From Bradyrhizobium sp. RP6 (lineage in GTDB: Bacteria; Pseudomonadota; Alphaproteobacteria; Rhizobiales; Xanthobacteraceae): a stretch of DNA of 64,000 nt. Both the position numbers and the translations under genes were made by a program. Positions 1 to 64,000 of this stretch are shown one piece after another; position 1 is the stretch's first letter; every line of letters begins with the position of its first letter. Under the pieces are notes generated by a model. That model was not told where the DNA came from. It saw only the letters and a list, made by a program, of their open reading frames with translations, and did not search any database. The stretch covers positions 682,001 to 746,000 of the forward strand of contig NZ_RQIT01000002.1 of the NCBI RefSeq assembly GCF_003837805.1, given 5' to 3'.

Positions 1-122
1 GCGAGGACCACGAGTCGAACGCGCTCGAAGTGCTGGTCGGCCGAGTGCGCAAGAAGCTCGGTGCCGACCTGATCGAGACCAGGCGCGGCTTCGGCTATCT
101 GGTACCGGAGACGACGCCATGA
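1..122 (+). CDS. response regulator, OmpR/PhoP type, C-terminal fragment
   Basis: Only the last 39 codons are in the window. They read as the end of a winged-helix DNA-binding domain: a recognition-helix stretch with VGRVRKKLG followed by the wing and the terminal RRGFGYLV, which is diagnostic of OmpR/PhoP-family regulators. The receiver domain lies upstream of the window. The stop codon overlaps the ATG of the following histidine kinase (ATGA), so the two form a translationally coupled two-component pair. The stimulus cannot be told from this fragment. Confidence 0.9.
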   Translation, partial: EDHESNALEVLVGRVRKKLGADLIETRRGFGYLVPETTP

Positions 123-1480
123 GCTGGGGCTCGCTGCGGCTGCGACTGGTCGCTGGCGGACTCCTAGCTATCCTGATCGCGCTGACGATTGCCGGCGCCG
201 GGCTGACGTTGCTGTTCGAACGCCACGTCACGCGTACCATCGGTGACGACCTCGACGTCTATCTGAAGCAGCTCGTCTCGGGCATCGATGTCGATGCGCA
301 GGGCAAGCTGGTGGTGGGCCGGCCGCCGACCGATCCTCGCTTTTCCGATCCTCTCTCGGGCTTGTACTGGCTGGTATCAGACGACGGCGGTCAGGTGCTG
401 CGTTCACGTTCGCTGTGGGACACGGCGTTGGACCTGCCGCAGGACGAGCCGTCGCCTCGCGAGTTGCACCATCATGTCATCGTTGGGCCCGCGAACGCAC
501 GGCTCCTGGTCAGCGAACGCCGCGTGCTGCTCACCATGGGGGACCGCCGCGCGCCGGTGCGTGTCGCTGTGGCGGCCGACCTCGCCCGCGTGACGGCCGC
601 CGCCTCGCAATTCGCCAAGGATCTGGCGCTGGCGCTCGGCGTGCTGGGGGTGGTGCTGGCGGCGGCCACCTCGATCCAGGTCGGATTGGGCTTACGTCCG
701 CTCGACGCACTTCGCCGTGGCGTCGCGGACGTCCGCTCCGGGCAACGCAAGCATCTTCCCGTTGATGTCCCTGCCGAGGTCAGGCCTCTGGTGGAAGAGG
801 TGAACAGCCTGATCGACGCCCAGGAACGCGAGATCGAGCGTTCGCGCAGCCGCGCCGCCGACTTGGCGCATGGGCTGAAGACGCCGCTCGCCGCACTCGC
901 GGCCGATGTCGCGCTTTTGCGTCAGCGAGGTGAGCAGGACGTCGCCCAGGCAATCGAAGCCGTCGGCGATACGATGAGCCGTCGCGTCGACCGCGAGCTG
1001 GCGCGCGCCCGGGCGCGGGGGACGGCACGACAGCGCGGTATTTCCACGCCCCTCAGACCGCTTGTTCAGTCCCTGATGCTAACGCTGGCGCGCACGCCCG
1101 CTGCGCAGCGGCTGGAATTCAAGACCTGTATAAAGGGCGAGCCGAGCCTGCCGCTCGATCGCACTGATCTGGCCGAAGTGCTGGGCAATCTTCTGGAAAA
1201 TGCCGCCCGTCATGCCAAAAGCCAGGTACGCATTGCCGCCGATGCTACCGCGAATCCGGCGATCTCTATCGAGGACGACGGCCCGGGAATCGCGTCCGCT
1301 GAACGTGCCCGCGTGCTCGAACGCGGTGTAAGGCTGGATGAGCGCGGTGAAGGTGCCGGACTCGGACTCGCTATCGTTCAGGACGTGCTCAGTGCCTACG
1401 GGTGGCAGCTTGTTCTCACCGATTCCGAACTCGGCGGACTGAAAGCCATCGTCGCGCCGGAGGACAGCCGCCGCCTCTGA
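119..1480 (+). CDS. sensor histidine kinase, PhoQ-like architecture
   Basis: Inner-membrane sensor kinase of 453 residues. A membrane segment at about residues 12-33 is followed by a periplasmic sensor region of about 135 residues, a second membrane segment near 168-190, a HAMP-like linker, then the dimerisation helix with the phosphoacceptor His near 250 in LAHGLKTPLAAL. The ATPase domain has the N box NLLENAARHAK (near 358), the G1 box DDGPGI (near 386) and the G2 box GAGLGLAI (near 412). All catalytic motifs look intact. Its start overlaps the stop of the upstream response regulator, which is its likely partner. The H-box and short periplasmic domain resemble the PhoQ/FeuQ group, but the ligand is unknown. 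Confidence 0.9.
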   Translation: MSWGSLRLRLVAGGLLAILIALTIAGAGLTLLFERHVTRTIGDDLDVYLKQLVSGIDVDAQGKLVVGRPPTDPRFSDPLSGLYWLVSDDGGQVLRSRSLWDTALDLPQDEPSPRELHHHVIVGPANARLLVSERRVLLTMGDRRAPVRVAVAADLARVTAAASQFAKDLALALGVLGVVLAAATSIQVGLGLRPLDALRRGVADVRSGQRKHLPVDVPAEVRPLVEEVNSLIDAQEREIERSRSRAADLAHGLKTPLAALAADVALLRQRGEQDVAQAIEAVGDTMSRRVDRELARARARGTARQRGISTPLRPLVQSLMLTLARTPAAQRLEFKTCIKGEPSLPLDRTDLAEVLGNLLENAARHAKSQVRIAADATANPAISIEDDGPGIASAERARVLERGVRLDERGEGAGLGLAIVQDVLSAYGWQLVLTDSELGGLKAIVAPEDSRRL

Positions 1481-1536
1481 CCAGCCTGCTCGTTGCGCGC
1501 CCCGATGGCCAGGCAGCGTTGCATTGTCTGTGTTTG

Positions 1537-3039
1537 TCAGCGCCTCACGATCGAGCCGGCGCGGCCAACCAGGCGGGCGAGCTGACGGAAGCGGCTGCCG
1601 ACCCGGTCGGCGACGAGGTCGCCGAGCCGGTGCTCGAACACCAGCATCAATTTGCGGCCCACGCTGCGGAAATGCGTGGCCGGCAGGACGCCCGGACGGG
1701 CCGCCGAGATCAGATGCGCGACGCGGAATGCAGCGCCCAGCAGGCGGGCGCGTTCGAGCTGGGCCGGCGTCAGCAGTTCCTGCATGTTGGTCGGCGGCTG
1801 GTTTTCCTCGCTGAGGCCGGCATAGCGATAGAACACGGACAGGCCGACGAAGGCGCGCTCGGTGTGGGTGATCGCGCCGAAATTGCCGTTGACGACGAGG
1901 CTGAGCGTCTGCTCGCCGCGATGGTCGGGATGCACGCGCCAGCCGATGTCGGACAGCAGGCACGCTGTATGGCGCAGGCGGCGGTCCTCTTCCGTCTCGC
2001 GCAGCTTCACGACGCGCACGAGGCGGTCGGTCCAGGCGATCAGCTCGCGGGCGTGTTTCGCCGAGCGTGACAGCAACTGGTTCAGCTCCTCGGCCGCGCA
2101 GATCAGCCCGTCCTCGTTGCGTGCGGCCTCCGGCAACTTCTCGTGCAGGAGGCCCTCGCGCACACCAAAGGTCGAGAACACGATGTTCCTGGGTTTTGCA
2201 ACGCGGATGACGTGCTCGAGCACCAGCGCCGCATAGGTGAGGAGCGGGCGCCGCGCATCGGCGACGATCTCGATGTCCGCGAGCATGTCGGCGGCAGCGA
2301 GACGCCGCAGACGGCGGGAGAAGTCGAGCGCCTCGGCGGCCGAAATCGAATAGCCGTGCATCACCTGGAGCGGATAGCCGCTCTGGATGATGTGGATGCG
2401 CGCGAGCGCGCGCCAGGTGCCGCCGACGGCATAAAAGGTGCGGCCGCGGCCCGCGGTGAGCTGCGGCACCTCGTCGAGCTCCTCGCGCACAATGCGATCG
2501 GCGCGCTTGAGCGATTTGTGCGCGAGGTCCTGCAGCGCGAGCCCGCCGAGCGGCAGCGTCACGCCGCTGCGCACGGTGTTCTTGCGCACATCGATCAGCT
2601 CGAGCGAGCCGCCGCCGAGGTCACCGACGATGCCGTCGGGCAGATGGATGCCGGAGATCACGCCGAGCGCCGACAGCCGCGCCTCGCGCGGACCTGACAG
2701 GATCTCGATCTTCACCGCGCAGATGCGCTCGGCCTTGGCGATGAAGTCGGGGCCGTTGGAGGCGTCGCGGCAGGCAGCGGTCGCAATCGCGAACACGCGC
2801 CCGACCTGCATCACGCGGCACAATGCGCGGAAACGCTTGAGCGAGGTCAGCGCCTTGTCGACGGCGTCGGGCGCGAGCAGGCCCGTGCTCTGCACCTCGC
2901 GCCCGAGGCCGCACAGCGTCTTCTCGTTGAAGATCGGGATGAGGCTCCGCGACAGTCTCTCGTAGACGACGAGACGGACCGAGTTGGAGCCGATGTCGAT
3001 AACCGCGACGCTCGAGCCGCGCTTGCGCGGCCGCTTCAC
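1537..3039 (-). CDS. ppx: Ppx/GppA family exopolyphosphatase
   Basis: Cytoplasmic phosphatase of 500 residues that hydrolyses terminal phosphates of polyphosphate, and possibly pppGpp. The ASKHA fold is visible: the first phosphate loop AVIDIGSNSVRLVVYE at residues 12-27 and the second loop GDLGGGSLEL near residue 142, with a C-terminal HD-like helical part. The GTG start at 3039 has a GGGGA sequence about 11 bases upstream. It lies 15 bases downstream of ppk on the same strand, so synthesis and breakdown of polyphosphate are encoded together. It converges on the histidine kinase gene. GppA and Ppx activities cannot be separated by reading. Confidence 0.92.
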   Translation of the reverse strand: MKRPRKRGSSVAVIDIGSNSVRLVVYERLSRSLIPIFNEKTLCGLGREVQSTGLLAPDAVDKALTSLKRFRALCRVMQVGRVFAIATAACRDASNGPDFIAKAERICAVKIEILSGPREARLSALGVISGIHLPDGIVGDLGGGSLELIDVRKNTVRSGVTLPLGGLALQDLAHKSLKRADRIVREELDEVPQLTAGRGRTFYAVGGTWRALARIHIIQSGYPLQVMHGYSISAAEALDFSRRLRRLAAADMLADIEIVADARRPLLTYAALVLEHVIRVAKPRNIVFSTFGVREGLLHEKLPEAARNEDGLICAAEELNQLLSRSAKHARELIAWTDRLVRVVKLRETEEDRRLRHTACLLSDIGWRVHPDHRGEQTLSLVVNGNFGAITHTERAFVGLSVFYRYAGLSEENQPPTNMQELLTPAQLERARLLGAAFRVAHLISAARPGVLPATHFRSVGRKLMLVFEHRLGDLVADRVGSRFRQLARLVGRAGSIVRR

Positions 3040-3054
3040 GTCGCAAATCCCCGA

Positions 3055-5259
3055 TCAGGAGTGATGGCGTTCGTTCCGGCGCGTGAGACGACGCGGCGAG
3101 GATTCTTTGAGCGACTTTCCACGGCCAGACAGACTCGGATTTGTCATGAAGTAGTTGTGGACGTTGAAAGGCTCCTCGCCCTTCGCGGTCTTCATACGCG
3201 TTGACGACCCATCCGGCAACAATTGCCAGCTCTGCTCATTGTCCTTCAGGTTCGCGACCATGATCTGTTCGAGAACCTGCTGATGCACCGTGGGATTCTG
3301 CAGCGGGCACAGCACCTCGACGCGGCGGTCGAGGTTGCGCGGCATCATGTCGGCCGACGAGATATACACAGCCGCTTTCGCGCTCGGCAGGCCCTGGCCC
3401 ATGCCGAAGCAGTAGATTCGGCCGTGCTCGAGAAAGCGCCCGATGATCGACTTGACCCGGATGTTCTCCGACAGGCCGGGGATGCCGGGCCTCAGGCAAC
3501 AGATGCCGCGCACCACGAGTTCGACCTGGACGCCGGCCTGGGAGGCCTCGTAGAGCGCGTCGATGATGTCGGGGTCGACCAGCGCGTTCATCTTCATCCA
3601 GACCGCGCCGGTCCGGCCGTGCCGCGCATGCGCGGTCTCGCCTTGAATGTGCTCGATGATACGCTTGCGCAGCGTCAGCGGCGACACCGCCATCTTCTCG
3701 AGGTCGCTGGGCGCGGCATAGCCGGTGATGAAATTGAACACGCGCGCGGCATCGCGGCCGATGGTCGGATCGGAGGTGAAATAGGAGAGATCGGTGTAGA
3801 TGCGCGCGGTGACCGGGTGATAGTTGCCGGTGCCGGTATGGACGTAAGTCGTGAGGCTGCCACCCTCGCGGCGCACCACCATCGAAAGTTTTGCGTGAGT
3901 CTTCAATTCGAGGAAGCCGTAGACGACCTGCACGCCGGCGCGTTCGAGATCGCGCGCCCAGCGGATGTTGGCTTCTTCGTCGAAGCGCGCCTTCAGCTCG
4001 ATCAACGCCGTGACGGATTTGCCGGCTTCCGCCGCTTCCGCGAGCGCGCGCACGATCGGCGAGTTGTTGGAGGTGCGGTAGAGCGTCTGCTTGATCGCGA
4101 CGACATCAGGGTCGCGCGCGGCCTGCTGGAGGAACTGCACCACCACGTCGAAGGATTCATAGGGGTGATGGACGATGAGGTCCTTCTGCCGGATCGCGGC
4201 GAAGATGTCGCCGCCATGCTCGCGCACGCGCTCGGGGTGGCGCGGAACATAAGGGGTGAATTCGAGGTCAGGCCGGTCGAGCCGCGTGAGCTGCGAGAGT
4301 TCGTTCATGGCGAGCACGCCGTCGACCAGGAACACCTCGTCGTCGGCCGCCGATAGCGCATGCTGCACGAAACTGCGCAGCTCCTCCGGCATCTTGGCGT
4401 CGATCTCGAGCCGGATCACGGATCCGCGCCGGCGGCGCTTCAGCGCTGTCTCGAACAAGCGGACGAGGTCCTCCGCCTCTTCCTCGATTTCGAGCTCGGA
4501 GTCGCGGATGATCCGGAAGGAGCCCTGACCGTGCAGATTGTAGCCGGGGAACAGGCGGTTGATGAACAGGGCGGTCGCCTGCTCCAGCGAGATCAGGCGC
4601 ACCGTGCCTTCGGCGGGCAGGCGGATGAAGCGGTCGATCTTGCCGGGCATGCGGATCAGCGCGTTCATCTGCTTGCCGTCGGCGGCGCGCGTGAGCTGGA
4701 GCGCGATGGTGAAGCCGAGACTCGGAATGAACGGGAAGGGGTGGGCCGGATCGATCGCCAGTGGCGTCAGCAGCGGGAAGACGTTGTTGAGGAAATAGTC
4801 CTCGATCCAGGTCCGTTCCGCCTTGGTGACGTCCTTGCCGTCGACCAGCACGATGCCGACCTCGGCCAGCGTGCTGCGCAGGTCGCGCCAGATCGCCTGC
4901 TGGTCCGAGGCGAGCTGGGAGACGGTGCGGTTGATCAGCGCGAGCTGTTCCGACGGCGTCAGGCCATCGGGGCTGCGCTCGGCAATGCCCTCGCGCACCT
5001 GGGCCTTGATGCCGGCGACGCGGACCATGAAGAACTCGTCGAGGTTATTCGCCGAAATCGACAGGAACCGCACCCGCTCCAGCACAGGGTGGCTGGGATT
5101 GACCGATTCCTCTAGGACGCGGCGGTTGAAATGCAGCCAGGACAGCTCGCGGTTAATGAACCGTTCGGGGCTGGATGCGATCGCCGGGAGTCCCTCGGTC
5201 TCCGGTGGTTTTTCTTTGGTTTCAATGGCTTGCGCAGAGTCCATCAGAAGTCGGTCCAT
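3055..5259 (-). CDS. ppk1: polyphosphate kinase 1
   Basis: Catalyses reversible transfer of the ATP gamma-phosphate onto polyphosphate. About 734 residues from the ATG at 5259, preferred because GAGG lies about 12 bases upstream; an ATG at 5244 and a longer form from 5307 are possible. The N domain starts with [19 protein letters not shown]. Two histidines are spaced as in the Escherichia coli enzyme (positions 435 and 454 there): H in HAKLS and H in YVHTGTGNY, nineteen residues apart, so the phospho-histidine site looks intact. It sits between hdaA upstream and ppx downstream on the same strand, a conserved alphaproteobacterial order linking replication control and polyphosphate metabolism. 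Confidence 0.96.
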
Positions 5260-5385
5260 CCTGTCTCGCCTCACTTTGCGACTTATGCGCAAAACCCCGG
5301 GGAGCATGTGTTACACCGATGACGTTTCGATGACATTGATGTTCCGGCGCTCCGCCGGGTCAAGCGGGCTTCAGGCGCGGGCCGA

Positions 5386-6063
5386 TCAGGCGTCCCGGAG
5401 CAGCTCGGCGGCCAGCGCCCGGGTGACGGGACGGCCGAGCCGCAGGGCTTCGCTGTCGAGCAGCTCCACGGCCTGCCGGGCGGCCGCCGAGGAGCGCTCC
5501 AGGCGGGTGGCGAGGTAGCCGACCACGCTCTCGTCCACGGTGAGCTGGCGGTCGGCGCAGAATTTGACGATCAGGCCGCGGAAGAGCTGGTCGTCGGGCG
5601 GCAGCAGCGCGACCACCGGAACAGCCCGCAGCCGCGAGCGCAGGTCGCGAAGCTCGACCTCCAGCGAAGCCGGCGCCTCGCGTCCGGTGAGGAGGACGTA
5701 GGCGCCGTCCTCGCGGGCAAGGTTCATCAGGTGAAAGAGGGCGCGCTCGTCAAAACTCCTGGCCTTGAGATCTTCGACCACCAGCGCGCCGGTAGCGAGC
5801 GCGCCCGGAACGGCTGCCGCGGTCAGTGAATTGGCCGTGGTCGAGCGGGCGCCGGCTTCCTCGGCCCAGATCGCGGCGAGATGGCTCTTGCCGCTTCCTT
5901 CCGGGCCGGCCAGCCACATGATCCGGTTCGGCCATTCCGGCCAGCTGTCGATCAGGCCGAGACCGGCCGCATTGGCGGGGCCTTCGAGGAAGTTGTCCCG
6001 GCTGAGGCTCTCCGCATGCGGCAGTGAGAACGCCAATTGTCGGGGGTGGACGCGGCCTGCCAC
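5386..6063 (-). CDS. hdaA: DnaA regulatory inactivator homologue HdaA
   Basis: About 225 residues with a DnaA-like AAA+ domain and no DNA-binding domain IV, the pattern of Hda/HdaA proteins, which stimulate ATP hydrolysis by DnaA with the sliding clamp to prevent over-initiation. The N terminus RQLAFSLPHAES contains the QLAFSLP clamp-binding-like motif; the Walker A is GPEGSGKSHL and the Walker B-like segment is GALVVEDL. The start read here is GTG at 6063; the leader just upstream holds three short direct repeats (6113-6156), so the true start deserves care. It lies between the phosphatidyltransferase gene and ppk, matching the usual alphaproteobacterial arrangement. Confidence 0.9.
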   Translation of the reverse strand: MAGRVHPRQLAFSLPHAESLSRDNFLEGPANAAGLGLIDSWPEWPNRIMWLAGPEGSGKSHLAAIWAEEAGARSTTANSLTAAAVPGALATGALVVEDLKARSFDERALFHLMNLAREDGAYVLLTGREAPASLEVELRDLRSRLRAVPVVALLPPDDQLFRGLIVKFCADRQLTVDESVVGYLATRLERSSAAARQAVELLDSEALRLGRPVTRALAAELLRDA

Positions 6064-6112
6064 GCTTGCTTTGCTCCATGCCGGCGCGCCGGCCCGTTTG
6101 AAGAGGTTCGAC

Positions 6113-6156
6113 TTGATCTTGCGAGACTGATCTTGCGAGACTTGATCTTGCGAGAC
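6113..6156. repeat. three tandem 14-15 bp direct repeats in the hdaA leader
   Basis: The unit TTGATCTTGCGAGAC occurs at 6113-6127, as TGATCTTGCGAGAC at 6128-6141 and again in full at 6142-6156. It lies between the stop of the phosphatidyltransferase gene (6185) and the start of hdaA (6063), so it is transcribed in the hdaA leader. Expansion or contraction here could change leader length; no known protein-binding site was recognised. Confidence 0.85.
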
Positions 6157-6184
6157 TTGGCCTTTTGCAGGGCCGCATCCCGGC

Positions 6185-6727
6185 TCATTTGGCCTCGATC
6201 GTGCTCATGTGCCGCAGCCACTCGACGAGATAGAGCGACACCGAGGAGAGCGTGAAGATCGTGACGAGGCCCATCAGGATGATATCATAAGGTGCCGGCT
6301 TGAAGCCGAAGGCAAGCGCCGCCAGCACCAGCGCCGCGAACGCCACCTGTGCCACGGTATTGAGCTTGGACACCTTCGACGGCTTCATCTCGACGGGCCG
6401 GTCGAACAGCCAGGATACGATCACGGCGGCGACGATCATGATGTCGCGCGAGACCACCAGGATCACGATCCAGCGCGGGATCGCACCCCAGATGCCGAGC
6501 GCCATGTAGATCGAGACCAGCAGCGCCTTGTCCGCGAGAGGATCGAGCAGGGCGCCGAGCTCGCTGGTCATATTGAAGCGCTTGGCCAAGAAGCCGTCCA
6601 CGGCATCGCTGACGCCGGCAATCAAGAAGACGGCGAATGCCACCTCCATCTGGCTCGACACGATGGCCCAGACGATGATCGGGACCAGCATGATGCGGCC
6701 CAGGGTAATGATGTTCGGAATACTCAC
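6185..6727 (-). CDS. CDP-alcohol phosphatidyltransferase, PgsA-like
   Basis: Membrane enzyme of about 180 residues that joins a CDP-activated diacylglycerol and an alcohol. The family signature D-x2-DG-x2-A-x-R-x8-G-x3-D-x3-D is present as DAVDGFLAKRF followed by GALLDPLADK, with several hydrophobic helices around it. The GTG start at 6727 is chosen because GGGAAG lies 8-9 bases upstream and the protein then begins at the normal family start (SIPNIITLGR). It most resembles phosphatidylglycerophosphate synthase-type enzymes often encoded next to hdaA in alphaproteobacteria, but the acceptor alcohol cannot be proven from sequence. It diverges from purM. Confidence 0.85.
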   Translation of the reverse strand: MSIPNIITLGRIMLVPIIVWAIVSSQMEVAFAVFLIAGVSDAVDGFLAKRFNMTSELGALLDPLADKALLVSIYMALGIWGAIPRWIVILVVSRDIMIVAAVIVSWLFDRPVEMKPSKVSKLNTVAQVAFAALVLAALAFGFKPAPYDIILMGLVTIFTLSSVSLYLVEWLRHMSTIEAK

Positions 6728-6883
6728 GAAAGCGCTTCCCGGCACCCGGCCTGACCTCGAATCCGACCCCCTCGGGAGGCTGAACCGGTTGATATCTACA
6801 TAGTATAGGGCGGGGCGCCATGCGAGCCATTGCGTGTCCCCGGAATTCGACGTAACCAGCCGCAAACCCACTGGAAATCGGGC

Positions 6884-7957
6884 ATGACCGACCGCAAAAA
6901 CGGCCTCACCTACGCCGATTCAGGCGTCGATATCGACGCGGGCAACCGCCTCGTCGACCTGATCAAGCCGATGGTGCGCGCCACCGCACGGCCGGGCGCC
7001 GACGCCGAGATCGGCGGCTTCGGCGGCCTGTTCGACCTCAAGGCGGCCGGTTTCAAGGACCCCGTCCTCGTGGCCGCGACCGACGGTGTCGGCACCAAGG
7101 TCAAGATCGCGATCGAGACCGGGCTGCATGGCGGCATCGGCATCGACCTCGTTGCCATGAGCGTCAACGACCTCGTGGTGCAGGGCGCCGAGCCGCTGTT
7201 TTTCCTGGATTATTTCGCCTGCGGCAAGCTCGATCCGGAGGCCGCCGCCGCGATCGTCGCGGGCGTTGCGGAGGGATGCCGCGAATCCGGCTGCGCCCTG
7301 ATCGGCGGCGAGACCGCCGAGATGCCCGGCCTCTACAAGGACGGCGATTACGACCTGGGCGGCTTTGCCGTCGGCGCCGCCGAGCGCGGTACGCTGCTGC
7401 CGCGCAAGGACATCGCCGCTGGCGACGCCGTGATCGGTCTTGCTTCATCAGGCGTGCATTCCAACGGCTTCTCGCTGGTGCGCAAGATCGTGGAACAATC
7501 CGGCCTCGGCTTCGGGGCACAGGCGCCGTTCGCGCCCGTGATGACGCTCGGCGGCGCGCTGCTGACGCCGACGCGGCTCTACGTCAAATCCTGCCTGCGT
7601 GCGATCCGCGAAACCGGCGCGGTGAAGGGGCTCGCCCACATCACCGGCGGCGGTTTCACCGACAACATCCCGCGCGTGCTGCCGAAGCATCTCGGCGTCG
7701 GCATTGACCTCGCGCGCCTGCCGGTCCTGCCGGTGTTCAAATGGCTGGCCGCGCAGGCCAGCATCGCCGAGCTGGAAATGCTGCGCACCTTCAATTGCGG
7801 CATCGGCATGATCGCGATCGTCGAGCCCGACAAGGTCGATGAGGTCGTCGAGGTCTTCACCGACGCCGGCGAGACCGTGGCGCAGCTCGGCACCGTGATC
7901 CCGGCCGAAGGCGAGCATCGCGTCGTCTATAACGGCCACCTCGATCTGGCGCTGTGA
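6884..7957 (+). CDS. purM: phosphoribosylformylglycinamidine cyclo-ligase (AIR synthetase)
   Basis: Fifth step of de novo purine synthesis: ATP-dependent closure of FGAM to AIR. About 357 residues from the ATG at 6884; an upstream TTG at 6830 would add 18 residues that do not look like the family. Recognisable segments are [12 protein letters not shown] at the N terminus, [53 protein letters not shown] and [16 protein letters not shown], all typical of PurM. The stop codon overlaps the purN start (TGATG at 7955-7959), giving a coupled purMN operon. It diverges from the PgsA-like gene across about 155 bases. Confidence 0.97.
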
Positions 7958-8610
7958 TGAAGCGCCGCGTTGCCATCCTGATCTCCGGGCGCGGCTCCAA
8001 CATGGCCGCGCTGATCAGGGCAGCCAGCACGCCGGATTTCCCGGCGGAGATCTCGCTCGTCGTCTCGAACAAGCCCGATGCGCTCGGACTCGAAAGGGCG
8101 AGGGCAAGCGGCGTGAAGACCGAGGTGATCGAAAGCAAGCCGTTCGGCAAGGACCGCGCAGGCTTCGAGAAGGTGCTGCAGGCAGCGCTCGACCGGCACG
8201 GCATCGAGCTGATCTGTCTCGGCGGCTTCATGCGCCTGTTCACGGCGGAATTCACCAGGGCCTGGTACGGGCGGATGCTCAACATCCATCCCTCGCTGCT
8301 GCCGTCCTTCCCCGGCCTCGATCCGCACGGCCAGGCCCTGCGCGCCGGCGTCAAGCTGTCGGGCGCCACCGTGCATTTCGTCATCCCCGAGACCGACGCC
8401 GGCCCGATCGTGATGCAGGGCGCGGTGCCCGTCAGCGACCACGACACGGCGGATACGCTGTCGGAGCGCATCCTCGAAGTCGAGCACCGCATCTATCCCG
8501 AAGCGCTGCGGCTGCTCGCAACCGGCAAGGTCAAGATCGAGGGCGATGTCTGCAAGACGACGGGCAGCGCGGCGTCGGAGAATTTCCTGATTGCGCCGGT
8601 GGTGGGCTGA
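7957..8610 (+). CDS. purN: phosphoribosylglycinamide formyltransferase
   Basis: Transfers a formyl group from 10-formyltetrahydrofolate to GAR in purine synthesis. About 217 residues. The N terminus VAILISGRGSNMAALI is the phosphate-binding loop of PurN; LICLGGFMRLF and the catalytic stretch NIHPSLLPSFPG are present, with the following HGQALRAG and GATVHFV segments. The ATG at 7957 overlaps the purM stop, and a GTG one codon earlier is an alternative. Length and motifs are standard, and nothing suggests loss of function. Confidence 0.97.
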   Translation: MKRRVAILISGRGSNMAALIRAASTPDFPAEISLVVSNKPDALGLERARASGVKTEVIESKPFGKDRAGFEKVLQAALDRHGIELICLGGFMRLFTAEFTRAWYGRMLNIHPSLLPSFPGLDPHGQALRAGVKLSGATVHFVIPETDAGPIVMQGAVPVSDHDTADTLSERILEVEHRIYPEALRLLATGKVKIEGDVCKTTGSAASENFLIAPVVG

Positions 8611-8626
8611 GCCGGGCACTTCAGGC

Positions 8627-8782
8627 TTACGCGATGTAACCTACTGCCTCGCCATTGCGGACATATCCGTAGACGCGGAAACCCGCGGCCGTTTCCTCTC
8701 CCGCAAAGCGGATGCGTTTCAGGATTGCGCGGACAAGTTCGCGTTGCTGCGTAGTCTCGGTGGATAGTTCAGCCCATTCCAT
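8627..8782 (-). CDS. small hypothetical protein (51 aa), third gene of the cspA chain
   Basis: A 51-residue reading frame starting MEWAELSTET and ending GEAVGYIA. Its ATG follows the TAG stop of the upstream 87-residue gene with no base between and in the same frame, so it could be made by reinitiation or by readthrough of the TAG as a fused 139-residue protein. No membrane segment or signal peptide is apparent; the composition is soluble. I do not recognise the family. Its contiguous position behind two coupled genes is the main support that it is real. Confidence 0.55.
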   Translation of the reverse strand: MEWAELSTETTQQRELVRAILKRIRFAGEETAAGFRVYGYVRNGEAVGYIA

Positions 8783-9046
8783 CTAAGCCGATCCGCTGCT
8801 CGTCCAGTGATAGAACCACTCGCCGTCCCACTGGCTCGGGCCTCCGGTTTCCAGGTTTTTGCAGCGAAATCGAGGTTGATCGGACGAGGCAAGATCGAGC
8901 ACGGCCTCGCGCAGCTCGCGCCATTTAGTGTTATTGGCGACCAAGCAATATCCGGATTGCTGAGCCATGCGCTCGCTCCAAACAAAATCCCCCGGCAGAG
9001 CCGGGGGCAACGTCATGATCTCTCGCTTGTCAGGCTCGAGAGACAT
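8783..9046 (-). CDS. small hypothetical protein (87 aa) coupled to cspA
   Basis: An 87-residue protein beginning MSLEPDKREIMTLPP, with a tryptophan-rich C-terminal part (WDGEWFYHWTSSG). The ATG overlaps the cspA stop codon as TGATG, so translation is probably coupled to cspA. An internal Met at residue 11 could also serve as a start. The GFVWSER-to-WREL region and the aromatic tail suggest a small folded soluble protein; no enzymatic motif is visible and the family is not recognised. Function may relate to cold or nucleic-acid stress by association, which is inference only. Confidence 0.6.
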   Translation of the reverse strand: MSLEPDKREIMTLPPALPGDFVWSERMAQQSGYCLVANNTKWRELREAVLDLASSDQPRFRCKNLETGGPSQWDGEWFYHWTSSGSA

Positions 9047-9252
9047 CAGGAGACCTTGAGGTTCTCCGCGGATGTCTTGCCGCGGTTCTCCACGAGGTCG
9101 AATTCAACCACCTGGTTTTCGTTGAGGGTGGAGAGTCCGGCACGCTCGACGGCGGAGATATGGACGAACACGTCCTTGTCGCTGCCATTCGGCTTGATGA
9201 ACCCATAGCCCTTGGTCGGGTTGAACCATTTGACGGTGCCCTTCTGCGGCAT
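9046..9252 (-). CDS. cspA: cold shock protein, CspA family
   Basis: Single-domain RNA/DNA chaperone of 68 residues. The RNP1 motif KGYGFI and RNP2 motif VFVHI are intact, with the usual GTVKWFNPTKG start and the SAENL end. A strong GGAGGAG ribosome site lies 6-12 bases upstream of the ATG at 9252. About 220 bases separate it from the divergent upstream gene, leaving room for a long structured 5' leader of the kind that controls cold-shock genes. Two small genes follow in a coupled chain (TGATG, then TAG-ATG). Confidence 0.95.
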   Translation of the reverse strand: MPQKGTVKWFNPTKGYGFIKPNGSDKDVFVHISAVERAGLSTLNENQVVEFDLVENRGKTSAENLKVS

Positions 9253-9634
9253 CGTTAGTCTCCTCCACTAGATACAAAAAAGACGCGGCCGCTTTTCGCG
9301 TGCCACGCCACAAACGGGCTTCCGGAAGTCTGTTCGAGTCTTGAGTCTCAATGTCGCGAAACGCACAGCAGAGCGGCCAATTCCGATTGTGTCCGATATT
9401 GCAACATGAAAAGCGCGCGTTAGCAAGCAAAGCGCGAATTTCAAGACCGCGATCGGTGCCATCATCTGCTATTTGCGACCTGTGGCCGCGGAACCACAAT
9501 CGAGGGCAATAGCCTTAGCGGCAGCGGGCCAACCGGTTGACCCTTCGTTGCAGTTCGGCACAAATCGCCACATAGCGCGAGCCGCTCGTGTTGCATTTTT
9601 GCTGGCCGCCACATTTGCTTCGGGATTAGTCGCC

Positions 9635-10819
9635 ATGCGCTGCACCTCGCAGCCGTCCGGGACACGGCAGACGATCGGGCTGGACCGCGTCCGCCGGATC
9701 GCTGCGGTCGCCAACACCTTTGCAGCCAAGGCCTTGGCAGATATGGCGCTTGCGCTGGTCGTAACGATGTCGGCCGCGACATCCGTCCTCGCGCAAAGCC
9801 CGACACCCACTCCGACCCCGACGCCCACACCGTCGCCGACGCCGATCCCGCTGCCGACGGCGATCAATTACGATCAGTCGGCCGGCAACAGCATGCTCAA
9901 TTTCGGCTCGGGATTTCTGGAGCGGCTGGGCAACCAGGCCGCCAATGGTTTCAACCGATCGTTCCGGACCAATCCCGGAGGCAGCGGTGCCTCCGCGAGC
10001 GTGGAAGATCCGCGCTACCGTACCTGGTTCGAAGGCTACGGCATGTCAGTCCGGACCGACGCGCAGGGTGACTTCGTCGGCGACAAGCGCAGAACGTTTG
10101 GCGGCGTCGCCGGTCTCGGCGCGCGGCTCGCGCCCGGTGTCAACATCGGCTTCTCCATCGACCAGAGCCACACCGACATCGACGTGCCGCTCGCGCTGCA
10201 GTCCGCAACGCTCGATCTCACTCAGTTCGGCTTCAACGGCTCGGTGGACAAGGGCCCTTGGACCTGGGCCTTTGCGTTGGTGCACGGTTTCGGCAAGGTC
10301 CATTCCAGCCGCGACACCGGTCTTGGCCTTGCGACCTCCGGCTATCACGCCGCGGTCGACGGTGCGCTGACCGAGATCAGCTACTACTGGACCAAGGACC
10401 AGATGCGCATCGTGCCCAAGGGCGCGCTGGAATATGTGCGCGCCACCAGTGCCGCGTTCCAGGAATCCGGTGGGCTCGACCCGCTCAACGTCGGTTCGAC
10501 GGCGCTCTCCCGCGCACGCGTGATGATCGGCGCCGAGATCGGCCGCTACTTCATCTTCGACCAGAAGATTCTGGACCTCTCCGCCTACAGCAAGTTCGTC
10601 GACAATGTCCACCAGGACTTGGGATCCATTCAGGTCAGCCTGGGCACCCAGAGCATCGTGGTGCCCGGCATCGGCGAGAGCCGTTACGGCGCGGATGCCG
10701 GTGCCTCGGCTTCGCTCAGCCTGACCAACGTGGCACGGCTGTACGTCAACTACGACGGCAAGTTCCGCAAGGAGCTCACGTTGCACCAGGGTACGGTCGG
10801 CTTCGAATACAAATGGTGA
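9635..10819 (+). CDS. autotransporter-type outer membrane beta-barrel protein with a very short passenger
   Basis: About 394 residues from the ATG at 9635; the frame is open from a TTG at 9473 and another Met is at 9743. A long basic leader runs into a hydrophobic core LALVVTMSAATSVLA with likely cleavage after the AQ of VLAQS. A run of Thr-Pro repeats follows, a rigid spacer, then about 270 residues resembling an autotransporter barrel: alternating strands such as GGVAGLGARLAPGVNIGFSI and the aromatic last strand ending FEYKW. There is almost no passenger, so it may act as a barrel or pore rather than deliver a large exoprotein. Function is unknown. Confidence 0.75.
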   Translation: MRCTSQPSGTRQTIGLDRVRRIAAVANTFAAKALADMALALVVTMSAATSVLAQSPTPTPTPTPTPSPTPIPLPTAINYDQSAGNSMLNFGSGFLERLGNQAANGFNRSFRTNPGGSGASASVEDPRYRTWFEGYGMSVRTDAQGDFVGDKRRTFGGVAGLGARLAPGVNIGFSIDQSHTDIDVPLALQSATLDLTQFGFNGSVDKGPWTWAFALVHGFGKVHSSRDTGLGLATSGYHAAVDGALTEISYYWTKDQMRIVPKGALEYVRATSAAFQESGGLDPLNVGSTALSRARVMIGAEIGRYFIFDQKILDLSAYSKFVDNVHQDLGSIQVSLGTQSIVVPGIGESRYGADAGASASLSLTNVARLYVNYDGKFRKELTLHQGTVGFEYKW

Positions 10820-10823
10820 GCGC

Positions 10824-10872
10824 GAGCATGATTCGGAACAGTGCGTAGCGGTTTTCCGACGAGATCATGCTC
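10824..10872. repeat. palindromic intergenic repeat (GAGCATGAT arms)
   Basis: Inverted arms GAGCATGAT (10824-10832) and ATCATGCTC (10864-10872) enclose a spacer with a second imperfect pair (TTCGGAA and TTTTCCGA). It lies between the convergent barrel and LysR genes and its right arm overlaps the LysR stop codon. The form matches a short repeat that I recall as abundant between genes of Bradyrhizobium and relatives; it probably acts as a bidirectional transcript end. Confidence 0.7.
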
Positions 10873-11881
10873 ACGTCGGCGTTGCCGCGACATAGCCCGC
10901 CAATCCAAACCCCTCGCGCACGGCTGTCATCATCGGCACCAGCGCATTCGGATGGATGAACTCGTCGCGGAAGCAGGGATAGGTCCTGGCATCGAAGATT
11001 TTCTTCAGCCAGTCGACGACGATCTTGTGACGCTCGGAGGTGCGAAACTCCCTGTGATAGGTGAGCCAGAGATCGGCGTGGTGGCTGACGCCGAGATCGA
11101 CCGCAACGAGCGGCGCACCGAGCGCGATCGACACCGTCGGCAGGAAGCCGATGCCGGCGCCGCGTTCGACGGCATAGAGCACGCCGACCGACGAGTTGGT
11201 CTTGATGCCGACGATGCCCTCGAGCGAGTTCAGTCCGAGCACGCGGGCATAGGCGCCGTCGTCGACCTGCGGCGCGCTCTGCTTGATGATGCGGTGGTTC
11301 TTCAATTCGGCGAGCGTTGCCGGTACGCCGTAGAGGTTCTCGTATTCCTTGGAGACGAAGGGATAGATGTGCAGGCGACCGAGCTTGGTGACGATCAGAT
11401 CGGGATTGGTCGGCGGCTCGAGCTGGATCGCGATATCGGATTCGAGCCGGGCGACGTCGGCCTGCTCCATCGCGCAACGCAGCTCGACGGTGATCTTGCG
11501 GTAGGTCTTCTGGAAGTCGATCAGTCGCGGCAGGATCCAGAAATTGCCGGGGCCTTCCGTCACCGCGACGCGCACGGTGCCCGAGGTGTCGTTCGACGAT
11601 CGCGAGGCGCGGCGGAAGACGTTGAAGGCATGACGCTCCATATGTGCAACGTCGGCGATCATTGCGGTGCCTTCATCGCTGAGCGTGAGCCCGCTCTGGT
11701 CGCGCAGGAACAGCTTGCATCCGATGCTCTCTTCGAGCCGGTCGACGCGGCGCATCAAGGTCGTGGAGGTGAGCCCGAGCTCCTCGGCGGCATTGCGAAA
11801 ACTTTTATATTTTGCGCACGCTAAAAACAGCTTCAAATCGTCCCAGGACGCATCCAGGGCTTCTTCACGGTGCTGCATCAT
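10871..11881 (-). CDS. LysR-family transcriptional regulator
   Basis: About 336 residues from the ATG at 11881, with a neighbouring ATG at 11878 and longer forms up to 11926 possible. The N-terminal winged helix-turn-helix spans roughly residues 15-75 (WDDLKLFLACAKYKSFRNAA, then LTSTTLMRRVDRLEESIG), followed by a LysR substrate-binding domain (VRVAVTEGPGNFWILPRL onward). It diverges from a two-GNAT gene cluster starting at 11983, so it is the best candidate for regulator of that cluster. The inducer is not evident. Its 3' end overlaps a palindromic repeat. Confidence 0.9.
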   Translation of the reverse strand: MMQHREEALDASWDDLKLFLACAKYKSFRNAAEELGLTSTTLMRRVDRLEESIGCKLFLRDQSGLTLSDEGTAMIADVAHMERHAFNVFRRASRSSNDTSGTVRVAVTEGPGNFWILPRLIDFQKTYRKITVELRCAMEQADVARLESDIAIQLEPPTNPDLIVTKLGRLHIYPFVSKEYENLYGVPATLAELKNHRIIKQSAPQVDDGAYARVLGLNSLEGIVGIKTNSSVGVLYAVERGAGIGFLPTVSIALGAPLVAVDLGVSHHADLWLTYHREFRTSERHKIVVDWLKKIFDARTYPCFRDEFIHPNALVPMMTAVREGFGLAGYVAATPT

Positions 11882-11982
11882 CGCAGCACCCCGGTGCAAT
11901 AACTGCTGCATACTCCTGATCCCCAACCGCTAAGCTCGTCGTCATAGCGGGGCACGAAAGCCTCGAACGATAGAGGCGTGAC

Positions 11983-12600
11983 ATGAGTATGGAAAGGGGC
12001 CCGTTTGCCGCAAGGCATGAATTCGATGCCTTGCCGCTGAGCCCGGATGTCGAGGTCCGTTGCGCGCAATTCTCCGAAATTGCGGCGCTTTCGGATATGG
12101 CACACCGGCTCGTGCCGGGCGTGCAGATCGGCGCAGCGGAGCTTGCGAGGTACTTCACGTTCGACCCGCAGAGTATCCTGACGTTCAGCCGGAAAGGCAA
12201 CCTCGTCGGCGGTATGGCCTTCCTGTTTCTCAATGATCGCGGGCACGATGCGCTGCTGCTCGACGAGATCTGTCTCACCGCGCCGGAGACGTGTTATCTC
12301 GCGTCGGCGAACGAGGACGTCGCAGCCATCTACATCTGGGCGATCGCGGCGACGGGCCGCGGCATCGCCGGTCTCGGCAAGGCCGCGGCTCATCTCCGGC
12401 AGATAAGGTTTCGCGGCGCGGATTGCTATGCGCAGCCGTCAACGGTGGCCGGCCGCGACATCATGAAGTCGACGGGCTTTGTGCCGGTCCCGAGCTTCCA
12501 ACCCGACCTTTGGTGCTACGAGCGTCCCTGGCATCGGCAGCCGGTGGGCATGCCAGGCGCGATCATCCAATCAAGGAGCATTGCAGATGCACGGTACTAG
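11983..12600 (+). CDS. GNAT-fold acyltransferase-like protein (first of pair)
   Basis: A 205-residue protein with weak GNAT features: an acceptor-side segment (ILTFSRKGNLVGGMAFLFL), a conserved-looking strand LLLDEICL, and a C-terminal GFVPVPSF that resembles the last strands of GNAT folds. The canonical acetyl-CoA loop (R/Q-x-x-G-x-G/A) is replaced by ATGRGIAGLGKAA, which could still form a pyrophosphate loop. It diverges from a LysR gene and overlaps the following GNAT gene by 14 bases, so the two are likely coupled. The substrate is unknown. Confidence 0.6.
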   Translation: MSMERGPFAARHEFDALPLSPDVEVRCAQFSEIAALSDMAHRLVPGVQIGAAELARYFTFDPQSILTFSRKGNLVGGMAFLFLNDRGHDALLLDEICLTAPETCYLASANEDVAAIYIWAIAATGRGIAGLGKAAAHLRQIRFRGADCYAQPSTVAGRDIMKSTGFVPVPSFQPDLWCYERPWHRQPVGMPGAIIQSRSIADARY

Positions 12601-13207
12601 GATTCCTCTCGCCAAACCCTGTTCCCGCGCCATCACCATCCGCCTCGCGCGCGATCCGAACGATCTCATGCTGGTGACGGCCATCCGCTCGGCGGTCTAT
12701 CTCGCCGAGCAGGATTGTCCGTTCGAGGAGGAGTTCGACGGCAACGACATGGTCGCCGCGCACTTCATCGGCTTCGTCGGCAATGAGCCTGCGGGCTGCC
12801 TGCGGGTGCGCTTCTTCGGCGATTTCGCCAAGGTGGAGCGGCTTGCGGTGCGTCACCAGTATCGGCGCTCGCGCGTCTCATTCAAGCTGGTCCAGGCCAG
12901 TGTCGATTATGTGAAGCGCAAGGGTTTTCGCAAGATCTACGGCCAGGCGCAGGACCGGTTGGTCGATTTCTGGGCCCATTTCGGCGCCAAGCCGCTCGGT
13001 CATAACCGCAAGATCACGTTCTCGGATTTCTCCTACACAGAAATGCTGCTGGAGATCGAGCCGGGTCCGGACGCCATCACGCTGGACAGCGATCCCTATG
13101 TGATTATCCGTCCCGAGGGCGATTGGGACCGGCCGGGCGTGCTTGATGCCTCGGCGGGGCGGGCGGTGACCTCACCGCTGCGGGACCTCGCATTTGCCGA
13201 CCGTTGA
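12587..13207 (+). CDS. GNAT family N-acetyltransferase (second of pair)
   Basis: About 206 residues starting at the ATG at 12587, supported by AAGGAG about ten bases upstream. The GNAT core is clear: AVYLAEQDCPFEEEFD (helix 1), HFIGFVGNEPAGCLRVRFF (strands 2-4), KVERLAVRHQYRRSRVSFKL (strand 4 and acyl-CoA loop) and GFRKIYGQAQDRLVDFWAHFG (late helix). The loop RHQYRRSRV departs from the usual R-x-x-G-x-G. The fold and N terminus also recall the acyl-homoserine-lactone synthase superfamily, but its conserved residues are not apparent. The start overlaps the first GNAT gene; an isochorismatase-like gene follows. Confidence 0.75.
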   Translation: MHGTRIPLAKPCSRAITIRLARDPNDLMLVTAIRSAVYLAEQDCPFEEEFDGNDMVAAHFIGFVGNEPAGCLRVRFFGDFAKVERLAVRHQYRRSRVSFKLVQASVDYVKRKGFRKIYGQAQDRLVDFWAHFGAKPLGHNRKITFSDFSYTEMLLEIEPGPDAITLDSDPYVIIRPEGDWDRPGVLDASAGRAVTSPLRDLAFADR

Positions 13208-13232
13208 AACTGGTGCAGCTGCGCGCAACAAA

Positions 13233-13796
13233 ATGCTGGCTTCCATGCATGATGATCCGCCGATCCTGGTCTGTGCGGATCTTCAGGTCGAATATCTGAC
13301 CCCGGGCCGTCGTCATGTCGTCCTCGACGGCGATGCGGTGACGGCGCGTTGCCTGGAACTCCTCACGCTGTGGCGCAGCAATCTGTGGCCGGTCATGCAT
13401 CTGAAGCGCATCGCGCAGGCGGCCTGGTTCAATCCGGCATCGGGGCTGACCGATTGGATCGCGGAAACCAGGCCGCGGCCGGGGGAGATGACGTTCGAGC
13501 ACCCGCTGCCGTCCGCCTACAGCTCGTCGCGGTTCGTAGACTACATGTCCAGCATCCGCACCACGCGCTGCATTGTGATCGGCTTTTCCCTGGACGAGAC
13601 GATCCTGGCCACCGCCGTCGACGGGTTTCATCGCAGCCATCGCTACCAGGTGGTCACTGACGCCGCGGCTTGCCGTCAGCCGGGCACGGACGATGCCGCC
13701 GCCTACAGGTATGCGGTAGTGAATGTCATTGGAAATTTTGCTACAATGCAGTCCAGCGCCGAACTGATCAGAACCAGCGGCGCCGTTGCGGTGTAG
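13233..13796 (+). CDS. isochorismatase-fold cysteine-hydrolase-like protein lacking the catalytic cysteine
   Basis: About 187 residues from the ATG at 13233; a TTG at 13194 would overlap the previous gene by 14 bases. The Rossmann-like fold of the isochorismatase/nicotinamidase family is visible: the first catalytic Asp in VCADLQVEYL, the Lys in MHLKR, and the strand-loop IVIGFSLDETILATAVDGF. At the position of the nucleophilic Cys (normally x-C-V-x-A-T) this protein has Thr in DETILATA. Isochorismatases proper also lack the Cys, so a non-amidase reaction or a binding role is possible. It closes the LysR/GNAT/GNAT cluster. Confidence 0.75.
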   Translation: MLASMHDDPPILVCADLQVEYLTPGRRHVVLDGDAVTARCLELLTLWRSNLWPVMHLKRIAQAAWFNPASGLTDWIAETRPRPGEMTFEHPLPSAYSSSRFVDYMSSIRTTRCIVIGFSLDETILATAVDGFHRSHRYQVVTDAAACRQPGTDDAAAYRYAVVNVIGNFATMQSSAELIRTSGAVAV

Positions 13797-13826
13797 GCGT
13801 CCGCAACTGGCGGATGGGGTGAGAGA

Positions 13827-13997
13827 TTGTCACGGGGAGAGGAGCTCAAGGAGCTGGCGAGCGACCTGTCGCGTGCCGCCGAGAGGGCGCGCAGGCTTGG
13901 TCTGCCCACGACACTCTACTTGCTCTCGATGGCGCTGGTGGAGGTGAGGGAAGCCGGTGCCGCCGCCGACGATGGTGGCGATGACGGCGCGGCGTGA
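13827..13997 (+). CDS. small hypothetical protein (56 aa)
   Basis: A short frame with a TTG start preceded by GGGGTGAGAGA. It encodes a charged amphipathic helix (EELKELASDLSRAAERARR) followed by LGLPTTLYLLSMALVEV and an acidic Asp/Gly/Ala tail. Heptad-like spacing suggests a helical, possibly dimerising peptide. It begins 31 bases after the isochorismatase-like gene and may be the last gene of that cluster. Family not recognised; the unusual start codon lowers certainty. Confidence 0.45.
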   Translation: MSRGEELKELASDLSRAAERARRLGLPTTLYLLSMALVEVREAGAAADDGGDDGAA

Positions 13998-14010
13998 GAG
14001 CTGCCCCCGC

Positions 14011-14086
14011 GCGGTTCTGTCGTTTGCGGTTCTGCCCATGAGCGGTTCTGTCATGTGCGGATTTGTGACATGCGGCTTTGTGCATC
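14011..14086. repeat. five-unit 15 bp minisatellite
   Basis: Five consecutive imperfect copies of a 15-base unit (best form GCGGTTCTGTCATGT) begin at 14011, 14026, 14042, 14057 and 14072, the second being 16 bases. Each unit opens with GCGG followed by T-rich bases. It lies between a 56-residue ORF and the aminotransferase gene, where it could vary promoter spacing for the latter. Confidence 0.8.
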
Positions 14087-14214
14087 GCTGCTGAGCGTTT
14101 GCTGCCGATGAATTGGCGTTGCATGTTTTGCGCTGTCGCAATAGCCAAGGTACCTGCCATCAAGTGATGACGCCGGCTCTGCCTGCGACGTGACGCTTTC
14201 AAGGATCTTCGCAA

Positions 14215-15597
14215 ATGTCCATGCTGCCCAATTCGCAAGAGGCCCGGGATGTGGCCTATCAGCTCCATCCCTACACCAACGCGCGCACGCATCAGCAGGC
14301 GGGCCCCCTCGTGATCGAGCGCGGCGAGGGGCCTTATGTCTTCGACGCGACCGGCAAGCGCTATTTCGAAGCGATGGCCGGCCTATGGAGCGTCGGGCTC
14401 GGCTTCAACGAGAAGCGGCTGGTCGAGGCGGCGCACAGGCAGATGCAGGCGCTGCCGTTCTACCACACATTCTCCGCCAAATCGCATGGGCCCTCGATCG
14501 ACCTCGCCGAGAAGCTGGTCGCGCTCGCGCCGGTGCCGATGAGCAAGGTATTCTTCACCAATTCCGGCTCGGAGGCGAACGACACGGTCTTGAAGCTGAT
14601 CGCCTATCGCTCCAATGCGCTCGGCCAGCCGCAGCGCAAGAAGGTGATCAGCCGCCTGCGCGCCTATCACGGCGTCACCATCGCCTCAGCGAGCCTCACG
14701 GGCCTTCCGAACAACCACCGCTCATTCGACCTGCCGCTGCCGAATATCCTGCATACGGGCTCGCCGCATTTCTACAAGGACGGCGCGCCCGGCGAGAGCG
14801 AGGAAGCCTTCGCGACGCGCCGCGCCGAGGAGCTCGATGCGCTGATCCAGAAGGAGGGGCCCGATACGATCGCCGCCTTCTTCGGTGAGCCGGTGATGGG
14901 GGCTGGCGGTGTCATCGTGCCGCCGGCGACCTATTGGGACAAGATCCAGAAGGTCCTGAAGAAGTACGACATCCTGCTGGTCGCCGACGAGGTGATCTGC
15001 GGCTTCGGACGCACCGGCAAGATGTTCGGCTGCGAGACCTATGGCATCAAGCCCGACGCGATCGTGGTCTCCAAGCAAATTACCTCGAGCTATTTCCCGC
15101 TGTCGGCGATCATCCTGAACGATCGCATGTTTGAGCCGATCGCGGACGAGAGCAATAAGATCGGCGTGCTCGGCCACGGTTTCACCGCGGGCGGCCATCC
15201 CGTCGGCTCTGCGATTGCGCTTGAGAACCTCAAGATCATGGAGGAGCGCGGCCTGGTCGCGCATGCCGCCGAGCTCGGCGGCTACATGCAGGGCCGCTTA
15301 CGCGAGCTCGCGAGCCATCCGCTGGTCGGTGAGGTCCGCGGCGTCGGCATGATCGCAGCCCTCGAGCTCGTGCTCGACAAGGGCCGCAAGACCGCAGCGG
15401 CGACGCCGGGCGCTATCGGTGGCATCGCTAGCCGCATGCTCCAGGAGCGCGGCGTGATCTCGCGCAACATGCTGGATGCCATCGCCATCTGCCCACCGCT
15501 GATCACGACCAAGGCCCAGATCGACGATCTGGTCGCGTCGATCTCTGGTGTGCTGAACGACATGAAGGGCGAAGTGGCCAAGCTGACGCCGGCGTAG
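14215..15597 (+). CDS. class III PLP-dependent aminotransferase (omega-aminotransferase type)
   Basis: 460 residues of fold-type I PLP enzyme. The phosphate-binding stretch FTNSGSEANDTVLKL, the cofactor Asp in LLVADEVICGFGRTG, and the Schiff-base Lys in AIVVSKQITSSYFPLSA (near residue 287) are present, with GHGFTAGGHPVGSA after it. The N terminus with HPYTNARTHQQAGPLVI and the LWSVGLGF segment resemble omega-amino acid:pyruvate and putrescine-type aminotransferases. The amino donor cannot be fixed by reading. It stands alone, about 220 bases after a small gene, and is followed by intergenic repeats. Confidence 0.9.
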   Translation: MSMLPNSQEARDVAYQLHPYTNARTHQQAGPLVIERGEGPYVFDATGKRYFEAMAGLWSVGLGFNEKRLVEAAHRQMQALPFYHTFSAKSHGPSIDLAEKLVALAPVPMSKVFFTNSGSEANDTVLKLIAYRSNALGQPQRKKVISRLRAYHGVTIASASLTGLPNNHRSFDLPLPNILHTGSPHFYKDGAPGESEEAFATRRAEELDALIQKEGPDTIAAFFGEPVMGAGGVIVPPATYWDKIQKVLKKYDILLVADEVICGFGRTGKMFGCETYGIKPDAIVVSKQITSSYFPLSAIILNDRMFEPIADESNKIGVLGHGFTAGGHPVGSAIALENLKIMEERGLVAHAAELGGYMQGRLRELASHPLVGEVRGVGMIAALELVLDKGRKTAAATPGAIGGIASRMLQERGVISRNMLDAIAICPPLITTKAQIDDLVASISGVLNDMKGEVAKLTPA

Positions 15598-15620
15598 GGC
15601 ACGCTGTCGCATCAAATTCC

Positions 15621-15741
15621 ATCATTGCGAGCCAACGGGTCCGCGCAGAGCGCGGCCCGATGACAGGCTCCGCGAAGCAATCCAGAATTCCTCCTCGGGA
15701 ACAGTCTGGATTGCTTCTTGGCAAGAGCTCCTCGCAATGAT
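15621..15741. repeat. palindromic intergenic repeat, ATTGCGAG family
   Basis: Arms ATCATTGCGA (15621-15630) and TCGCAATGAT (15732-15741) enclose an inner inverted pair around AAGCAATCCAGA and TCTGGATTGCTT. A second member with the same arms lies at 44495-44583. This repeat family is typical of intergenic DNA in Bradyrhizobium by my recollection. It likely folds into a long hairpin when transcribed. Confidence 0.8.
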
Positions 15742-15779
15742 GGGGTGGAAGCAATAAGCCCAAATCCCAAAGCCGTCAC

Positions 15780-15899
15780 CCTGAGGTGCTCGCCTCTTCG
15801 GCGAGCCTCGAAGGGCGACGTCCCTGCTCCAGCAGCGGGGGCGTGCATCCTTCGAGGCTCCCCGTCCCGTGCTTCGCACCGCACGGCTCGCACCTCAGG
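15780..15899. repeat. palindromic intergenic repeat, CCTGAGG family
   Basis: Outer arms CCTGAGGTGC (15780-15789) and GCACCTCAGG (15890-15899) are perfect; inner arms GCCTCGAAGG (15805-15814) and CCTTCGAGGC (15849-15858) are also perfect. Together with the preceding repeat it fills the 348-base gap between the aminotransferase and rnd; no gene was found in that gap. Confidence 0.8.
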
Positions 15900-15945
15900 A
15901 TAACGGTGCAACATTGCTTTCGCGTTGGCAGTTGGCAACGAGGCC

Positions 15946-17094
15946 CTACGCCCGCTGAACCCCGATCACGCGGCCTTTCTCGATCGCAAGGGCCAGCTCG
16001 CCGCGCTTGAGCTTCAAGGCGGCATCGCCGAACAGCTCGCGGCGCCAGCCGCGCAAGGCCGGTACATCCGCCTCGTCGTCCGCAGCGATCTCTTCGAGAT
16101 CGTCGACGGTCGCGATGACCTTGCTTGCGACGGCGTGGCGCTCGGCGGTCATCCGCAGCAGCACCTTCAGCAGCTCGACGATGGCCGCGCCGTTGGAGTT
16201 GTTGCGCGGCTTCTCCAGCTTGGGCAGCTTCGAGAAATCCCGCGCCAGTCCGCGCTCGACAGCGGCGATGATATCCGCGCCCCATTTGGATTTCTCGAAC
16301 CCCTTCGGCACCGAGCGCAGATGTGCGAGCTTTTCCAGCGTGGTCGGCGCGTGGGTCGCGATGTCGGTGATCGCCTCGTCGCGCAGCACGCGGCCGCGCG
16401 GTACGTCGCGGCTCTGCGCCTCCTGCTCGCGCCAGGCCGCGACCTCCATGAGCACCGCGAGATCCTTGGGCTTGCGGACCCGCGTCTTCAGCCGCTCCCA
16501 GGCGCGCTCCGGGTGGAAGTCGTAGGTCCTCGGCGAGGTCAGGACTTCCATCTCGATGGAGACCCATTCGCTGCGGCGGCGCTTCTTCAGGTCGGCGTCG
16601 AGCGCTGCGAACACATCGCGCAGATGGGTGACGTCGGACACCGCGTAATGCATCTGCTCCTTGGTCAGCGGCCGGCGCGACCAGTCGGTGAAGCGGTGGG
16701 TCTTGTCCGGGCGGTGGCCGGTAACCTTCTCGACCAGCGCGTCATAGGCGATGCTGTCGCCGTAGCCGAGCACCATTGCGGCAACCTGGGTGTCGAACAC
16801 CGGATGCGGGATGATATTGGCCTGGTGCCAGATGATCTCGATGTCCTGGCGGGCGGCGTGAAACACCTTCAGCACGCCCTCATTGGCCATCAGTTCGAAG
16901 AACGGCTTGAGGTCGATCCCCTCGGCCAGGGTGTCGATGACCACGGCCTCCTCGGCGCTTGCCATCTGCACCACGCACAGCAGCGGGTAATAGGTGGTTT
17001 CGCGCAGAAACTCGGTATCGACGGTGATGACGGGGTGCTTGGCCAGCCGGCTGCAGGCAGCCGCGAGGTCAGCGGTGGTGGTAATCAAATCCAT
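15946..17094 (-). CDS. rnd: ribonuclease D
   Basis: 3'-5' exoribonuclease of 382 residues for tRNA 3' maturation. DEDDy residues are visible: [11 protein letters not shown] (Asp and Glu near residues 26-28), [11 protein letters not shown] (Asp), and [13 protein letters not shown] with the Tyr and Asp of ExoIII. HRDC-like helices follow from about residue 210. It is near aspS in related genomes as I recall; here about 9 kb of accessory genes separate the two. The ATG at 17094 gives the normal family start [14 protein letters not shown]. Confidence 0.94.
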
Positions 17095-17210
17095 GAACGG
17101 CCCATGACACTTGGTATCAGCCGTTCTGCCGAAAGTGCTGTGATGTCAAGGGGCTCTAAGCGAATTCGAGCCTTGCATCGGGCCGGAATCGGGACTTTCT
17201 GACCAAAATC

Positions 17211-17321
17211 CTATTCGTAGCGAACCCGCTGCGAGGGTTTTCGCGCGCAGGGCAGTGCCACCACGATCACGCACATGGCGACCAGCGCCAGCCCCAGGAA
17301 CTCGATAACCAACAGATCCAC
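17211..17321 (-). CDS. tiny predicted single-pass membrane protein (36 aa)
   Basis: A GTG-started frame with GGAGA about nine bases upstream encodes MDLLVIEFLGLALVAMCVIV followed by a short basic cytoplasmic tail (ARKPSQRVRYE). It is a single hydrophobic helix with a positive C terminus, the layout of many small bacterial membrane proteins. It lies alone upstream of rnd on the same strand. Unrecognised family; support is the ribosome site, the clean helix and codon composition. Confidence 0.45.
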   Translation of the reverse strand: MDLLVIEFLGLALVAMCVIVVALPCARKPSQRVRYE

Positions 17322-17446
17322 GGCGAAATCTCCAGAAACATTGATAGACTTGTAGGGAGTGCGTTGAGGGTCTGTTAATTCTCGTGGTTACCGGCGGCAG
17401 GGCAGGCCGGATGGTGGACGGGGAGTTAATGGCGGCAAGGCCACTG

Positions 17447-18346
17447 TCACGTCATCAGCTTCGGCAGGGCGGCGGCCAACGTGTCCACGGCGCTGCGGAC
17501 CTTTGGCGGCAGCCGGGGCGAACGGGGCCACAGCGCGTGGCAGTCGTAGAGGAATTCACGCTGTCCGCCGAAGAGGCGGACCAGCGCACCGGTGTCGAGG
17601 CGTTCGCGAACCAGCCAGTAAGGCAGCCATGCGAGCCCCATGCCTTGCGCGGCGGCATCGGCGATCGCCTCCAAATCGTCGAGCCTGAGCCTGCCTGTGG
17701 GCATGATCTCGCGCGGAGACTCGCCTTGCTGCGGGAACAGCCACGGCCTGACGCGCCCTGAGCGGCGATAGATGATCGCCTGATGTGCAGCGAGATCGTC
17801 GAGTGATTTTGGCTTGCCGTTGGTCCGTAAATACGAGCGCGCTCCGCACACCACCATGCGCTGGCTTGCGATCCGTCGCGCGATCAGACCGGACTGGTCG
17901 TCGAGATCGCCGGTCCGGATCGCAAGATCGTAGCCGGCCTCGATGATGTCAGCGATCGGATCGCCGAACGAGAGGTCGAGCTCGAGATGCGGGTACTTCC
18001 GCGCGAGCTTCATCAGCAAGGGAGCGATGCAGTGCCGTCCCAGCAGGGCCGGCATGGTCACACGCAGCCTGCCGCGCGGCTCGGAGGACTCGTCGGTGAT
18101 GACGGCGTCGGCGGCTTCCGCCTCGGCGAGTACCGCGCGGCAGCGCTCGTAATAGGCCTGGCCGGCCTCGGTCAGGCTCTGGCGCCGCGTGGTGCGGTAG
18201 AGCAAGCGGACGCCGAGGCGCTCTTCGAGGAAGTGCACATGCTTGCCGACCATCGGCGCCGACATCTCCAGCGCGTCTGCCGCGGCCGCGAACGAGCCTA
18301 GGTCGACAGCCCTGACGAAGGCGGCCATGCTGGTCAGGCGGTCCAT
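17447..18346 (-). CDS. LysR-family transcriptional regulator
   Basis: 299 residues. The winged helix-turn-helix at residues 1-60 includes MAAFVRAVDLGSFAAAADAL and GKHVHFLEERLGVRLLYRTT; the effector domain follows from about residue 90 (GRLRVTMPALLGRHCIAP). It diverges from a quinone oxidoreductase gene across about 100 bases, the usual arrangement for a LysR protein and its target. Members of this subgroup often repress or activate the adjacent dehydrogenase; the effector is unknown. Confidence 0.9.
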   Translation of the reverse strand: MDRLTSMAAFVRAVDLGSFAAAADALEMSAPMVGKHVHFLEERLGVRLLYRTTRRQSLTEAGQAYYERCRAVLAEAEAADAVITDESSEPRGRLRVTMPALLGRHCIAPLLMKLARKYPHLELDLSFGDPIADIIEAGYDLAIRTGDLDDQSGLIARRIASQRMVVCGARSYLRTNGKPKSLDDLAAHQAIIYRRSGRVRPWLFPQQGESPREIMPTGRLRLDDLEAIADAAAQGMGLAWLPYWLVRERLDTGALVRLFGGQREFLYDCHALWPRSPRLPPKVRSAVDTLAAALPKLMT

Positions 18347-18449
18347 GATTGAAAACTCCTGGTTTCGACTGTTCGCTTGGCCAGGCGATTTATCCGTTTC
18401 TGCCGGATCGGCATAGCTCCGTTCAGTTCAACTGTTTTGGAGTGTATCC

Positions 18450-19439
18450 ATGGCCCGCGTCGTTCGCTTTCATCAACATGGTGGTCCCGAAGTGCTGCGC
18501 ATCGAGACCGTCGATGTTCCACCGCCGGCAAGCGGCGAGGTGCAGATCGGCGTCAGGGCACTCGGTCTCAACCGTGCCGAGGCCCTGTTGCGGAAGGGGA
18601 CTTTTATCGAGACCGCGACATTTCCGTCGGGGCTGGGTCTGGAGGCGGCAGGCGTCGTCGGAGCGGTCGGGGATGATGTGACCAGCTTCGTGCCAGGCGA
18701 TGCCGTGAGCATCGTCCCGCCGCTGTCGATGGTGCGATGGCCGGCCTATGCCGAGCTAGCGACGTTTCCGGCCGAGCTCGTCGTGAAGCATCCGCCGGAG
18801 CTTGGCTTCGAGGCAGCCGCTGCGATGTGGATGCAGTATTTGACCGCTTACGGCGCGCTGGTCGACATTGCCGGACTCATGCGAGGAGACGTCGTCGCCA
18901 TCACGGCGGCATCGAGCAGTGTCGGGCTCGCGGCGATCCAGATTGCGAACCGGATCGGCGCTGTCCCGGTCGCCCTGACGCGGACCTCGATCAAGCGGCG
19001 GCCCTTGCTCGATGCCGGCGCCGCTCACGTGGTCGTCTCGGACGAGGAGCCTATCGGAGCGCAACTGCTGGAGATCGCCGGTTCAAAGGGCGTCCGCGTG
19101 ATATTCGACGCCGTCGGTGGCCCCGCATTCGAGCCATTGACCGCGGCGATGTCGCCGGGCGGAATCCTGATCGAATATGGCGGCTTGAGCTCCGAACCGA
19201 CGCCGTTCCCGCTCTTCAACGTGCTCGGCAAGAGCCTGACACTGCGCGGCTACCTCGTGCACGAGATCATTCGCGATCCTGCGCGACTTGCGAAGGCAAA
19301 GGCGTTCATTCTCGATGGGCTGTCGGACCGAACGTTGACGCCGATCATTGCCAGGACGTTCCGGTTCGAGGAGATCGTCGAGGCGCACCGCTTTCTGGAG
19401 TCCAACACGCAGTTCGGCAAGATCGTGGTGACGATCTGA
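18450..19439 (+). CDS. zinc-free NADPH:quinone oxidoreductase-like MDR protein
   Basis: 329 residues of the medium-chain dehydrogenase/reductase superfamily. The N-terminal GroES-like part (RVVRFHQHGGPEVLRIE, LGLNRAEALLRKG, GLEAAGVV) is followed by a nucleotide-binding domain with ITAASSSVGLAAIQIA. The zinc-binding Cys cluster and GHE motif of alcohol dehydrogenases are absent, fitting the quinone reductase/zeta-crystallin group. It probably reduces quinones or enones with NADPH. It is divergent from, and likely controlled by, the LysR gene at 17447. Confidence 0.88.
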   Translation: MARVVRFHQHGGPEVLRIETVDVPPPASGEVQIGVRALGLNRAEALLRKGTFIETATFPSGLGLEAAGVVGAVGDDVTSFVPGDAVSIVPPLSMVRWPAYAELATFPAELVVKHPPELGFEAAAAMWMQYLTAYGALVDIAGLMRGDVVAITAASSSVGLAAIQIANRIGAVPVALTRTSIKRRPLLDAGAAHVVVSDEEPIGAQLLEIAGSKGVRVIFDAVGGPAFEPLTAAMSPGGILIEYGGLSSEPTPFPLFNVLGKSLTLRGYLVHEIIRDPARLAKAKAFILDGLSDRTLTPIIARTFRFEEIVEAHRFLESNTQFGKIVVTI

Positions 19440-19463
19440 GATCGCCTCGCCGAGCGACGGATT

Positions 19464-19488
19464 CGGCGCTCCACGCTGTGGAGCGCCG
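19464..19488. terminator. hairpin between convergent genes
   Basis: An 11-bp perfect stem CGGCGCTCCAC with its complement and a 3-base loop sits between the oxidoreductase stop (19439) and the convergent binding-protein stop (19515). There is no clear T-run, so it may stabilise 3' ends or work with Rho rather than be a classic intrinsic terminator. Confidence 0.5.
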
Positions 19489-19514
19489 AGGTCGTATGCG
19501 CGTTGTCGCCGGCC

Positions 19515-20846
19515 CTACGGCAGCTTCAGCGACGTCTCCGCGTTGTACGGCTTGAGCGTCTCGTCGGCGGCCTTCTGGGCCGCGGCGAGGGCTTCCTTCG
19601 GCTGCTTCTTGCCGTTCAGGACCAGCATCACCTCGTCCTCGAGGTTCTTGCGGACCGGGACGGTCTTGTAGGTCGCAAACCACGGCTTGGCGACGTCGAG
19701 CTGCTCGACGGCGGTCTTGGCGTCGGGGTTCTTGCCCAGGAATTCGACCATGTCGGGCGTCTTGTAGGCGGCCATGTTGGGCGCGAAATAGCCGGTGGCG
19801 CGGCTCCACCAGGCGTTCTTCTCGGGCGAGGTCATCCACTTGATCAGCGTCCAGGCGGCCTTCTGCCTGTCTGCCTCGAGCCCTGCCGGCATGATCAGCG
19901 AGGCGCCGCCGATCGGCACGGCGTTGCGGACGTTGCGCGGGATGAAGGCGACCTTGTGGGCGAACTTGGCGTTGTCGCGCACGTAGGTGAGCGAGCCCGT
20001 CGACAGCATCATCATCGCGGCATTGCCGGAGACGAAGGAGGTGCTCACGGCCGGACCGGGCGTGGCGCCGGGCGCATGCACCTTGTGCTTATGGATGAGA
20101 TCGTTCCACCAGGTGAGCGCGCCGAGCATCGAGGGCGTGTCGTAGTAGACCTCGCCGCCGAACTCCTCGTTGTAGTAGCGCCCGCCATTGCTCATGGTAA
20201 GCGTTTCCATCATCCAGCCGCAATAATCGTAGGCGCAGGGGATCGCGATGCCCCATTGGGTCACCTTGTCACCCTCGCGCTTGGTCAGCTTCTTGGCCCA
20301 GTCGGTGAGCTCGGCCCAGGTCTGCGGCGGCTTGTTCGGATCGAGGCCGGCTTCCTTGGCCTTGTCGGCGTTGATGTATAGCAGCGGCGTCGAATTGTGG
20401 AAGGGCACGCCGTAGACCGAACGGTTGATCACCGCATTGCCCTGCAGCGCCGGGAAGAACTGGCCCAGGAACTTCTCCTTGGTGGTGCCGTCGGCGGCGA
20501 TCAGGCTGTCGAGATTGGTGAGCTCGTTCTCGATCTGCATGTCGAGCAGGAAGTTGGCCGACATGATCACGGCGGCCGGCGGCTTGCCGGCCTTGATCGC
20601 GGCGCGCGTCTTGATCAGCGTATCGTCATAGGACCCGGTGTAGACCGCGGTCGCCTTGACGTCGGCATGGGTCTCGTTGAACTCCTTGATCAGGGTTCCC
20701 ATGTCGCGGGCGAGCTTGCCGTCGACGGGAACGGGGAAGAACAGGTCGACCTCGGTGGGGCCTTCGGCCAGCGCCGGAAAGGCGAGGGCGCCTGCCATGG
20801 TGCCTATCATGGCAAGGCCGAGCATGAGCCTGCGGGAGAACAGCAT
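19515..20846 (-). CDS. ABC transporter substrate-binding protein, glycerol-3-phosphate (UgpB) type
   Basis: About 443 residues from the ATG at 20846, backed by AGGAG ten bases upstream. A signal peptide (LMLGLAMIGTMAGALAFPALA) precedes a family-1 periplasmic binding fold: VDLFFPVPVDGKLARDMGTLIKEF, ITWGIAIPCAYDYCGW-like middle part and the late SPEKNAWWSRATGYF stretch, as in UgpB proteins. It is the last gene of an operon with two permeases and a phosphodiesterase. Likely ligands are glycerol-3-phosphate or glycerophosphodiesters. No ATPase gene accompanies the operon in this window. Confidence 0.88.
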   Translation of the reverse strand: MLFSRRLMLGLAMIGTMAGALAFPALAEGPTEVDLFFPVPVDGKLARDMGTLIKEFNETHADVKATAVYTGSYDDTLIKTRAAIKAGKPPAAVIMSANFLLDMQIENELTNLDSLIAADGTTKEKFLGQFFPALQGNAVINRSVYGVPFHNSTPLLYINADKAKEAGLDPNKPPQTWAELTDWAKKLTKREGDKVTQWGIAIPCAYDYCGWMMETLTMSNGGRYYNEEFGGEVYYDTPSMLGALTWWNDLIHKHKVHAPGATPGPAVSTSFVSGNAAMMMLSTGSLTYVRDNAKFAHKVAFIPRNVRNAVPIGGASLIMPAGLEADRQKAAWTLIKWMTSPEKNAWWSRATGYFAPNMAAYKTPDMVEFLGKNPDAKTAVEQLDVAKPWFATYKTVPVRKNLEDEVMLVLNGKKQPKEALAAAQKAADETLKPYNAETSLKLP

Positions 20847-20857
20847 CGGAAAATCTC

Positions 20858-21727
20858 CTATTTGATGCCTGAGGTGACGAAAGAGCTGATGAAGCGTTTC
20901 TGAAAGATCAGGAAAGTGACGAGCAGCGGCGCGATCACCATCAGCGTGCCCGCGGCGATGGTGCCCCAGGCCTGCGTCCCTTCCGCGGTCTTGGTGAAGA
21001 CGGAGAGGCCGACCGTGAGTGGACGCTTGTCGGGCGAATTGATCACCATCAGCGGCCACAGGAAGTCGTTCCAGTGGCTGGTCACCGAAATGATGGCGAA
21101 CGCGGAGAAGCTCGGCATCGACAGCGGCACGTAGATGTGGCGGATGCGCTGGAGCAGGCTGGCACCGTCGATCAGGGCGGCGTCTTCCAGCTCGGTCGGG
21201 ATCGCCTCGAACGCCTGGCGCATCAGGAACGTGCCGAAAGCCGAGGCGAAGAACGGCATCATCACGCCGGCCAGCGTGTCGTAGAGGCCGAGCTGCGCCA
21301 CGAGCCTCAGGTTCGGCACGATCAGCAGCACCGGCACCAGCATCAGCTGCATCAGGAACAGGTAGAAGATCAGCGTCTTGCCGGCGAAGTCGAGGCGGGC
21401 GAAGGCAAAGCCCGCCAGCGTGATGGTGACGAACTGCACCAGCAGGATGCCGGCGCAGATGATCGTGGTGTTGAGCGTGTAGCGCGGGAAATCGCCGATC
21501 TCCCAGGCATCCCTGACATTGTCGAGCGTCGGCTTCAGGCTCGGCATCAGCTCGGCCATGGCGTTGATGCCGTCGGAGGCCGGGCGCAGCGTCGCCACGA
21601 CCATCCACAGGAACGGGATCAGCCAGACGATCGCAAGCAGCACCGTCAGCGCGAAGCCGAGCTTGGGCGTGATCTCGCCCCGGGTGGCGAGCGGGGCGTC
21701 CCTGAACAGGCGGTCGATCAGCTTCAT
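20858..21727 (-). CDS. ABC transporter permease, UgpE-like
   Basis: 289-residue inner-membrane permease of the carbohydrate CUT1 group, with about six hydrophobic helices. The ATPase-contacting EAA loop is present (AIPTELEDAALIDGASLLQR). Sequence order WIPFLWMVVATLRP at the N terminus and the short C terminus ending FISSFVTSGIK match UgpE/MalG-type subunits. Its start overlaps the upstream permease stop by four bases (ATGA) and the binding-protein gene follows 11 bases later, so these genes are co-translated. Confidence 0.9.
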   Translation of the reverse strand: MKLIDRLFRDAPLATRGEITPKLGFALTVLLAIVWLIPFLWMVVATLRPASDGINAMAELMPSLKPTLDNVRDAWEIGDFPRYTLNTTIICAGILLVQFVTITLAGFAFARLDFAGKTLIFYLFLMQLMLVPVLLIVPNLRLVAQLGLYDTLAGVMMPFFASAFGTFLMRQAFEAIPTELEDAALIDGASLLQRIRHIYVPLSMPSFSAFAIISVTSHWNDFLWPLMVINSPDKRPLTVGLSVFTKTAEGTQAWGTIAAGTLMVIAPLLVTFLIFQKRFISSFVTSGIK

Positions 21728-22674
21728 GGCCCGCCCTCGCGGTTCGCCATGGTCCGGAAGGAGAGCGCGGTGAGGCCCATCAGCGCTGCGAGCGTCAGCA
21801 GCGTCGCCGCCGAGGCTTTGCCGATGTCGTAATGCTCCACCGCCTGCTGGTAGATGTAGAACAGCACGAGATTGGTCGAATTGGACGGCCCGCCCTGGGT
21901 CATGACGAAGACGTGGTCGACCTGCGTCACCGCATTGAGGATGGCGATGACGGTGACGAACAGAAAGGTGGGCTTGAGCTCCGGCAGGATGATGTGGCGC
22001 AGGCGCTGATATGGGCCGGCGCCGTCGAGATGCGCGGCTTCCATCACGTCCTCGGGCACGGCCTGGAGACCGGCGAGGAAGAACAGCATGTAATAGCCGG
22101 CGTTCTTCCAGATCGTGATGATCATGATCGCATAGAGCGCGATGTCGGGGTCGCCGAGCCAGTTCGGCAGCACCGGAAGCAGCCGGCCGATGTAGTAGTC
22201 GAGCAGGCCGACATTGGGCAGGAAGATGAACAGGAACAGTGCGGACGCCGCGACCATCGGGATCAGCACCGGCAGGAACAGCGCAGCGCGCAGCGCGCTG
22301 TTCACGGCATGGGTGCGCGCCAGCGCCAGCGCGAACAGCAGCGCGAGGGCGATGCTCGGCGCCGCCGTGCCAACGGCGTAGATCAGGTTGTTGACGACGG
22401 CCCCGGTGAAGGCAGCATCGGCCAGCACCGCTGCGATGTTGTCGAGACCGACGAAGCGCAGCGGCGCCTTCGGTGTGGCGCGCTGGTAGAGCGCGTCGAT
22501 GAGCACGCGGCCCATCGCGCCATACGTGAACAGCGCGAGGGAGACCAGCGAGGGCAACAGCAGCAGATAGGCCGGCAGCGAGGCTTTGAGACGCTTCGTG
22601 ACGTGCCTGAGGATGTGCAGGCGCGGCGCTGCCGGGGTCGCGACGGAGAGAGTCGCGGGTTCGGCGAGGCTCAT
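21724..22674 (-). CDS. ABC transporter permease, UgpA-like
   Basis: About 316 residues from the ATG at 22674, which lies within a TGAGATG junction with the preceding phosphodiesterase gene. Six membrane helices and the EAA loop (AVPEDVMEAAHLDGAGPYQR) identify it as the UgpA/MalF-type subunit of a CUT1 importer. It pairs with the UgpE-like gene directly downstream. The longer frame up to 22767 runs into the previous gene and is not preferred. Confidence 0.9.
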   Translation of the reverse strand: MSLAEPATLSVATPAAPRLHILRHVTKRLKASLPAYLLLLPSLVSLALFTYGAMGRVLIDALYQRATPKAPLRFVGLDNIAAVLADAAFTGAVVNNLIYAVGTAAPSIALALLFALALARTHAVNSALRAALFLPVLIPMVAASALFLFIFLPNVGLLDYYIGRLLPVLPNWLGDPDIALYAIMIITIWKNAGYYMLFFLAGLQAVPEDVMEAAHLDGAGPYQRLRHIILPELKPTFLFVTVIAILNAVTQVDHVFVMTQGGPSNSTNLVLFYIYQQAVEHYDIGKASAATLLTLAALMGLTALSFRTMANREGGP

Positions 22675-22675
22675 C

Positions 22676-23524
22676 TCACCGCGCCGGGAAACTGAGCGCG
22701 TAGTCGCGGCCATCCATTCCCGCGGGCGGGGCGAACGGGAAGCGCAGGCTCTGGTCGAGGAAGTCATGGCTGTGCACGACGAGGTTCTCGTCGTCGATCA
22801 GCACGACGCCGTAGGCCGGCGGCTCGTGGCTGGCAAGGTGCGGCGCGCTCTGGTCGAGCTCGAACCAGACCTGATGGTTGGTGCCGCGCAGCGTCGAGAA
22901 CGGGATCTTACCGTAGCTGCCGAAGATCGGCCGGTGCACATGGCCGAAGAAGAGATGGCGGATGCGCGCGCGATAGGGCGCGATCACCTCGGCAAATTCC
23001 GCGCTCTGCTTCAGCCCGATCTCGTCCATCGCATGCACGCCGACCGGGAAGGGCGGATGGTGCATGAATACGACGAGCGGCATGTCCGCGGGCGCAGCCG
23101 CAAGCGTGCTCGCCAGCCAGCCGAGGCGCTTAGCGCACATCTCGCCGGCATGGCTGGTCTCGTCCAGCGTGTCGAGGAAGACGAACAGGCCGTGCTCGGT
23201 GGTGCGCGTGCCCTGCACGAAGCCGTTCGAATCGCGCGGCGCGGCCTTCAGCGCATCGAGGCAGGTGACGCGCTTGTCGTGATTGCCGACCATCGCGATG
23301 TAGGGAATTTTCAGCGCCGCCATCGCCTCGGCGAAATTGGCGTAGGATTCAGCCTCGCCCCAATGCGTGAGATCGCCTGTCACCACCGCGAAGGCGGCGT
23401 CGGATTGATGCTGGTTGATGTCGGCAATCGCAGCGTCCAGCCGGGCCCGCGGGTCGAGGCCATAAAGCGTCGAACCGGGGTTCGCGAGATGCGTGTCGGT
23501 GATGTGGATGAATTTGAAGGGCAT
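22676..23524 (-). CDS. calcineurin-like phosphodiesterase (GpdQ/cAMP phosphodiesterase class III group)
   Basis: 282 residues. All metal-binding motifs of the class III cyclic-nucleotide/GpdQ family are seen: DTHL at the N terminus, GDLTHWG, GNHDKR, the HHPPFPVG stretch and GHVHRP. It is cytoplasmic, with no signal peptide. It is the first gene of the operon feeding the UgpA-, UgpE- and UgpB-like genes, so a role in cleaving imported glycerophosphodiesters to glycerol-3-phosphate is a good inference from the context. cAMP hydrolysis is the other possibility. Confidence 0.85.
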   Translation of the reverse strand: MPFKFIHITDTHLANPGSTLYGLDPRARLDAAIADINQHQSDAAFAVVTGDLTHWGEAESYANFAEAMAALKIPYIAMVGNHDKRVTCLDALKAAPRDSNGFVQGTRTTEHGLFVFLDTLDETSHAGEMCAKRLGWLASTLAAAPADMPLVVFMHHPPFPVGVHAMDEIGLKQSAEFAEVIAPYRARIRHLFFGHVHRPIFGSYGKIPFSTLRGTNHQVWFELDQSAPHLASHEPPAYGVVLIDDENLVVHSHDFLDQSLRFPFAPPAGMDGRDYALSFPAR

Positions 23525-23647
23525 GGCGCGCTATGTCGGGACCGTTAGAGGATGGACGCCTCCGGCAAGACGACCCTGCCAGCCCATTAGAGTGCGTATG
23601 TTTCAGTTTGATAACAGCGGTTCCCCATTCCACAGGCGGCCGACGTC

Positions 23648-23679
23648 GTAGGGTGGATTAGCCGAAGGCGTAATCCACC
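23648..23679. repeat. REP palindrome upstream of the RAYT gene
   Basis: A 32-base element with palindromic core GGTGGATTA-GCCGAAGGCG-TAATCCACC, preceded by GTAG. An exact reverse-complement copy lies on the other side of the transposase gene at 24323-24354. The GTAG tetranucleotide beside the hairpin is characteristic of REP sequences mobilised by RAYT proteins. Confidence 0.85.
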
Positions 23680-23716
23680 TCTGTGTGCCAACGTCAAGTT
23701 GTGCTATTGAGTGCTC

Positions 23717-24250
23717 ATGTCCAACTATCGCCGCGCATTTGTTCCGGGGGGATGCTGGTTCTTCACGGTGAATTTGCTCAACCGACGCCAAGCGCTCTTG
23801 ACGGACAAGATCGAAATCCTACGCGGAGCGGTGGCCGCAACGCGCCAAAGCCATCCATTCGAGATCGATGCTTTTGTGGTCTTGCCGGATCATCTGCACG
23901 CGATCTGGAAACTTCCAAAGGGTGACGCCAATTTTTCAGCCCGTTGGCGGTTGATCAAGACACGTTTTGCAAAAGCACTGCCGGCGAACGAGCGGCTGAG
24001 CGCAGTCCGTGCCGCACGCAACGAACGCGGCATCTGGCAGCGCCGATTTTGGGAGCATCTCATCCGCGATGAGGCCGATTACGCACGCCACGTCGAGTAT
24101 TGTTACTACAATCCCGTCAAGCACGGTCACGTCTCGAAGGTTTGTGACTGGCCTTACTCGTCCTTTCATCGCGATGTCCGCGCGGGATTGTTTCCGGAGG
24201 ATTGGGGCGGAGACAACAAGGTCGTCGGTGAGTTTGGTGAGCGGGTGTGA
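23717..24250 (+). CDS. REP-associated tyrosine transposase (RAYT, Y1 family)
   Basis: About 177 residues from the ATG at 23717. The single-stranded DNA endonuclease fold of the Y1/IS200-like group is shown by YRRAFVPGGCWFFTVNLL at the start, the metal-binding histidine pair in VLPDHLHAIW, and the catalytic tyrosine in EYCYYNPVKHGH with SSFHRDVRAG after it. RAYTs are domesticated single-copy transposases that move or maintain REP palindromes. Here the gene is bracketed by REPs in opposite orientation with only the gene between them. No second transposon gene is present. Confidence 0.93.
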   Translation: MSNYRRAFVPGGCWFFTVNLLNRRQALLTDKIEILRGAVAATRQSHPFEIDAFVVLPDHLHAIWKLPKGDANFSARWRLIKTRFAKALPANERLSAVRAARNERGIWQRRFWEHLIRDEADYARHVEYCYYNPVKHGHVSKVCDWPYSSFHRDVRAGLFPEDWGGDNKVVGEFGERV

Positions 24251-24265
24251 TGGCTGGGTTGGCCT

Positions 24266-24296
24266 GTAGGATGGATTAGCGAAGCGTAATCTACCT
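24266..24296. repeat. degenerate REP copy
   Basis: A diverged REP (GTAGGATGGATTAGCGAAGCG, followed by TAATCTACC) in the same orientation as the copy at 23648. It faces the inverted copy at 24323 about 28 bases away, so the two together form a REPIN-like long hairpin downstream of the transposase. Confidence 0.75.
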
Positions 24297-24322
24297 CTTT
24301 ACCTTCGGTCGTTGAGAGAGGT

Positions 24323-24354
24323 GGTGGATTACGCCTTCGGCTAATCCACCCTAC
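24323..24354. repeat. REP palindrome downstream of the RAYT gene, inverted
   Basis: Exact reverse complement of the 32-base REP at 23648-23679, ending in CTAC. It lies 16 bases before the selO stop codon and may also help end transcripts from both sides. Confidence 0.85.
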
Positions 24355-24369
24355 GCACCACGGTTGTGC

Positions 24370-25842
24370 CTACGTCCCGCAGAACGTCTGCAGGACCCGC
24401 TGGTCCGGCAGCGGCGGATCGGCATAGGCGGCGTAGTCCGGCTGATCCTCGAACGGCTTCGCCAGCACCTTCACCAATTCCTCGAACGGCTCGTAATTGT
24501 CGTCGTTCACCGCGGCCCGGATCACGGCTTCGACGCGGTGGTTGCGCGGGATGAACATCGGATTGACGGAGTGCATGGCGGCTTGCCGTTCGACGGCGCT
24601 TTGCGGCTCCAGCGCGAGGCGCGCGCGCCAGCGGCCGGCCCATTCGTCGAACGCGGCGGGCTCCATGAATTGCGCGCGCACGTCCGCGCGGTCATCGGCC
24701 GCGGCGTCACCCAGCTTGCGGAAGGTGAGGGTGAAGTCGGCCTGGTTCTTCGCCATCGCATCCAGCAGGTCCTGGATCAGCGCATCGTCCCCGTCGCGCT
24801 CCGTGAACAGGCCGACCTTGCTGCGCAGGCCGACCTGATAGGCCGCGCTGAACTGGTCGGAGAAGGCGCCGAGAATGTCCTGGGCCTCCGCGACCGCCTT
24901 CTCCTGCTCGTCGGAGAACAGCGGCAGCAGGCATTCGGCGAGGCGCGTCAGATTCCACAAGCCGATGCGCGGCTGGTTGGCGTAGGCGTAACGGCCCATC
25001 TCGTCGATCGAGGAGAAGACCTGCGCGGGGTTGTAGGCGTCCATGAAGGCGCAGGGGCCGTAATCGATGGTCTCGCCTGATATCGACGTGTTGTCGGTGT
25101 TCATCACGCCGTGGATGAAGCCGACCAGGAGCCAGCGCGCCACGAGCTCGGCCTGGCGCGCGACAACGCTCGCGAGCAAGTCGTGATAGGGCCGCTTCGA
25201 TTGAAGCAGGTCCGGATAGTGGCGGGTGATGACATGGTCGGCGAGCCGCCGAATGGCCTCCGTGTCGCGGCGGACGGCGAAGAACTGGAAGGTGCCGACG
25301 CGGATATGGCTGGAGGCGACGCGGGTCAGCACCGCGCCGGGCAGCGCCGTCTCGCGGATCACGTGCTCGCCGGTGACGACCGCGGCGAGCGAGCGCGTGG
25401 TCGGGATGCCGAGCGCGTACATCGCCTCGCTGACGATGTATTCGCGCAGGACCGGCCCGAGCGCGGCACGGCCGTCGCCGCGGCGGGAGAACGGGGTGGG
25501 GCCCGAGCCCTTGAGCTGGATGTCGCGACGGACACCGCCGCTGTCGATCACCTCGCCGAGCAGGATGGCGCGGCCGTCGCCGAGCTGGGGTACGAACTGC
25601 CCGAACTGGTGGCCGGCATAGGCCATGGCAATGGGGTCGGCTCCGGCGGGAACCGTCTTGCCGGCCAGGATCTCGGCACCCTCAGGGGTCTCCAGGAGGT
25701 CTGGATCGAGCCCGAGCTGGACCGCCAACGGCCGGTTCAGCTTGATCAGCCCGGGCGCAGCCACGGGGGTCGGCGCGACGCGGGCGAAGAAGCTGTCCGG
25801 CAGCGCCGAATAGGAGTTCTGGAAGGGGAAATGCACCGTCAT
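24370..25842 (-). CDS. selO: SelO-type protein AMPylase (YdiU/UPF0061)
   Basis: About 490 residues from the ATG at 25842 (MTVHFPFQNSYSALP), the usual family start. Pseudokinase-like motifs are present: LGDGRAILLGEV, the Lys-containing QLKGSGPTPFSRRGDGRAAL, REYIVSEAMYALGIPTTRSL, and the metal site GVMNTDNTSISGETIDYGPC. SelO proteins transfer AMP to protein Ser/Thr/Tyr and act in redox homeostasis. Bacterial members lacking the C-terminal selenocysteine end near CGT, as here (QTFCGT). It converges on the RAYT gene and diverges from aspS. Confidence 0.93.
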   Translation of the reverse strand: MTVHFPFQNSYSALPDSFFARVAPTPVAAPGLIKLNRPLAVQLGLDPDLLETPEGAEILAGKTVPAGADPIAMAYAGHQFGQFVPQLGDGRAILLGEVIDSGGVRRDIQLKGSGPTPFSRRGDGRAALGPVLREYIVSEAMYALGIPTTRSLAAVVTGEHVIRETALPGAVLTRVASSHIRVGTFQFFAVRRDTEAIRRLADHVITRHYPDLLQSKRPYHDLLASVVARQAELVARWLLVGFIHGVMNTDNTSISGETIDYGPCAFMDAYNPAQVFSSIDEMGRYAYANQPRIGLWNLTRLAECLLPLFSDEQEKAVAEAQDILGAFSDQFSAAYQVGLRSKVGLFTERDGDDALIQDLLDAMAKNQADFTLTFRKLGDAAADDRADVRAQFMEPAAFDEWAGRWRARLALEPQSAVERQAAMHSVNPMFIPRNHRVEAVIRAAVNDDNYEPFEELVKVLAKPFEDQPDYAAYADPPLPDQRVLQTFCGT

Positions 25843-26030
25843 AGGCTCAAGATAGGGCTGGAACGCCTGATGGCAAAGGCTCGGCCCCTGAAAATGGGCA
25901 CTTCCGGCCCAAAACAGGGCGTTCCCTTGGTTGCCGCCTTGGTCCTCCCGGGGTAAACCCTGCCGCAATCTCGGACCGGCCGTGACAGGCCGTTCGATTC
26001 GCATCCTCCGACATTGATTTTGGGACGACC

Positions 26031-27803
26031 ATGCATCGCTACCGGTCACATACATGCGGCGCGCTCCGCGAGAGCAACATCGGCGAGACGGTCCGCCTGT
26101 CAGGCTGGGTCCATCGCGTTCGCGATCATGGCGGCGTGCTGTTCATCGACCTGCGCGACCATTACGGTCTGACCCAGTGCGTGGTCGACCCGGACTCGCC
26201 GGCGTTCTCGCTGGCCGAGAAGCTGCGCTCGGAATTCGTGGTGCGGATGGACGGCAAGGCCCGCCGCCGCCCCGAGGGCACCGACAACGACGATCTGCCG
26301 ACCGGCAAGGTCGAGGTCTATATCAGCGAGATCGAGGTGCTGGGCCCGGCCGGCGATCTGCCGCTGCCGGTGTTCGGCGACCAGGAATATCCCGAAGACA
26401 TCCGCTTGAAGTACCGCTTCCTCGACCTGCGTCGCGAGAAGCTGCACCAGAACATCATGACGCGCGTCGAGATCATCAAGTCGATGCGCCGGCGCATGGA
26501 GGGGCAGGGCTTCTTCGAGTTCAACACGCCGATCCTGACCGCATCCTCGCCGGAAGGCGCGCGCGACTTCCTGGTGCCCTCGCGCATCCATCCGGGAAAA
26601 TTCTACGCGCTGCCGCAGGCGCCGCAGCAGTACAAGCAGCTGCTGATGATGTCGGGCTTCGACCGCTACTTCCAGATCGCGCCCTGTTTCCGCGACGAGG
26701 ACCCGCGCGCCGACCGTCTGCCGGGCGAGTTCTACCAGCTCGACGTCGAGATGAGTTTTGTCACCCAGGAAGACGTGTTCGCGGCGATGGAACCTGTCAT
26801 CACCGGTGTGTTCGAAGAGTTCGCGAAGGGCAAGCCGGTCACGAAGGGCTGGCGGCGGATTCCGTTCGCGGAAGCCTTGCGCAAATACGGCAGCGACAAG
26901 CCGGACCTGCGCAACCCCATCGAGATGCAGGACGTCTCCGAGCATTTCCGCGGCTCCGGCTTCAAGGTCTTTGCGCGCATGCTCGAAGACCCCAAGAACC
27001 AGGTCTGGGCGATCCCGGCACCGGGCGGCGGCAGCCGCGCGTTCTGCGACCGCATGAATTCGTGGGCGCAGGGCGAAGGCCAGCCCGGCCTCGGCTACAT
27101 CATGTGGCGCGAGGGCGGCGAGGGCGCAGGCCCGCTCGCGAACAACATCGGGCCTGAGCGCACCGCCGCGATCCGCGCACAGCTCGGCCTCAAGGAAGGC
27201 GATGCCGCTTTCTTCGTCGCCGGCGATCCCGACAAGTTCTGGAAGTTCTCAGGCCTGGCCCGCAACAAGGTCGGCGAGGAATTGAACCTCACCGACAAGG
27301 AGCGGTTCGAGCTCGCCTGGATCGTGGACTTCCCGATGTACGAGTACAACGAGGACGACAAGAAGGTCGACTTCTCGCACAACCCGTTCTCGATGCCGCA
27401 GGGCGGCCTCGAGGCCCTGAAGGGCCAGGATCCGCTGACCATCAAGGCGTTCCAGTACGACATCACCTGCAACGGCTACGAGATCGCCTCCGGCGGCATC
27501 CGCAACCACGTGCCGGAGGCGATGGTGAAGGCGTTCGAGATCGCAGGTTACGGCGAGCAGGAAGTGGTCGAGCGTTTCGGCGGCATGTACCGCGCCTTCC
27601 AGTACGGCGCCCCTCCGCATGGCGGCATGGCCGCGGGTGTCGACCGCATCGTGATGCTGCTCTGTGGCACCACGAACTTGCGCGAAATCTCGCTATTCCC
27701 GATGAACCAGCAAGCCATGGACCTCCTGATGGGCGCGCCCTCGGAAGCCACGACGAAGCAGCTCCGCGAACTGCATGTGCGGGTGAACCTGCCGCAGAAG
27801 TGA
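26031..27803 (+). CDS. aspS: aspartyl-tRNA synthetase, probably non-discriminating (Asp/Asn)
   Basis: 590-residue class II synthetase of the bacterial type: N-terminal anticodon OB fold, motif 2 ([20 protein letters not shown]), large insertion domain and motif 3 ([14 protein letters not shown]). In the OB fold it carries RDHGG with His at the position called H31 in Pseudomonas and a Gly in the MDGK loop, residues linked to relaxed specificity for tRNA-Asn; discriminating enzymes have RDLG there. That implies Asn-tRNA formation through GatCAB, which is inference. It starts 188 bases from the divergent selO. Confidence 0.95.
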
Positions 27804-27822
27804 GGGGTTCAGCGAGACTTCG

Positions 27823-27986
27823 ATCTCGTGCCCCCGGACGCAACGCAGCGCTGTCCCGGCGATGCGAAGCATCGTCCGGTCAGCGGTGTGGTGCAGAGCC
27901 GGGACCCATCTCTCAGCGAACAGGAAGCACTCTGGGTCCCGGCTCTGCGCAGCAGCGCTGGCGCGCTGCACCGCGTCCGGGACACG
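27823..27986. repeat. palindromic intergenic repeat, CCCGGACGC family
   Basis: A 16-bp perfect inverted pair GCAGAGCCGGGACCCA (27893-27908) and its complement (27933-27948) lies inside a larger region whose ends (CCCCCGGACGC and GCGTCCGGGACACG) are also complementary. It fills the gap between aspS and the next gene and resembles a dispersed repeat of Bradyrhizobium. Confidence 0.8.
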
Positions 27987-27998
27987 TGAGAGCTCGCC

Positions 27999-29965
27999 CT
28001 ACAGCCCCGTCGACGCCTCGATCCTGAACTGCGCCAGCGCGATGATGGGTTCGTTGTTGAGGACATCGATCAGCTGAAGCATCGGCAGCTTGCCGAATGG
28101 CGTCAGCTTGATGGTCAGCGTTTGCCCTGACGTCTCGACGAAGCCGGCGAGTGCGTCGACCGCGGCCTTTACATCGAGATTGGAGGCGGCGACCGTCTCG
28201 CCCTGTGTCCGGATCATCTCGACAATGGCGCTGCGCGCTGTGTCGCGGCTGACTTTCTGCATGCGCGCGAACTGTGTGCCACTGCGAGATCGACCACGCC
28301 GCTGTCGCGCAAGGAGAGCTCGATCGGACCGGCCTCGATGTGCTCGGCCTGGCTCATGGCCTGCGCCGGATCGGTGGTGAACAGGCCGCGTGGCACATTG
28401 GCGAGCGCCAGACGCGCCTGCGCCTTGGCGAGGTTGCCGAGATCGAGCGTGGCAGGCGCAAGCGCGAACGCGCCCGATGATTCCTCCCAGGCCGCGCCGA
28501 GATCGAGATCGATCGCGAGCTTGTCCACGCCTGCCACGATCAGCGGCTGCAGCGCCGGATTGGCGGGATCGGTCGGCGTGACCATCTTCACGACCAGGTT
28601 GGCCTTGCTTGGGATCGATTCCACCAGTTGGCCCCAGTTCAGGCTGATCGTGTCGATGGTGATCGGCTGCCGCGCGTTGTTATGCGGCGCAACCACGCCC
28701 TTGATCTCGGCGCCTTCGAGCACGCGGAACAGGCCGAGCATCTGATCGGGCGAGGGCGGTTGCCCGGGATTGGTGAGACCCGAGGCCCAGCGCATCAGGT
28801 TCGGCATGCTGAGAGATTTGAGCGCGAAGCGCTCCATCTTGAACTGGCCCTGCGGCGAGGGTGCATCGACGCCCTCGATCGCGAATTCGCCCTGCCGGTA
28901 GCGGATCGCATTGATCTTCGCTGTTCCTTGCGGTGTGCCAATCGAGGTCTTGCCGATCTCGGCCTTGCCGATGCGAATACCGTCGTAGAATCCGGCGACT
29001 TTCTCCATCAGCTCGCGCGTTTGCGCCGGCGTTGGCGGGGCCGACTTGTCCAGCGGCATGTTAAACATCTCGAACAAATGGAGCTTCGACGGCTGCACGT
29101 CGATGTTTTCCATCGCGAAGCCGTCGATATCCATACGCATTCCCAGCGCGGACTTGAGGACATAAGGGCCGGTGGAAATTTGCCGGTAGACCCTGCGGTA
29201 GCTGTCGTCACTGCGCCTCTGCGGATCGAGTGCGGCGAGGATCGGGGTCGAGTCGAAATCATTGACGATCATGTCGGAGATTTCGCCAGTCAGCTTGTCC
29301 GCCTTGCTCGGCTGCGTAACGTTGATCGTGAAGGTGGCGCGGTCCATCTTCATTGCATCGACTTTGCCGCGGCCGAGGTTTTGGAGCGTGAGGCCCGAAT
29401 AGACCACTTCACCGCTGCCATTGCTGCTGCCGGCGTCGAAACTGATGTTGATGGACGGAATCATCACGGACGTTGCCGTCACGCTCGCGAACTGGTCGAG
29501 CACGAACCGGTACATGTCGCTGAGGGAGCCCGATGCCGGCGCGTTTTGGACGCGGAGGGGGCCCGCATAGTCGCGCAGCGTCATCTGCGGGATCTTGTAG
29601 GCCAGTTTCAACTTGCCGGGGCCGACTTCGTCCAACGCGATCTCGATACCCGAGAGGTCGATGCCGTCAGCGGCAAAGCGCGTCTCGCCGATCTGGCGGA
29701 CGCCCGTGCTCTTGAAGGCGCCGATCTTGACGTGCCCCTGCAACGGCTTGCCGGGATCGACTGCAATGTCCTCGATTGTCAGCGTCCGGCTCGACTGCTC
29801 GAAGGCGATCTTGCCATGGCTCGCCTTGCCGCCGCCTGAGCGGATCTGCTCGAACGCAGCCTCGACCTCCGCGGCGGCGCGATGCTGTGCGTAGAAATTG
29901 AAGCCGAACCATCCGCCTACGCCGAGCCCGGCTGCCACAATCAGGCCGATCAGGATTCGCTTCAT
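27999..29965 (-). pseudogene. AsmA-like/envelope hypothetical protein, broken by a 2-base frameshift
   Basis: From the ATG at 29965 a signal-anchor (ILIGLIVAAGLGVGGWFGF) leads into about 550 residues of beta-rich, ordinary soluble sequence, probably periplasmic. The frame runs on to a stop at 28214 with an implausible Arg/Ala-rich tail, while the next frame from 28262 continues a convincing C terminus (QKVSRDTARSAIVEM down to FRIEASTGL at 27999). Removing one CA from the CACA at about 28273-28278 restores GVVDLAVAQFARMQKV across the junction. The gene is therefore frameshifted, or the sequence has an error. The family is not recognised beyond a general resemblance to DUF-type envelope proteins. 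Confidence 0.75.
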
Positions 29966-30211
29966 TCCCAGCTCCAGTTGCTCGTTCCGCACCGCGCAAC
30001 CTGCCATATTCGGCAAACGCCGCGCGGTCCAGGGAAAGCTATGGTTTTCAGACAGTTGAATGCGCGCCCTGTTGACGGGGACGCAATCGGATGTTGCCAC
30101 CGGGGCACCCGGCGTGCTTCATCCCGTTTCCATGACCCGGAAATACCGTTCCGCTTGGGCGGCAGCCCGGATCATGCATTTTGATGCCGGTAACGCGAGG
30201 CGAGACTCCGC

Positions 30212-32521
30212 ATGTCCTCCTACTCTGATGATCTCCACCAGGCGGCGCTGGCCTATCATCGTTTGCCGCGCCCCGGAAAGCTCGAGATCCAGGCAAGTAA
30301 GCCGCTTGCCAACCAGCGCGACCTCGCGCTTGCCTATTCTCCGGGCGTTGCCGCGGCCTGCACCGAGATCGCCAAGAACCCGGCCGAGGCGGCCACGCTC
30401 ACCACCCGCGCCAATCTGGTCGCGGTGGTCTCCAACGGCACCGCGGTGCTTGGCCTCGGCAATATCGGCCCGCTGGCTTCCAAGCCGGTGATGGAAGGCA
30501 AGGCGGTCCTGTTCAAGAAATTCGCCGGCATCGACGTGTTCGACATCGAGATCGCCGCCGACACCATCGACCGCGTGGTCGAGACCGTGGCGGCGCTCGA
30601 GCCGACCTTCGGCGGCATCAATCTGGAGGACATCCGCGGACCGGAGTGCTTCGAGATCGAGGCGCGCTTGAAGGAGCGCATGAAGATTCCGGTCTTCCAT
30701 GACGACCAGCACGGCACCGCCATCATTGTAGCCGCCGCCATCAGCAATGGTCTGAGGCTGAACGGCAAGAAGCTGTCCGAGGTCAAGATCGTGGCGTCGG
30801 GGGCAGGGGCCGCGGCGATCGCGACGCTCAATCTTCTGGTGTCGATGGGCGCGCAGCGCAAGAACATCTGGGTCTGCGACATCGATGGGCTCGTGCACGA
30901 GGGACGCAACACCTCGATGGACCGCTGGAAGGCGGTCTATGCGCAGAAGACCGACAAGCGCACGCTCGCCGACGTCATCGGCGGCGCCGACATCTTCATC
31001 GGGCTCTCGGCACCCGGCGTGCTCAAGCCGGAGATGGCCAAGGCGATGGGCGACAAGCCCCTGATTATGGCGCTCGCCAATCCGGTGCCGGAGATCATGC
31101 CGGAGGAGGCGCGCAAGGCGCGCCCCGATGCCATGATCTGCACCGGCCGTTCCGACTATCCGAACCAGGTCAACAACGTCCTCTGCTTTCCCTTCATCTT
31201 CCGCGGCGCGCTCGACGTCGGCGCCACCGCCATCAACGAGGAGATGAAGCACGCCGCCGTCGAAGCCATCGCGCAGCTCGCCCGCGAGGCGCCGTCCGAT
31301 GCCGTCGCGCAGGGTTTTGACACCGGCGAGACCCAAGGGTTCGGCCCGGGCTCGCTGATCCCGAGCCCGTTCGACCCGCGCCTGATTCTGCGCATTGCGC
31401 CGGCTGTTGCCAAGGCGGCGATGGAGTCGGGCGTCGCGACGCGGCCTATCACCAATTTCGACGAATACACCGCGCTGCTCGAGCGCTTCGCCTTCCGCTC
31501 CGGCCTCGTCATGAAGCCGATGTTCGCCAAGGCCAAGACCCAGCCGGTGCGGGTGATCTATGCCGAAGGCGAGGACGAGCGCGTGCTGCGCGCCACGCAG
31601 GTGGTGCTGGAGGAGAATCTGGCGCGGCCGATCCTGGTGGGCCGTCCTTCGGTCGTGGAGGCGCGCATCAAGCGCTTCGGCCTCTCGATCCGCGCCGGCA
31701 AGGACTTCGACCTCGTTAATCCCGAGGACGATCCGCGCTACCGCTCCTATGTGCAGTCTTATGTCGAGGTCGCCGGCCGCCGCGGCGTCACGCCGGATGC
31801 CGCCCGCACGGTCGTGCGCACCAACAACACCGTGATCGCGGCGCTCGCGGTGACGCGCGGGGAGGCGGATGCCATGCTTTGTGGCGTCGAGGGCCGCTAC
31901 ATGAGCCATCTGCGCCATGTCCGCGAGATCATCGGCTTCTCGCCGGGGATCAGCGACTACGCGGCGCTGGCGCTGCTGATCACCAGCAAGGGCGCCTTCT
32001 TCATCGCCGACACGCAAGTTCGGCCCAACCCGACCGCGGAAGAGCTCGCAGAGATCGCATCACTCGCCGCGGTTCACGTGCAGCGCTTCAACATCAAGCC
32101 GAAGATCGCCTTCGTTTCGCACTCGGATTTCGGCAGCTACGACACCGAATCCTCCCGCAAGATGCGGCGGGCGACCCAGTTGTTGAAGGAGAAGCATCCG
32201 GAGATCGAGGCCGACGGCGAGATGCAGGGCGACACTGCACTCTCCGCCACTGCGCGAAGAATGGTGCTGCCGCACTCCAAGCTGGAGGGTGAGGCCAACA
32301 TCATGATCATGCCGACCCTCGATACCGCCAACGTTGCCTATCAGATGATCAAGTCGCTGGCGGACGCGCTCCCCGTTGGTCCGATCCTGGTCGGCCCGGC
32401 GCACCCCGCGCATATCCTGACGCCGTCGGTGACTGCCCGCGGCATCCTCAACATGACGGCTGTTTCAGTCGTCGAAGCGCAGGAGCGCGCCGCCCGGCAG
32501 CAGCCGACGTTGTTCACGTAG
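30212..32521 (+). CDS. maeB: NADP-dependent malic enzyme with phosphotransacetylase-like domain
   Basis: 769 residues in two domains. Residues to about 430 are malic enzyme (oxidative decarboxylation of malate to pyruvate): [40 protein letters not shown]-like metal-site stretch ([19 protein letters not shown]), and the Rossmann [13 protein letters not shown]. From about 440 a phosphotransacetylase-like domain follows ([14 protein letters not shown] to [16 protein letters not shown]), which in this family is regulatory rather than catalytic. MaeB-type enzymes supply pyruvate and NADPH, important in rhizobia using C4 acids. It diverges from the frameshifted envelope gene. Confidence 0.95.
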
Positions 32522-32571
32522 CTGCTTAGCACTCCCTGGACGGCTTTGAGAGGCGTTCGCACCGCGAGACT

Positions 32572-32657
32572 CGTCATGCCCGGGCTTGTCCCGGGCATCC
32601 ACGTTCTTCGTCCCGCGAGGCAAGTCGTGGATGGCCGGGTCGAGCCCGGCCATGACG
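32572..32657. repeat. double-hairpin intergenic repeat, CGTCATG arms
   Basis: Outer arms CGTCATG (32572) and CATGACG (ending 32657) enclose two strong hairpins: ATGCCCGGG/CCCGGGCAT and ATGGCCGGG/CCCGGCCAT. It occupies the gap between maeB and the DoxX gene. The remaining 180 bases up to 32841 hold no gene that I can support. Confidence 0.8.
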
Positions 32658-32840
32658 CCGAGGGCGTTTTGGCCGATCACCGCTCTCGGTTCGATTCCGC
32701 TAGAGAGCGCCAACCGAGCGGAGCGCCGCTCTCTTTTGAATTCCTCGCAGTTCTCCATTTCCCCGTTTGTAAACCGGCGCACGACTCTTCATAATCCCTT
32801 CAAGCGTTCCGTGCTGTAGCGCTTTGCCAAGAGGCCGATC

Positions 32841-33293
32841 ATGCCAGCGTTCGTGACTTTCGGGCGAATCCTGTTCGCCGTGCTGTTCATCTACACGGGC
32901 GCGACCAAGCTCTTTGCCATCCAGGAGACCGCCGACTTCATCGCCACCAAGCTCGTGGTGCCCGAAGTCATCTCGCCTTACGCCAAGCAGGTCGAGACCG
33001 CCACGGCCATGACCACGCCGCAGCTGCTGGCGATCGCGGTCGGCGGAATCGAGATCGTCGCGGGGTTGATGATCGCGCTGAATCTTGGCGCGCGCTTCTT
33101 CGCGATGCTGCTGATCATCTATGTCGGCGTTGCGACCGTCCTGTTCTACGATTTCTGGAACCAGACCCCGCCCGACAACGCCAAGATGCTGGTCGACGCG
33201 CTCAAGAACCTGTCGATCATCGGCGCGCTCTGCATGATCATCGGCTACGGCCGCGCCACGCGTCCGGCCGAGGCGGCCTACGGCGACGTCTAG
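32841..33293 (+). CDS. DoxX family membrane protein
   Basis: 150 residues with four hydrophobic segments: FVTFGRILFAVLFIYTGATKLF, LLAIAVGGIEIVAGLMIAL, FFAMLLIIYVGVATVLF and the last near LSIIGALCMIIGYG. The GATKLF motif after the first helix is a DoxX hallmark. DoxX proteins are inner-membrane proteins of varied function, some linked to thiosulfate oxidation or oxidative stress. It converges on an AraC gene with three bases between stop codons. Confidence 0.88.
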   Translation: MPAFVTFGRILFAVLFIYTGATKLFAIQETADFIATKLVVPEVISPYAKQVETATAMTTPQLLAIAVGGIEIVAGLMIALNLGARFFAMLLIIYVGVATVLFYDFWNQTPPDNAKMLVDALKNLSIIGALCMIIGYGRATRPAEAAYGDV

Positions 33294-33296
33294 CGG

Positions 33297-34412
33297 TCAA
33301 TCCGCTCTCGGGGGCGCGATCTCGCGCATCCAGCGGGAAATCGTTGCGCTGCTCGCTCCATCGCTGCCGTGCTGCAGGCCGAGCAATGCGGCCTCGCGCG
33401 CGGCGCGGGGCGTGATGCCATAGGCCGCCTTGAACGAGCGCGTGAAATGCGCGTCGGTGCCGAGCTGCCAGCGCCGCGCAACCTCGCTGATCCGCGGACC
33501 GCGCGCACCGGAATTGGCGAGGTCGAAGAAGGCGCGGTGCAGCCGGCGGCTGCGGATGTAGTCGGCGATGCCGCCGACCGGGGCGAACAGCCGGTACAGC
33601 GAGGCTCGGGACAGCCCAAAATGGGCGGCGATCGAATTGGCCGACAGATCCTCACTGCCAAGGCCAGCCTCGATGTATTGGCGGATCCGCATCAGGGACG
33701 GGCTCGCCGCGACGCTATGGTCGACATGGGCCTCACCCCGTTCGATTTCGTTGCGAAGGCATGCGGCCAGCAGCGACACCGTGCCCTCGACCACGGATTG
33801 GCATTCGTCGAGGTTCATGCGCGGCGCAAATTCGAAGAGGGCGGTGAGATGCCCCGCCAGCAATCGTGCGATCACGCTGCTGCCCGGCAGGACAAGGCCG
33901 TGCAAATCGTCGACCCGCAAGAGATGGGCGCCGAACATCGGGCGCGGCACGACCAGCGTGACGTTCTCGAACGCCGTGGCCTTGGTCTCCAGCGTCTGGG
34001 CGAGATCGAACAGGCAGATGTCGCCGGCGCGCACGTGCATTGGCCGGGTGCCGGCGACGCCGTCATAGCCGCCCTTCAGATAGAGCTGGAGAATGATATG
34101 GTCGACGCCGCTGCGCGCGATCGTTTCGGGGGTGCGACGGAAACGCTGGCCGCTGGCACGGCTCAGCCCGATCAGCACCGGTCCCATGGCGTAGGAGCTG
34201 AGGTCGGCGCGAAATGGGCCAGGTTCACCGGCGGCGAGCTCGTCGACCTCGAACAGCGTGGCGACGGCTTCCCGCCACGCTGCGACGTTCGCCTCCGTCT
34301 CCATCTGATCGGCGCTGAAGCCGAATGCCGGCAGCAGGGACGATATCGGGCCGACATCATCGTTCAATCCGGAGGCGTCCGTCGGACCTGTGGTCGTGCA
34401 GTCGTCGCTCAT
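33297..34412 (-). CDS. AraC-family transcriptional regulator
   Basis: 371 residues. The C-terminal about 100 residues carry the double helix-turn-helix: AHFGLSRASLYRLFAPVGGIADYI and GPRISEVARRWQLGTDAHFTRSFKAAYG, a typical AraC signature. The N-terminal part is a cupin-like effector domain (GPFRADLSSYAMGPVLIGLSRASG), similar to the AraC-binding-like domain of regulators such as FeaR. The ligand is not evident. Nearby DoxX, deacetylase and reductase genes are possible targets, with no direct evidence. Confidence 0.9.
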   Translation of the reverse strand: MSDDCTTTGPTDASGLNDDVGPISSLLPAFGFSADQMETEANVAAWREAVATLFEVDELAAGEPGPFRADLSSYAMGPVLIGLSRASGQRFRRTPETIARSGVDHIILQLYLKGGYDGVAGTRPMHVRAGDICLFDLAQTLETKATAFENVTLVVPRPMFGAHLLRVDDLHGLVLPGSSVIARLLAGHLTALFEFAPRMNLDECQSVVEGTVSLLAACLRNEIERGEAHVDHSVAASPSLMRIRQYIEAGLGSEDLSANSIAAHFGLSRASLYRLFAPVGGIADYIRSRRLHRAFFDLANSGARGPRISEVARRWQLGTDAHFTRSFKAAYGITPRAAREAALLGLQHGSDGASSATISRWMREIAPPRAD

Positions 34413-34486
34413 TCTCGCCGTGGTCAGTCTTGCTCTTTTGTCTCAGTCTATTGATGCGGTGTGTCTCAGTCGTCAGCTCGTATTGA

Positions 34487-34672
34487 CGCCGCGCCTCGGA
34501 CGTTGGCTATAGCGCCACGACCGCCGTCGGGGCCGATTATCAGGTCTCGGCAAATATGCTAGCCGGCTTTGCGCTGGCCGGCGGCGGGACCAATTTTAGC
34601 TCACCAAACCAGCAAGATACCAAACGGTATTCTGTTGCCGGTACTGTGCATGGGGTTGTTTTCCAGTTTTGA
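34487..34672 (+). pseudogene. autotransporter barrel remnant
   Basis: A 61-codon open stretch following an in-frame TGA and ending in a TGA reads VGADYQVSANMLAGFALAGG and then GTNF, the signature of an autotransporter barrel strand pair found in alphaproteobacteria. No start, signal or other strands are present around it. Its end (34642-34662) is a 21-base sequence also found at 58390-58410 in reverse, so a repeat has replaced the original C terminus. The 34413-34708 gap holds only this remnant. Confidence 0.65.
34642..34662 (-). repeat. 21-base dispersed repeat, copy 1
   Basis: The reverse complement of 58390-58410, identical over 21 bases (core CAACCCCATGCACAGTA). It forms the end of the autotransporter remnant. 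I recall a similar sequence as widespread in Bradyrhizobium intergenic DNA. Confidence 0.7.
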
Positions 34673-34708
34673 GTTGAAGCCGGCGGGAGCGCCGGCGCTG
34701 CCGGCAGG

Positions 34709-35260
34709 CTAACCCCGCCGCCACGGGGTCACGGTCACCTCATGCGCCGCGTCGAGGAGGTAGGGCGCACCCGGCCTCATCCCATGCGCAGCCAGCACCT
34801 CGTGAGGCGTCCGCTGGGGCACGCCGACGAAGCAGCCCTCGCCGCCGGGCAGCCGCACGTGCGGAGCCTCCGACAGCCAGAACGTGTCGTAGCGGTCCAT
34901 GAACATGTCGAACACGACCGGACCGCCGATGATCGCGATCATGCCGGAGGCGATGTCGGCGAAGGCGCAGGCCGCCTCGAAGCTTGCGTGCTGCGGATTC
35001 CACAGCGTCGCATTCGGCATCTCCGGATCGACGGTGAGGTCCCTGATCCTGCGGGTCAGGATCAGCCGCTTGCGCTTCGGCGAATTCGGCTGCTGCTCGT
35101 GCGAGTGCCGGCCATGTACGATCAGCGCAGCGCGATCGAGCGCCTGCTCGAAGAACAGCTTGTCGGATTCGAACTTCAGGCTGTCGGGCATGACGCGATC
35201 GGCGTCGGCAAGCATGCCGTCCGCCGAGACGATCACGTAGCCTTCGATACGGAAAGACAA
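34709..35260 (-). CDS. dihydrofolate reductase-like protein (RibD C-terminal fold)
   Basis: 183 residues starting with YVIVSADGMLADADRVMP, as in DHFR/RibD-C proteins, and carrying the nucleotide-binding stretch MIAIIGGPVVFDMFMDRYDTFWLSEAP. The catalytic residue set of true DHFR is not complete, so it may reduce a pteridine, a ribitylamine-type pyrimidine or another substrate. It starts 7 bases after the polysaccharide deacetylase stop on the same strand and is probably cotranscribed with it. Confidence 0.75.
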   Translation of the reverse strand: MSFRIEGYVIVSADGMLADADRVMPDSLKFESDKLFFEQALDRAALIVHGRHSHEQQPNSPKRKRLILTRRIRDLTVDPEMPNATLWNPQHASFEAACAFADIASGMIAIIGGPVVFDMFMDRYDTFWLSEAPHVRLPGGEGCFVGVPQRTPHEVLAAHGMRPGAPYLLDAAHEVTVTPWRRG

Positions 35261-35267
35261 CGGCCTT

Positions 35268-36293
35268 CTATTCGGAAACGGTCGTCACCACGGAGTTGAC
35301 CGGGCGCTGGCTCACCGTCGGCAGTTTGATGTCCTTGAGCAGCTCCTGGTCGTATTCCGGCAGCGTCGATGCCGGGAACTTGGCGCGCATCGCGACCACC
35401 TTGTAGCCGCCGGCCTTCAGCCGCTTGAGCAACTCGGGCAGCGCCTCCGCGGTGTGCTTCTGGAAGTCGTGCATCAGGATGATGCCCTTGCCCTTGGTCT
35501 CGAGCTTCTTCATTACGGTCTCGACCACCTTTTCGGGCTTGGAAGCCTTGAAATCGAACGAGTCGATGTCGCAGGAGAAGATCCCGACATTGCGGTTGCC
35601 GAGATAGGTGACCATCTCCGCCGGATGCTGGAGCGCCGGGAAGCGGAAGAACGGTGATGGCGAGATGCCGCCGAGCGCCCATCTCACGGCGCTGAAGCCC
35701 TTCTCGATCTCGTCCTTACGCTGCGCTTCGGTGAGCTTCTTGTTGTTGAGGTTGGCGTGCGACCAGGTGTGGGCGCCGACGGTATGGCCTGCCGCGTAGA
35801 CCTGCTTCAGGATTTCCGGCTCATAGGTCGCGTGCTTGCCGATGGAGAAGAAGATGCCGGTGGTGCATTCGTCGGCGAGCGCCTTCAGCACCGCGGGCGT
35901 GTTGCGCGGCCAGGGGCCGTCGTCGAAGGTCAGCACCACCTCGTGGTCGCGCAGGAAGTCGAGCTCCTTGAAATGCTCGAAGCCGAAGCCGGGACCGCCC
36001 GTGGTGTCGATCTCAACGGTGCGGGCGACACCGAGCGCGCCCGGCGTGTTGCAGGCCGCGCGTGCCGGCTGCGGCGGCTGTTTGGGCGGGGGCGGATTGA
36101 CGAAGCCTGCTGGCGCGGCGCCTGTCGCGGGAGCGGCGGCCGGAGCCGTCGCGGGCGCCGATGCGACCGGCGTTGCCGCCGGTGCGGCTTGCGTCGCGGC
36201 TGCCGGCTTCGCGGCCGGTGTCTGCGACCATGCTGCGCCGGTCATCGCAACCGACATCGCGCCTGCCAAAATCAGTCCTGCCGCCACACGCAT
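35268..36293 (-). CDS. polysaccharide deacetylase (NodB/CE4 family), exported
   Basis: 341 residues. A signal peptide (AAGLILAGAMSVAMTGAAWSQ) leads into a long Ala/Pro-rich spacer to about residue 75 and then the NodB domain: the catalytic Asp pair in VVLTFDDGPWPRNT, the metal His motif HTVGAHTWSHANLN, and FRFPALQHPAEM. CE4 enzymes remove N-acetyl groups from chitin-like polymers or peptidoglycan; the exported form with a long linker suggests a cell wall or capsule target rather than Nod factor. Followed at once by the reductase-like gene. Confidence 0.9.
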   Translation of the reverse strand: MRVAAGLILAGAMSVAMTGAAWSQTPAAKPAAATQAAPAATPVASAPATAPAAAPATGAAPAGFVNPPPPKQPPQPARAACNTPGALGVARTVEIDTTGGPGFGFEHFKELDFLRDHEVVLTFDDGPWPRNTPAVLKALADECTTGIFFSIGKHATYEPEILKQVYAAGHTVGAHTWSHANLNNKKLTEAQRKDEIEKGFSAVRWALGGISPSPFFRFPALQHPAEMVTYLGNRNVGIFSCDIDSFDFKASKPEKVVETVMKKLETKGKGIILMHDFQKHTAEALPELLKRLKAGGYKVVAMRAKFPASTLPEYDQELLKDIKLPTVSQRPVNSVVTTVSE

Positions 36294-36456
36294 GGTGTTG
36301 TCCTCGAGATTGGCCCCGTTGTCCCGCCGCGGCTTTTCGCCTGTGGCAAAAACCGTCCTGCCCCAAACGATCCTAGCCTAGATGGTGCGGCATCGCCATT
36401 GCAACGGCTGTTTGACGCCCGGGCCCAATTGTGCCCAGCCGGATGCGGCGCTTGCG

Positions 36457-37026
36457 TCAACTGTCGGCCAGCGCCCTCGCAATGGCCGTTTTGATCCGCG
36501 TGTCGGCCGGTTCGACCGCGGAGGAAAAGACGTCGGCGATGTAGCCGTCGCGGCCGATCAGGTATTTGTGGAAGTTCCACCTCGGAACTTCCTTCGGCCG
36601 CGCCTCGGCGGCCCATTTGTAGAATGGATGCGCTTTCGCTCCGACCACCACGGCCTTGGCCGCAACCGGGAAGGTAACACCATATTGGTGGTGCGCGGTC
36701 TGCGTGATCTCGCTCGCGCCACCGGGTTCCTGGCCCCCGAAGTCGTTGGAGGGCACGCCGACCACGGTGAGCCGGCGCGGGCGAAACTCGTTCCAGAGCT
36801 CTTGCAGGCCGGCATATTGCGGCGTGTAGCCGCAGAGCGAGGCGGTGTTCACGACCAGCAGCGGTTTGCCGGTGAACGCGGCGAGGCGGATGTCGTCGCC
36901 TGACAATGCGGGGAAGGAGAAGGCGTATGCCGAGATCCGGCTCATGCCGACATCGGCGAACGCGCGGGTTGCCGGCGCGATCGCGCCCGCGAACGTTGCG
37001 ACGAGCATGGTCCTGCGATTCATCAT
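36457..37026 (-). CDS. glutathione peroxidase-like protein, exported
   Basis: About 189 residues from the ATG at 37026; a longer form begins at 37059. A twin-arginine-like or Sec leader (MNRRTMLVATFAGAIAPATRAFA) precedes the thioredoxin fold with the peroxidatic Cys in NTASLCGYTPQYAGLQEL, the Gln-like region GVPSNDFGGQEPG and the Trp-containing WNFHKYLIGRDG. It is the non-selenium class, probably thioredoxin-dependent. The export signal indicates a periplasmic role in peroxide defence. Confidence 0.9.
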   Translation of the reverse strand: MMNRRTMLVATFAGAIAPATRAFADVGMSRISAYAFSFPALSGDDIRLAAFTGKPLLVVNTASLCGYTPQYAGLQELWNEFRPRRLTVVGVPSNDFGGQEPGGASEITQTAHHQYGVTFPVAAKAVVVGAKAHPFYKWAAEARPKEVPRWNFHKYLIGRDGYIADVFSSAVEPADTRIKTAIARALADS

Positions 37027-37116
37027 GACGGCGTCCCCCCGAAATGATCCGGGCCGCATGTTACCCCGCCGGCACGACCGGACTGCTCAACACCGCGTTA
37101 TCGGGAACGGCGAAGC

Positions 37117-38658
37117 CTAGTACAGGCGGACGATGAAATCGGTGCCTTCGCCGGTCTCGCCCTGGTTGATGCCTTGGTCGGAGACGATGATCGAGCCGCC
37201 GGACGTCAGCATCTCGTTGATCTTCGCCATGGCCTCCGCGGGGATCGAGATGCGGTCGAGGGCCTCGGCCGGGCTGTCCGGCGTGACCACCGGCCTGACG
37301 GCGACGGGGATCACGGCGGCGCCGCGCTCGCGGCGGCTGTCGTCCGCGCGTGCCGCGGAACGGGTGGAGACGGGCAGCGACACCACGGACCAACGCAGCG
37401 AATTGGCATCCGCCTTGTCGAGTTCGGCGGTGAAGACATGCGTGCCGAGCGGCCGGTCGCTCGCGGCGATCGTGACGGGCACCTCGAACAGCGGTGCAAA
37501 ATTCTGCCGCACATAGAGCTTGGAATCCTTGCGGCTGATGAACACGGCAATCTGGCTGGCCCGCCTGGGCGTTTCCGGTTTTGCGGCCGGCGCCGGGTCG
37601 GCAACGCGGGTCTCGTCCTTCTTTGCGTCGGGCGAAGCAGTCATCGTCGGCGACGTGGCCGGTGCACCAGGTGTCTTCGCCGAGTCCACCGCCTCCGTCT
37701 TGACCGGCTCGGACTTGACGGCCTCGATCTTGTCGGCGGGCTTGTTGTCGCGACTTGGCTTGGCCGAATCAGATGCCTCGGCGATCCTGGCCTTATCGGC
37801 CGGTGCGACGGCTTCGTCGCGTGCGGGCGCTCTGCCAGTGGTCACATCCGATATCACGGCGTGGCCGACCGACGCGCGCAGCTCGAGCACGCTGTCGGCG
37901 CTCGCAGTCTTCGTCTCCACGGGATCGGCTTCGGCGGCACCCTTATCGCCCTTCTCGACGGCATTGGTCTGCGGTTCGAGGCTCACCGTGGGCTGCGGCG
38001 GCACTCGCACGGACGCGAGCAGGGGGTGGGAGAAGCTCTGCGGCGTCATCTCGCCGGGGGCGACGATGACGCGCGCGCCCATCCTGGTCCAATTCCACAT
38101 TTTCACCGCGAACGACATCGGCATGCGGATGCAGCCGTGCGAGGCCGGATAACCCGGCAACACGCCGGCATGCATGGCGACGCCGGACCAGGTAATCCGC
38201 TGCATGTACGGCATCGGTGCGCCGCTATAGATGTTGGAGCGGTGGAATTTGTGCTTCTGGATGACGCTGAATACACCCATCGGCGTCGAATGGCCCTTCA
38301 TGCCAGTCGACACCGGGGATTCTGCGAACGCGCCTTTGCTGTCGTAGACCGTCACCTTCTGCCGGTCGATCGACACGACGATAACGAGCGGTCCTTGCGG
38401 CTTGGTGCCGGCTTCCTTCTCGGCTTTAACTTCTTTCTTGCCGACTGTGCGGCTCTTCTGCGGCTTCTGGCGCAGTGGCTCGGGACGCTGCCGGGCGTAA
38501 TAGGAGCCGTCGGAATAATCCGTCCAATAGTAGAACGCCGCGTCTGCGTGGCTGGTCGTGCCGATCGCACCCGCCGCCGTCAAAACGACGACCTGCCAAA
38601 GCCGCGCCGACTTGGCGGAAGAACCCGACCCGCTCACGCTGTTCATCCTCGAATCCAC
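37117..38658 (-). CDS. L,D-transpeptidase (YkuD) with a second, cysteine-less half
   Basis: 513 residues (GTG at 38658; ATG at 38646 is an alternative). A signal sequence is followed by a YkuD domain at about residues 90-215, with HAGVLPGYPASHGCIRM and the catalytic Cys near residue 176. A long acidic/Ala/Pro linker (about 220-370) leads to a second domain (IAVFISRKDSKLYVRQNFAP, RPLGTHVFTAELD) resembling the YkuD N-terminal half without the SHGC motif. Such enzymes cross-link peptidoglycan or anchor proteins to it; the extra half may be a substrate- or partner-binding module. Confidence 0.9.
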   Translation of the reverse strand: MDSRMNSVSGSGSSAKSARLWQVVVLTAAGAIGTTSHADAAFYYWTDYSDGSYYARQRPEPLRQKPQKSRTVGKKEVKAEKEAGTKPQGPLVIVVSIDRQKVTVYDSKGAFAESPVSTGMKGHSTPMGVFSVIQKHKFHRSNIYSGAPMPYMQRITWSGVAMHAGVLPGYPASHGCIRMPMSFAVKMWNWTRMGARVIVAPGEMTPQSFSHPLLASVRVPPQPTVSLEPQTNAVEKGDKGAAEADPVETKTASADSVLELRASVGHAVISDVTTGRAPARDEAVAPADKARIAEASDSAKPSRDNKPADKIEAVKSEPVKTEAVDSAKTPGAPATSPTMTASPDAKKDETRVADPAPAAKPETPRRASQIAVFISRKDSKLYVRQNFAPLFEVPVTIAASDRPLGTHVFTAELDKADANSLRWSVVSLPVSTRSAARADDSRRERGAAVIPVAVRPVVTPDSPAEALDRISIPAEAMAKINEMLTSGGSIIVSDQGINQGETGEGTDFIVRLY

Positions 38659-38854
38659 AACCCAAATCAGACGTTAGTCTCGCAAAGGGGATACGCGTTC
38701 ACCAGCAGGGTGGTTCTGCGATCAGCTACTTTTGTCCAAGCCGTAGCAGAAAAGCCTCACGGAGCGGTAAACGGCGGCCGCGCCCGACTGCCTGTCGCCT
38801 TCCTGTCGGGCTCTCGCGTTCCTACATTGCAGGGACGTGTTACCGGAGAGCTTC

Positions 38855-39403
38855 ATGTCATCTCGTTTCCCCGGTCTTTCCAGCATCCGCTTGAAAGGCC
38901 TCGCTTTATTTCTCCTGGCTCTGACCGCGCCAATGGCGTCGGCATATGCCGCCGACGAGCCCGATCTGATCTTCCGCCGCTCGACCGTGTTCAAATGGAT
39001 GAGCCCGAACGACAAGCTCGCGACCTATGGTCTCGACGATCCGGAAGTCGAGGGCGTCGCTTGTCATTTCACGGTGCCGGAGAAGGGGGGCTTCAAGGGG
39101 TGGCTGGGCCTTGCCGAGGAGGTCTCGGACATCTCGCTCGCCTGCCGCCAGGTCGCCCCGATCAGGTTCAAGCACAAGATGGAGCAGGGCGACGACATGT
39201 TCCGCCAGCGGCGCTCGCTGTTCTTCAAGAAGATGCAGATCGTGCGCGGCTGCGACGCCAAGCGCAACGTGCTGGTCTACATGGTCTATTCGGACAAGTT
39301 GATCGAGGGGTCGCCCAAGAACTCGACCTCGACCGTGCCGATCATGCCATGGGGACCGGCGGACGCAAACGTCCAGAAGTGCGGCGAGTTCTTCAATCAG
39401 TGA
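38855..39403 (+). CDS. CreA-like secreted protein
   Basis: About 182 residues from the ATG at 38855, supported by GGAG eight bases upstream. A signal peptide (LALFLLALTAPMASAYA) precedes a CreA-type domain: VFKWMSPNDKLATYGLDDPEVEGVACH, LAEEVSDISLACRQVAP, and the C-terminal LVYMVYSDKLIEGSPKNSTS. CreA proteins are small periplasmic proteins of unknown role adjacent to the creBCD system in E. coli. Here no such partners are nearby. Confidence 0.85.
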   Translation: MSSRFPGLSSIRLKGLALFLLALTAPMASAYAADEPDLIFRRSTVFKWMSPNDKLATYGLDDPEVEGVACHFTVPEKGGFKGWLGLAEEVSDISLACRQVAPIRFKHKMEQGDDMFRQRRSLFFKKMQIVRGCDAKRNVLVYMVYSDKLIEGSPKNSTSTVPIMPWGPADANVQKCGEFFNQ

Positions 39404-39844
39404 CGATTGCCCGGCTTCGCGAGATGCGAACCGGTCAGCCGCACGAACATCTGCGGCGCAGCCTCGAACCCGCGGCTCGATTGCAGCGCCATTTGGCCGG
39501 CGCTGCCGCGAACTGGTGGTTCATCTCCGCGATCTTTCGCTGGATCCGCATCGCGCGGCGTTGCGCGATTTCCCGCCATCATGGTGGCCATTCCTCACGT
39601 GAACGCGCCCGATGAATCGGGCCTCTCGGTTTCGATGGCTTGGGTCGCGGCCGAACCGCCCCTGATTCAAGGACCAGCCCTCGTTCGCCGCCCTCTCTTC
39701 AGCAGAAAAACGTAAAATGCGTGTGAAGCGCTCGAGGCGGGAGCATGACGGCCTCGGTGCAAGGTGCGTTTCCGCGCTGAGGCAGGAACTTGCCGGGCCA
39801 CTTTGAGCTGCAGCCTGACCTCACTGAAATGACTGGCGTTTTCC

Positions 39845-39898
39845 GAGAATTGTTTCGTCGTCTCGGTCCGGATGAAACAATTCTCACTGAGACGAAAC
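39845..39898. promoter_or_regulatory. alternative hairpins in a leader (switch-like)
   Basis: A perfect 12-base inverted pair, GAGAATTGTTTC (39845-39856) and GAAACAATTCTC (39874-39885), shares its left arm with a second possible pair, GTTTCGTC (39852-39859) and GACGAAAC (39891-39898). The two cannot form at the same time. A third hairpin follows at 39910-39930. Together they look like an attenuator or an operator; no riboswitch class was recognised. Confidence 0.5.
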
Positions 39899-39909
39899 CA
39901 TTTTCAGCT

Positions 39910-39930
39910 TTTCGCGCATCACGCGCGAAA
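39910..39930. repeat. short hairpin, 8-bp stem
   Basis: TTTCGCGC and GCGCGAAA form an 8-bp stem with a 5-base loop, 68 bases before the small secreted gene. There is no T-run after it, so a role as a transcript-stability or translation-control structure is more likely than a terminator. Confidence 0.6.
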
Positions 39931-39997
39931 CCGCCTATGGTTATCAGCGTCACAACGACGACGGCGCACGGCCGGCCACGGAATTTGGAGATAAATC

Positions 39998-40162
39998 ATG
40001 CGCGCGCTCACCTTCATCCTTGCTTTCGGGTTCGTGCTCGTCGGCCCCTCGTTTGCGGGAACGCCTGAAGGGAATCTCCCCGGTATCGGTACCTTCCAGT
40101 ACAGCGGCTCGCCCGTCACGATCACGCCAGCACAGCCGATCATGGTCGCCGCACGCTTTTGA
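39998..40162 (+). CDS. small secreted protein (54 aa)
   Basis: Signal peptide MRALTFILAFGFVLVGPSFA with cleavage predicted after FAG, leaving about 33 residues (TPEGNLPGIGTFQYSGSP and onward). GGAG lies 7-10 bases upstream of the ATG at 39998. The mature part is Gly/Pro-rich and has no cysteine. It is followed immediately by another small exported protein in a four-base overlap (TTGA). Unrecognised family. Confidence 0.6.
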   Translation: MRALTFILAFGFVLVGPSFAGTPEGNLPGIGTFQYSGSPVTITPAQPIMVAARF

Positions 40163-40194
40163 CCGCACACAAGACAAAAGCCGGTAAGGCCATC

Positions 40195-40557
40195 ATGTTG
40201 CTTCGTCTCTGCGCCGCGGCGTTTGTGTCTCTTCTGACGATCGGTTCCGTTCAGGCGCAGGTTCGCACACCCTACCGGCTACCCGATCCACGCAGCGAAT
40301 TCGTGCGCCAGTGCGCGCCGCACATGCTCGGGCGCTGGGAGCATCCGGAAGCGGTTTGCGGCTGCCTCCACGACCATGCCGCCGCTGCCGTCGAGGACCG
40401 CGATCTGCGCGAGGCGCTGCTGCGCGGCATCACCGAGACCGGCGTGCCGACGATCGAGACCGATTGGGTACCGGTATCCAAGCGGGGTGAGATCGGGCCG
40501 ACTTTCACCAAGATCGCCAAGCCGACCTTGCAGTGCATGTTCGATCCGGCGAAGTAG
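40195..40557 (+). CDS. small exported hypothetical protein (120 aa)
   Basis: Signal peptide (LLRLCAAAFVSLLTIGSVQAQ) precedes about 97 mature residues containing four Cys, among them CAPHMLGRWEHPEAVCGCLHD near the N-terminal third and CMFDP at the end. The paired cysteines suggest disulphides in the periplasm. An upstream TTG at 40159 could extend it. Family not recognised; the gene lies in a run of three small secreted proteins. Confidence 0.7.
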   Translation: MLLRLCAAAFVSLLTIGSVQAQVRTPYRLPDPRSEFVRQCAPHMLGRWEHPEAVCGCLHDHAAAAVEDRDLREALLRGITETGVPTIETDWVPVSKRGEIGPTFTKIAKPTLQCMFDPAK

Positions 40558-40569
40558 CTTGTCAGCAGA

Positions 40570-40815
40570 TCATCTCGTTCTCGGACCCTGCCGCGGCACG
40601 CAGGAACTCGTGCGCGAGACACCCTTGTCCGTCATCTTGGCGCCGCGCACCTCTTTGACCTGACCGGCGGGGCAGGTTCCGTCGTCCACGAGCACGCGCT
40701 GGCCGAGCTTCAGATCGACGATGTCCTGCTCGCGCCCGATGGTGCCTGCACGCGCCGTCGGAGCAAGCACGGTGGCGATCAGGAGCGAAAAGCAGGCGGC
40801 GCGACGGAGTGACAT
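40570..40815 (-). CDS. small secreted protein, DUF6719-like
   Basis: 81 residues: a signal peptide ending ATVLAPTARAG, then IVDLKLGQRVLVDDGTCPAGQ and the end VKEVRGAKMT to RTSSCVPRQG. The mature part has two cysteines (DDGTC and SSC). I recall small rhizobial proteins of this form as DUF6719; that family label is from memory. GGGAGCTTCC precedes the ATG at 40815. It is convergent with the previous small secreted gene. Confidence 0.65.
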   Translation of the reverse strand: MSLRRAACFSLLIATVLAPTARAGTIGREQDIVDLKLGQRVLVDDGTCPAGQVKEVRGAKMTDKGVSRTSSCVPRQGPRTR

Positions 40816-40881
40816 GACGGAAGCTCCCGGAATGATGCCGCAATGTAGGGGCGGATTAGCGATTCTGATAGTGAAGCCTGG

Positions 40882-42351
40882 TTACGCTCGCCGGCCCGCT
40901 CTGCTTTTCGCGCGCAAGGCCGAGCGCGATTCCCGCGCGAGCCGCTCGGCGGACGCTACGAGTTGTGGAACTGCATGTCCCGAAAACCCCAGCACGAAGC
41001 CGGGCAGTGGACGCGCGCGCGAATAAGTGTCGGCCAATAGCCAGCCCTCGGCGCCGGCCGCTCGTTTGGCTTGCGCTGCCACAGACGGGTCGATCGACGG
41101 ATCGAACCGGGCGACAAGATGCAGGCCCTGTGATGGCACCGGCACGGATAGCGCGCGGTCTGATTTGGCCTCCAGCGTTTCGGCCAGCGCTTCACGCGCC
41201 TCGCGGTAGAGTTTTCGCACGCGCTTCAGGTTCGCGGCGAAAGCGCCGGAATTGAGCATGTCGGCCACCGCGCCTTCCATCAGCGTGCCGGGAAAGCGGT
41301 CGAGCGCCGCGCGCGCAGCCGTCACGTCCGCGATCAGACGCTCGGGCAGGGCGCAATAGCCGATGCGCAGGCCCGGAAACAGCGTCTTGGCAAACGTGCC
41401 CAGGTAGATCACGCGCTGGAGGCGATCGATGCCGGCGAGCGACATCAGCGGTGCGCCGTCATAGCGGAACTCGCTGTCGTAATCATCCTCGAGCACGAAT
41501 GCGCCGGCCTGCCTTGCCCAATCCAGCAGCTCGAGCCGCCGCGACATCGACATCTGCACGCCAAGTGGAAATTGATGCGACGGTGTGACGTAAGCTGCGC
41601 GCGCGGACGGCGCCGCGATACGGCCGTTGGCGACACATATCCCGTGCTCGTCGACGGGGACAGGCACGGCGCGATAGCCGCAATGCGCGATGGTTGTTCG
41701 CGCGGCGGGATAGCCGGGGTCCTCGCACCATACCTGGTCGTTGGATCTCAGGATCGCGCTCAGCACGATGCGCAGCGCGTGCAGCGTGCCCGACGTCAGC
41801 ATGATTTGATCGGGATCGCAGCGCAGGCCGCGCGCTGACAGCAAATGATCGGCAATCGCCGCGCGGAGCTCGCCGCTGCCGCGGGGATCGCCATAATGCA
41901 GGTGCTCGGCCCCGAACGCACGCATGCGGCGGCCGACGAAGGCGCGAAAGCGCTGCACCGCGCGCTCGTCGATATGGGTGCAGCCGAGCGCAAACGCGCC
42001 TTGCCCGGGCATTTCGACAACCACCTTCGGCTTGTTCGGCTCGGCCGCCCGAGCAGGGATTCGTGCGGCGACGAACGTTCCGGAGCCGACGGTTGCGTCT
42101 GCAAGGCCGTCGGCGATCAGGCGCTCATAGGCGGTGACAACGGCGTTGCGCCGGAAGCCGGTCTGCTTGGCCAGAGCCCGCGATGGCGGCAGCAGCTCGC
42201 CGGGCTTGATGAGGCCGGAGACGATCGTCTCGCACAGCGCCTGATAAAGCCGGTGCGCGGCGGAAGCGCCGGCCGTGATGTGCGGCCCCGTAAGGTCGAG
42301 CGGCAGCTCGGTCTTGGCGGGCGAGGACGAATTGGTCGGAATTTTTTGCAT
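40882..42351 (-). CDS. MocR/PdxR-type GntR regulator with aminotransferase domain
   Basis: About 489 residues from the ATG at 42351. The N-terminal winged helix (LYQALCETIVSGLIKPGELL, LAKQTGFRRNAVVTAYERL) is followed from about residue 110 by a type-I aminotransferase-like domain with the PLP-linking Lys in YLGTFAKTLFPGLRIGY and the cofactor Asp in LEDDYDSEFRY. PdxR-type regulators sense pyridoxal phosphate or amines. It diverges from an FMN-binding PNPOx-like gene 75 bases away, a common PdxR arrangement, so that gene is the likely target. Confidence 0.9.
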   Translation of the reverse strand: MQKIPTNSSSPAKTELPLDLTGPHITAGASAAHRLYQALCETIVSGLIKPGELLPPSRALAKQTGFRRNAVVTAYERLIADGLADATVGSGTFVAARIPARAAEPNKPKVVVEMPGQGAFALGCTHIDERAVQRFRAFVGRRMRAFGAEHLHYGDPRGSGELRAAIADHLLSARGLRCDPDQIMLTSGTLHALRIVLSAILRSNDQVWCEDPGYPAARTTIAHCGYRAVPVPVDEHGICVANGRIAAPSARAAYVTPSHQFPLGVQMSMSRRLELLDWARQAGAFVLEDDYDSEFRYDGAPLMSLAGIDRLQRVIYLGTFAKTLFPGLRIGYCALPERLIADVTAARAALDRFPGTLMEGAVADMLNSGAFAANLKRVRKLYREAREALAETLEAKSDRALSVPVPSQGLHLVARFDPSIDPSVAAQAKRAAGAEGWLLADTYSRARPLPGFVLGFSGHAVPQLVASAERLARESRSALRAKSRAGRRA

Positions 42352-42426
42352 GGAATTGGAACTATCGCAGACCAAATGCGCGGGTACAACGGCTCTGGAA
42401 TTCTTCCAATCCGATCAGGAGCGGCC

Positions 42427-43152
42427 GTGAGCCAGACCGAGACTTCAAATTCCTATCCGACGTCGGCGCGCAACCAGGTGAAACGCCGGCACGACCGAGG
42501 CTTCTACGATCACGCCACGGTCCATCGCATCCTCGATTCCTCGATGCTATGCCACGTCTCCTATGTGATCGACGGCCAGCCCTATTGCACGCCGACCTTC
42601 TTCTGGCGCGAGGGCACCAAGCTCTACTGGCACGGCTCGAGCGCCAGCCGCATGCTGCGCAACCAGACGAAGGGCGAGCGCGTCTGCCTGACGGTCGCCC
42701 ATCTCGACAGCCTCGTGCTGGCGCGCTGCGGCTTCAACCATTCCGCCGACTACCGCGCGGTCATGGCATTCGGCACGGCCTATCTCGTCACCGACCCCGA
42801 GGAGAAGGAGCGGGCGGTGATCGCCATGGTCGACCGCTTCTTTCCGCATCGCACCGCCGGCCTGCGACAGAGCACCACGCAGGAGATCAAGGCAACGTTC
42901 TTTATCGCCATGGAGATCGAGGAGGCCTCAGCCAAGATCCGCGCCAAGGGTGTCGCTGACGACGATGAGGACTATGAGTTGCCGATTTATGCGGAGCGCA
43001 TTCCGGTCCGCACCGTACTCGGCGCCCCAGAGCCGTGCCCTCGCCTGCTTGACGGTGTGAGCCGGCCTGCGACGCTGAATGGCTATTCCGAAGGCCGGCT
43101 GCTCGAAGATGCATTGCGGGATGCTTATTTTGTGGAGTACCCGGACGGCTGA
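42427..43152 (+). CDS. pyridoxamine 5'-phosphate oxidase-like FMN-binding protein
   Basis: About 241 residues from the GTG at 42427, which has AGGAG about eight bases upstream. The split-barrel flavin fold is seen in HATVHRILDSSMLCHVSYVI, FFWREGTKLYWHGSSASRM, VCLTVAHLDSLVLAR and GFNHSADYRAVMAFG. Members oxidise pyridoxamine phosphate or reduce nitro/quinone compounds, so the substrate is not certain. Its divergence from a PLP-sensing regulator supports a vitamin B6 or amine link. Confidence 0.8.
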   Translation: MSQTETSNSYPTSARNQVKRRHDRGFYDHATVHRILDSSMLCHVSYVIDGQPYCTPTFFWREGTKLYWHGSSASRMLRNQTKGERVCLTVAHLDSLVLARCGFNHSADYRAVMAFGTAYLVTDPEEKERAVIAMVDRFFPHRTAGLRQSTTQEIKATFFIAMEIEEASAKIRAKGVADDDEDYELPIYAERIPVRTVLGAPEPCPRLLDGVSRPATLNGYSEGRLLEDALRDAYFVEYPDG

Positions 43153-43207
43153 AATCGGCTAGTTTGCGCACTCCTTGGGAACCATTGAAATGCCTGGAGT
43201 TGCCCTG

Positions 43208-44485
43208 ATGAATGCCGAAGCGCAGCAGAGAATTCTTGACGCCGTCGATAGCGGCTTCGAAGCTCAGCTTGCAACCACCCGCGATTTCGTCGCGATCCCT
43301 TCCACCCGCGGGGCGGAGGGGCCGTGCCAGGACATGATCGGCGATCTCCTGCGGCAACGTGGCTACGAGGTCGACGATTGGCGCATCAATGTCGACGATC
43401 TGAAGGATCTGCGCGGCTTCGGTCCGATCGAGCACGATTTTTCGAAGGCTCGTTCCGTGGTGGGTACTTACCGTCCGCAGACCAATGGCGGCAAATCGCT
43501 GATCCTGCAGGGGCACTGTGACGTGGTGCCGGCCGGCCCGCTGGAATTGTGGGATACGCCGCCATTCACGCCGGTCGTCAAGGACGGCAAGATGTTCGGC
43601 CGCGGCGCCTGCGACATGAAGTCGGGCACGATCGGTGCGCTCTATGCGCTGGACGCGATCAAGGCTGCCGGCTTCAGGCCGACGGCGCGGATCCATTTTC
43701 AATCGGTGATCGAGGAAGAGAGCACCGGCGTCGGCGCACTCTCCACGCTGCAGCGCGGCTATCGCGCGGACGCCTGCTTCATTCCGGAGCCGACCGGTGG
43801 CAAGATGGTGCGCTCGCAGGTTGGCGTGATCTGGTTTCGCCTGCGCGTGAAGGGGCATCCGACCCACGTTGCCTTCGCCGGTTCGGGCGCGAACGCGATC
43901 ATGGCGGCGTATCACCTGATCCAGGCACTGCAAAAGCTTGAGATCGAATGGAACGAGCGCGCCAAGGCCGACCGTTATTTCAAGACGCTCAATCATCCCA
44001 TCAACTTTAACCCGGGCATCATCAAGGGCGGCGACTGGGCCTCGAGCGTGCCGGCCTGGTGCGACGTCGACTGCCGGATTGCGGTATTGCCGGGCTGGTC
44101 GATCGCCGATCACCAGAAGGAGATCATGGCTTGCGTTGCTGCTGCAGCGCGAAACCACCGCTTCCTCGCCAACAATCCGCCGGAGATCGAATGGTCGGGC
44201 TTCCTATCGGAAGGCTATGAACTGACCGACGCGGCGGAGCCTGAGGCTGCGTTCGGCAGGGCCTTCAACAAGGTCTATGGCGGCATGCCAGAGGACCTCG
44301 TCTTCACCGCGCTGACCGACACGCGCTTCTACGGCCTCAACCACGGCATTCCGAGCCTGTGTTTTGGGGCCAGTGGAGGCGAGATGCACGGCTTCAACGA
44401 GTTCGTCGACCTGGAGTCGCTGAAGAAGACGACCAAGGCGATGGCGCTGTTCATCGCGGAATGGTGTGGCGTGGAGAAGGCGTAG
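43208..44485 (+). CDS. M20 family peptidase/deacylase, ArgE/DapE-like
   Basis: About 425 residues from the ATG at 43208, with GGAG ten bases upstream; a start at 43175 is possible. The dinuclear zinc site is complete: GHCDVVPAG, GRGACDMKSG, IEEESTG, and the late GGEMHGFNEF His. A dimerisation insert lies around VKGHPTHVAFAG. The family removes acyl or succinyl groups from amino acids; the specific substrate is unresolved. It follows the PNPOx-like gene on the same strand by 55 bases. Confidence 0.88.
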   Translation: MNAEAQQRILDAVDSGFEAQLATTRDFVAIPSTRGAEGPCQDMIGDLLRQRGYEVDDWRINVDDLKDLRGFGPIEHDFSKARSVVGTYRPQTNGGKSLILQGHCDVVPAGPLELWDTPPFTPVVKDGKMFGRGACDMKSGTIGALYALDAIKAAGFRPTARIHFQSVIEEESTGVGALSTLQRGYRADACFIPEPTGGKMVRSQVGVIWFRLRVKGHPTHVAFAGSGANAIMAAYHLIQALQKLEIEWNERAKADRYFKTLNHPINFNPGIIKGGDWASSVPAWCDVDCRIAVLPGWSIADHQKEIMACVAAAARNHRFLANNPPEIEWSGFLSEGYELTDAAEPEAAFGRAFNKVYGGMPEDLVFTALTDTRFYGLNHGIPSLCFGASGGEMHGFNEFVDLESLKKTTKAMALFIAEWCGVEKA

Positions 44486-44494
44486 GCCTCTCCG

Positions 44495-44583
44495 CCGTCA
44501 TTGCGAGGAGCCCTTGCGACGAGGCGATCCAGGCTGTTGCCGCGGAGACAGACTGGATTGTTTCGCTGCGCTCGCAATGACGG
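44495..44583. repeat. palindromic intergenic repeat, ATTGCGAG family (second copy)
   Basis: Arms CCGTCATTGCGA (44495-44506) and TCGCAATGACGG (44572-44583) are perfect 12-mers. The inner sequence shares AGACTGGATTG-type segments with the copy at 15621-15741. It begins 10 bases after the deacylase stop. Confidence 0.8.
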
Positions 44584-44594
44584 ATGATAGTCCT

Positions 44595-44687
44595 GTAGGG
44601 TAGCCAAGGGCGCTCTTGCGCTGTGCCCACCATCCGTTCTTCAACCTCGAAAGAGAAGCAGGGCACGCTGTCGCTTTGCCCATCCTA
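44595..44687. repeat. palindromic intergenic repeat, GTAGGGT family
   Basis: GTAGGGTAGCCAAGGGC (from 44595) is mirrored by GCCCATCCTAC at the right end, with GTGCCCACC and GGGCACGC inside. It resembles the REP class at the RAYT locus in size and the GTAGGGT edge, but the core differs. It fills the gap ahead of the kynurenine operon together with the preceding repeat. Confidence 0.65.
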
Positions 44688-44739
44688 CGGCGTCGCCGTC
44701 GGGACGCGCGCTGTCCGAAACAGGGGCGCATCCAAATGC

Positions 44740-44751
44740 TTTAAGCTTAAA
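44740..44751. promoter_or_regulatory. perfect palindrome before the kynurenine operon, possible operator
   Basis: TTTAAGCTTAAA, a 12-base perfect palindrome in an A/T-rich patch, lies 75 bases before the start of the formamidase gene. The neighbouring TAAAAT could be a -10 element, so a bound repressor would block the promoter. No regulator gene is adjacent. Confidence 0.45.
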
Positions 44752-44825
44752 ATAAAGACTAGGATGCCGGCCGTGCCGGTGGCAGACTGGTGTCCGGTTC
44801 GCTGGACGGGTCCTCAGGAGCAGCA

Positions 44826-45635
44826 ATGCGCGATTGGGATGACGCTTACGCCAATTCGGCCCATATCCCGGGCTCGGACAAGATGCCGGCGCTGTGGGCG
44901 GAGCGGGCGGCGGCCTACCGCGACGGGCTGAAGGAGTTTCGCCCGGACATCGCCTATGGCGCTGGCGAGCGCCAGAAGCTCGACCTGATCCTGCCCGACG
45001 GCGACAGCAAGGGTCTCGTCGTATTCGTTCATGGCGGCTACTGGATGCGCTTCGACAAATCGACGTGGACCGATCTCGCCGAAGGCGCGCGCCATCAGGG
45101 CTGGACGGTCGCGCTGCCGAGCTACACGCTGGCGCCGGCCGCGCGCATCTCCGATATTACCGCGGAAATTGCGGCCGCGATCGCCAAGGCGGCCTCGCTG
45201 GTCTCGGGGCCGATCCGGCTCGCGGGCCACTCCGCCGGCGGCCATCTCGTCACGCGCATGCTGTGCGAAGACGGCGGCCTCGAGTCCGCGGTCTACGACC
45301 GCATCGCCGGCACGCTCTCGATCAGCGGCCTGCACGATCTGCGTCCGCTGCTGAAGACGAAGATGAACGAGACGCTGCGCATGACGATCGAGGAGGCGAC
45401 GCTGGAAAGCGCGGCGTTGCATCTGCCGCGCGGGCGTTCGCCTGTGACTGCCTGGGTCGGCGGCAGCGAGCGGCCCGAATTCATCCGCCAGTCCGATCTG
45501 ATGGCCAATGTCTGGACCGGTTTCGACGTGCCGACCCACCTCGTCATCGATCCCGGCCTCAACCATTTCACCGTGATCGACGGACTGAAGGATCCGTCGT
45601 CGCCGATCACCGCCCGCCTGATCGGCCTCGACTGA
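44826..45635 (+). CDS. alpha/beta hydrolase, kynurenine formamidase type
   Basis: About 269 residues from the ATG at 44826, with GGAG seven bases upstream. The oxyanion HGGYW motif and nucleophile GHSAGGHL match eukaryote-like arylformamidases, which hydrolyse N-formylkynurenine. Late strand residues (DPGLNHFTV) supply the catalytic His. As the first gene of an operon with kynA and kynU, it fills the second step of tryptophan breakdown. It is unrelated to the metal-dependent KynB found in other bacteria. Confidence 0.88.
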   Translation: MRDWDDAYANSAHIPGSDKMPALWAERAAAYRDGLKEFRPDIAYGAGERQKLDLILPDGDSKGLVVFVHGGYWMRFDKSTWTDLAEGARHQGWTVALPSYTLAPAARISDITAEIAAAIAKAASLVSGPIRLAGHSAGGHLVTRMLCEDGGLESAVYDRIAGTLSISGLHDLRPLLKTKMNETLRMTIEEATLESAALHLPRGRSPVTAWVGGSERPEFIRQSDLMANVWTGFDVPTHLVIDPGLNHFTVIDGLKDPSSPITARLIGLD

Positions 45636-45668
45636 CGAAGCATGGAAGATCGATCGAAAGGACCTGGC

Positions 45669-46508
45669 ATGACGTCCAGCGATTACGATCCCACGAGCGA
45701 GGGCGCCGAGACCGATTTCACCCGGCGGATGTCCTATGGCGACTACCTTGCGCTGGATGCGATCCTGGGAGCGCAACATCCGCTGTCGGAGGCGCATGAC
45801 GAGATGCTGTTCATCATCCAGCATCAGACCACGGAGCTATGGATGCGGCTGGCCATCCACGAGCTCAGTGCGGCGCGAAGTGCGATCTCGCGGGATGAGG
45901 TGCAACCTGCGATGAAAATGCTGGCGCGGATGTCGCGCATCTTCGAGCAGCTCAACGGCGCCTGGGACGTGCTGCGCACGATGACTCCCAGCGAGTATAC
46001 CCGCTTCCGCTCGCAACTCGGGCAATCCTCGGGCTTCCAGTCGCGCCAATACCGGCTGATCGAATTTCTGCTCGGCAACCGCAACCACGCCATGCTGAAG
46101 CCGCACGCGCACGATGCGGAGACGACGAAGCTGCTCGAAGCTGAACTCGCGGCGCCCAGCCTCTATGACGAGGTGTTGCGGCTTGCCGACCGCAACGGGC
46201 TCAAGATGCCTGCCGCGGTGCTGGCGCGCGATGTTCGCGAGACGCACAGCTTCAACGAGGGCGTGCTGCAGGCTTGGCGTATCGTCTACGAGGCGCCGGA
46301 GACGCACTGGATGCTCTACGAACTGGCCGAGAAGCTGGTCGATTTCGAGGATTATTTCCGCCGCTGGCGCTTCAACCACGTGACGACGGTCGAACGCGTC
46401 ATCGGATTCAAGCGCGGCACCGGCGGCACTGGCGGCGTCAGCTATCTCAAGCGCATGCTGGAGGTCGAGCTATTTCCCGAACTCTGGCGCGTGCGTACGA
46501 TTCTATAG
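45669..46508 (+). CDS. kynA: tryptophan 2,3-dioxygenase
   Basis: About 279 residues, the usual size, from the ATG at 45669 with AAAGGA upstream. Heme-dioxygenase motifs: [15 protein letters not shown] near the N terminus, [16 protein letters not shown], and the late [20 protein letters not shown] followed by SYLKRM, which lines the substrate pocket. It opens the indole ring of tryptophan to N-formylkynurenine in the cytoplasm. It lies 33 bases after the formamidase and three bases before kynU. Confidence 0.96.
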
Positions 46509-46511
46509 AAA

Positions 46512-47720
46512 ATGCCCATGACCAGATATCGCGTCTATGACGACACCAAGGCTCTGTTTCATCTGCCTGCCGGCGTGATTTATCTCGACGGCAACTCGCT
46601 CGGCGCGCTGCCGCTGGGCGTCGCCGAGCGCGTCAATCGCGTCATCACGACCGAATGGGGCAACGAGCTGATCCGCGCCTGGAACACCGCCGGCTGGTAC
46701 GTCCAGCCGCGCCGCGTCGGCGATCGCATCGCGCGCTTGATCGGTGCTGCTGCCGGCTCGGTGATGGTCGGAGACACGCTGTCCCTCAAGGTCTATCAGG
46801 CACTCGCGGCCGCGCTCGACATGAATGGCTCGCGCAAGGTGATCCTGTCGGATACCGGCAACTTCCCGACTGATCTCTATATGGCCGAGGGCCTGATCGA
46901 AACGCTCGGGCGCGGCCATCAATTGCGCCTGGTGCCGCCGGAGGAGATCGAGGCCGCGTTGTCGGAGGAGGTCGCGGTGCTCTACATCACCGAGGTCGAC
47001 TACCGCACCGGCCGCCGCCACGACATGGCGAGACTGACGGCGAAAGCGCATGCTCTCGGCATCGTCACTGTCTGGGATCTCGCGCATTCGGCCGGTGCGC
47101 TGCCGGTCGATCTCGCGGGCTGCGGCGCCGATTTTGCCGCGGGGTGCACCTACAAATATCTCAATGCCGGTCCCGGCGCGCCGGCCTTCCTCTACGTCGC
47201 GCCGCGCCACGCCGACAGCGCTCGCGCCGCGCTGTCCGGGTGGATGGGCCATGCGAAGCCGTTTGCGTTCGAGCTCGCCTATGCCGCCGCCGGCGGCGTC
47301 GAGCGCATGCGCGTGGGCACGCCGCCGGTGCTGGCGATGGCGGCGCTGGAGGCCTCGCTCGACATCTGGGACCGCGTCGACCTCGCCGAAGTCCGCGCGC
47401 GCTCGCTCGCGCTCGGCGATCTCCTGATTGCCGAGGTCGAGCGCCGCTGCCCATCCCTGAAGCTGGTGACGCCGCGCGCACATGAACGTCGCGGCTCCCA
47501 GGTCTCCTTCGCTTTCGATGGTGGTTATGCCGCGATGCAGGCCTTGATCGCCCGCGGTGTCATCGGCGATTTCCGCGCCCCCGAGATCATGCGGTTTGGG
47601 ATTACGCCGCTCTATGTCGGCGAGCGCGAAGTGATGAAGGCGGCCGAGGTCATCGAGGATGTCATCGTCGGCGAGGTCTGGCGTCGGCCGGAGTACCAGA
47701 TTGTCAACGCGGTGACGTGA
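46512..47720 (+). CDS. kynU: kynureninase
   Basis: 402-residue PLP enzyme that cleaves kynurenine to anthranilate and alanine. The YLDGNSLG start, the PLP Lys in GCTYKYLNAGPGAP (near residue 214), and VTVWDLAHSAGALPVDL are characteristic. The C-terminal part (GDFRAPEIMRFGITPLYV) is normal. It completes the three-step path tryptophan-formylkynurenine-kynurenine-anthranilate with the two upstream genes. No downstream anthranilate-degradation gene is present, so anthranilate may be recycled or excreted. Confidence 0.95.
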   Translation: MPMTRYRVYDDTKALFHLPAGVIYLDGNSLGALPLGVAERVNRVITTEWGNELIRAWNTAGWYVQPRRVGDRIARLIGAAAGSVMVGDTLSLKVYQALAAALDMNGSRKVILSDTGNFPTDLYMAEGLIETLGRGHQLRLVPPEEIEAALSEEVAVLYITEVDYRTGRRHDMARLTAKAHALGIVTVWDLAHSAGALPVDLAGCGADFAAGCTYKYLNAGPGAPAFLYVAPRHADSARAALSGWMGHAKPFAFELAYAAAGGVERMRVGTPPVLAMAALEASLDIWDRVDLAEVRARSLALGDLLIAEVERRCPSLKLVTPRAHERRGSQVSFAFDGGYAAMQALIARGVIGDFRAPEIMRFGITPLYVGEREVMKAAEVIEDVIVGEVWRRPEYQIVNAVT

Positions 47721-47767
47721 GGAAGACGACTCCTCAGACGTCATTGCGACGAACAGATTGGGCGCGT

Positions 47768-48543
47768 TCACCACCACAACGCCGCCACGATCGCATCGAG
47801 TCCGTCCGTCAGCGCCGCGGGTCCCGGCTGTAAAATCACCGGAGACTTGATCTCTACGACGCGATTGTCGCGTACGGCCGGGATTCCGCTCCATCCGTCG
47901 CGCTGCTGCGAGCGGGCACGACCTTCTTGCCGCACCATGATGCGAGGATCACGTCAGGCGCAGCCTCACGCACGGCGTCCGGTGAAATGATGCGATCCTT
48001 CGCCGCCTGCCGATGGCGCAATTCCGGAAAGGCGTCCTTGCCACCGGCAATCTCGATCAGCTCGGAGACCCAGCCGATGCCCGAGATCAACGGATCATCC
48101 CATTCCTCGAAATAGACTTTTGGCCGCGGTGAAGGGCGGGGCGCTGCTGCGATCGCCGCGAGGCGCCGCTCGAAACCTTGTGCGAGGTGCTCCGCGCACC
48201 CCGCGGCTCCGACCAGTGCACCGAGCGTGCGGATCATCGCCAGGATCCCTGCGATGTCGCGCTGGTTGAACACGTGGACATCGATGCCGGCGCGGACGAG
48301 GTCAGCGACGATGCCGGCCTGGAGATCGGAAAACGCCAGCACGAGGTCCGGCTCCAATGCCAGGATCTTCGGGATGTCCGCGGAGACGAAAGCCGCTACT
48401 CGCAGCTTCTCGCGCCGTACCTGCGGTGGGCGCACGGCGTAGCCGGAGACGCCGACGATACGATCCTGCTCGCCGAGCAGATAGAGCGTCTCGACCGTCT
48501 CTTCGGTGAGACAGACGACGCGGCGGGGCGGAAAGTGGCGCAT
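47768..48543 (-). pseudogene. BtuF-like cobalamin/metal-chelate binding protein, frameshifted near its 3' end
   Basis: From the ATG at 48543 the frame reads as a BtuF-type binding fold (VCLTEETVETLYLLG, AFVSADIPKILALEPDLVLAF, YFEEWDDPLISGIGWVSEL) but stops at 47854 with the odd tail ARSSATDGAESRPYATIAS. The next frame carries the expected end: QQRDGWSGIPAVRDNRVVEI and onwards to ALWW with a stop at 47768. A one-base deletion in a CC pair near 47910 explains it. No signal peptide is present, so the protein would be cytoplasmic. No transporter genes adjoin. It may be a broken gene or a sequencing error. Confidence 0.75.
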
Positions 48544-48661
48544 GGAGGGAGCATATGCGCGAACGCGGCGCATATGTCAGCACCGCGCTTACCTCGGAGG
48601 TCATTGCTTTGCCGCGCGAAGCAATTCACCCTGAGACAACAAGCAATTGGGAGGAGATGTA

Positions 48662-49060
48662 ATGACGCCGCTCGAGAGACTTAAAGCGATGAAGATGCCG
48701 TTCGCCGAGTTCAAGGGCGTCGAGTTCGTCGAGGCCGAGAAGGACCGCGTGGTGGCGCGGATGACGGTCCGGCCCGATCTCTGCACGCTTCACCATACCA
48801 TCCATGGCGGGGCAGTGATGGCGCTGGCCGATTCCGTCGGCGCGGCGGCGACCGTGATCAATCTGCCCGAGGACGCCAAGGGCACGACCACGCTGGAGAG
48901 CAAGACCAATTTCATCGGCGGGGCCAAGGAGGGAACCATGGTCATCGCCACGGCCACTCCGATTCATCGTGGTCGCCGGACCCAGATCTGGACCACCCGG
49001 CTGGAAACCGAGGACGGCAAGCTGGTCGCCGTGGTGACCCAGACGCAGCTGGTCCTGTAG
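48662..49060 (+). CDS. PaaI-type hotdog-fold thioesterase
   Basis: About 132 residues from the ATG at 48662, supported by GGAGGAG nine bases upstream. The single hotdog domain is visible in VARMTVRPDLCTLHHTIHGGAVMALAD, whose HGGAVMALAD is the PaaI-family catalytic motif, then SKTNFIGGAKEGTMVIATATP. Such enzymes hydrolyse acyl- or aryl-CoA thioesters. It diverges from the BtuF-like gene; its substrate is unknown. Confidence 0.85.
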   Translation: MTPLERLKAMKMPFAEFKGVEFVEAEKDRVVARMTVRPDLCTLHHTIHGGAVMALADSVGAAATVINLPEDAKGTTTLESKTNFIGGAKEGTMVIATATPIHRGRRTQIWTTRLETEDGKLVAVVTQTQLVL

Positions 49061-49213
49061 GACTACGGGGGCTTGATTTTATTAACGAATTAGTCGCTTC
49101 CGGTGCCTTCTAACTTGGGCAGGTCCCCGTCTTGAAAATTATGGTGCGATGCACAATATGAGAGGCCTAGGGATTCGAACGCCTCCTCGAGGGACACCAA
49201 GAGGAGTTCTGAC

Positions 49214-49819
49214 GTGGTACTTGAAGAGACGGTCCGCACCGTTCCCGGCTATGTACGGACCTTGATCCAGCAGGAAGAATTGCCGCTCCTGCGCGACCAT
49301 CTGCTGAGGCTTGATGCCGGCAGCCGACATGACCGTTTCAACGGTTTTCTCGACGACAGCTTCATCGAGCGTTACGCCGCCCGCTGCGCCGAGGACGGCA
49401 CCGTGATCGTTGCCTATATCGTCGATGGCGTGGTCCGCGGCGCGGCCGAGCTGCATCCCCCGGAAGATGGTTGCTTGCCCGAGGTCGCCTTCAGCGTGGA
49501 AGCTTCCGCACGCCGCCAGGGTGTCGGCACGGTGCTGTTCCGTCGTCTGATCGCGGAGGCGCGCTGGAAAGGCTACAAGCAGCTGCGCATCACCACAGGC
49601 GCCGAGAATCACGCGATGCGGGCGCTCGCCAGGAAGTTTGGGGCGCATCTGGCATTCCGCCAGGGCGAATCGACCGGTACGATCGACCTCGCCAAGACCC
49701 CTAAGGCCGAACTCGCCGATCTCGCGGCCTCGCCGTTCATAGCCGGGCGCGCTCTTCTCAGCTTCAACAGCACTTGCTGGAAGCTGATCTCGAGCATGTA
49801 CGGCAATCGCGCCGCATAG
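49214..49819 (+). CDS. GNAT family N-acetyltransferase
   Basis: 201 residues with a GTG start and GAGGAG just upstream. The GNAT core is clear: VIVAYIVDGVVRGAAELHPP, LPEVAFSVEASARRQGVGTVLFRRLI with the acetyl-CoA loop ARRQGVGT, and LRITTGAENHAMRALARKFGAH. The last 35 residues extend beyond the domain. The substrate is not evident. The gene ends at a strong terminator shared with the convergent small gene. Confidence 0.85.
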   Translation: MVLEETVRTVPGYVRTLIQQEELPLLRDHLLRLDAGSRHDRFNGFLDDSFIERYAARCAEDGTVIVAYIVDGVVRGAAELHPPEDGCLPEVAFSVEASARRQGVGTVLFRRLIAEARWKGYKQLRITTGAENHAMRALARKFGAHLAFRQGESTGTIDLAKTPKAELADLAASPFIAGRALLSFNSTCWKLISSMYGNRAA

Positions 49820-49844
49820 CCTGAGAGTAACGGCCAGGAATCAA

Positions 49845-49873
49845 AAAGCGGACCGGCACGGCCGGTCCGCTTT
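49845..49873. terminator. bidirectional intrinsic terminator
   Basis: A perfect 13-bp stem AAAGCGGACCGGC with its complement and a 3-base loop (49845-49873), with A and T tracts on both sides (AAAAA before, TTTCG after). It separates the GNAT gene (stop 49819) from the convergent 101-residue gene (stop 49900). Confidence 0.85.
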
Positions 49874-49899
49874 CGTATTCTGGGTAGTGAAGTGAACGC

Positions 49900-50205
49900 T
49901 CAGGTGCCGGTGCGCTTGTCGTTGCCGAAACGGCGGACGACGCGGCGCTCGACCACCACGGAGCGCTGCGCGCCCTGTTCACCGGCGATGACGCGCGTGG
50001 CAGTGATACGGCTGTTGGTGCGGGCCTGCTTCTTCACCTCGGCTTGGACGACGTCGAGCGGCATTCCCATCAAGGCTGCGGCGATTTCGGCCTGCTGCGC
50101 CTGATCGTCGGTGATACCAACGGCGGCGAAGATCGCCTCGTCCAGGGTGGGCGGATCGTGGCGCACGCGCCGCGTGCCATATTTGGTGTTCCAGTCTGCG
50201 CTCAT
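49900..50205 (-). CDS. conserved-looking hypothetical protein (101 aa)
   Basis: A short, soluble protein with acidic helix TDDQAQQAEIAAALMGMPLDVV and basic C-terminal half (RRVVRRFGNDKRTGT). The spacing of Ala and Leu in the middle suggests a helical domain, and the basic end could contact nucleic acid. No signal or membrane segment. I do not recognise the family. It lies alone, upstream of a DUF2161 gene on the same strand. Confidence 0.7.
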   Translation of the reverse strand: MSADWNTKYGTRRVRHDPPTLDEAIFAAVGITDDQAQQAEIAAALMGMPLDVVQAEVKKQARTNSRITATRVIAGEQGAQRSVVVERRVVRRFGNDKRTGT

Positions 50206-50300
50206 AACGGCCTCGTTTTGATGCCGGGATACCTAGTGCCCTGAATGTTGCATTGCAATATGAAATCGGTGTGGCAGCTCAGCTATGCACCGTTCGGGTG

Positions 50301-50987
50301 TCATGGCGGTGACACAGCACCTGCAACGACCTCCACCCGTTGCTGAGGCCAGCGCTTCAGGGCTGCGTCTCCGGCTTCGGTGAGCCGGTAAATCCCCCGC
50401 TCAGTGCGTTCGAACCAGCCATACACATTGTTAAGCAAGATCTTGCCGGCATCGGGACAGCGTTCCCGCAGCTCGCGCACGTGCTTCGGGCCTTCGGCGA
50501 GCGCCGACGCGCAGGCCAGAGCCTGCTGCCGATAGGCCGTCATGATCGGTGCGCGGGTGCTGCCGCCGAGCACGGGATCACCCTGGCGCCGCTGATGCTC
50601 GGCGACGAGGCGCGAGCGCACCTTCGGCTCGCGGCGTGGCGCCGCAGTCGGCGGTTTCACCAGCACTTCGACCTGGCCGCGATCGGTCACGCCGAGCATG
50701 CCGAAGCCGAGACGGCGGCAGAGATTGCGATAGCGCGCATCGCTCTCGCGTCCCTTGCCACGCGCCGACATCTTCGCCGCGATCCAGACCTCGTCGCCGG
50801 CCGGCGCACGGTCGACCGCCTGCAGGATCAGCTCGAGATTGAAGGCAAGCTTGAGCTCGCCGATGACCACGACCGGCGGATCGCCGGCGCTGAGACCGAC
50901 GAGATCGCAGCCGCCGATCTCGCCCTTGACCGTGAAGCCAAGCTCCTCGAGGAAGCGTTTGACGGGAAGATAGAGTGCGGTTTCCAA
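50301..50987 (-). CDS. DUF2161-like protein with PD-(D/E)XK-type fold
   Basis: 228 residues. The N-terminal ETALYLPVKRFLEELGFTVKGE is characteristic of DUF2161, and the following GCDLVGLSAGDPPVVVIGELK fits a nuclease core with Asp in GCDLV and Glu-x-Lys in GELK. Residues 120-210 contain a helix-turn-helix-like region (AEGPKHVRELRERCPDAGKI and WFERTERGIYRL). It may be a nuclease-like or DNA-binding protein; activity is unproven. Confidence 0.8.
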   Translation of the reverse strand: METALYLPVKRFLEELGFTVKGEIGGCDLVGLSAGDPPVVVIGELKLAFNLELILQAVDRAPAGDEVWIAAKMSARGKGRESDARYRNLCRRLGFGMLGVTDRGQVEVLVKPPTAAPRREPKVRSRLVAEHQRRQGDPVLGGSTRAPIMTAYRQQALACASALAEGPKHVRELRERCPDAGKILLNNVYGWFERTERGIYRLTEAGDAALKRWPQQRVEVVAGAVSPP

Positions 50988-51083
50988 GGGAGCGTCCGGT
51001 CGGAGAATCGGTCGGGAGCAGTCTAGGGCCTTCTCGGTCCAGATTGAATCACAGCCGCTCCGATGCTGCCGACAAGCTTCGAC

Positions 51084-51764
51084 TTACATCCGCCCGCCCA
51101 CCGGGATCAGCGCACCGGTGACACCGCTTGCGGCATCGCCGGCGAGGAACAGGATCACCTCGGCGAGTTCCTGTGGCGTCACCCATTTGGAGAAATCGGC
51201 CTTTGGCATGTTGACGCGATTGGCCGCGGTGTCGATGATCGAGGGCAGCACGGCATTCACGGTGACCTTGCCTTTCCATTCGTTGGCGAGCGCCTCGGTG
51301 AGGCGATGCACGCCGGCCTTCGAGGCCGCATAGGGACCCATGCCGCTGCCGGCCTGGAGCGCGCCCATCGCGCCGATATTGACGATGCGGCCAACCTTGG
51401 ACCCGGCGAGATGCGGCAGCGCCGCGCGCGAGGCATTGAGCGCGGTGAGTACGTTGAGCGCATGCATGCGCTGCCACGTTTTCATGTCGCCGTCGCCAAC
51501 GGTCTCGAAGGCGAAGCCGCCGGCAATGTTGATCAGTGCGTCGAGCCGGCCGAAATGATTTGCGGCCGTCTCAACGGCGTTGTTCGCTTGCGCTGCGTCG
51601 GACAGGTCGACACCGCCGATCTCGATGCGTTCGGGCGTCGCTGACAATTGCGAAGGCGCGTGATCGATGCCGGCAACGCGCGCGCCGCGCGCCAGCGCGG
51701 CCTCGGCAACGACCTTGCCGAGTGCGCCGAGCGCGCCGGTCACGATGATGACTTTTCCCTGCAC
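51084..51764 (-). CDS. short-chain dehydrogenase/reductase
   Basis: About 226 residues from the GTG at 51764, with GGAGAA upstream; longer frames up to 52076 extend into unrelated DNA. The Rossmann TGALGALG and the SDR YxxxK (YAASK) are present. The usual catalytic Ser before it is absent: the strand reads VNIGAMGALQAG, so the classic Ser-Tyr-Lys triad is incomplete. The NIAGGFAF and ALNVLTAL segments are standard. It diverges from an SGNH hydrolase. Substrate unknown. Confidence 0.88.
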   Translation of the reverse strand: MQGKVIIVTGALGALGKVVAEAALARGARVAGIDHAPSQLSATPERIEIGGVDLSDAAQANNAVETAANHFGRLDALINIAGGFAFETVGDGDMKTWQRMHALNVLTALNASRAALPHLAGSKVGRIVNIGAMGALQAGSGMGPYAASKAGVHRLTEALANEWKGKVTVNAVLPSIIDTAANRVNMPKADFSKWVTPQELAEVILFLAGDAASGVTGALIPVGGRM

Positions 51765-51884
51765 GGTGCTTCTCCGTCCGTCGAAAACTGCGCCGACTAT
51801 TTGCGCGGTCCGAATTGGACTTGCAATGGCGGCGGCTTCAAGGCTGAATGGTCGCTGCAACCTTGAATGGCGGGAAGGATTGAT

Positions 51885-52634
51885 ATGTCCGAGAGTCTGC
51901 CGGCCGTGGACTTTCCCGAAGGCATCATCAAGCTCGAACATCCGCTGCGAAATTTCTACGACGCGCTGCACGGACAAGGGCCAGTTCGTGTCGTGGCAAT
52001 GGGGTCGTCTTCGACGGCAGGGCGGGAGGACGTTGTGCCTTACCCCTATCGTCTCGAAATGTATCTGAGGCGGCATTACGCAGAACCGTTACCGAACGTG
52101 CGGATCGACGTGTTCAACCGTGGCAAGGGTGGTCAGGAGGCGCCGGAAGAACTCGAGCGGTTCAATTCCGACATCTTTCGCGACGCCCCGTCGCTGGTGC
52201 TCTGGCAGGTCGGAACCAATGCTGTTTTTCACAAGGAGAAGTACAAGTTCAAGGATGTCGTCGGCGCGATCACCAAAGGGGTGCAGCGATTGCTTCCGTC
52301 GCGTCAGCCTGCGATGGATGTCGTATTGATCGATCCGCAATACGTGACCGCCATGCTTCGGGACGACTACGCCGAGCTCTCCGAAGAGATCGTGTCGGCG
52401 ATCCGTGAGATCGCAAGAGCCGCGAAGGTGAACCTGTTTCAGCGATGGGCCTTGATGCGGCATTGGCATGTGCAGAACGGCGTGTCATTCGAGCAGATGC
52501 TCGATCCGACCGATCTGCCCGACATGCTTCATCAGGGCGACTGGAGCACGCTCCAGCTTTCCAAAGCCTTGTGCAAAGCGATTACGGATGCGACCAGCGC
52601 GGCGGGCTGGTTAGCGGCCGAAGTGAAGCCCTGA
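51885..52634 (+). CDS. SGNH/GDSL-type esterase-like protein
   Basis: About 249 residues from the ATG at 51885 with AAGGA upstream. Block I is VVAMGSSSTAGRE with the nucleophilic Ser, the Gly block is NRGKGGQEAPEEL, the Asn block is LVLWQVGTNAV, and a late DMLHQGDW likely carries the Asp-x-x-His block. These are the four SGNH blocks. No signal peptide is apparent. Lipase, esterase or acetylxylan-type deacetylase activity cannot be distinguished. Diverges from an SDR gene and converges on a phosphatase. Confidence 0.85.
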   Translation: MSESLPAVDFPEGIIKLEHPLRNFYDALHGQGPVRVVAMGSSSTAGREDVVPYPYRLEMYLRRHYAEPLPNVRIDVFNRGKGGQEAPEELERFNSDIFRDAPSLVLWQVGTNAVFHKEKYKFKDVVGAITKGVQRLLPSRQPAMDVVLIDPQYVTAMLRDDYAELSEEIVSAIREIARAAKVNLFQRWALMRHWHVQNGVSFEQMLDPTDLPDMLHQGDWSTLQLSKALCKAITDATSAAGWLAAEVKP

Positions 52635-53393
52635 TCACGCTTGCAGATAGCGCGCCTTCAGCGCGTCTTGCTCTGCCGTGCCGAGTTTGAGCCCGTCGCG
52701 CAAATAGGTTTCGACATCGCCATATTCGCTGCCGACCGCTTCGAAAGCGGCTGCAAGGTACGAGGCCTCGACGCTGCCGATCGCGTCGAGAACATCTGCG
52801 GGCAGATCGGAGGCGTTCGACGGGTCTCGCCTGTAGTGCCGGTTGGTCAAGAGATAATCCTCGGCGATGACCTCGTCCGCCACGCCGAGCGCATGCAGGA
52901 TCAGCGCGCTGGCGAAGCCGGTGCGGTCCTTGCCGGCGGTGCAGTGGATGACCAGCGGCGCGCGGTCTTCTAGCAGATGGCCGAACAGCGCACGGAAGCT
53001 GTGCGTGTTGTGGCGCACATAATTGCGATAGGACTCGCGCATGAGCTCGAGCGCCACGACCGCGGTCAGCGTGCCCTTCGCGAGCTCGGCGCGCAGCCCG
53101 GCCACGACGGTCGGTTCGATCGGAAGCGAATGCACCGTGATCTCGTCCACGACGCAGATGCCGGCCGCGCGCTCCTCCAGGCCACGGAAATCGAAGGCGC
53201 TGCGCACGCCCAGCGCCCGGATGACCTCGATGTCGGCAGCAGTGAGCTGGCCGAGATGGTTGGAGCGGAAAATGTGCCGCCAGCGTGTGGTGCGGCCATC
53301 CATGGTCGGGTAGCCGCCGAGGTCGCGGAAATTGCTCGCACCCTGGAGGGCGAGATGACGGGCAGGGGAGTCTTTCAGCGAGGAGTCTTGCAT
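52635..53393 (-). CDS. dual-specificity-like protein tyrosine phosphatase
   Basis: 252 residues of the C-x5-R phosphatase superfamily: HCTAGKDRTGFASALI contains the nucleophilic Cys and Arg, and the acid Asp region is around RSAFDFRGLEE. The N terminus GASNFRDLGGYPTMDG is typical of the bacterial PtpB-like family. It could act on phosphotyrosine proteins or phosphoinositides. No signal sequence is present. It diverges from the MliC-like gene. Confidence 0.9.
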   Translation of the reverse strand: MQDSSLKDSPARHLALQGASNFRDLGGYPTMDGRTTRWRHIFRSNHLGQLTAADIEVIRALGVRSAFDFRGLEERAAGICVVDEITVHSLPIEPTVVAGLRAELAKGTLTAVVALELMRESYRNYVRHNTHSFRALFGHLLEDRAPLVIHCTAGKDRTGFASALILHALGVADEVIAEDYLLTNRHYRRDPSNASDLPADVLDAIGSVEASYLAAAFEAVGSEYGDVETYLRDGLKLGTAEQDALKARYLQA

Positions 53394-53464
53394 GGGGTCA
53401 GCTTGGGTTATGGTTCCACTGGATGCACCTTTGGCGTCCTTGCGGTCTATTACAGGGGGAGATC

Positions 53465-53791
53465 ATGGGCCGGCACAAGGCCATTGCCTTAACGGTCAGC
53501 ATGCTGGCGGGCGCAATGCCCGGTGCGCGGCAGGCCGATGCGCAGACCTTCCAAACCTACCGCTGCGCCGATGGTACGCAGTTCATCGTCGGGTTTTATG
53601 ACTACGACAAGCGCGCCTTCCTCCAGATCGATGGCGAGCCCGTCACGCTCGCCAAGCGGCTGGCGGTTTCGGGGGCGCGCTATTCGGGGGCGGGAGTCAC
53701 GCTGAGGATTCCCAAGACCGGACCTGCCACGGTCAAGCACCTGAAGCGGCCGGTCACGGCATGCGCGGTGGTCGAAAAGCCCGGGATCTAG
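53465..53791 (+). CDS. MliC/PliC-like periplasmic lysozyme-inhibitor-type protein
   Basis: About 108 residues from the ATG at 53465. A signal peptide (IALTVSMLAGAMPGARQADA) precedes an eight-strand-like domain with YRCADGTQFIVGFYDY, QIDGEPVTLAKRLAVSGARY, and KHLKRPVTACAVV. The DG and SG-x-x-Y pattern is that of C-type lysozyme inhibitors. Two cysteines (YRC and TAC) could pair. The role in inhibiting lysozyme is inferred from the fold only. Confidence 0.75.
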   Translation: MGRHKAIALTVSMLAGAMPGARQADAQTFQTYRCADGTQFIVGFYDYDKRAFLQIDGEPVTLAKRLAVSGARYSGAGVTLRIPKTGPATVKHLKRPVTACAVVEKPGI

Positions 53792-53813
53792 CCGGGGGCG
53801 CTGGAATTAAAAA

Positions 53814-53841
53814 AGGGCCGAAACGCCGTTGTTTCGACCCT
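53814..53841. terminator. bidirectional terminator hairpin
   Basis: AGGGCCGAAAC and GTTTCGACCCT form an 11-bp stem with one mismatch and a 6-base loop, with an A-run (six A) upstream and CTTTC downstream. It lies between the MliC-like stop (53791) and the convergent DUF2735 stop (53901). Confidence 0.65.
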
Positions 53842-53900
53842 CTTTCAAACCGTCGCCGGTCGCTTGCGAAAGCCCGGCACTGTCAGTTCCGTGGCTGGCA

Positions 53901-54104
53901 TCAGCGATCCCATTTCGGCTTGGCTTCGTCGACCGCATCCTGGTGATACCAGCTGTCGCTGCAGATCGAGACGTTCGAGGGCAGCGAGGCGTGATCGGCA
54001 GGAAGGCGGGTCTCGCCATAACGGCGTCCCCCGAGCGCCGCACGGCCGCCGACGGGGAATTGGTAGATCTTCGCAGATCCGTGACTAAGACCATTGTTCA
54101 TCAT
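53901..54104 (-). CDS. small DUF2735-like protein divergent from glnII
   Basis: 67 residues: MNNGLSHGSAKIYQFPVGGR and a C-terminal SDSWYHQDAVDEAKPKWDR. The KIYQFPVGGR segment and WYH ending match a small rhizobial family I recall as DUF2735, often near nitrogen-control genes. AAGGAG lies eight bases upstream of the ATG at 54104. It diverges from glnII, sharing a 540-base regulatory region, so it may be co-regulated by nitrogen. Confidence 0.75.
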   Translation of the reverse strand: MMNNGLSHGSAKIYQFPVGGRAALGGRRYGETRLPADHASLPSNVSICSDSWYHQDAVDEAKPKWDR

Positions 54105-54643
54105 TACGATTTCTCCTTGGTCGAAGCGCCTTGGCCTCCATGGTGCGCCCGACTCGTTCGATTGTGGTTACTGGAATCCCCATATCGGCCGCGCTTCCCG
54201 GATTGGAAAGTGCTGAAAAGGAAATCAGTTTCCGCCCATTTTGTAGGCAGGTGGCCTTCTGCATCCTCGAAGGCACGATGCCGCTGACCAACGCGTGGGC
54301 CATTCCGAAGGTTGCCGGAGAGGGGCCGAAGAGTTTGCGAAAATTGCCGGACGTTGATGCGCGTTTAGTCGGCAGCTTCCGGGGCGATGCTCACTGCTCC
54401 AGAATCGGGCGTTTTCCGAGGGATTTTGCAGTGCAGCTTCACGGGAAGGTGCGCGGCTATGACGCACAGGGCCGTGAGTGGTTCGCCGGGGTCGCGGGAG
54501 GGCCGGCCGCGGTGGAAAACCGCCCGTCCTGCGGCTTTTTGGCACGTAAAATGCTTGGAAAGCGCCGGCCGATGATGGCCGGGTACAAAACGTGCGGGGG
54601 CCTCCAGGCCCCCAACCTTTCGCATCATCTACAGAGAGGCTCA
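54105..54643. other. regulatory region between DUF2735-like gene and glnII
   Basis: 539 bases without a supported gene: a frame stays open ahead of glnII from 54131 but has no ribosome site and does not resemble GS. The sigma-54 promoter is at 54540-54555. I looked for a GCAC-N7-GTGC NtrC site upstream and did not find a convincing one. Confidence 0.7.
54540..54555 (+). promoter_or_regulatory. sigma-54 (-24/-12) promoter of glnII
   Basis: TGGCACGTAAAATGCT matches the consensus TGGCACG-N4-TTGCW, with GG at 54541-54542 and GC at 54553-54554 separated by exactly 10 bases. The expected transcript start is about 12 bases on, leaving a leader of roughly 80 bases to the ATG at 54644. GlnII in Bradyrhizobium is known to need NtrC and sigma-54, in line with this site. 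Confidence 0.88.
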
Positions 54644-55678
54644 ATGACCAAGTACAAGCTCGAGTACATCTGGCTCGACGGATATACGCCGACTCCGAAT
54701 TTGCGCGGCAAAACTCAGATCAAGGAATTCGCGTCGTTCCCGACGCTCGAGCAGCTTCCGCTCTGGGGCTTCGATGGCTCCTCCACCCAGCAGGCCGAAG
54801 GCCACAGCTCCGATTGCGTGCTGAAGCCGGTCGCGGTGTTCCCGGACGGTGCGCGCACCAACGGGGTGCTGGTGATGTGCGAAGTCATGATGCCGGACGG
54901 CAAGACCCCGCATCCGTCCAACAAGCGCGCCACCATCCTGGACGACGCCGGCGCCTGGTTCGGCTTCGAGCAGGAATACTTCTTCTACAAGGACGGCCGT
55001 CCGCTCGGCTTCCCGGAATACGGCTATCCGGCGCCGCAGGGCCCATACTACACCGGTGTCGGCTACAAGTTCGTCGGCGACGTCGCCCGCAAGATCGTCG
55101 AAGAGCATCTCGACCTTTGCCTCGCTGCCGGCATCAACCATGAAGGCATCAACGCGGAAGTCGCGAAGGGCCAGTGGGAATTCCAGATCTTCGGCAAGGG
55201 CTCCAAGAAGGCCGCTGACGAAATGTGGATGGCCCGCTACCTGATGCTGCGCCTGACCGAGAAGTACGGCATCGACATCGAATTCCACTGCAAGCCGCTC
55301 GGCGACACCGACTGGAATGGCTCCGGCATGCACGCCAACTTCTCGACCGAGTACATGCGTACGGTCGGTGGCAAGGAGTATTTCGAGGCACTGATGGCCG
55401 CCTTCGACAAGAACCTGATGGACCACATCGCCGTCTACGGCCCGGACAACGACAAGCGTCTGACCGGCAAGCACGAGACTGCGCCGTGGAACAAGTTCAG
55501 CTACGGCGTTGCCGACCGCGGTGCCTCGATCCGCGTTCCGCATTCCTTCGTCAACAACGGCTACAAGGGCTATCTGGAAGACCGCCGTCCGAACTCGCAA
55601 GGCGACCCCTACCAGATCGCTTCGCAGATCCTGAAGACGATCGCTTCCGTGCCCACCGACAAGAAGGCTGCGGCCTAA
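54644..55678 (+). CDS. glnII: glutamine synthetase type II
   Basis: 344-residue eukaryote-type enzyme that assimilates ammonium into glutamine with ATP. N-terminal KYKLEYIWLDGYTPTPNLRGK, the ATP/metal strands WFGFEQEYFF and INHEGINAEVAKGQWEFQ, NGSGMHANFSTEYMR, and the catalytic stretch HETAPWNKFSYGVADRGASIR are all present. It has no adenylylation site of the GlnA type. A sigma-54 promoter lies about 90 bases upstream; GAGAGG precedes the start. It ends at a strong terminator. Confidence 0.97.
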   Translation: MTKYKLEYIWLDGYTPTPNLRGKTQIKEFASFPTLEQLPLWGFDGSSTQQAEGHSSDCVLKPVAVFPDGARTNGVLVMCEVMMPDGKTPHPSNKRATILDDAGAWFGFEQEYFFYKDGRPLGFPEYGYPAPQGPYYTGVGYKFVGDVARKIVEEHLDLCLAAGINHEGINAEVAKGQWEFQIFGKGSKKAADEMWMARYLMLRLTEKYGIDIEFHCKPLGDTDWNGSGMHANFSTEYMRTVGGKEYFEALMAAFDKNLMDHIAVYGPDNDKRLTGKHETAPWNKFSYGVADRGASIRVPHSFVNNGYKGYLEDRRPNSQGDPYQIASQILKTIASVPTDKKAAA

Positions 55679-55722
55679 GATCCTCCCGGCCCGGGCTGGG
55701 GGCTGGCCCGGGTTGGAGCTCA

Positions 55723-55754
55723 ATCCGCCGGAGCAAAGGCTCCGGCGGATTTTT
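55723..55754. terminator. intrinsic terminator of glnII
   Basis: ATCCGCCGGAGC (55723-55734), loop AAAG, and the perfect complement (55739-55750), followed directly by TTTTG. A 12-bp G/C-rich stem and T-run make a strong Rho-independent terminator 45 bases after the glnII stop. Confidence 0.9.
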
Positions 55755-55842
55755 GCATTTGGATGGAAGCCGTTCCTGTGTCTGCCGATCTCGGCTTCGC
55801 GAAACTTGTCGATCGCCGCCGAACGCGGGATAGTGGAGGCAG

Positions 55843-56571
55843 ATGCGCGCAGGGCCGGGGACACGGCTGGTGTTTGAAGGCTTCTACAAGGTGAGATTTC
55901 AGCTCGGCGATGCCGTCGGCCGGAGCGTGATGCATGCCGGCAACGGCAAGATGCTCGGCGGCAATTCGGCCTTCGCCCATATCGGCACTTACGTGAAGTC
56001 CGGCGAGGGCGTGGACGTCGTGATCAACACCGTCCGCCATAACCCGGATCCGAGCTACCGCGCCATGGCCGGCACCGACGATGCCACCTTGATCGCGAAG
56101 GGCTGGGCCGACGGCGATCTCTATCGCTTCAAGGGCGAGCTCAAGGAGCTGCCCGGCGTGCCCTTCCAATCGCTGATGACGCCTATCACCGAAGACGAAG
56201 TGCCGATCGCCGGCGGCGTCGGCGAAGCGGGCATCGCCGATGGTCTCTACTCGCTCCATCTGCGGATGCTCGACGGTCTTGGCGGCGGTTTCACCGGTGT
56301 GATGCTGCTCAACCAGGGCCGCATCCTCGGCGGCGACGCGTCGTTCTATTATCTCGGCAGCTACACCGCCGCGAACGGCCGCTGGAAGGGCCAGATTCTC
56401 AACCAGGAGCACACGCCGGCCAAGGACGATCCGATCTTCGGCGGCCGCGAGGTCGGCATCGGCTTCTCCGGCAGCTATGACAGCGAACAGGTGGTGCTGG
56501 AGGCGACGGCGCTGGCCGGCAAGCGCAGCTTGCGCCTCACCGCCACGCTCAAGCTGATGCATCGCGCCTGA
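55843..56571 (+). CDS. GrlR-like protein with two calycin-type repeats (paralogue 1)
   Basis: 242 residues (ATG at 55843, or GTG at 55870). The sequence contains two related halves: FYKVRFQLGDAVGRSVMHAG to IGTYVKSGEGVDVV, and IADGLYSLHLRMLDGLGGGF to YLGSYTAANGRWKG. The LxGGNSxFAHIG / LGGDASFYYLGSY pattern is that of the GrlR family, whose namesake represses a type III secretion regulator by direct binding. No secretion system is in the window. A second protein of the same design is at 58602. Function is inferred only from fold. Confidence 0.75.
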   Translation: MRAGPGTRLVFEGFYKVRFQLGDAVGRSVMHAGNGKMLGGNSAFAHIGTYVKSGEGVDVVINTVRHNPDPSYRAMAGTDDATLIAKGWADGDLYRFKGELKELPGVPFQSLMTPITEDEVPIAGGVGEAGIADGLYSLHLRMLDGLGGGFTGVMLLNQGRILGGDASFYYLGSYTAANGRWKGQILNQEHTPAKDDPIFGGREVGIGFSGSYDSEQVVLEATALAGKRSLRLTATLKLMHRA

Positions 56572-56589
56572 TCGCGCCAGGAACTGCTC

Positions 56590-57273
56590 ATGGAAAACGT
56601 TCGTATGCTCTCGACGCTCGGCCTCATGGGCGCGATGCGCAGCCTGTCGTCTGCCTACGAGGCTGCGACCGGCATCCATGTCGATGCCGATTTCGCGCCG
56701 ACCCTGGCGCTGCTGAAGCGGTTGCGCGAGGGCGAGGCCGCCGACCTCGTCATCCTCACCCGCGAAGGGCTCGACGAGATGATCGGCGAGGGGCGCGTGA
56801 TTGCCGAGAGCGCGGCCGATCTGGCGCGGTCCTTCGTCGGCATCGCCGTGCGGGCCGGGCAGGCGCACCCCGGTATCGGCAGCGAGGCGGCGCTGCGCGC
56901 AACCCTGCTCGCAGCGCGGTCCGTCGCCTATTCGCGGCTCGGTGCGAGCGGCGTGTACTTCGCCCAGCTGATCGTGCGGATGGGGATCGCGGCGGAGATC
57001 AACGCCAAGGCCACCATCGTCGAGCAGGGATTTACGGCGGAGCGGCTCGTGACCGGCGAGGCGGACCTCGCCGTGCAGCAGATCAGCGAGCTGAAGCAGG
57101 TCGGCGGCATCGAGGTCGTCGGCCCGATCCCGCACGATTTGCAGACGCCGGCCGTGTTCTCCGCCGGCCGCATGACGAACGCGAAACATGCCGACGCCGC
57201 GGATCGCTTGCTGCGCCATCTGGCGTCGCCGGAGGTCGCCCCCGTCCTGCGCCAGTCGGGACTTGAGCCTTGA
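56590..57273 (+). CDS. periplasmic-binding-protein-fold protein without signal peptide (ModA-like)
   Basis: 227 residues. The type II binding fold is visible: MLSTLGLMGAMRSLSSAYEA, ADLVILTREGLDEMIGEGRV, RSVAYSRLGASGVYFAQLI, and QTPAVFSAGRM near the end, as in molybdate-type binding domains. There is no signal peptide, so it would be cytoplasmic, perhaps a ligand sensor. It lies 18 bases after the GrlR-like gene on the same strand; the Sel1-repeat gene follows. Probable operon of three. Confidence 0.75.
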   Translation: MENVRMLSTLGLMGAMRSLSSAYEAATGIHVDADFAPTLALLKRLREGEAADLVILTREGLDEMIGEGRVIAESAADLARSFVGIAVRAGQAHPGIGSEAALRATLLAARSVAYSRLGASGVYFAQLIVRMGIAAEINAKATIVEQGFTAERLVTGEADLAVQQISELKQVGGIEVVGPIPHDLQTPAVFSAGRMTNAKHADAADRLLRHLASPEVAPVLRQSGLEP

Positions 57274-57299
57274 ATTTGCCGAGGCGGAGACGCAACGTG

Positions 57300-58127
57300 A
57301 TGACCATGCGGACTTACCTCCTTGCCATGCTCTTCGCGCTCGCCGTGCCCCTGACGGCGCAGGCGCAGTCGGCCGATCTCGTTCTATGCGACCGGGTCGC
57401 TGGCGATCCCAGCGATCCCGACAAGCCGGCGGACGTGAAGGGCGTGGCGGAGATCGCGTCCTCCGACATCGCGACCGCCATCAAGTTCTGCAGGCAGGCC
57501 GCGCCATCCTCGCGGCGCGCCATGTTCGCGCTCGGCCGCGCCTATGCGGCCAACAGGCAGACGGCCGACGCGATCGCGGCCTGGCGCAAGGCCGCCGACA
57601 AGGGATCGAGTGCGGCGATGGTCGAGCTCGGTGTCGTCTATGCCACCGGCTCGGGCGTCGCCAAGGACGAAGCGCAAGCGCGAAAGCTGTTCGAGAAGGC
57701 GGCGCAGGCCGGCAATCCCCGTGGCGTCAGCAATCTTGCCGCGCTCGGCGGCGCAGGTGGTGCCGCGCCGGCCGATCCCGCGCAGGCACGCGCGCTGCTC
57801 GGCAAGGCTGCCGAGACCAACGCAGAAGCGCAGTACCAGCTCGGCCTGATGCTCTCCGAAGGCACGGGCGGTGCCAAGGACGACGCCGCGGCGCGTGCAC
57901 TGTTCGAGAAGGCGGCGGCACAAAACCATCCCGGCGCATTGGAGCGGATGGGCGCCTTCGCGCAGGAAGGCCGCGGCGGTCCGAAGGACAAGGACGCCGC
58001 GAAAGCCTATTACGAGCGCGCCGCAGCGCTCGGCGATGAGGACGCCAAGAAGGCGCTGGAGCGCATTCGCTGTCCCTACGCGATCAAGGACAAGCAGGGC
58101 AAGCTCGTCACCACGTTGTGCTTCTGA
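57300..58127 (+). CDS. exported Sel1-like repeat protein
   Basis: About 275 residues from the ATG at 57300. A signal peptide (LLAMLFALAVPLTAQAQ) precedes at least four Sel1-like helical repeats: AMFALGRAYAANRQTADAIA, AMVELGVVYATGSGVAKDEA, AQYQLGLMLSEGTGGAKDDA and GALERMGAFAQEGRGGPKDK. Such solenoids bind partner proteins or glycans in the periplasm. The last 25 residues contain two Cys (RCPYAI and TLCF). It is last of the GrlR-like operon. Confidence 0.88.
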   Translation: MTMRTYLLAMLFALAVPLTAQAQSADLVLCDRVAGDPSDPDKPADVKGVAEIASSDIATAIKFCRQAAPSSRRAMFALGRAYAANRQTADAIAAWRKAADKGSSAAMVELGVVYATGSGVAKDEAQARKLFEKAAQAGNPRGVSNLAALGGAGGAAPADPAQARALLGKAAETNAEAQYQLGLMLSEGTGGAKDDAAARALFEKAAAQNHPGALERMGAFAQEGRGGPKDKDAAKAYYERAAALGDEDAKKALERIRCPYAIKDKQGKLVTTLCF

Positions 58128-58145
58128 GCAGAGCCGGGACCTGAC

Positions 58146-58171
58146 GGAACCTGGCTCGCGCGTACGTCGTT
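58146..58171 (+). promoter_or_regulatory. EcfG (general stress) promoter
   Basis: GGAAC (58146-58150), a 17-base spacer, and CGTT (58168-58171) match the EcfG consensus GGAAC-N16-17-CGTT exactly. Transcription would begin shortly before the ATG of the 49-residue gene at 58199, whose ribosome site is GGAG. It therefore predicts stress-induced expression of that gene. Confidence 0.75.
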
Positions 58172-58198
58172 GACGTCCGGACAAAACGGAGCGCGATC

Positions 58199-58348
58199 AT
58201 GATCCGCAAACTGGCATCGGGCGAATACCGCCTCTATTCCCGCAAGGTGAATCCGAAGACCGGCAAGCGTCGTAATCTCGGCACGTTCAAGAGCCGTGCA
58301 GCCGCCGAGAAGCACGAGCGCGAGGTGCAGTACTTCAAGCGTCACTGA
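58199..58348 (+). CDS. small basic protein (49 aa), likely stress-induced
   Basis: MIRKLASGEYRLYSRKVNPK then TGKRRNLGTFKSRAAAEKHE and a short tail. Highly basic, with the KxGKRRNLGTFxSRxxAxxHE pattern that I recall in small conserved rhizobial proteins. The form suggests a compact DNA- or RNA-binding fold. GGAG is nine bases upstream of the ATG, and an EcfG promoter ends 27 bases ahead. Function is unknown. Confidence 0.8.
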   Translation: MIRKLASGEYRLYSRKVNPKTGKRRNLGTFKSRAAAEKHEREVQYFKRH

Positions 58349-58389
58349 CGCGTGAGGGCCTTTTCCGCGATCCGGAGACAAAAGTCGAA

Positions 58390-58410
58390 AAAACAACCCC
58401 ATGCACAGTA
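58390..58410 (+). repeat. 21-base dispersed repeat, copy 2
   Basis: Identical over 21 bases to the reverse complement of 34642-34662, and part of a longer stretch (58349-58601) that has the look of a dispersed Bradyrhizobium intergenic element. The 250-base gap holds no other gene. Confidence 0.7.
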
Positions 58411-58601
58411 GCCAAGCCGTTGAAATCACACGCATGCGGATTTTGCGAAGTCGATTTGACCCGTCGGGCAAAACAGGGGCATGATGGCATCGTGGTGGAC
58501 GTGCGTTCCGTGGCCGGTGCTGCGCGGAAAAGCCGGTGGTTTCAGTGCGGCGACGATGCTAGGTAGCCGACAATTGTTTTCCGATTTGTGGATTCAGGGC
58601 A

Positions 58602-59306
58602 TTGCTGGACGGGCTCTACAAGGTTGAATACGGCGTCAACGACGGGTTCGGCCGCAGCATCATGTGCCTGCATGACGGCAAGATGCTGGGCGGCAATTCG
58701 GGCTTTGCGCATCTTGGCAGCTATGTCGAGCGTGACGGCGAGATCATCGCCCAGGTCATCACCGAGCGGCACAATCTGGACCCCAGCTACAAGCCGCTGA
58801 TGGGTGCGGATGTCGCCTCGATCGCAGCGCGCGGCCGGCTCTACGGCAACCAGATTCGTTTGGAAGGCGGCGCGGACACCATGCCGGGCGCTCCTTTCTG
58901 GGCCAACCTCACGCGGCTCGATGACGGCGCGCTGCCGCCGCGCGGCACGATCGGGCAGGGCGGCATCGCCAACGGACTCTATGGGATGGGCCTGCGTGCG
59001 CTCGATGGCGTCGAGGCCGGCCTCTCCGGCGTCATGCTCCTGATCGATGGCCGCATCCTCGGCGGCGATGCGTTCTTCTACTATCTAGGCTCCTATTCCT
59101 CGGCGGACGGCCGCTGGAAGGGCGAGATGCTGAACCAGGAGCACACGCCGGCGAAAGGCGAGAACCCGGTGTTCGGCGGCCTCGAGGTGGGGATCGGCTT
59201 CTCCGGGACCTGCACGGAAGACAGCGGCGAGTTCGAAGGCATCGCGCTCGCGGGGAAGCGAAGCTTGCGCCTTGCAGCCTCGCTCAAGCTGATGAGAAGG
59301 GCGTAG
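58602..59306 (+). CDS. GrlR-like protein with two calycin-type repeats (paralogue 2)
   Basis: 234 residues from a TTG at 58602 (CAGGG five bases ahead); no ATG or GTG precedes it in frame nearby. The two halves match paralogue 1 closely: LDGLYKVEYGVNDGFGRSIM, KMLGGNSGFAHLGSYVERDG, then IANGLYGMGLRALDGVEAGL, RILGGDAFFYYLGSYSSADG and NQEHTPAKGENPVFGG. The final LMRRA also matches LMHRA. It is 2 kb from paralogue 1, likely by duplication. The rare start codon lowers the certainty on its N terminus. Confidence 0.75.
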   Translation: MLDGLYKVEYGVNDGFGRSIMCLHDGKMLGGNSGFAHLGSYVERDGEIIAQVITERHNLDPSYKPLMGADVASIAARGRLYGNQIRLEGGADTMPGAPFWANLTRLDDGALPPRGTIGQGGIANGLYGMGLRALDGVEAGLSGVMLLIDGRILGGDAFFYYLGSYSSADGRWKGEMLNQEHTPAKGENPVFGGLEVGIGFSGTCTEDSGEFEGIALAGKRSLRLAASLKLMRRA

Positions 59307-59484
59307 ACGGCGACCTGTACTTGCACTGTCGGCCACTCGAAATCGCGGAGACGGATGCCGGCAGATTGAACGTTCTTCTTGGGCGGGGCAGCTCTGGGGG
59401 ACGAGACCGCGTTTTACATCGGCACGGAGCCAATCTCCGGATGATCGGAGCGGCAATCGCGACCTGACCGATGGCAACGGCTTA

Positions 59485-59509
59485 GGAACAAACCAGAACC
59501 TCATGCGTA
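59485..59509 (+). promoter_or_regulatory. EcfG-like promoter, one mismatch
   Basis: GGAAC (59485-59489), 16 bases, CGTA (59506-59509): one base off the GGAAC-N16-CGTT consensus. The gene at 59535 starts 25 bases later. With the perfect site at 58146 it hints at a stress-regulated cluster. Confidence 0.5.
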
Positions 59510-59534
59510 GTCGGGCGAGCGCGTGGAGGCTTTG

Positions 59535-59993
59535 ATGACGACGACGCGAAACCGGGTGCCTCTCCATTCATCCGAGACCGACAACCGCCGCATCAAACGC
59601 ACGATGCAGGCCAACGTTGCCTATTTCGCCCAGCACCGCGATCAAATCCCCGTCCGCCTACGAGAAATCGACGAAGAATGGGATATCGAGAGAGCGATCG
59701 AAGCCAATGCCGCGGTGATCGCTTTCGCCGGCGTCGCGCTGGCCGCCACCAACAGCCGGCGCTGGCTTGCACTTCCGGCGTTGGTGACGAGCTTTCTGTT
59801 TCAGCACGCCATCCAAGGCTGGTGCCCTCCCGTCCCGGTGTTGAGGAAGCTGGGCTTTCGCACTTCCTATGAAATCGAGGAGGAACGCCGAGCTCTCATG
59901 GCGCTGAGAGGCGATTTCGGGCACCGAGCCGAGAGTGCGGATGAGGCCCTCCGAGTTTCCACCGGCTCGGCGAACCTGGCCGTTTCGACCTAG
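59535..59993 (+). CDS. membrane-associated hypothetical protein, DUF2892/YgaP-like
   Basis: About 152 residues from the ATG at 59535. The soluble N terminus (NRRIKRTMQANVAYFAQHRD, IPVRLREIDEEWDIERAIE) is followed by a hydrophobic region (ANAAVIAFAGVALAATNSRR and LALPALVTSFLFQHAIQGWC) resembling the rhodanese-linked YgaP membrane domain. A late helical tail follows. Possible EcfG promoter 25 bases upstream. It converges on the DUF3750 gene. Confidence 0.7.
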   Translation: MTTTRNRVPLHSSETDNRRIKRTMQANVAYFAQHRDQIPVRLREIDEEWDIERAIEANAAVIAFAGVALAATNSRRWLALPALVTSFLFQHAIQGWCPPVPVLRKLGFRTSYEIEEERRALMALRGDFGHRAESADEALRVSTGSANLAVST

Positions 59994-60004
59994 CCCCGCC
60001 GAGG

Positions 60005-60790
60005 CTAGCGTGAACCAGCCGACGGCCCGACTTGAAATCCTTGCCGGCACAGGCCTGGCGTTACCCCAAAGCGGCCGAGCCCAGGCAGCTTGAGCGCCGG
60101 GCGTCGGATGTCGAGCCCGAGCACGGCGCCGAAGAAATTGATCTCCAGACCTTCGACCCAGCCGAGCGAGAAGCCGATGTATCCGGCAAGCGAGGCGTAG
60201 ATGCCCGTGCCGGACGCCGTCAGGCCGAACCATTTGCCGGTGTACGGGAAGTCCTTGCCGATCGCGGTCGGCGGCAGGACGGCGCGGAGCTCAGGGACGG
60301 AGTCGAGTGCCGCCTGCACGAAGGTGTTCGAATTGGGACCAGGCCAGACGCTGTAATCTCCATAGGATCGAAACTTGTAGTTTTCGATCACATATCGGAT
60401 TTTCGGGATCAGCGCCGCCGCGCGCTCTCCATCGACGGCTACGATGGTTTCCGGCACAGCGCCGAACCACCGCCCGTCCGGAGCGAAGCCGTTGGTGCGG
60501 ATCGGCTCGCCCCACGCCGTGTAGTCATAGCGGGTGTAGGTCGCCGCATCCTTCTCTTTGACGACGATCCAGGTGTGAATCGCGAAGATGCTGCGCCATC
60601 TCACCGTTCTCGCCCCGAACACCCGTATCACGGCTTCGCGATGATCGGCTGCGGCGGCCAGAAGACCCGCACTCGACCGGTCGGCCGTTTGCCAATTCTG
60701 GCGGTCATCGCCCAGCCAGAAATATCTCGCCGCCGATGCGGTGAGCGGTGCGATGACGAGGAACAGAAAGATGAGCAAGGGTTTCTTCAA
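60005..60790 (-). CDS. DUF3750 family protein, signal-anchored
   Basis: 261 residues. A signal or anchor (LLIFLFLVIAPLTASA) precedes the DUF3750-like body: IFAIHTWIVVKEKDAATYTR, the VWPGPNSNTFVQAALDSVPEL stretch with a possible catalytic Asn, and the late LGWVEGLEINFFGAVLGLDI. DUF3750 proteins have unknown function and may be hydrolase-like. Family label is from recognition of these segments. Confidence 0.8.
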   Translation of the reverse strand: MKKPLLIFLFLVIAPLTASAARYFWLGDDRQNWQTADRSSAGLLAAAADHREAVIRVFGARTVRWRSIFAIHTWIVVKEKDAATYTRYDYTAWGEPIRTNGFAPDGRWFGAVPETIVAVDGERAAALIPKIRYVIENYKFRSYGDYSVWPGPNSNTFVQAALDSVPELRAVLPPTAIGKDFPYTGKWFGLTASGTGIYASLAGYIGFSLGWVEGLEINFFGAVLGLDIRRPALKLPGLGRFGVTPGLCRQGFQVGPSAGSR

Positions 60791-60942
60791 GGGAGCAGTA
60801 CGGCAGGGCCTTCGAAATCATATAGTTCGCACGAATGCCGGCGCCATAGCTGCTCCCATGGTTCCCAACGCGCTTGTCATCAGAGCCGGACGGGCGTCTG
60901 GGATCAAGTAGTTCCGCAACGGACCAGGATTGGAGCGCGCGC

Positions 60943-61197
60943 ATGGACATCAAGGACGCCGCGGCAATGACCGAAGCCTCCGGGCTGACGGACGATCAGG
61001 GCGGCATACAGCAGACGTCCAGCCCCCGGTCGGGGCCCCGAGAGCAAACACGGGCTTTCGGCCCGCAACTTCGTTCGCCCTCGTCGGACACCGCGAAGCG
61101 ATGGGCCGACCAGTTGCGCCAGGTGACAGTCAAGGCGCCTTTGAGGTCGTTGCTTGTGGCTTTTCTAGCCGGAGCATGGATCGCTCGCCGTCGATAG
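60943..61197 (+). CDS. small protein with C-terminal membrane helix (84 aa)
   Basis: ATG at 60943 after GGAGCGCGCGC. Polar N-terminal two thirds (TEASGLTDDQGGIQQTSSPR and onward) ends in LRSLLVAFLAGAWIARRR, a tail-anchor helix with a basic end. The layout resembles DUF883/ElaB-type ribosome- or membrane-linked stress proteins, but the match is weak. It lies in the region with EcfG-like promoters. Confidence 0.6.
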   Translation: MDIKDAAAMTEASGLTDDQGGIQQTSSPRSGPREQTRAFGPQLRSPSSDTAKRWADQLRQVTVKAPLRSLLVAFLAGAWIARRR

Positions 61198-61273
61198 GAG
61201 CTGCGCGTGTGCGCGATTCATCACGAGGAACCCAGCGATTTCGGAGCTGGCAACGGATCGAGGGAGAGGACAA

Positions 61274-61624
61274 ATGAGGCTTCTTGCGGCGGTCGTGATC
61301 ATTCTTCTGGGCACCATTTCGTTCTCCATGGCACAAAGCTCGGGAGGCTCTTCAGGCGGTTCTTCATCCGGCGGCGCGAGCACGGCTGGTTCGAGCGGCG
61401 CGGGTGGCTCGACGCTCTCGAACGGGACGACGCTCAGCGGAACTGGCGGTTCGCCAGGCCCCAACACCCTCGATGCAAAAAACCGGAGAACGACGGGCGC
61501 AAGACCCGGTGCTACCCCTTCTGATCAGGAAGGCGGTGGATCTCGACCGAGTTACAACACGCCCGCCGCAAACGCTGCCATCCAGCAGCTCGGAAATACC
61601 AATACGGGCATCCTCAAGAAGTGA
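61274..61624 (+). CDS. secreted low-complexity Gly/Ser-rich protein (116 aa)
   Basis: Signal peptide LLAAVVIILLGTISFSMAQ is followed by a Gly/Ser-rich tract (SSGGSSGGSSSGGASTAGSS and beyond) and a C terminus with NTPAANAAIQQLGNTNTGIL. It would be a disordered secreted or cell-surface protein. GGAGAGGACAA precedes the ATG. No recognised family. Confidence 0.7.
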   Translation: MRLLAAVVIILLGTISFSMAQSSGGSSGGSSSGGASTAGSSGAGGSTLSNGTTLSGTGGSPGPNTLDAKNRRTTGARPGATPSDQEGGGSRPSYNTPAANAAIQQLGNTNTGILKK

Positions 61625-61801
61625 CGATCGTCAAGACCGGCGGCGGCTCGACCACCAGGAGGTGGGTCATCGGGTCTTTAATCCCGAAAGCTGCGGTCTG
61701 AACGACGGTATTGCGGCCGGGGTGGTGCGCTGGTGCCGGGCTTCCCCTGGAAGCCCGCATGGCCTATGACGCTGCAACGCAAAAATCCCCCAAAAGACCT
61801 C

Positions 61802-63424
61802 ATGATCCGCCTCGACAACGTCAGCAAGCAAGCCGGCCACCAGATCCTGTTCATCGAAGCCTCCGCCGCCCTGAATAGGGGCGAGAAGATCGGCCTCGTC
61901 GGGCCGAACGGCGCCGGCAAGACCACATTGTTCCGGATGATCGCCGGCGAGGAGCTGCCCGACGAGGGGCAGGTCTCGACCGATCGCGGCATCACCATCG
62001 GCTATTTCAACCAGGACGTCGGCGAGATGTCTGGCCGCAGCGCGGTGGCCGAGGTGATGAACGGCGCCGGCCCCGTCAGCGAGGTCGCGGCCGAGCTGCG
62101 CGAGCTCGAGGCCGCCATGGCCGATCCAGACAAGGCCGATCAGATGGACGAGATCATCGCGCGCTATGGCGAGGTGCAGCATCGTTTCGAGGAGCTCGAC
62201 GGCTACGCGCTCGACGGCCGTGCGCGCGAAGCGCTGTCCGGTCTCGGCTTCAGCCAGGAGATGATGGACGGCGACGTCGGAAAACTTTCCGGCGGCTGGA
62301 AGATGCGCGTGGCGCTGGCGCGCATTCTCCTGATGCGTCCCGACGTGATGCTGCTCGACGAACCGAGCAACCATCTCGACCTCGAAAGCCTGATCTGGCT
62401 GGAAAAATTCCTGCACGACTACGAAGGCACGCTGCTGATGACCTCGCACGACCGCGAGTTCATCAACCGCGTCATCTCCAAGGTGATCGAGATCGATTCC
62501 GGCTCGCTCACCACCTATACCGGCGACTACGAATTCTACGAGCAGCAGCGGGCGCAGAACGAGAAGCAGCAGCAGGCGCAGTTCGAGCGACAGCAGGCCA
62601 TGCTCGCCAAGGAGATCAAGTTCATCGAGCGCTTCAAGGCGCGCGCCTCGCATGGGGCCCAGGTGCAGAGCCGGGTCAAGAAGCTCGACAAGATCGAGCG
62701 CGTCGAGCCGCCGCGCCGCCGCCAGAGCGTCGCGTTCGACTTCCCGCCGGCGCCGCGCTCCGGCGAGGACGTCGTCGCGCTCAAGAACGTGCACAAGGGC
62801 TATGGAGCTAAGCGCATCTATGACGGGCTCGACTTCATGATCCGCCGGAAGGAGCGCTGGTGCGTGATGGGCGTCAACGGCGCGGGCAAGTCGACGCTGC
62901 TCAAGCTGGTGGCCGGTGCGAGCGAGCCGGACGAGGGCTCGGTGGCGCTCGGCGGCAGCGTCAAGATGGGCTATTTCGCCCAGCACGCGATGGACCTGCT
63001 CGACGGCGAGCAGACGGTGTTTGAGTCACTCGAATATGCGTTTCCGACCGCGGGGCAGGGCTCCTTGCGCGCGCTCGCCGGCTGCTTCGGCTTCTCCGGC
63101 GACGATGTCGAGAAGCGTTGCCGCGTGCTCTCAGGCGGCGAGAAGGCGCGCCTCGTGATGGCCAAGATGCTGTTCGACCCGCCGAACTTCCTGGTGCTGG
63201 ACGAGCCGACCAACCATCTCGACCTCGCCACCAAGGAGATGTTGATCAATGCGCTGTCGGACTTCGAGGGCACCATGCTGTTCGTCTCGCACGACCGGCA
63301 CTTCCTGGCGACGCTGTCGAACCGCGTGCTGGAGCTGACGCCGGAGGGGATTCATCAGTACGGCGGTGGCTATACGGAATACGTCGCGCGGACCGGTCAG
63401 GAGGCTCCGGGGCTGCGGAGCTAG
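61802..63424 (+). CDS. ABC-F family ATPase (ribosome-associated type)
   Basis: About 540 residues from the ATG at 61802 (MIRLDNVSK), the normal family start. Two ATPase cassettes: Walker A GPNGAGKTT and GVNGAGKST, signatures LSGGWKMRVALARIL and LSGGEKARLVMAKM, Walker B LLDEPSNHLDL and LVLDEPTNHLDL, each with SHDR. The linker between them is Gln-rich and basic (EQQRAQNEKQQQAQFERQQA) as in EttA/Uup/YbiT-type proteins that act on ribosomes. There are no membrane segments, so it is not a transporter. Translation-control or antibiotic-protection role cannot be separated. Confidence 0.94.
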   Translation: MIRLDNVSKQAGHQILFIEASAALNRGEKIGLVGPNGAGKTTLFRMIAGEELPDEGQVSTDRGITIGYFNQDVGEMSGRSAVAEVMNGAGPVSEVAAELRELEAAMADPDKADQMDEIIARYGEVQHRFEELDGYALDGRAREALSGLGFSQEMMDGDVGKLSGGWKMRVALARILLMRPDVMLLDEPSNHLDLESLIWLEKFLHDYEGTLLMTSHDREFINRVISKVIEIDSGSLTTYTGDYEFYEQQRAQNEKQQQAQFERQQAMLAKEIKFIERFKARASHGAQVQSRVKKLDKIERVEPPRRRQSVAFDFPPAPRSGEDVVALKNVHKGYGAKRIYDGLDFMIRRKERWCVMGVNGAGKSTLLKLVAGASEPDEGSVALGGSVKMGYFAQHAMDLLDGEQTVFESLEYAFPTAGQGSLRALAGCFGFSGDDVEKRCRVLSGGEKARLVMAKMLFDPPNFLVLDEPTNHLDLATKEMLINALSDFEGTMLFVSHDRHFLATLSNRVLELTPEGIHQYGGGYTEYVARTGQEAPGLRS

Positions 63425-63494
63425 CATTCCGCTGCGCGGCTTGACGCGTTGACGCCTCGCGCTACGCTCCTCGAAAAAAGGGAGCGAAACAACC

Positions 63495-64000
63495 ATGAAG
63501 CAACTCCGGATCGGCGACATTACCATCGATGCGGTGATCGAGCGGGAAGGGCCGTGGCGGCGGCCGCAGGATTTCTTCCCGGCCTATGACGAGCGCGTGT
63601 TCGCCCGCCATCTGCCGACGATGGAGCCGGAGGTGTTCGACGCCGAGTGCGGTATGATGGTTATTACGTATCAGACCTTCGTGGTGCGGACGCCGCGCCA
63701 TACCATCCTGGTCGATACCTGCACCGGCGAGGACAAGGGTCATCCGCCGCCGTTCGACTTTCCCGGCAAGGAACGCTGGCGCAACGAATTGTTCGCGCTC
63801 GGCATCGGCTTCGAGCAGATCGACTACGTCTTCTGCACGCATCTGCACATCGACCATACTGGCTGGAATACGAGTTTGCGCGATGGACGCTGGGTGCCGA
63901 CGTTTCCGAACGCGAAATACGTATTCCACAAGGGCGAATATGCGGCCTGGGAAGCCGAGCATGCCAAGGGCAGCAATCCGCCGGGCACGGTCTTCCGCGA
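63495..64000 (+). CDS. MBL-fold metallo-hydrolase, N-terminal part
   Basis: The gene runs off the window after 168 codons. ATG at 63495. The N-terminal strand TIDAVIEREGPWRRP, TILVDTCTGEDKG and the zinc motif HLHIDHTGWNT (HxHxDH) identify the metallo-beta-lactamase fold of the lactonase/hydrolase type. Quorum-quenching lactonase or another hydrolase is possible. It follows the ABC-F gene on the same strand by about 70 bases. Confidence 0.9.
   Translation, partial: MKQLRIGDITIDAVIEREGPWRRPQDFFPAYDERVFARHLPTMEPEVFDAECGMMVITYQTFVVRTPRHTILVDTCTGEDKGHPPPFDFPGKERWRNELFALGIGFEQIDYVFCTHLHIDHTGWNTSLRDGRWVPTFPNAKYVFHKGEYAAWEAEHAKGSNPPGTVFR

Follow-up and report, generated by a model that had tools for sequence, protein, structure and literature searches.

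Inverted REPs flanking RAYT genes, a single REP class per RAYT, agreement between RAYT and REP trees, the reliance of REP numbers on a cognate RAYT, inheritance by vertical descent and RAYT loss are all in print (available text of PMC2817692, PMC3686654, PMC6006769, PMC8049555 and PMC3733652). The REPtron of E. coli, which encodes the group 2 RAYT TnpAREP (PDB 4er8; PMC8266576, available text), belongs to the same protein family as the gene described here and shares with it the HUH motif and tyrosine, the GTAG tag, a bulged REP and REP doublets beside the gene. REPINs number 69-235 per E. coli genome according to the available text of PMC8049555. In Bradyrhizobium, GTAG palindromes and their dimers have already been described as GTAG-3 and GTAG-14, in a survey that took in three strains of the genus and placed REPtrons in most species with GTAG repeats (PMC3733652, available text). 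In Pseudomonas and Stenotrophomonas, taxa other than that studied here, REPs need their cognate RAYT to be highly abundant, the trees of RAYTs and REPs are congruent, and both RAYT loss and a change of flanking REP class are described (PMC3686654 and PMC2817692, available text). Since these features are known, the locus reported here joins the known REPtrons. As a REPtron it is ordinary, and its worth is comparative, lying in the different states of one site and in a simple residue-to-base hypothesis.

The window, a 64-kb stretch (64,000 nucleotides) of the genome of the soil bacterium Bradyrhizobium sp. RP6, contains a RAYT (TnpAREP) gene of 177 aa on the forward strand at 23717..24250. The product matches the curated family model NF047646 with 198.9 bits (cut-off 80), and PDB 4er8, the solved E. 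coli TnpAREP, matches its residues 1-168 with an E value of 5e-57. The score against Pfam Y1_Tnp, 17.9, is below that model's cut-off of 23. The HUH motif, read from the ORF, is H59-L60-H61 (codons 23891..23899, +), and alignment to E. coli Y115 identifies Y128 (codon 24098..24100, +) as the catalytic tyrosine, a role taken from the family literature. In the alignment this residue has the context Y128-C-Y-Y-N132-P, which is the Y---NP of class 2 under the rule given in the available text of PMC6006769. An earlier note, made from the sequence alone, had reported a Y1-type tyrosine transposase with its catalytic motifs and nothing else between the outer REPs; both statements are borne out, the RAYT ORF being the sole family-supported gene in that interval. 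Differences from E. coli TnpAREP include 13 additional residues before the catalytic region, a REP with a different stem, and T82 at the position aligned with K82, which contacts the bulge in E. coli.

The gene lies between two REPs of type T1, which were defined by inverted-repeat comparison, shuffling and folding. The upstream REP (23648..23679, +) is made up of GTAG and a 9-bp stem, a bulged G and a 3-bp upper stem, and the downstream REP (24323..24354, -) is its exact reverse complement. The identity of the two 32-base repeats recorded in the earlier note was found to extend to arms of 33 nt that are 100% complementary (23647-23679 and 24323-24355). When up to 3 mismatches are tolerated, the 64-kb window contains two copies of the 32-mer, and none of 100 shuffles contains one. 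The predicted fold of the 32 nt has a z score of -5.5 and leaves the G unpaired within the stem, as in Group 2 REPs. A third REP (24266..24295, +), located by repeat comparison, pattern matching and folding, is a decayed REP of the short-loop type that differs from the pattern by 2 changes, and is a direct repeat of the upstream REP at a spacing of 618 bp. By itself it folds poorly (z -0.76). It nevertheless forms the left arm of a REPIN of two inverted REPs, the right arm of which is the downstream REP, and despite its decay the doublet (24266-24354) is predicted to fold into one long hairpin (z -7.4). The 27-nt spacer (24296..24322) was read from the sequence, and other doublets are spaced alike; in genome G134, 12 of the 24 listed REPs make six doublets with spacers of 23-27 nt. 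The earlier note was right that the third copy is present and pairs with 24323-24354 in a REPIN-like doublet, and only its extent changes, to 30 nt rather than 31.

Each sequence feature that could be tested, namely the gene between two GTAG REPs in inverted orientation, its RAYT family membership, the dispersed REP and the REPIN, supports the REPtron arrangement put forward by that note. The locus is very probably a REPtron that consists of a group-2-like RAYT together with a REP class of its own. Such RAYTs are single-strand DNA nuclease/ligases of the HUH-Y1 family, and this one has a single copy for its clade and is passed on vertically at a fixed site. By analogy with E. coli TnpAREP, the protein would bind the folded single-stranded REP through GTAG, the lower stem and the bulge, and would cut and rejoin DNA next to the REP. 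REPINs would thereby spread as non-autonomous elements at a low rate while the gene stays put. On the same analogy, the RAYT may be active, may mobilise its REPs and may confer some benefit on the host.

The REP is dispersed at low copy number in the window's genome (7.7 Mb, 85 contigs). A relaxed pattern gave 10 matches, 3 of them at the RAYT locus, and the remainder represent five REPs elsewhere: a head-to-head doublet on contig C18, a single copy on C85 and two double-tagged hairpins, each matched on both strands. The strict T1 pattern found 4 copies in this strain, 2 at the RAYT locus, compared with up to 28 in relatives. The earlier note had made its reading depend on copies elsewhere in the genome, which are present, and had looked to inverted doublets, which were found both on C18 and in G134. 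The same genome has a second RAYT (G000 C16:1282-1710, locus L011), which is accompanied by T3 REPs. A divergent RAYT-like gene at C85:20440-20838 (L013) scored 69 bits, below the cut-off, and a scan gave no T1- or T3-like REP start beside it.

At least 97 of 146 genomes of the genus have a RAYT that scores over the cut-off. The analysis covered 142 RAYT loci, 140 among the matches listed plus L011 and L012. By class patterns that we defined, 140 of the 142 loci have nearby a GTAG REP that falls into one of five classes (two of these loci are mixed), and at 103 loci REPs of one class stand inverted on either side. Of 80 loci among the matches listed by a scan of the genome collection, 42 had flanking REPs that agreed over the first ten bases. 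The classes T1-T5 follow a quick tree of the 136 RAYTs of at least 150 aa, needing 6 changes where shuffled classes need 80.5 on average, and in the same tree the T1 RAYTs group as a single clade, with support 97, that is nested within T2. The presence of five RAYT clades and five REP classes in a single genus is of comparative value. A further class, T1' (GGGTTA), was beside none of the 142 RAYT loci in the flanks typed, and is perhaps an older REP population of the T1 RAYT.

Strict counts in the 146 genomes, which cover four classes, gave totals of 435 T1, 1454 T1', 493 T2 and 2881 T3 REPs. T1 RAYTs, remnants included, were first counted in 24 of the 146. With genomes treated as independent, T1 REPs averaged 10.8 in these 24 and 1.5 in the others (p 2e-13) and T1' REPs 25.5 and 6.9 (p 1e-10), T2 REPs were weakly raised (p 0.04), and T3 REPs showed no excess (p 0.65). 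Across the same 146 genomes, and with shared ancestry ignored, T2 RAYTs accompany T2 REPs (p 6e-8) and T3 RAYTs accompany T3 REPs (p 7e-4); classes also cross over, in that T1' REPs go with RAYTs of T2 (p 4e-4), T3 (p 0.01) and T4 (p 7e-3), T1 REPs with T2 RAYTs (p 0.02), and T3 REPs with T4 RAYTs (p 2e-3). Two more broken copies (G092 and G105) later raised the number of T1-RAYT genomes to 26 of 146. The orthologous neighbour gene is present in 71 genomes, of which 26 have a T1 RAYT and 45 do not. Within this set, and after subtraction of 3 locus copies, T1 REPs were still raised with the RAYT (p 1.6e-4), as were T1' (p 4e-8) and T2 (p 0.005), and T3 REPs were not (p 0.45), kinship being ignored in each case. 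The earlier note had named equal abundance in genomes without a RAYT as evidence against its reading; enrichment was seen instead, in the full set and in the neighbour-matched one. It had also asked whether strains without the RAYT lack the REPs; the matching class is commoner with the RAYT, but REPs persist in many genomes without a detected RAYT of this kind, one being G101, which has 8 T1 and 77 T1' copies and no RAYT match found. Ten genomes without a detected T1 RAYT carry at least 5 T1 REPs. The number of T1 REPs did not differ between genomes with intact and broken T1 RAYTs (p 0.93).

The T1 RAYT occupies one site. At the stricter clustering setting, 20 of 22 left flanks and 21 of 22 right flanks of T1 loci group together, and each T1-level match is in a different genome. 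In the window the RAYT is flanked by what we take to be a metallophosphoesterase-like gene (22676-23524) and a SelO-like gene (24370-26055), and the REPIN stands between the RAYT and SelO-like genes, which converge. T5 RAYTs, too, share a single site in most cases (25 of 30 left and 24 of 30 right flanks). A relative of Y1-type transposases with perfect inverted ends might instead be an ordinary IS200-like insertion sequence that moves as a unit bounded by the two REPs, and T2, T3 and T4 RAYTs do occupy several different sites. The synteny of the T1 RAYT at a single orthologous site in the genus argues against a mobile insertion sequence, and the IS200 model NF033573 gave 12.8 bits against a threshold of 55; this explanation is extremely improbable and was rejected. 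It is unlikely, too, that the main role of the REPs is to terminate transcription or stabilise mRNA between the converging genes, with the RAYT no longer acting on them. The location of the REPIN, its decayed left arm and the small REP family of the window's genome would all suit such a role, as would the loss of integrity in 8 of 26 T1 RAYTs, judged by us to be broken or truncated, the other 18 being intact. Borderline calls in this division are G111, labelled broken, which loses only its last residues, and G083, labelled intact, which is 168 aa. Intact T1 RAYTs, however, keep T1 REPs on their flanks and have a median dN/dS of 0.076 (17 sequences) compared with 0.123 for the neighbour gene (16 sequences), values that are rough at the high mean dS of 0.96. 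Judged from these alignments, the T1 RAYT is under purifying selection. G092, a candidate for a different RAYT at the T1 site, has in its DNA a broken T1 RAYT with T1 REPs.

The REPtron site is found with its RAYT intact, broken or absent. Sixty neighbour loci from 59 genomes were compared, one without the neighbour gene and nine without a SelO match in reach. The neighbours are no more than 260 bp apart in 24 genomes, against 849 bp. G055 and G129 (L236 and L237) have a REPIN where relatives have the RAYT unit, that of G055 with a longer loop, and the missing DNA, 598 and 621 bp, comes close to the 618 bp from the direct REP at 23648 to the one at 24266, which suggests deletion between direct REPs in these two genomes. 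Homologous and enzyme-made deletion give indistinguishable outcomes here. In the open-licence literature on RAYTs and REPs, as far as its text was available, no earlier description of a REPIN left at a RAYT site was found. G062 and G142 have longer RAYT-free sites in which a doublet is present. Seven of the 24 short RAYT-free sites have a REP within five edits and 17 have none; some of the 17 have the look of a decayed REP by eye. A tree of SelO, a single gene, from 60 genomes, displayed without support values, places G055 as sister to the window's genome and shows mixed RAYT states. Our reading of the RAYT-free sites overall is repeated loss. A minor but real possibility is that many of them reflect ancestral absence or recombinational exchange, and that at some a RAYT inserted beside an existing REPIN. 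The 17 sites without a REP are consistent with this, as is the REP-free appearance of G007, G017 and G027 by eye; the mixed states in the tree could also come from recombination, and the REPINs of G055 and G129 could predate the RAYT. Repeated loss is favoured by the sister position of G055, by the sizes of the two deficits, and by the broken or truncated copies at the site in G092, G105 and G106, which represent loss in progress.

Covariation between RAYT residues and REP bases was scanned over about 177 columns and six REP positions in 130 distinct two-sided RAYT/REP pairs, drawn from 208 candidates in the genus and other taxa, so that significance in the training set is by itself modest. 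For REP position 6 the highest z was that of residue 2, a score that traits simulated on the tree reached in 3 of 19998 cases at the matched rate and 42 of 19508 at a slower rate. The top column for REP position 11 was residue 78 (24 of 19998 and 397 of 19727, respectively). Residue 2 with position 7 alone was unconvincing once the tree was taken into account (537 of 19837 at the matched rate), positions 9 and 10 were set aside with smallest per-column p values of 0.012 and 0.025 among the approximately 177 columns, and position 5 was uninformative because it changes once on the tree. A specificity code, plausible at present rather than probable, would have the residue after Met1 select REP stem pairs 6-7 (Thr with A6T7, Val with C6C7, Pro with G6, and Ser in most cases with G6T7); for base 11, helix residue 78 may matter. 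In the E. coli REP, sequence-specific contacts are made at T11 and G32, and mutating them is harmful (PMC8266576, available text); by our inference, G32 pairs with position 7. If the code is true, a switch of REP class, for example from T2 to T1, would go along with a change of residue 2 (in most cases Pro2 to Ser2, with C7 to T7). The way in which RAYTs and REPs change partners bears on the persistence of these domesticated transposases and their repeats. No residue-2 rule was found in the open-licence papers on RAYTs and REPs, nor any residue-to-base rule in PMC3686654 and PMC2817692, as far as their text was available.

The residue-2 rule was fixed before the held-out loci were obtained, and the scoring script was written after they had been viewed. 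Of these 75 loci, one (L345) had no match, and a REP-like hairpin was present in 31. Rows with at least 90% identity to the training set, no N-terminal motif, or a residue 2 outside P/S/T/V were left unscored, and for Pro2 both C7 and T7 were scored as correct. Among the scored pairs, L310 comes from the window's genus and is 84% identical to training. Below 90% identity, and with shuffles that ignore relatedness, the rule was correct for 7 of 9 two-sided pairs (shuffle mean 3.1, p 0.006) and for 13 of 19 when one-sided REPs were included (mean 6.7, p 1e-4). The misses include Ser2 with C6C7 (L319 and L323) and Pro2 with T6 (L305 and L306). Residue 78 with base 11, strong in training, gave a weak result here under shuffles of the same kind, being correct for 8 of 12 two-sided pairs (p 0.23) and for 17 of 24 when all were counted (p 0.03). 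These comparisons hint that residue 2 tracks REP bases 6-7, a relationship that is new and unproven. Some held-out RAYTs have a short start (M-x-YRR), one residue shorter; L326 is one of these and has no REP, and the four with a REP (L303, L316, L325 and L368) all have T6, a pattern noticed afterwards.
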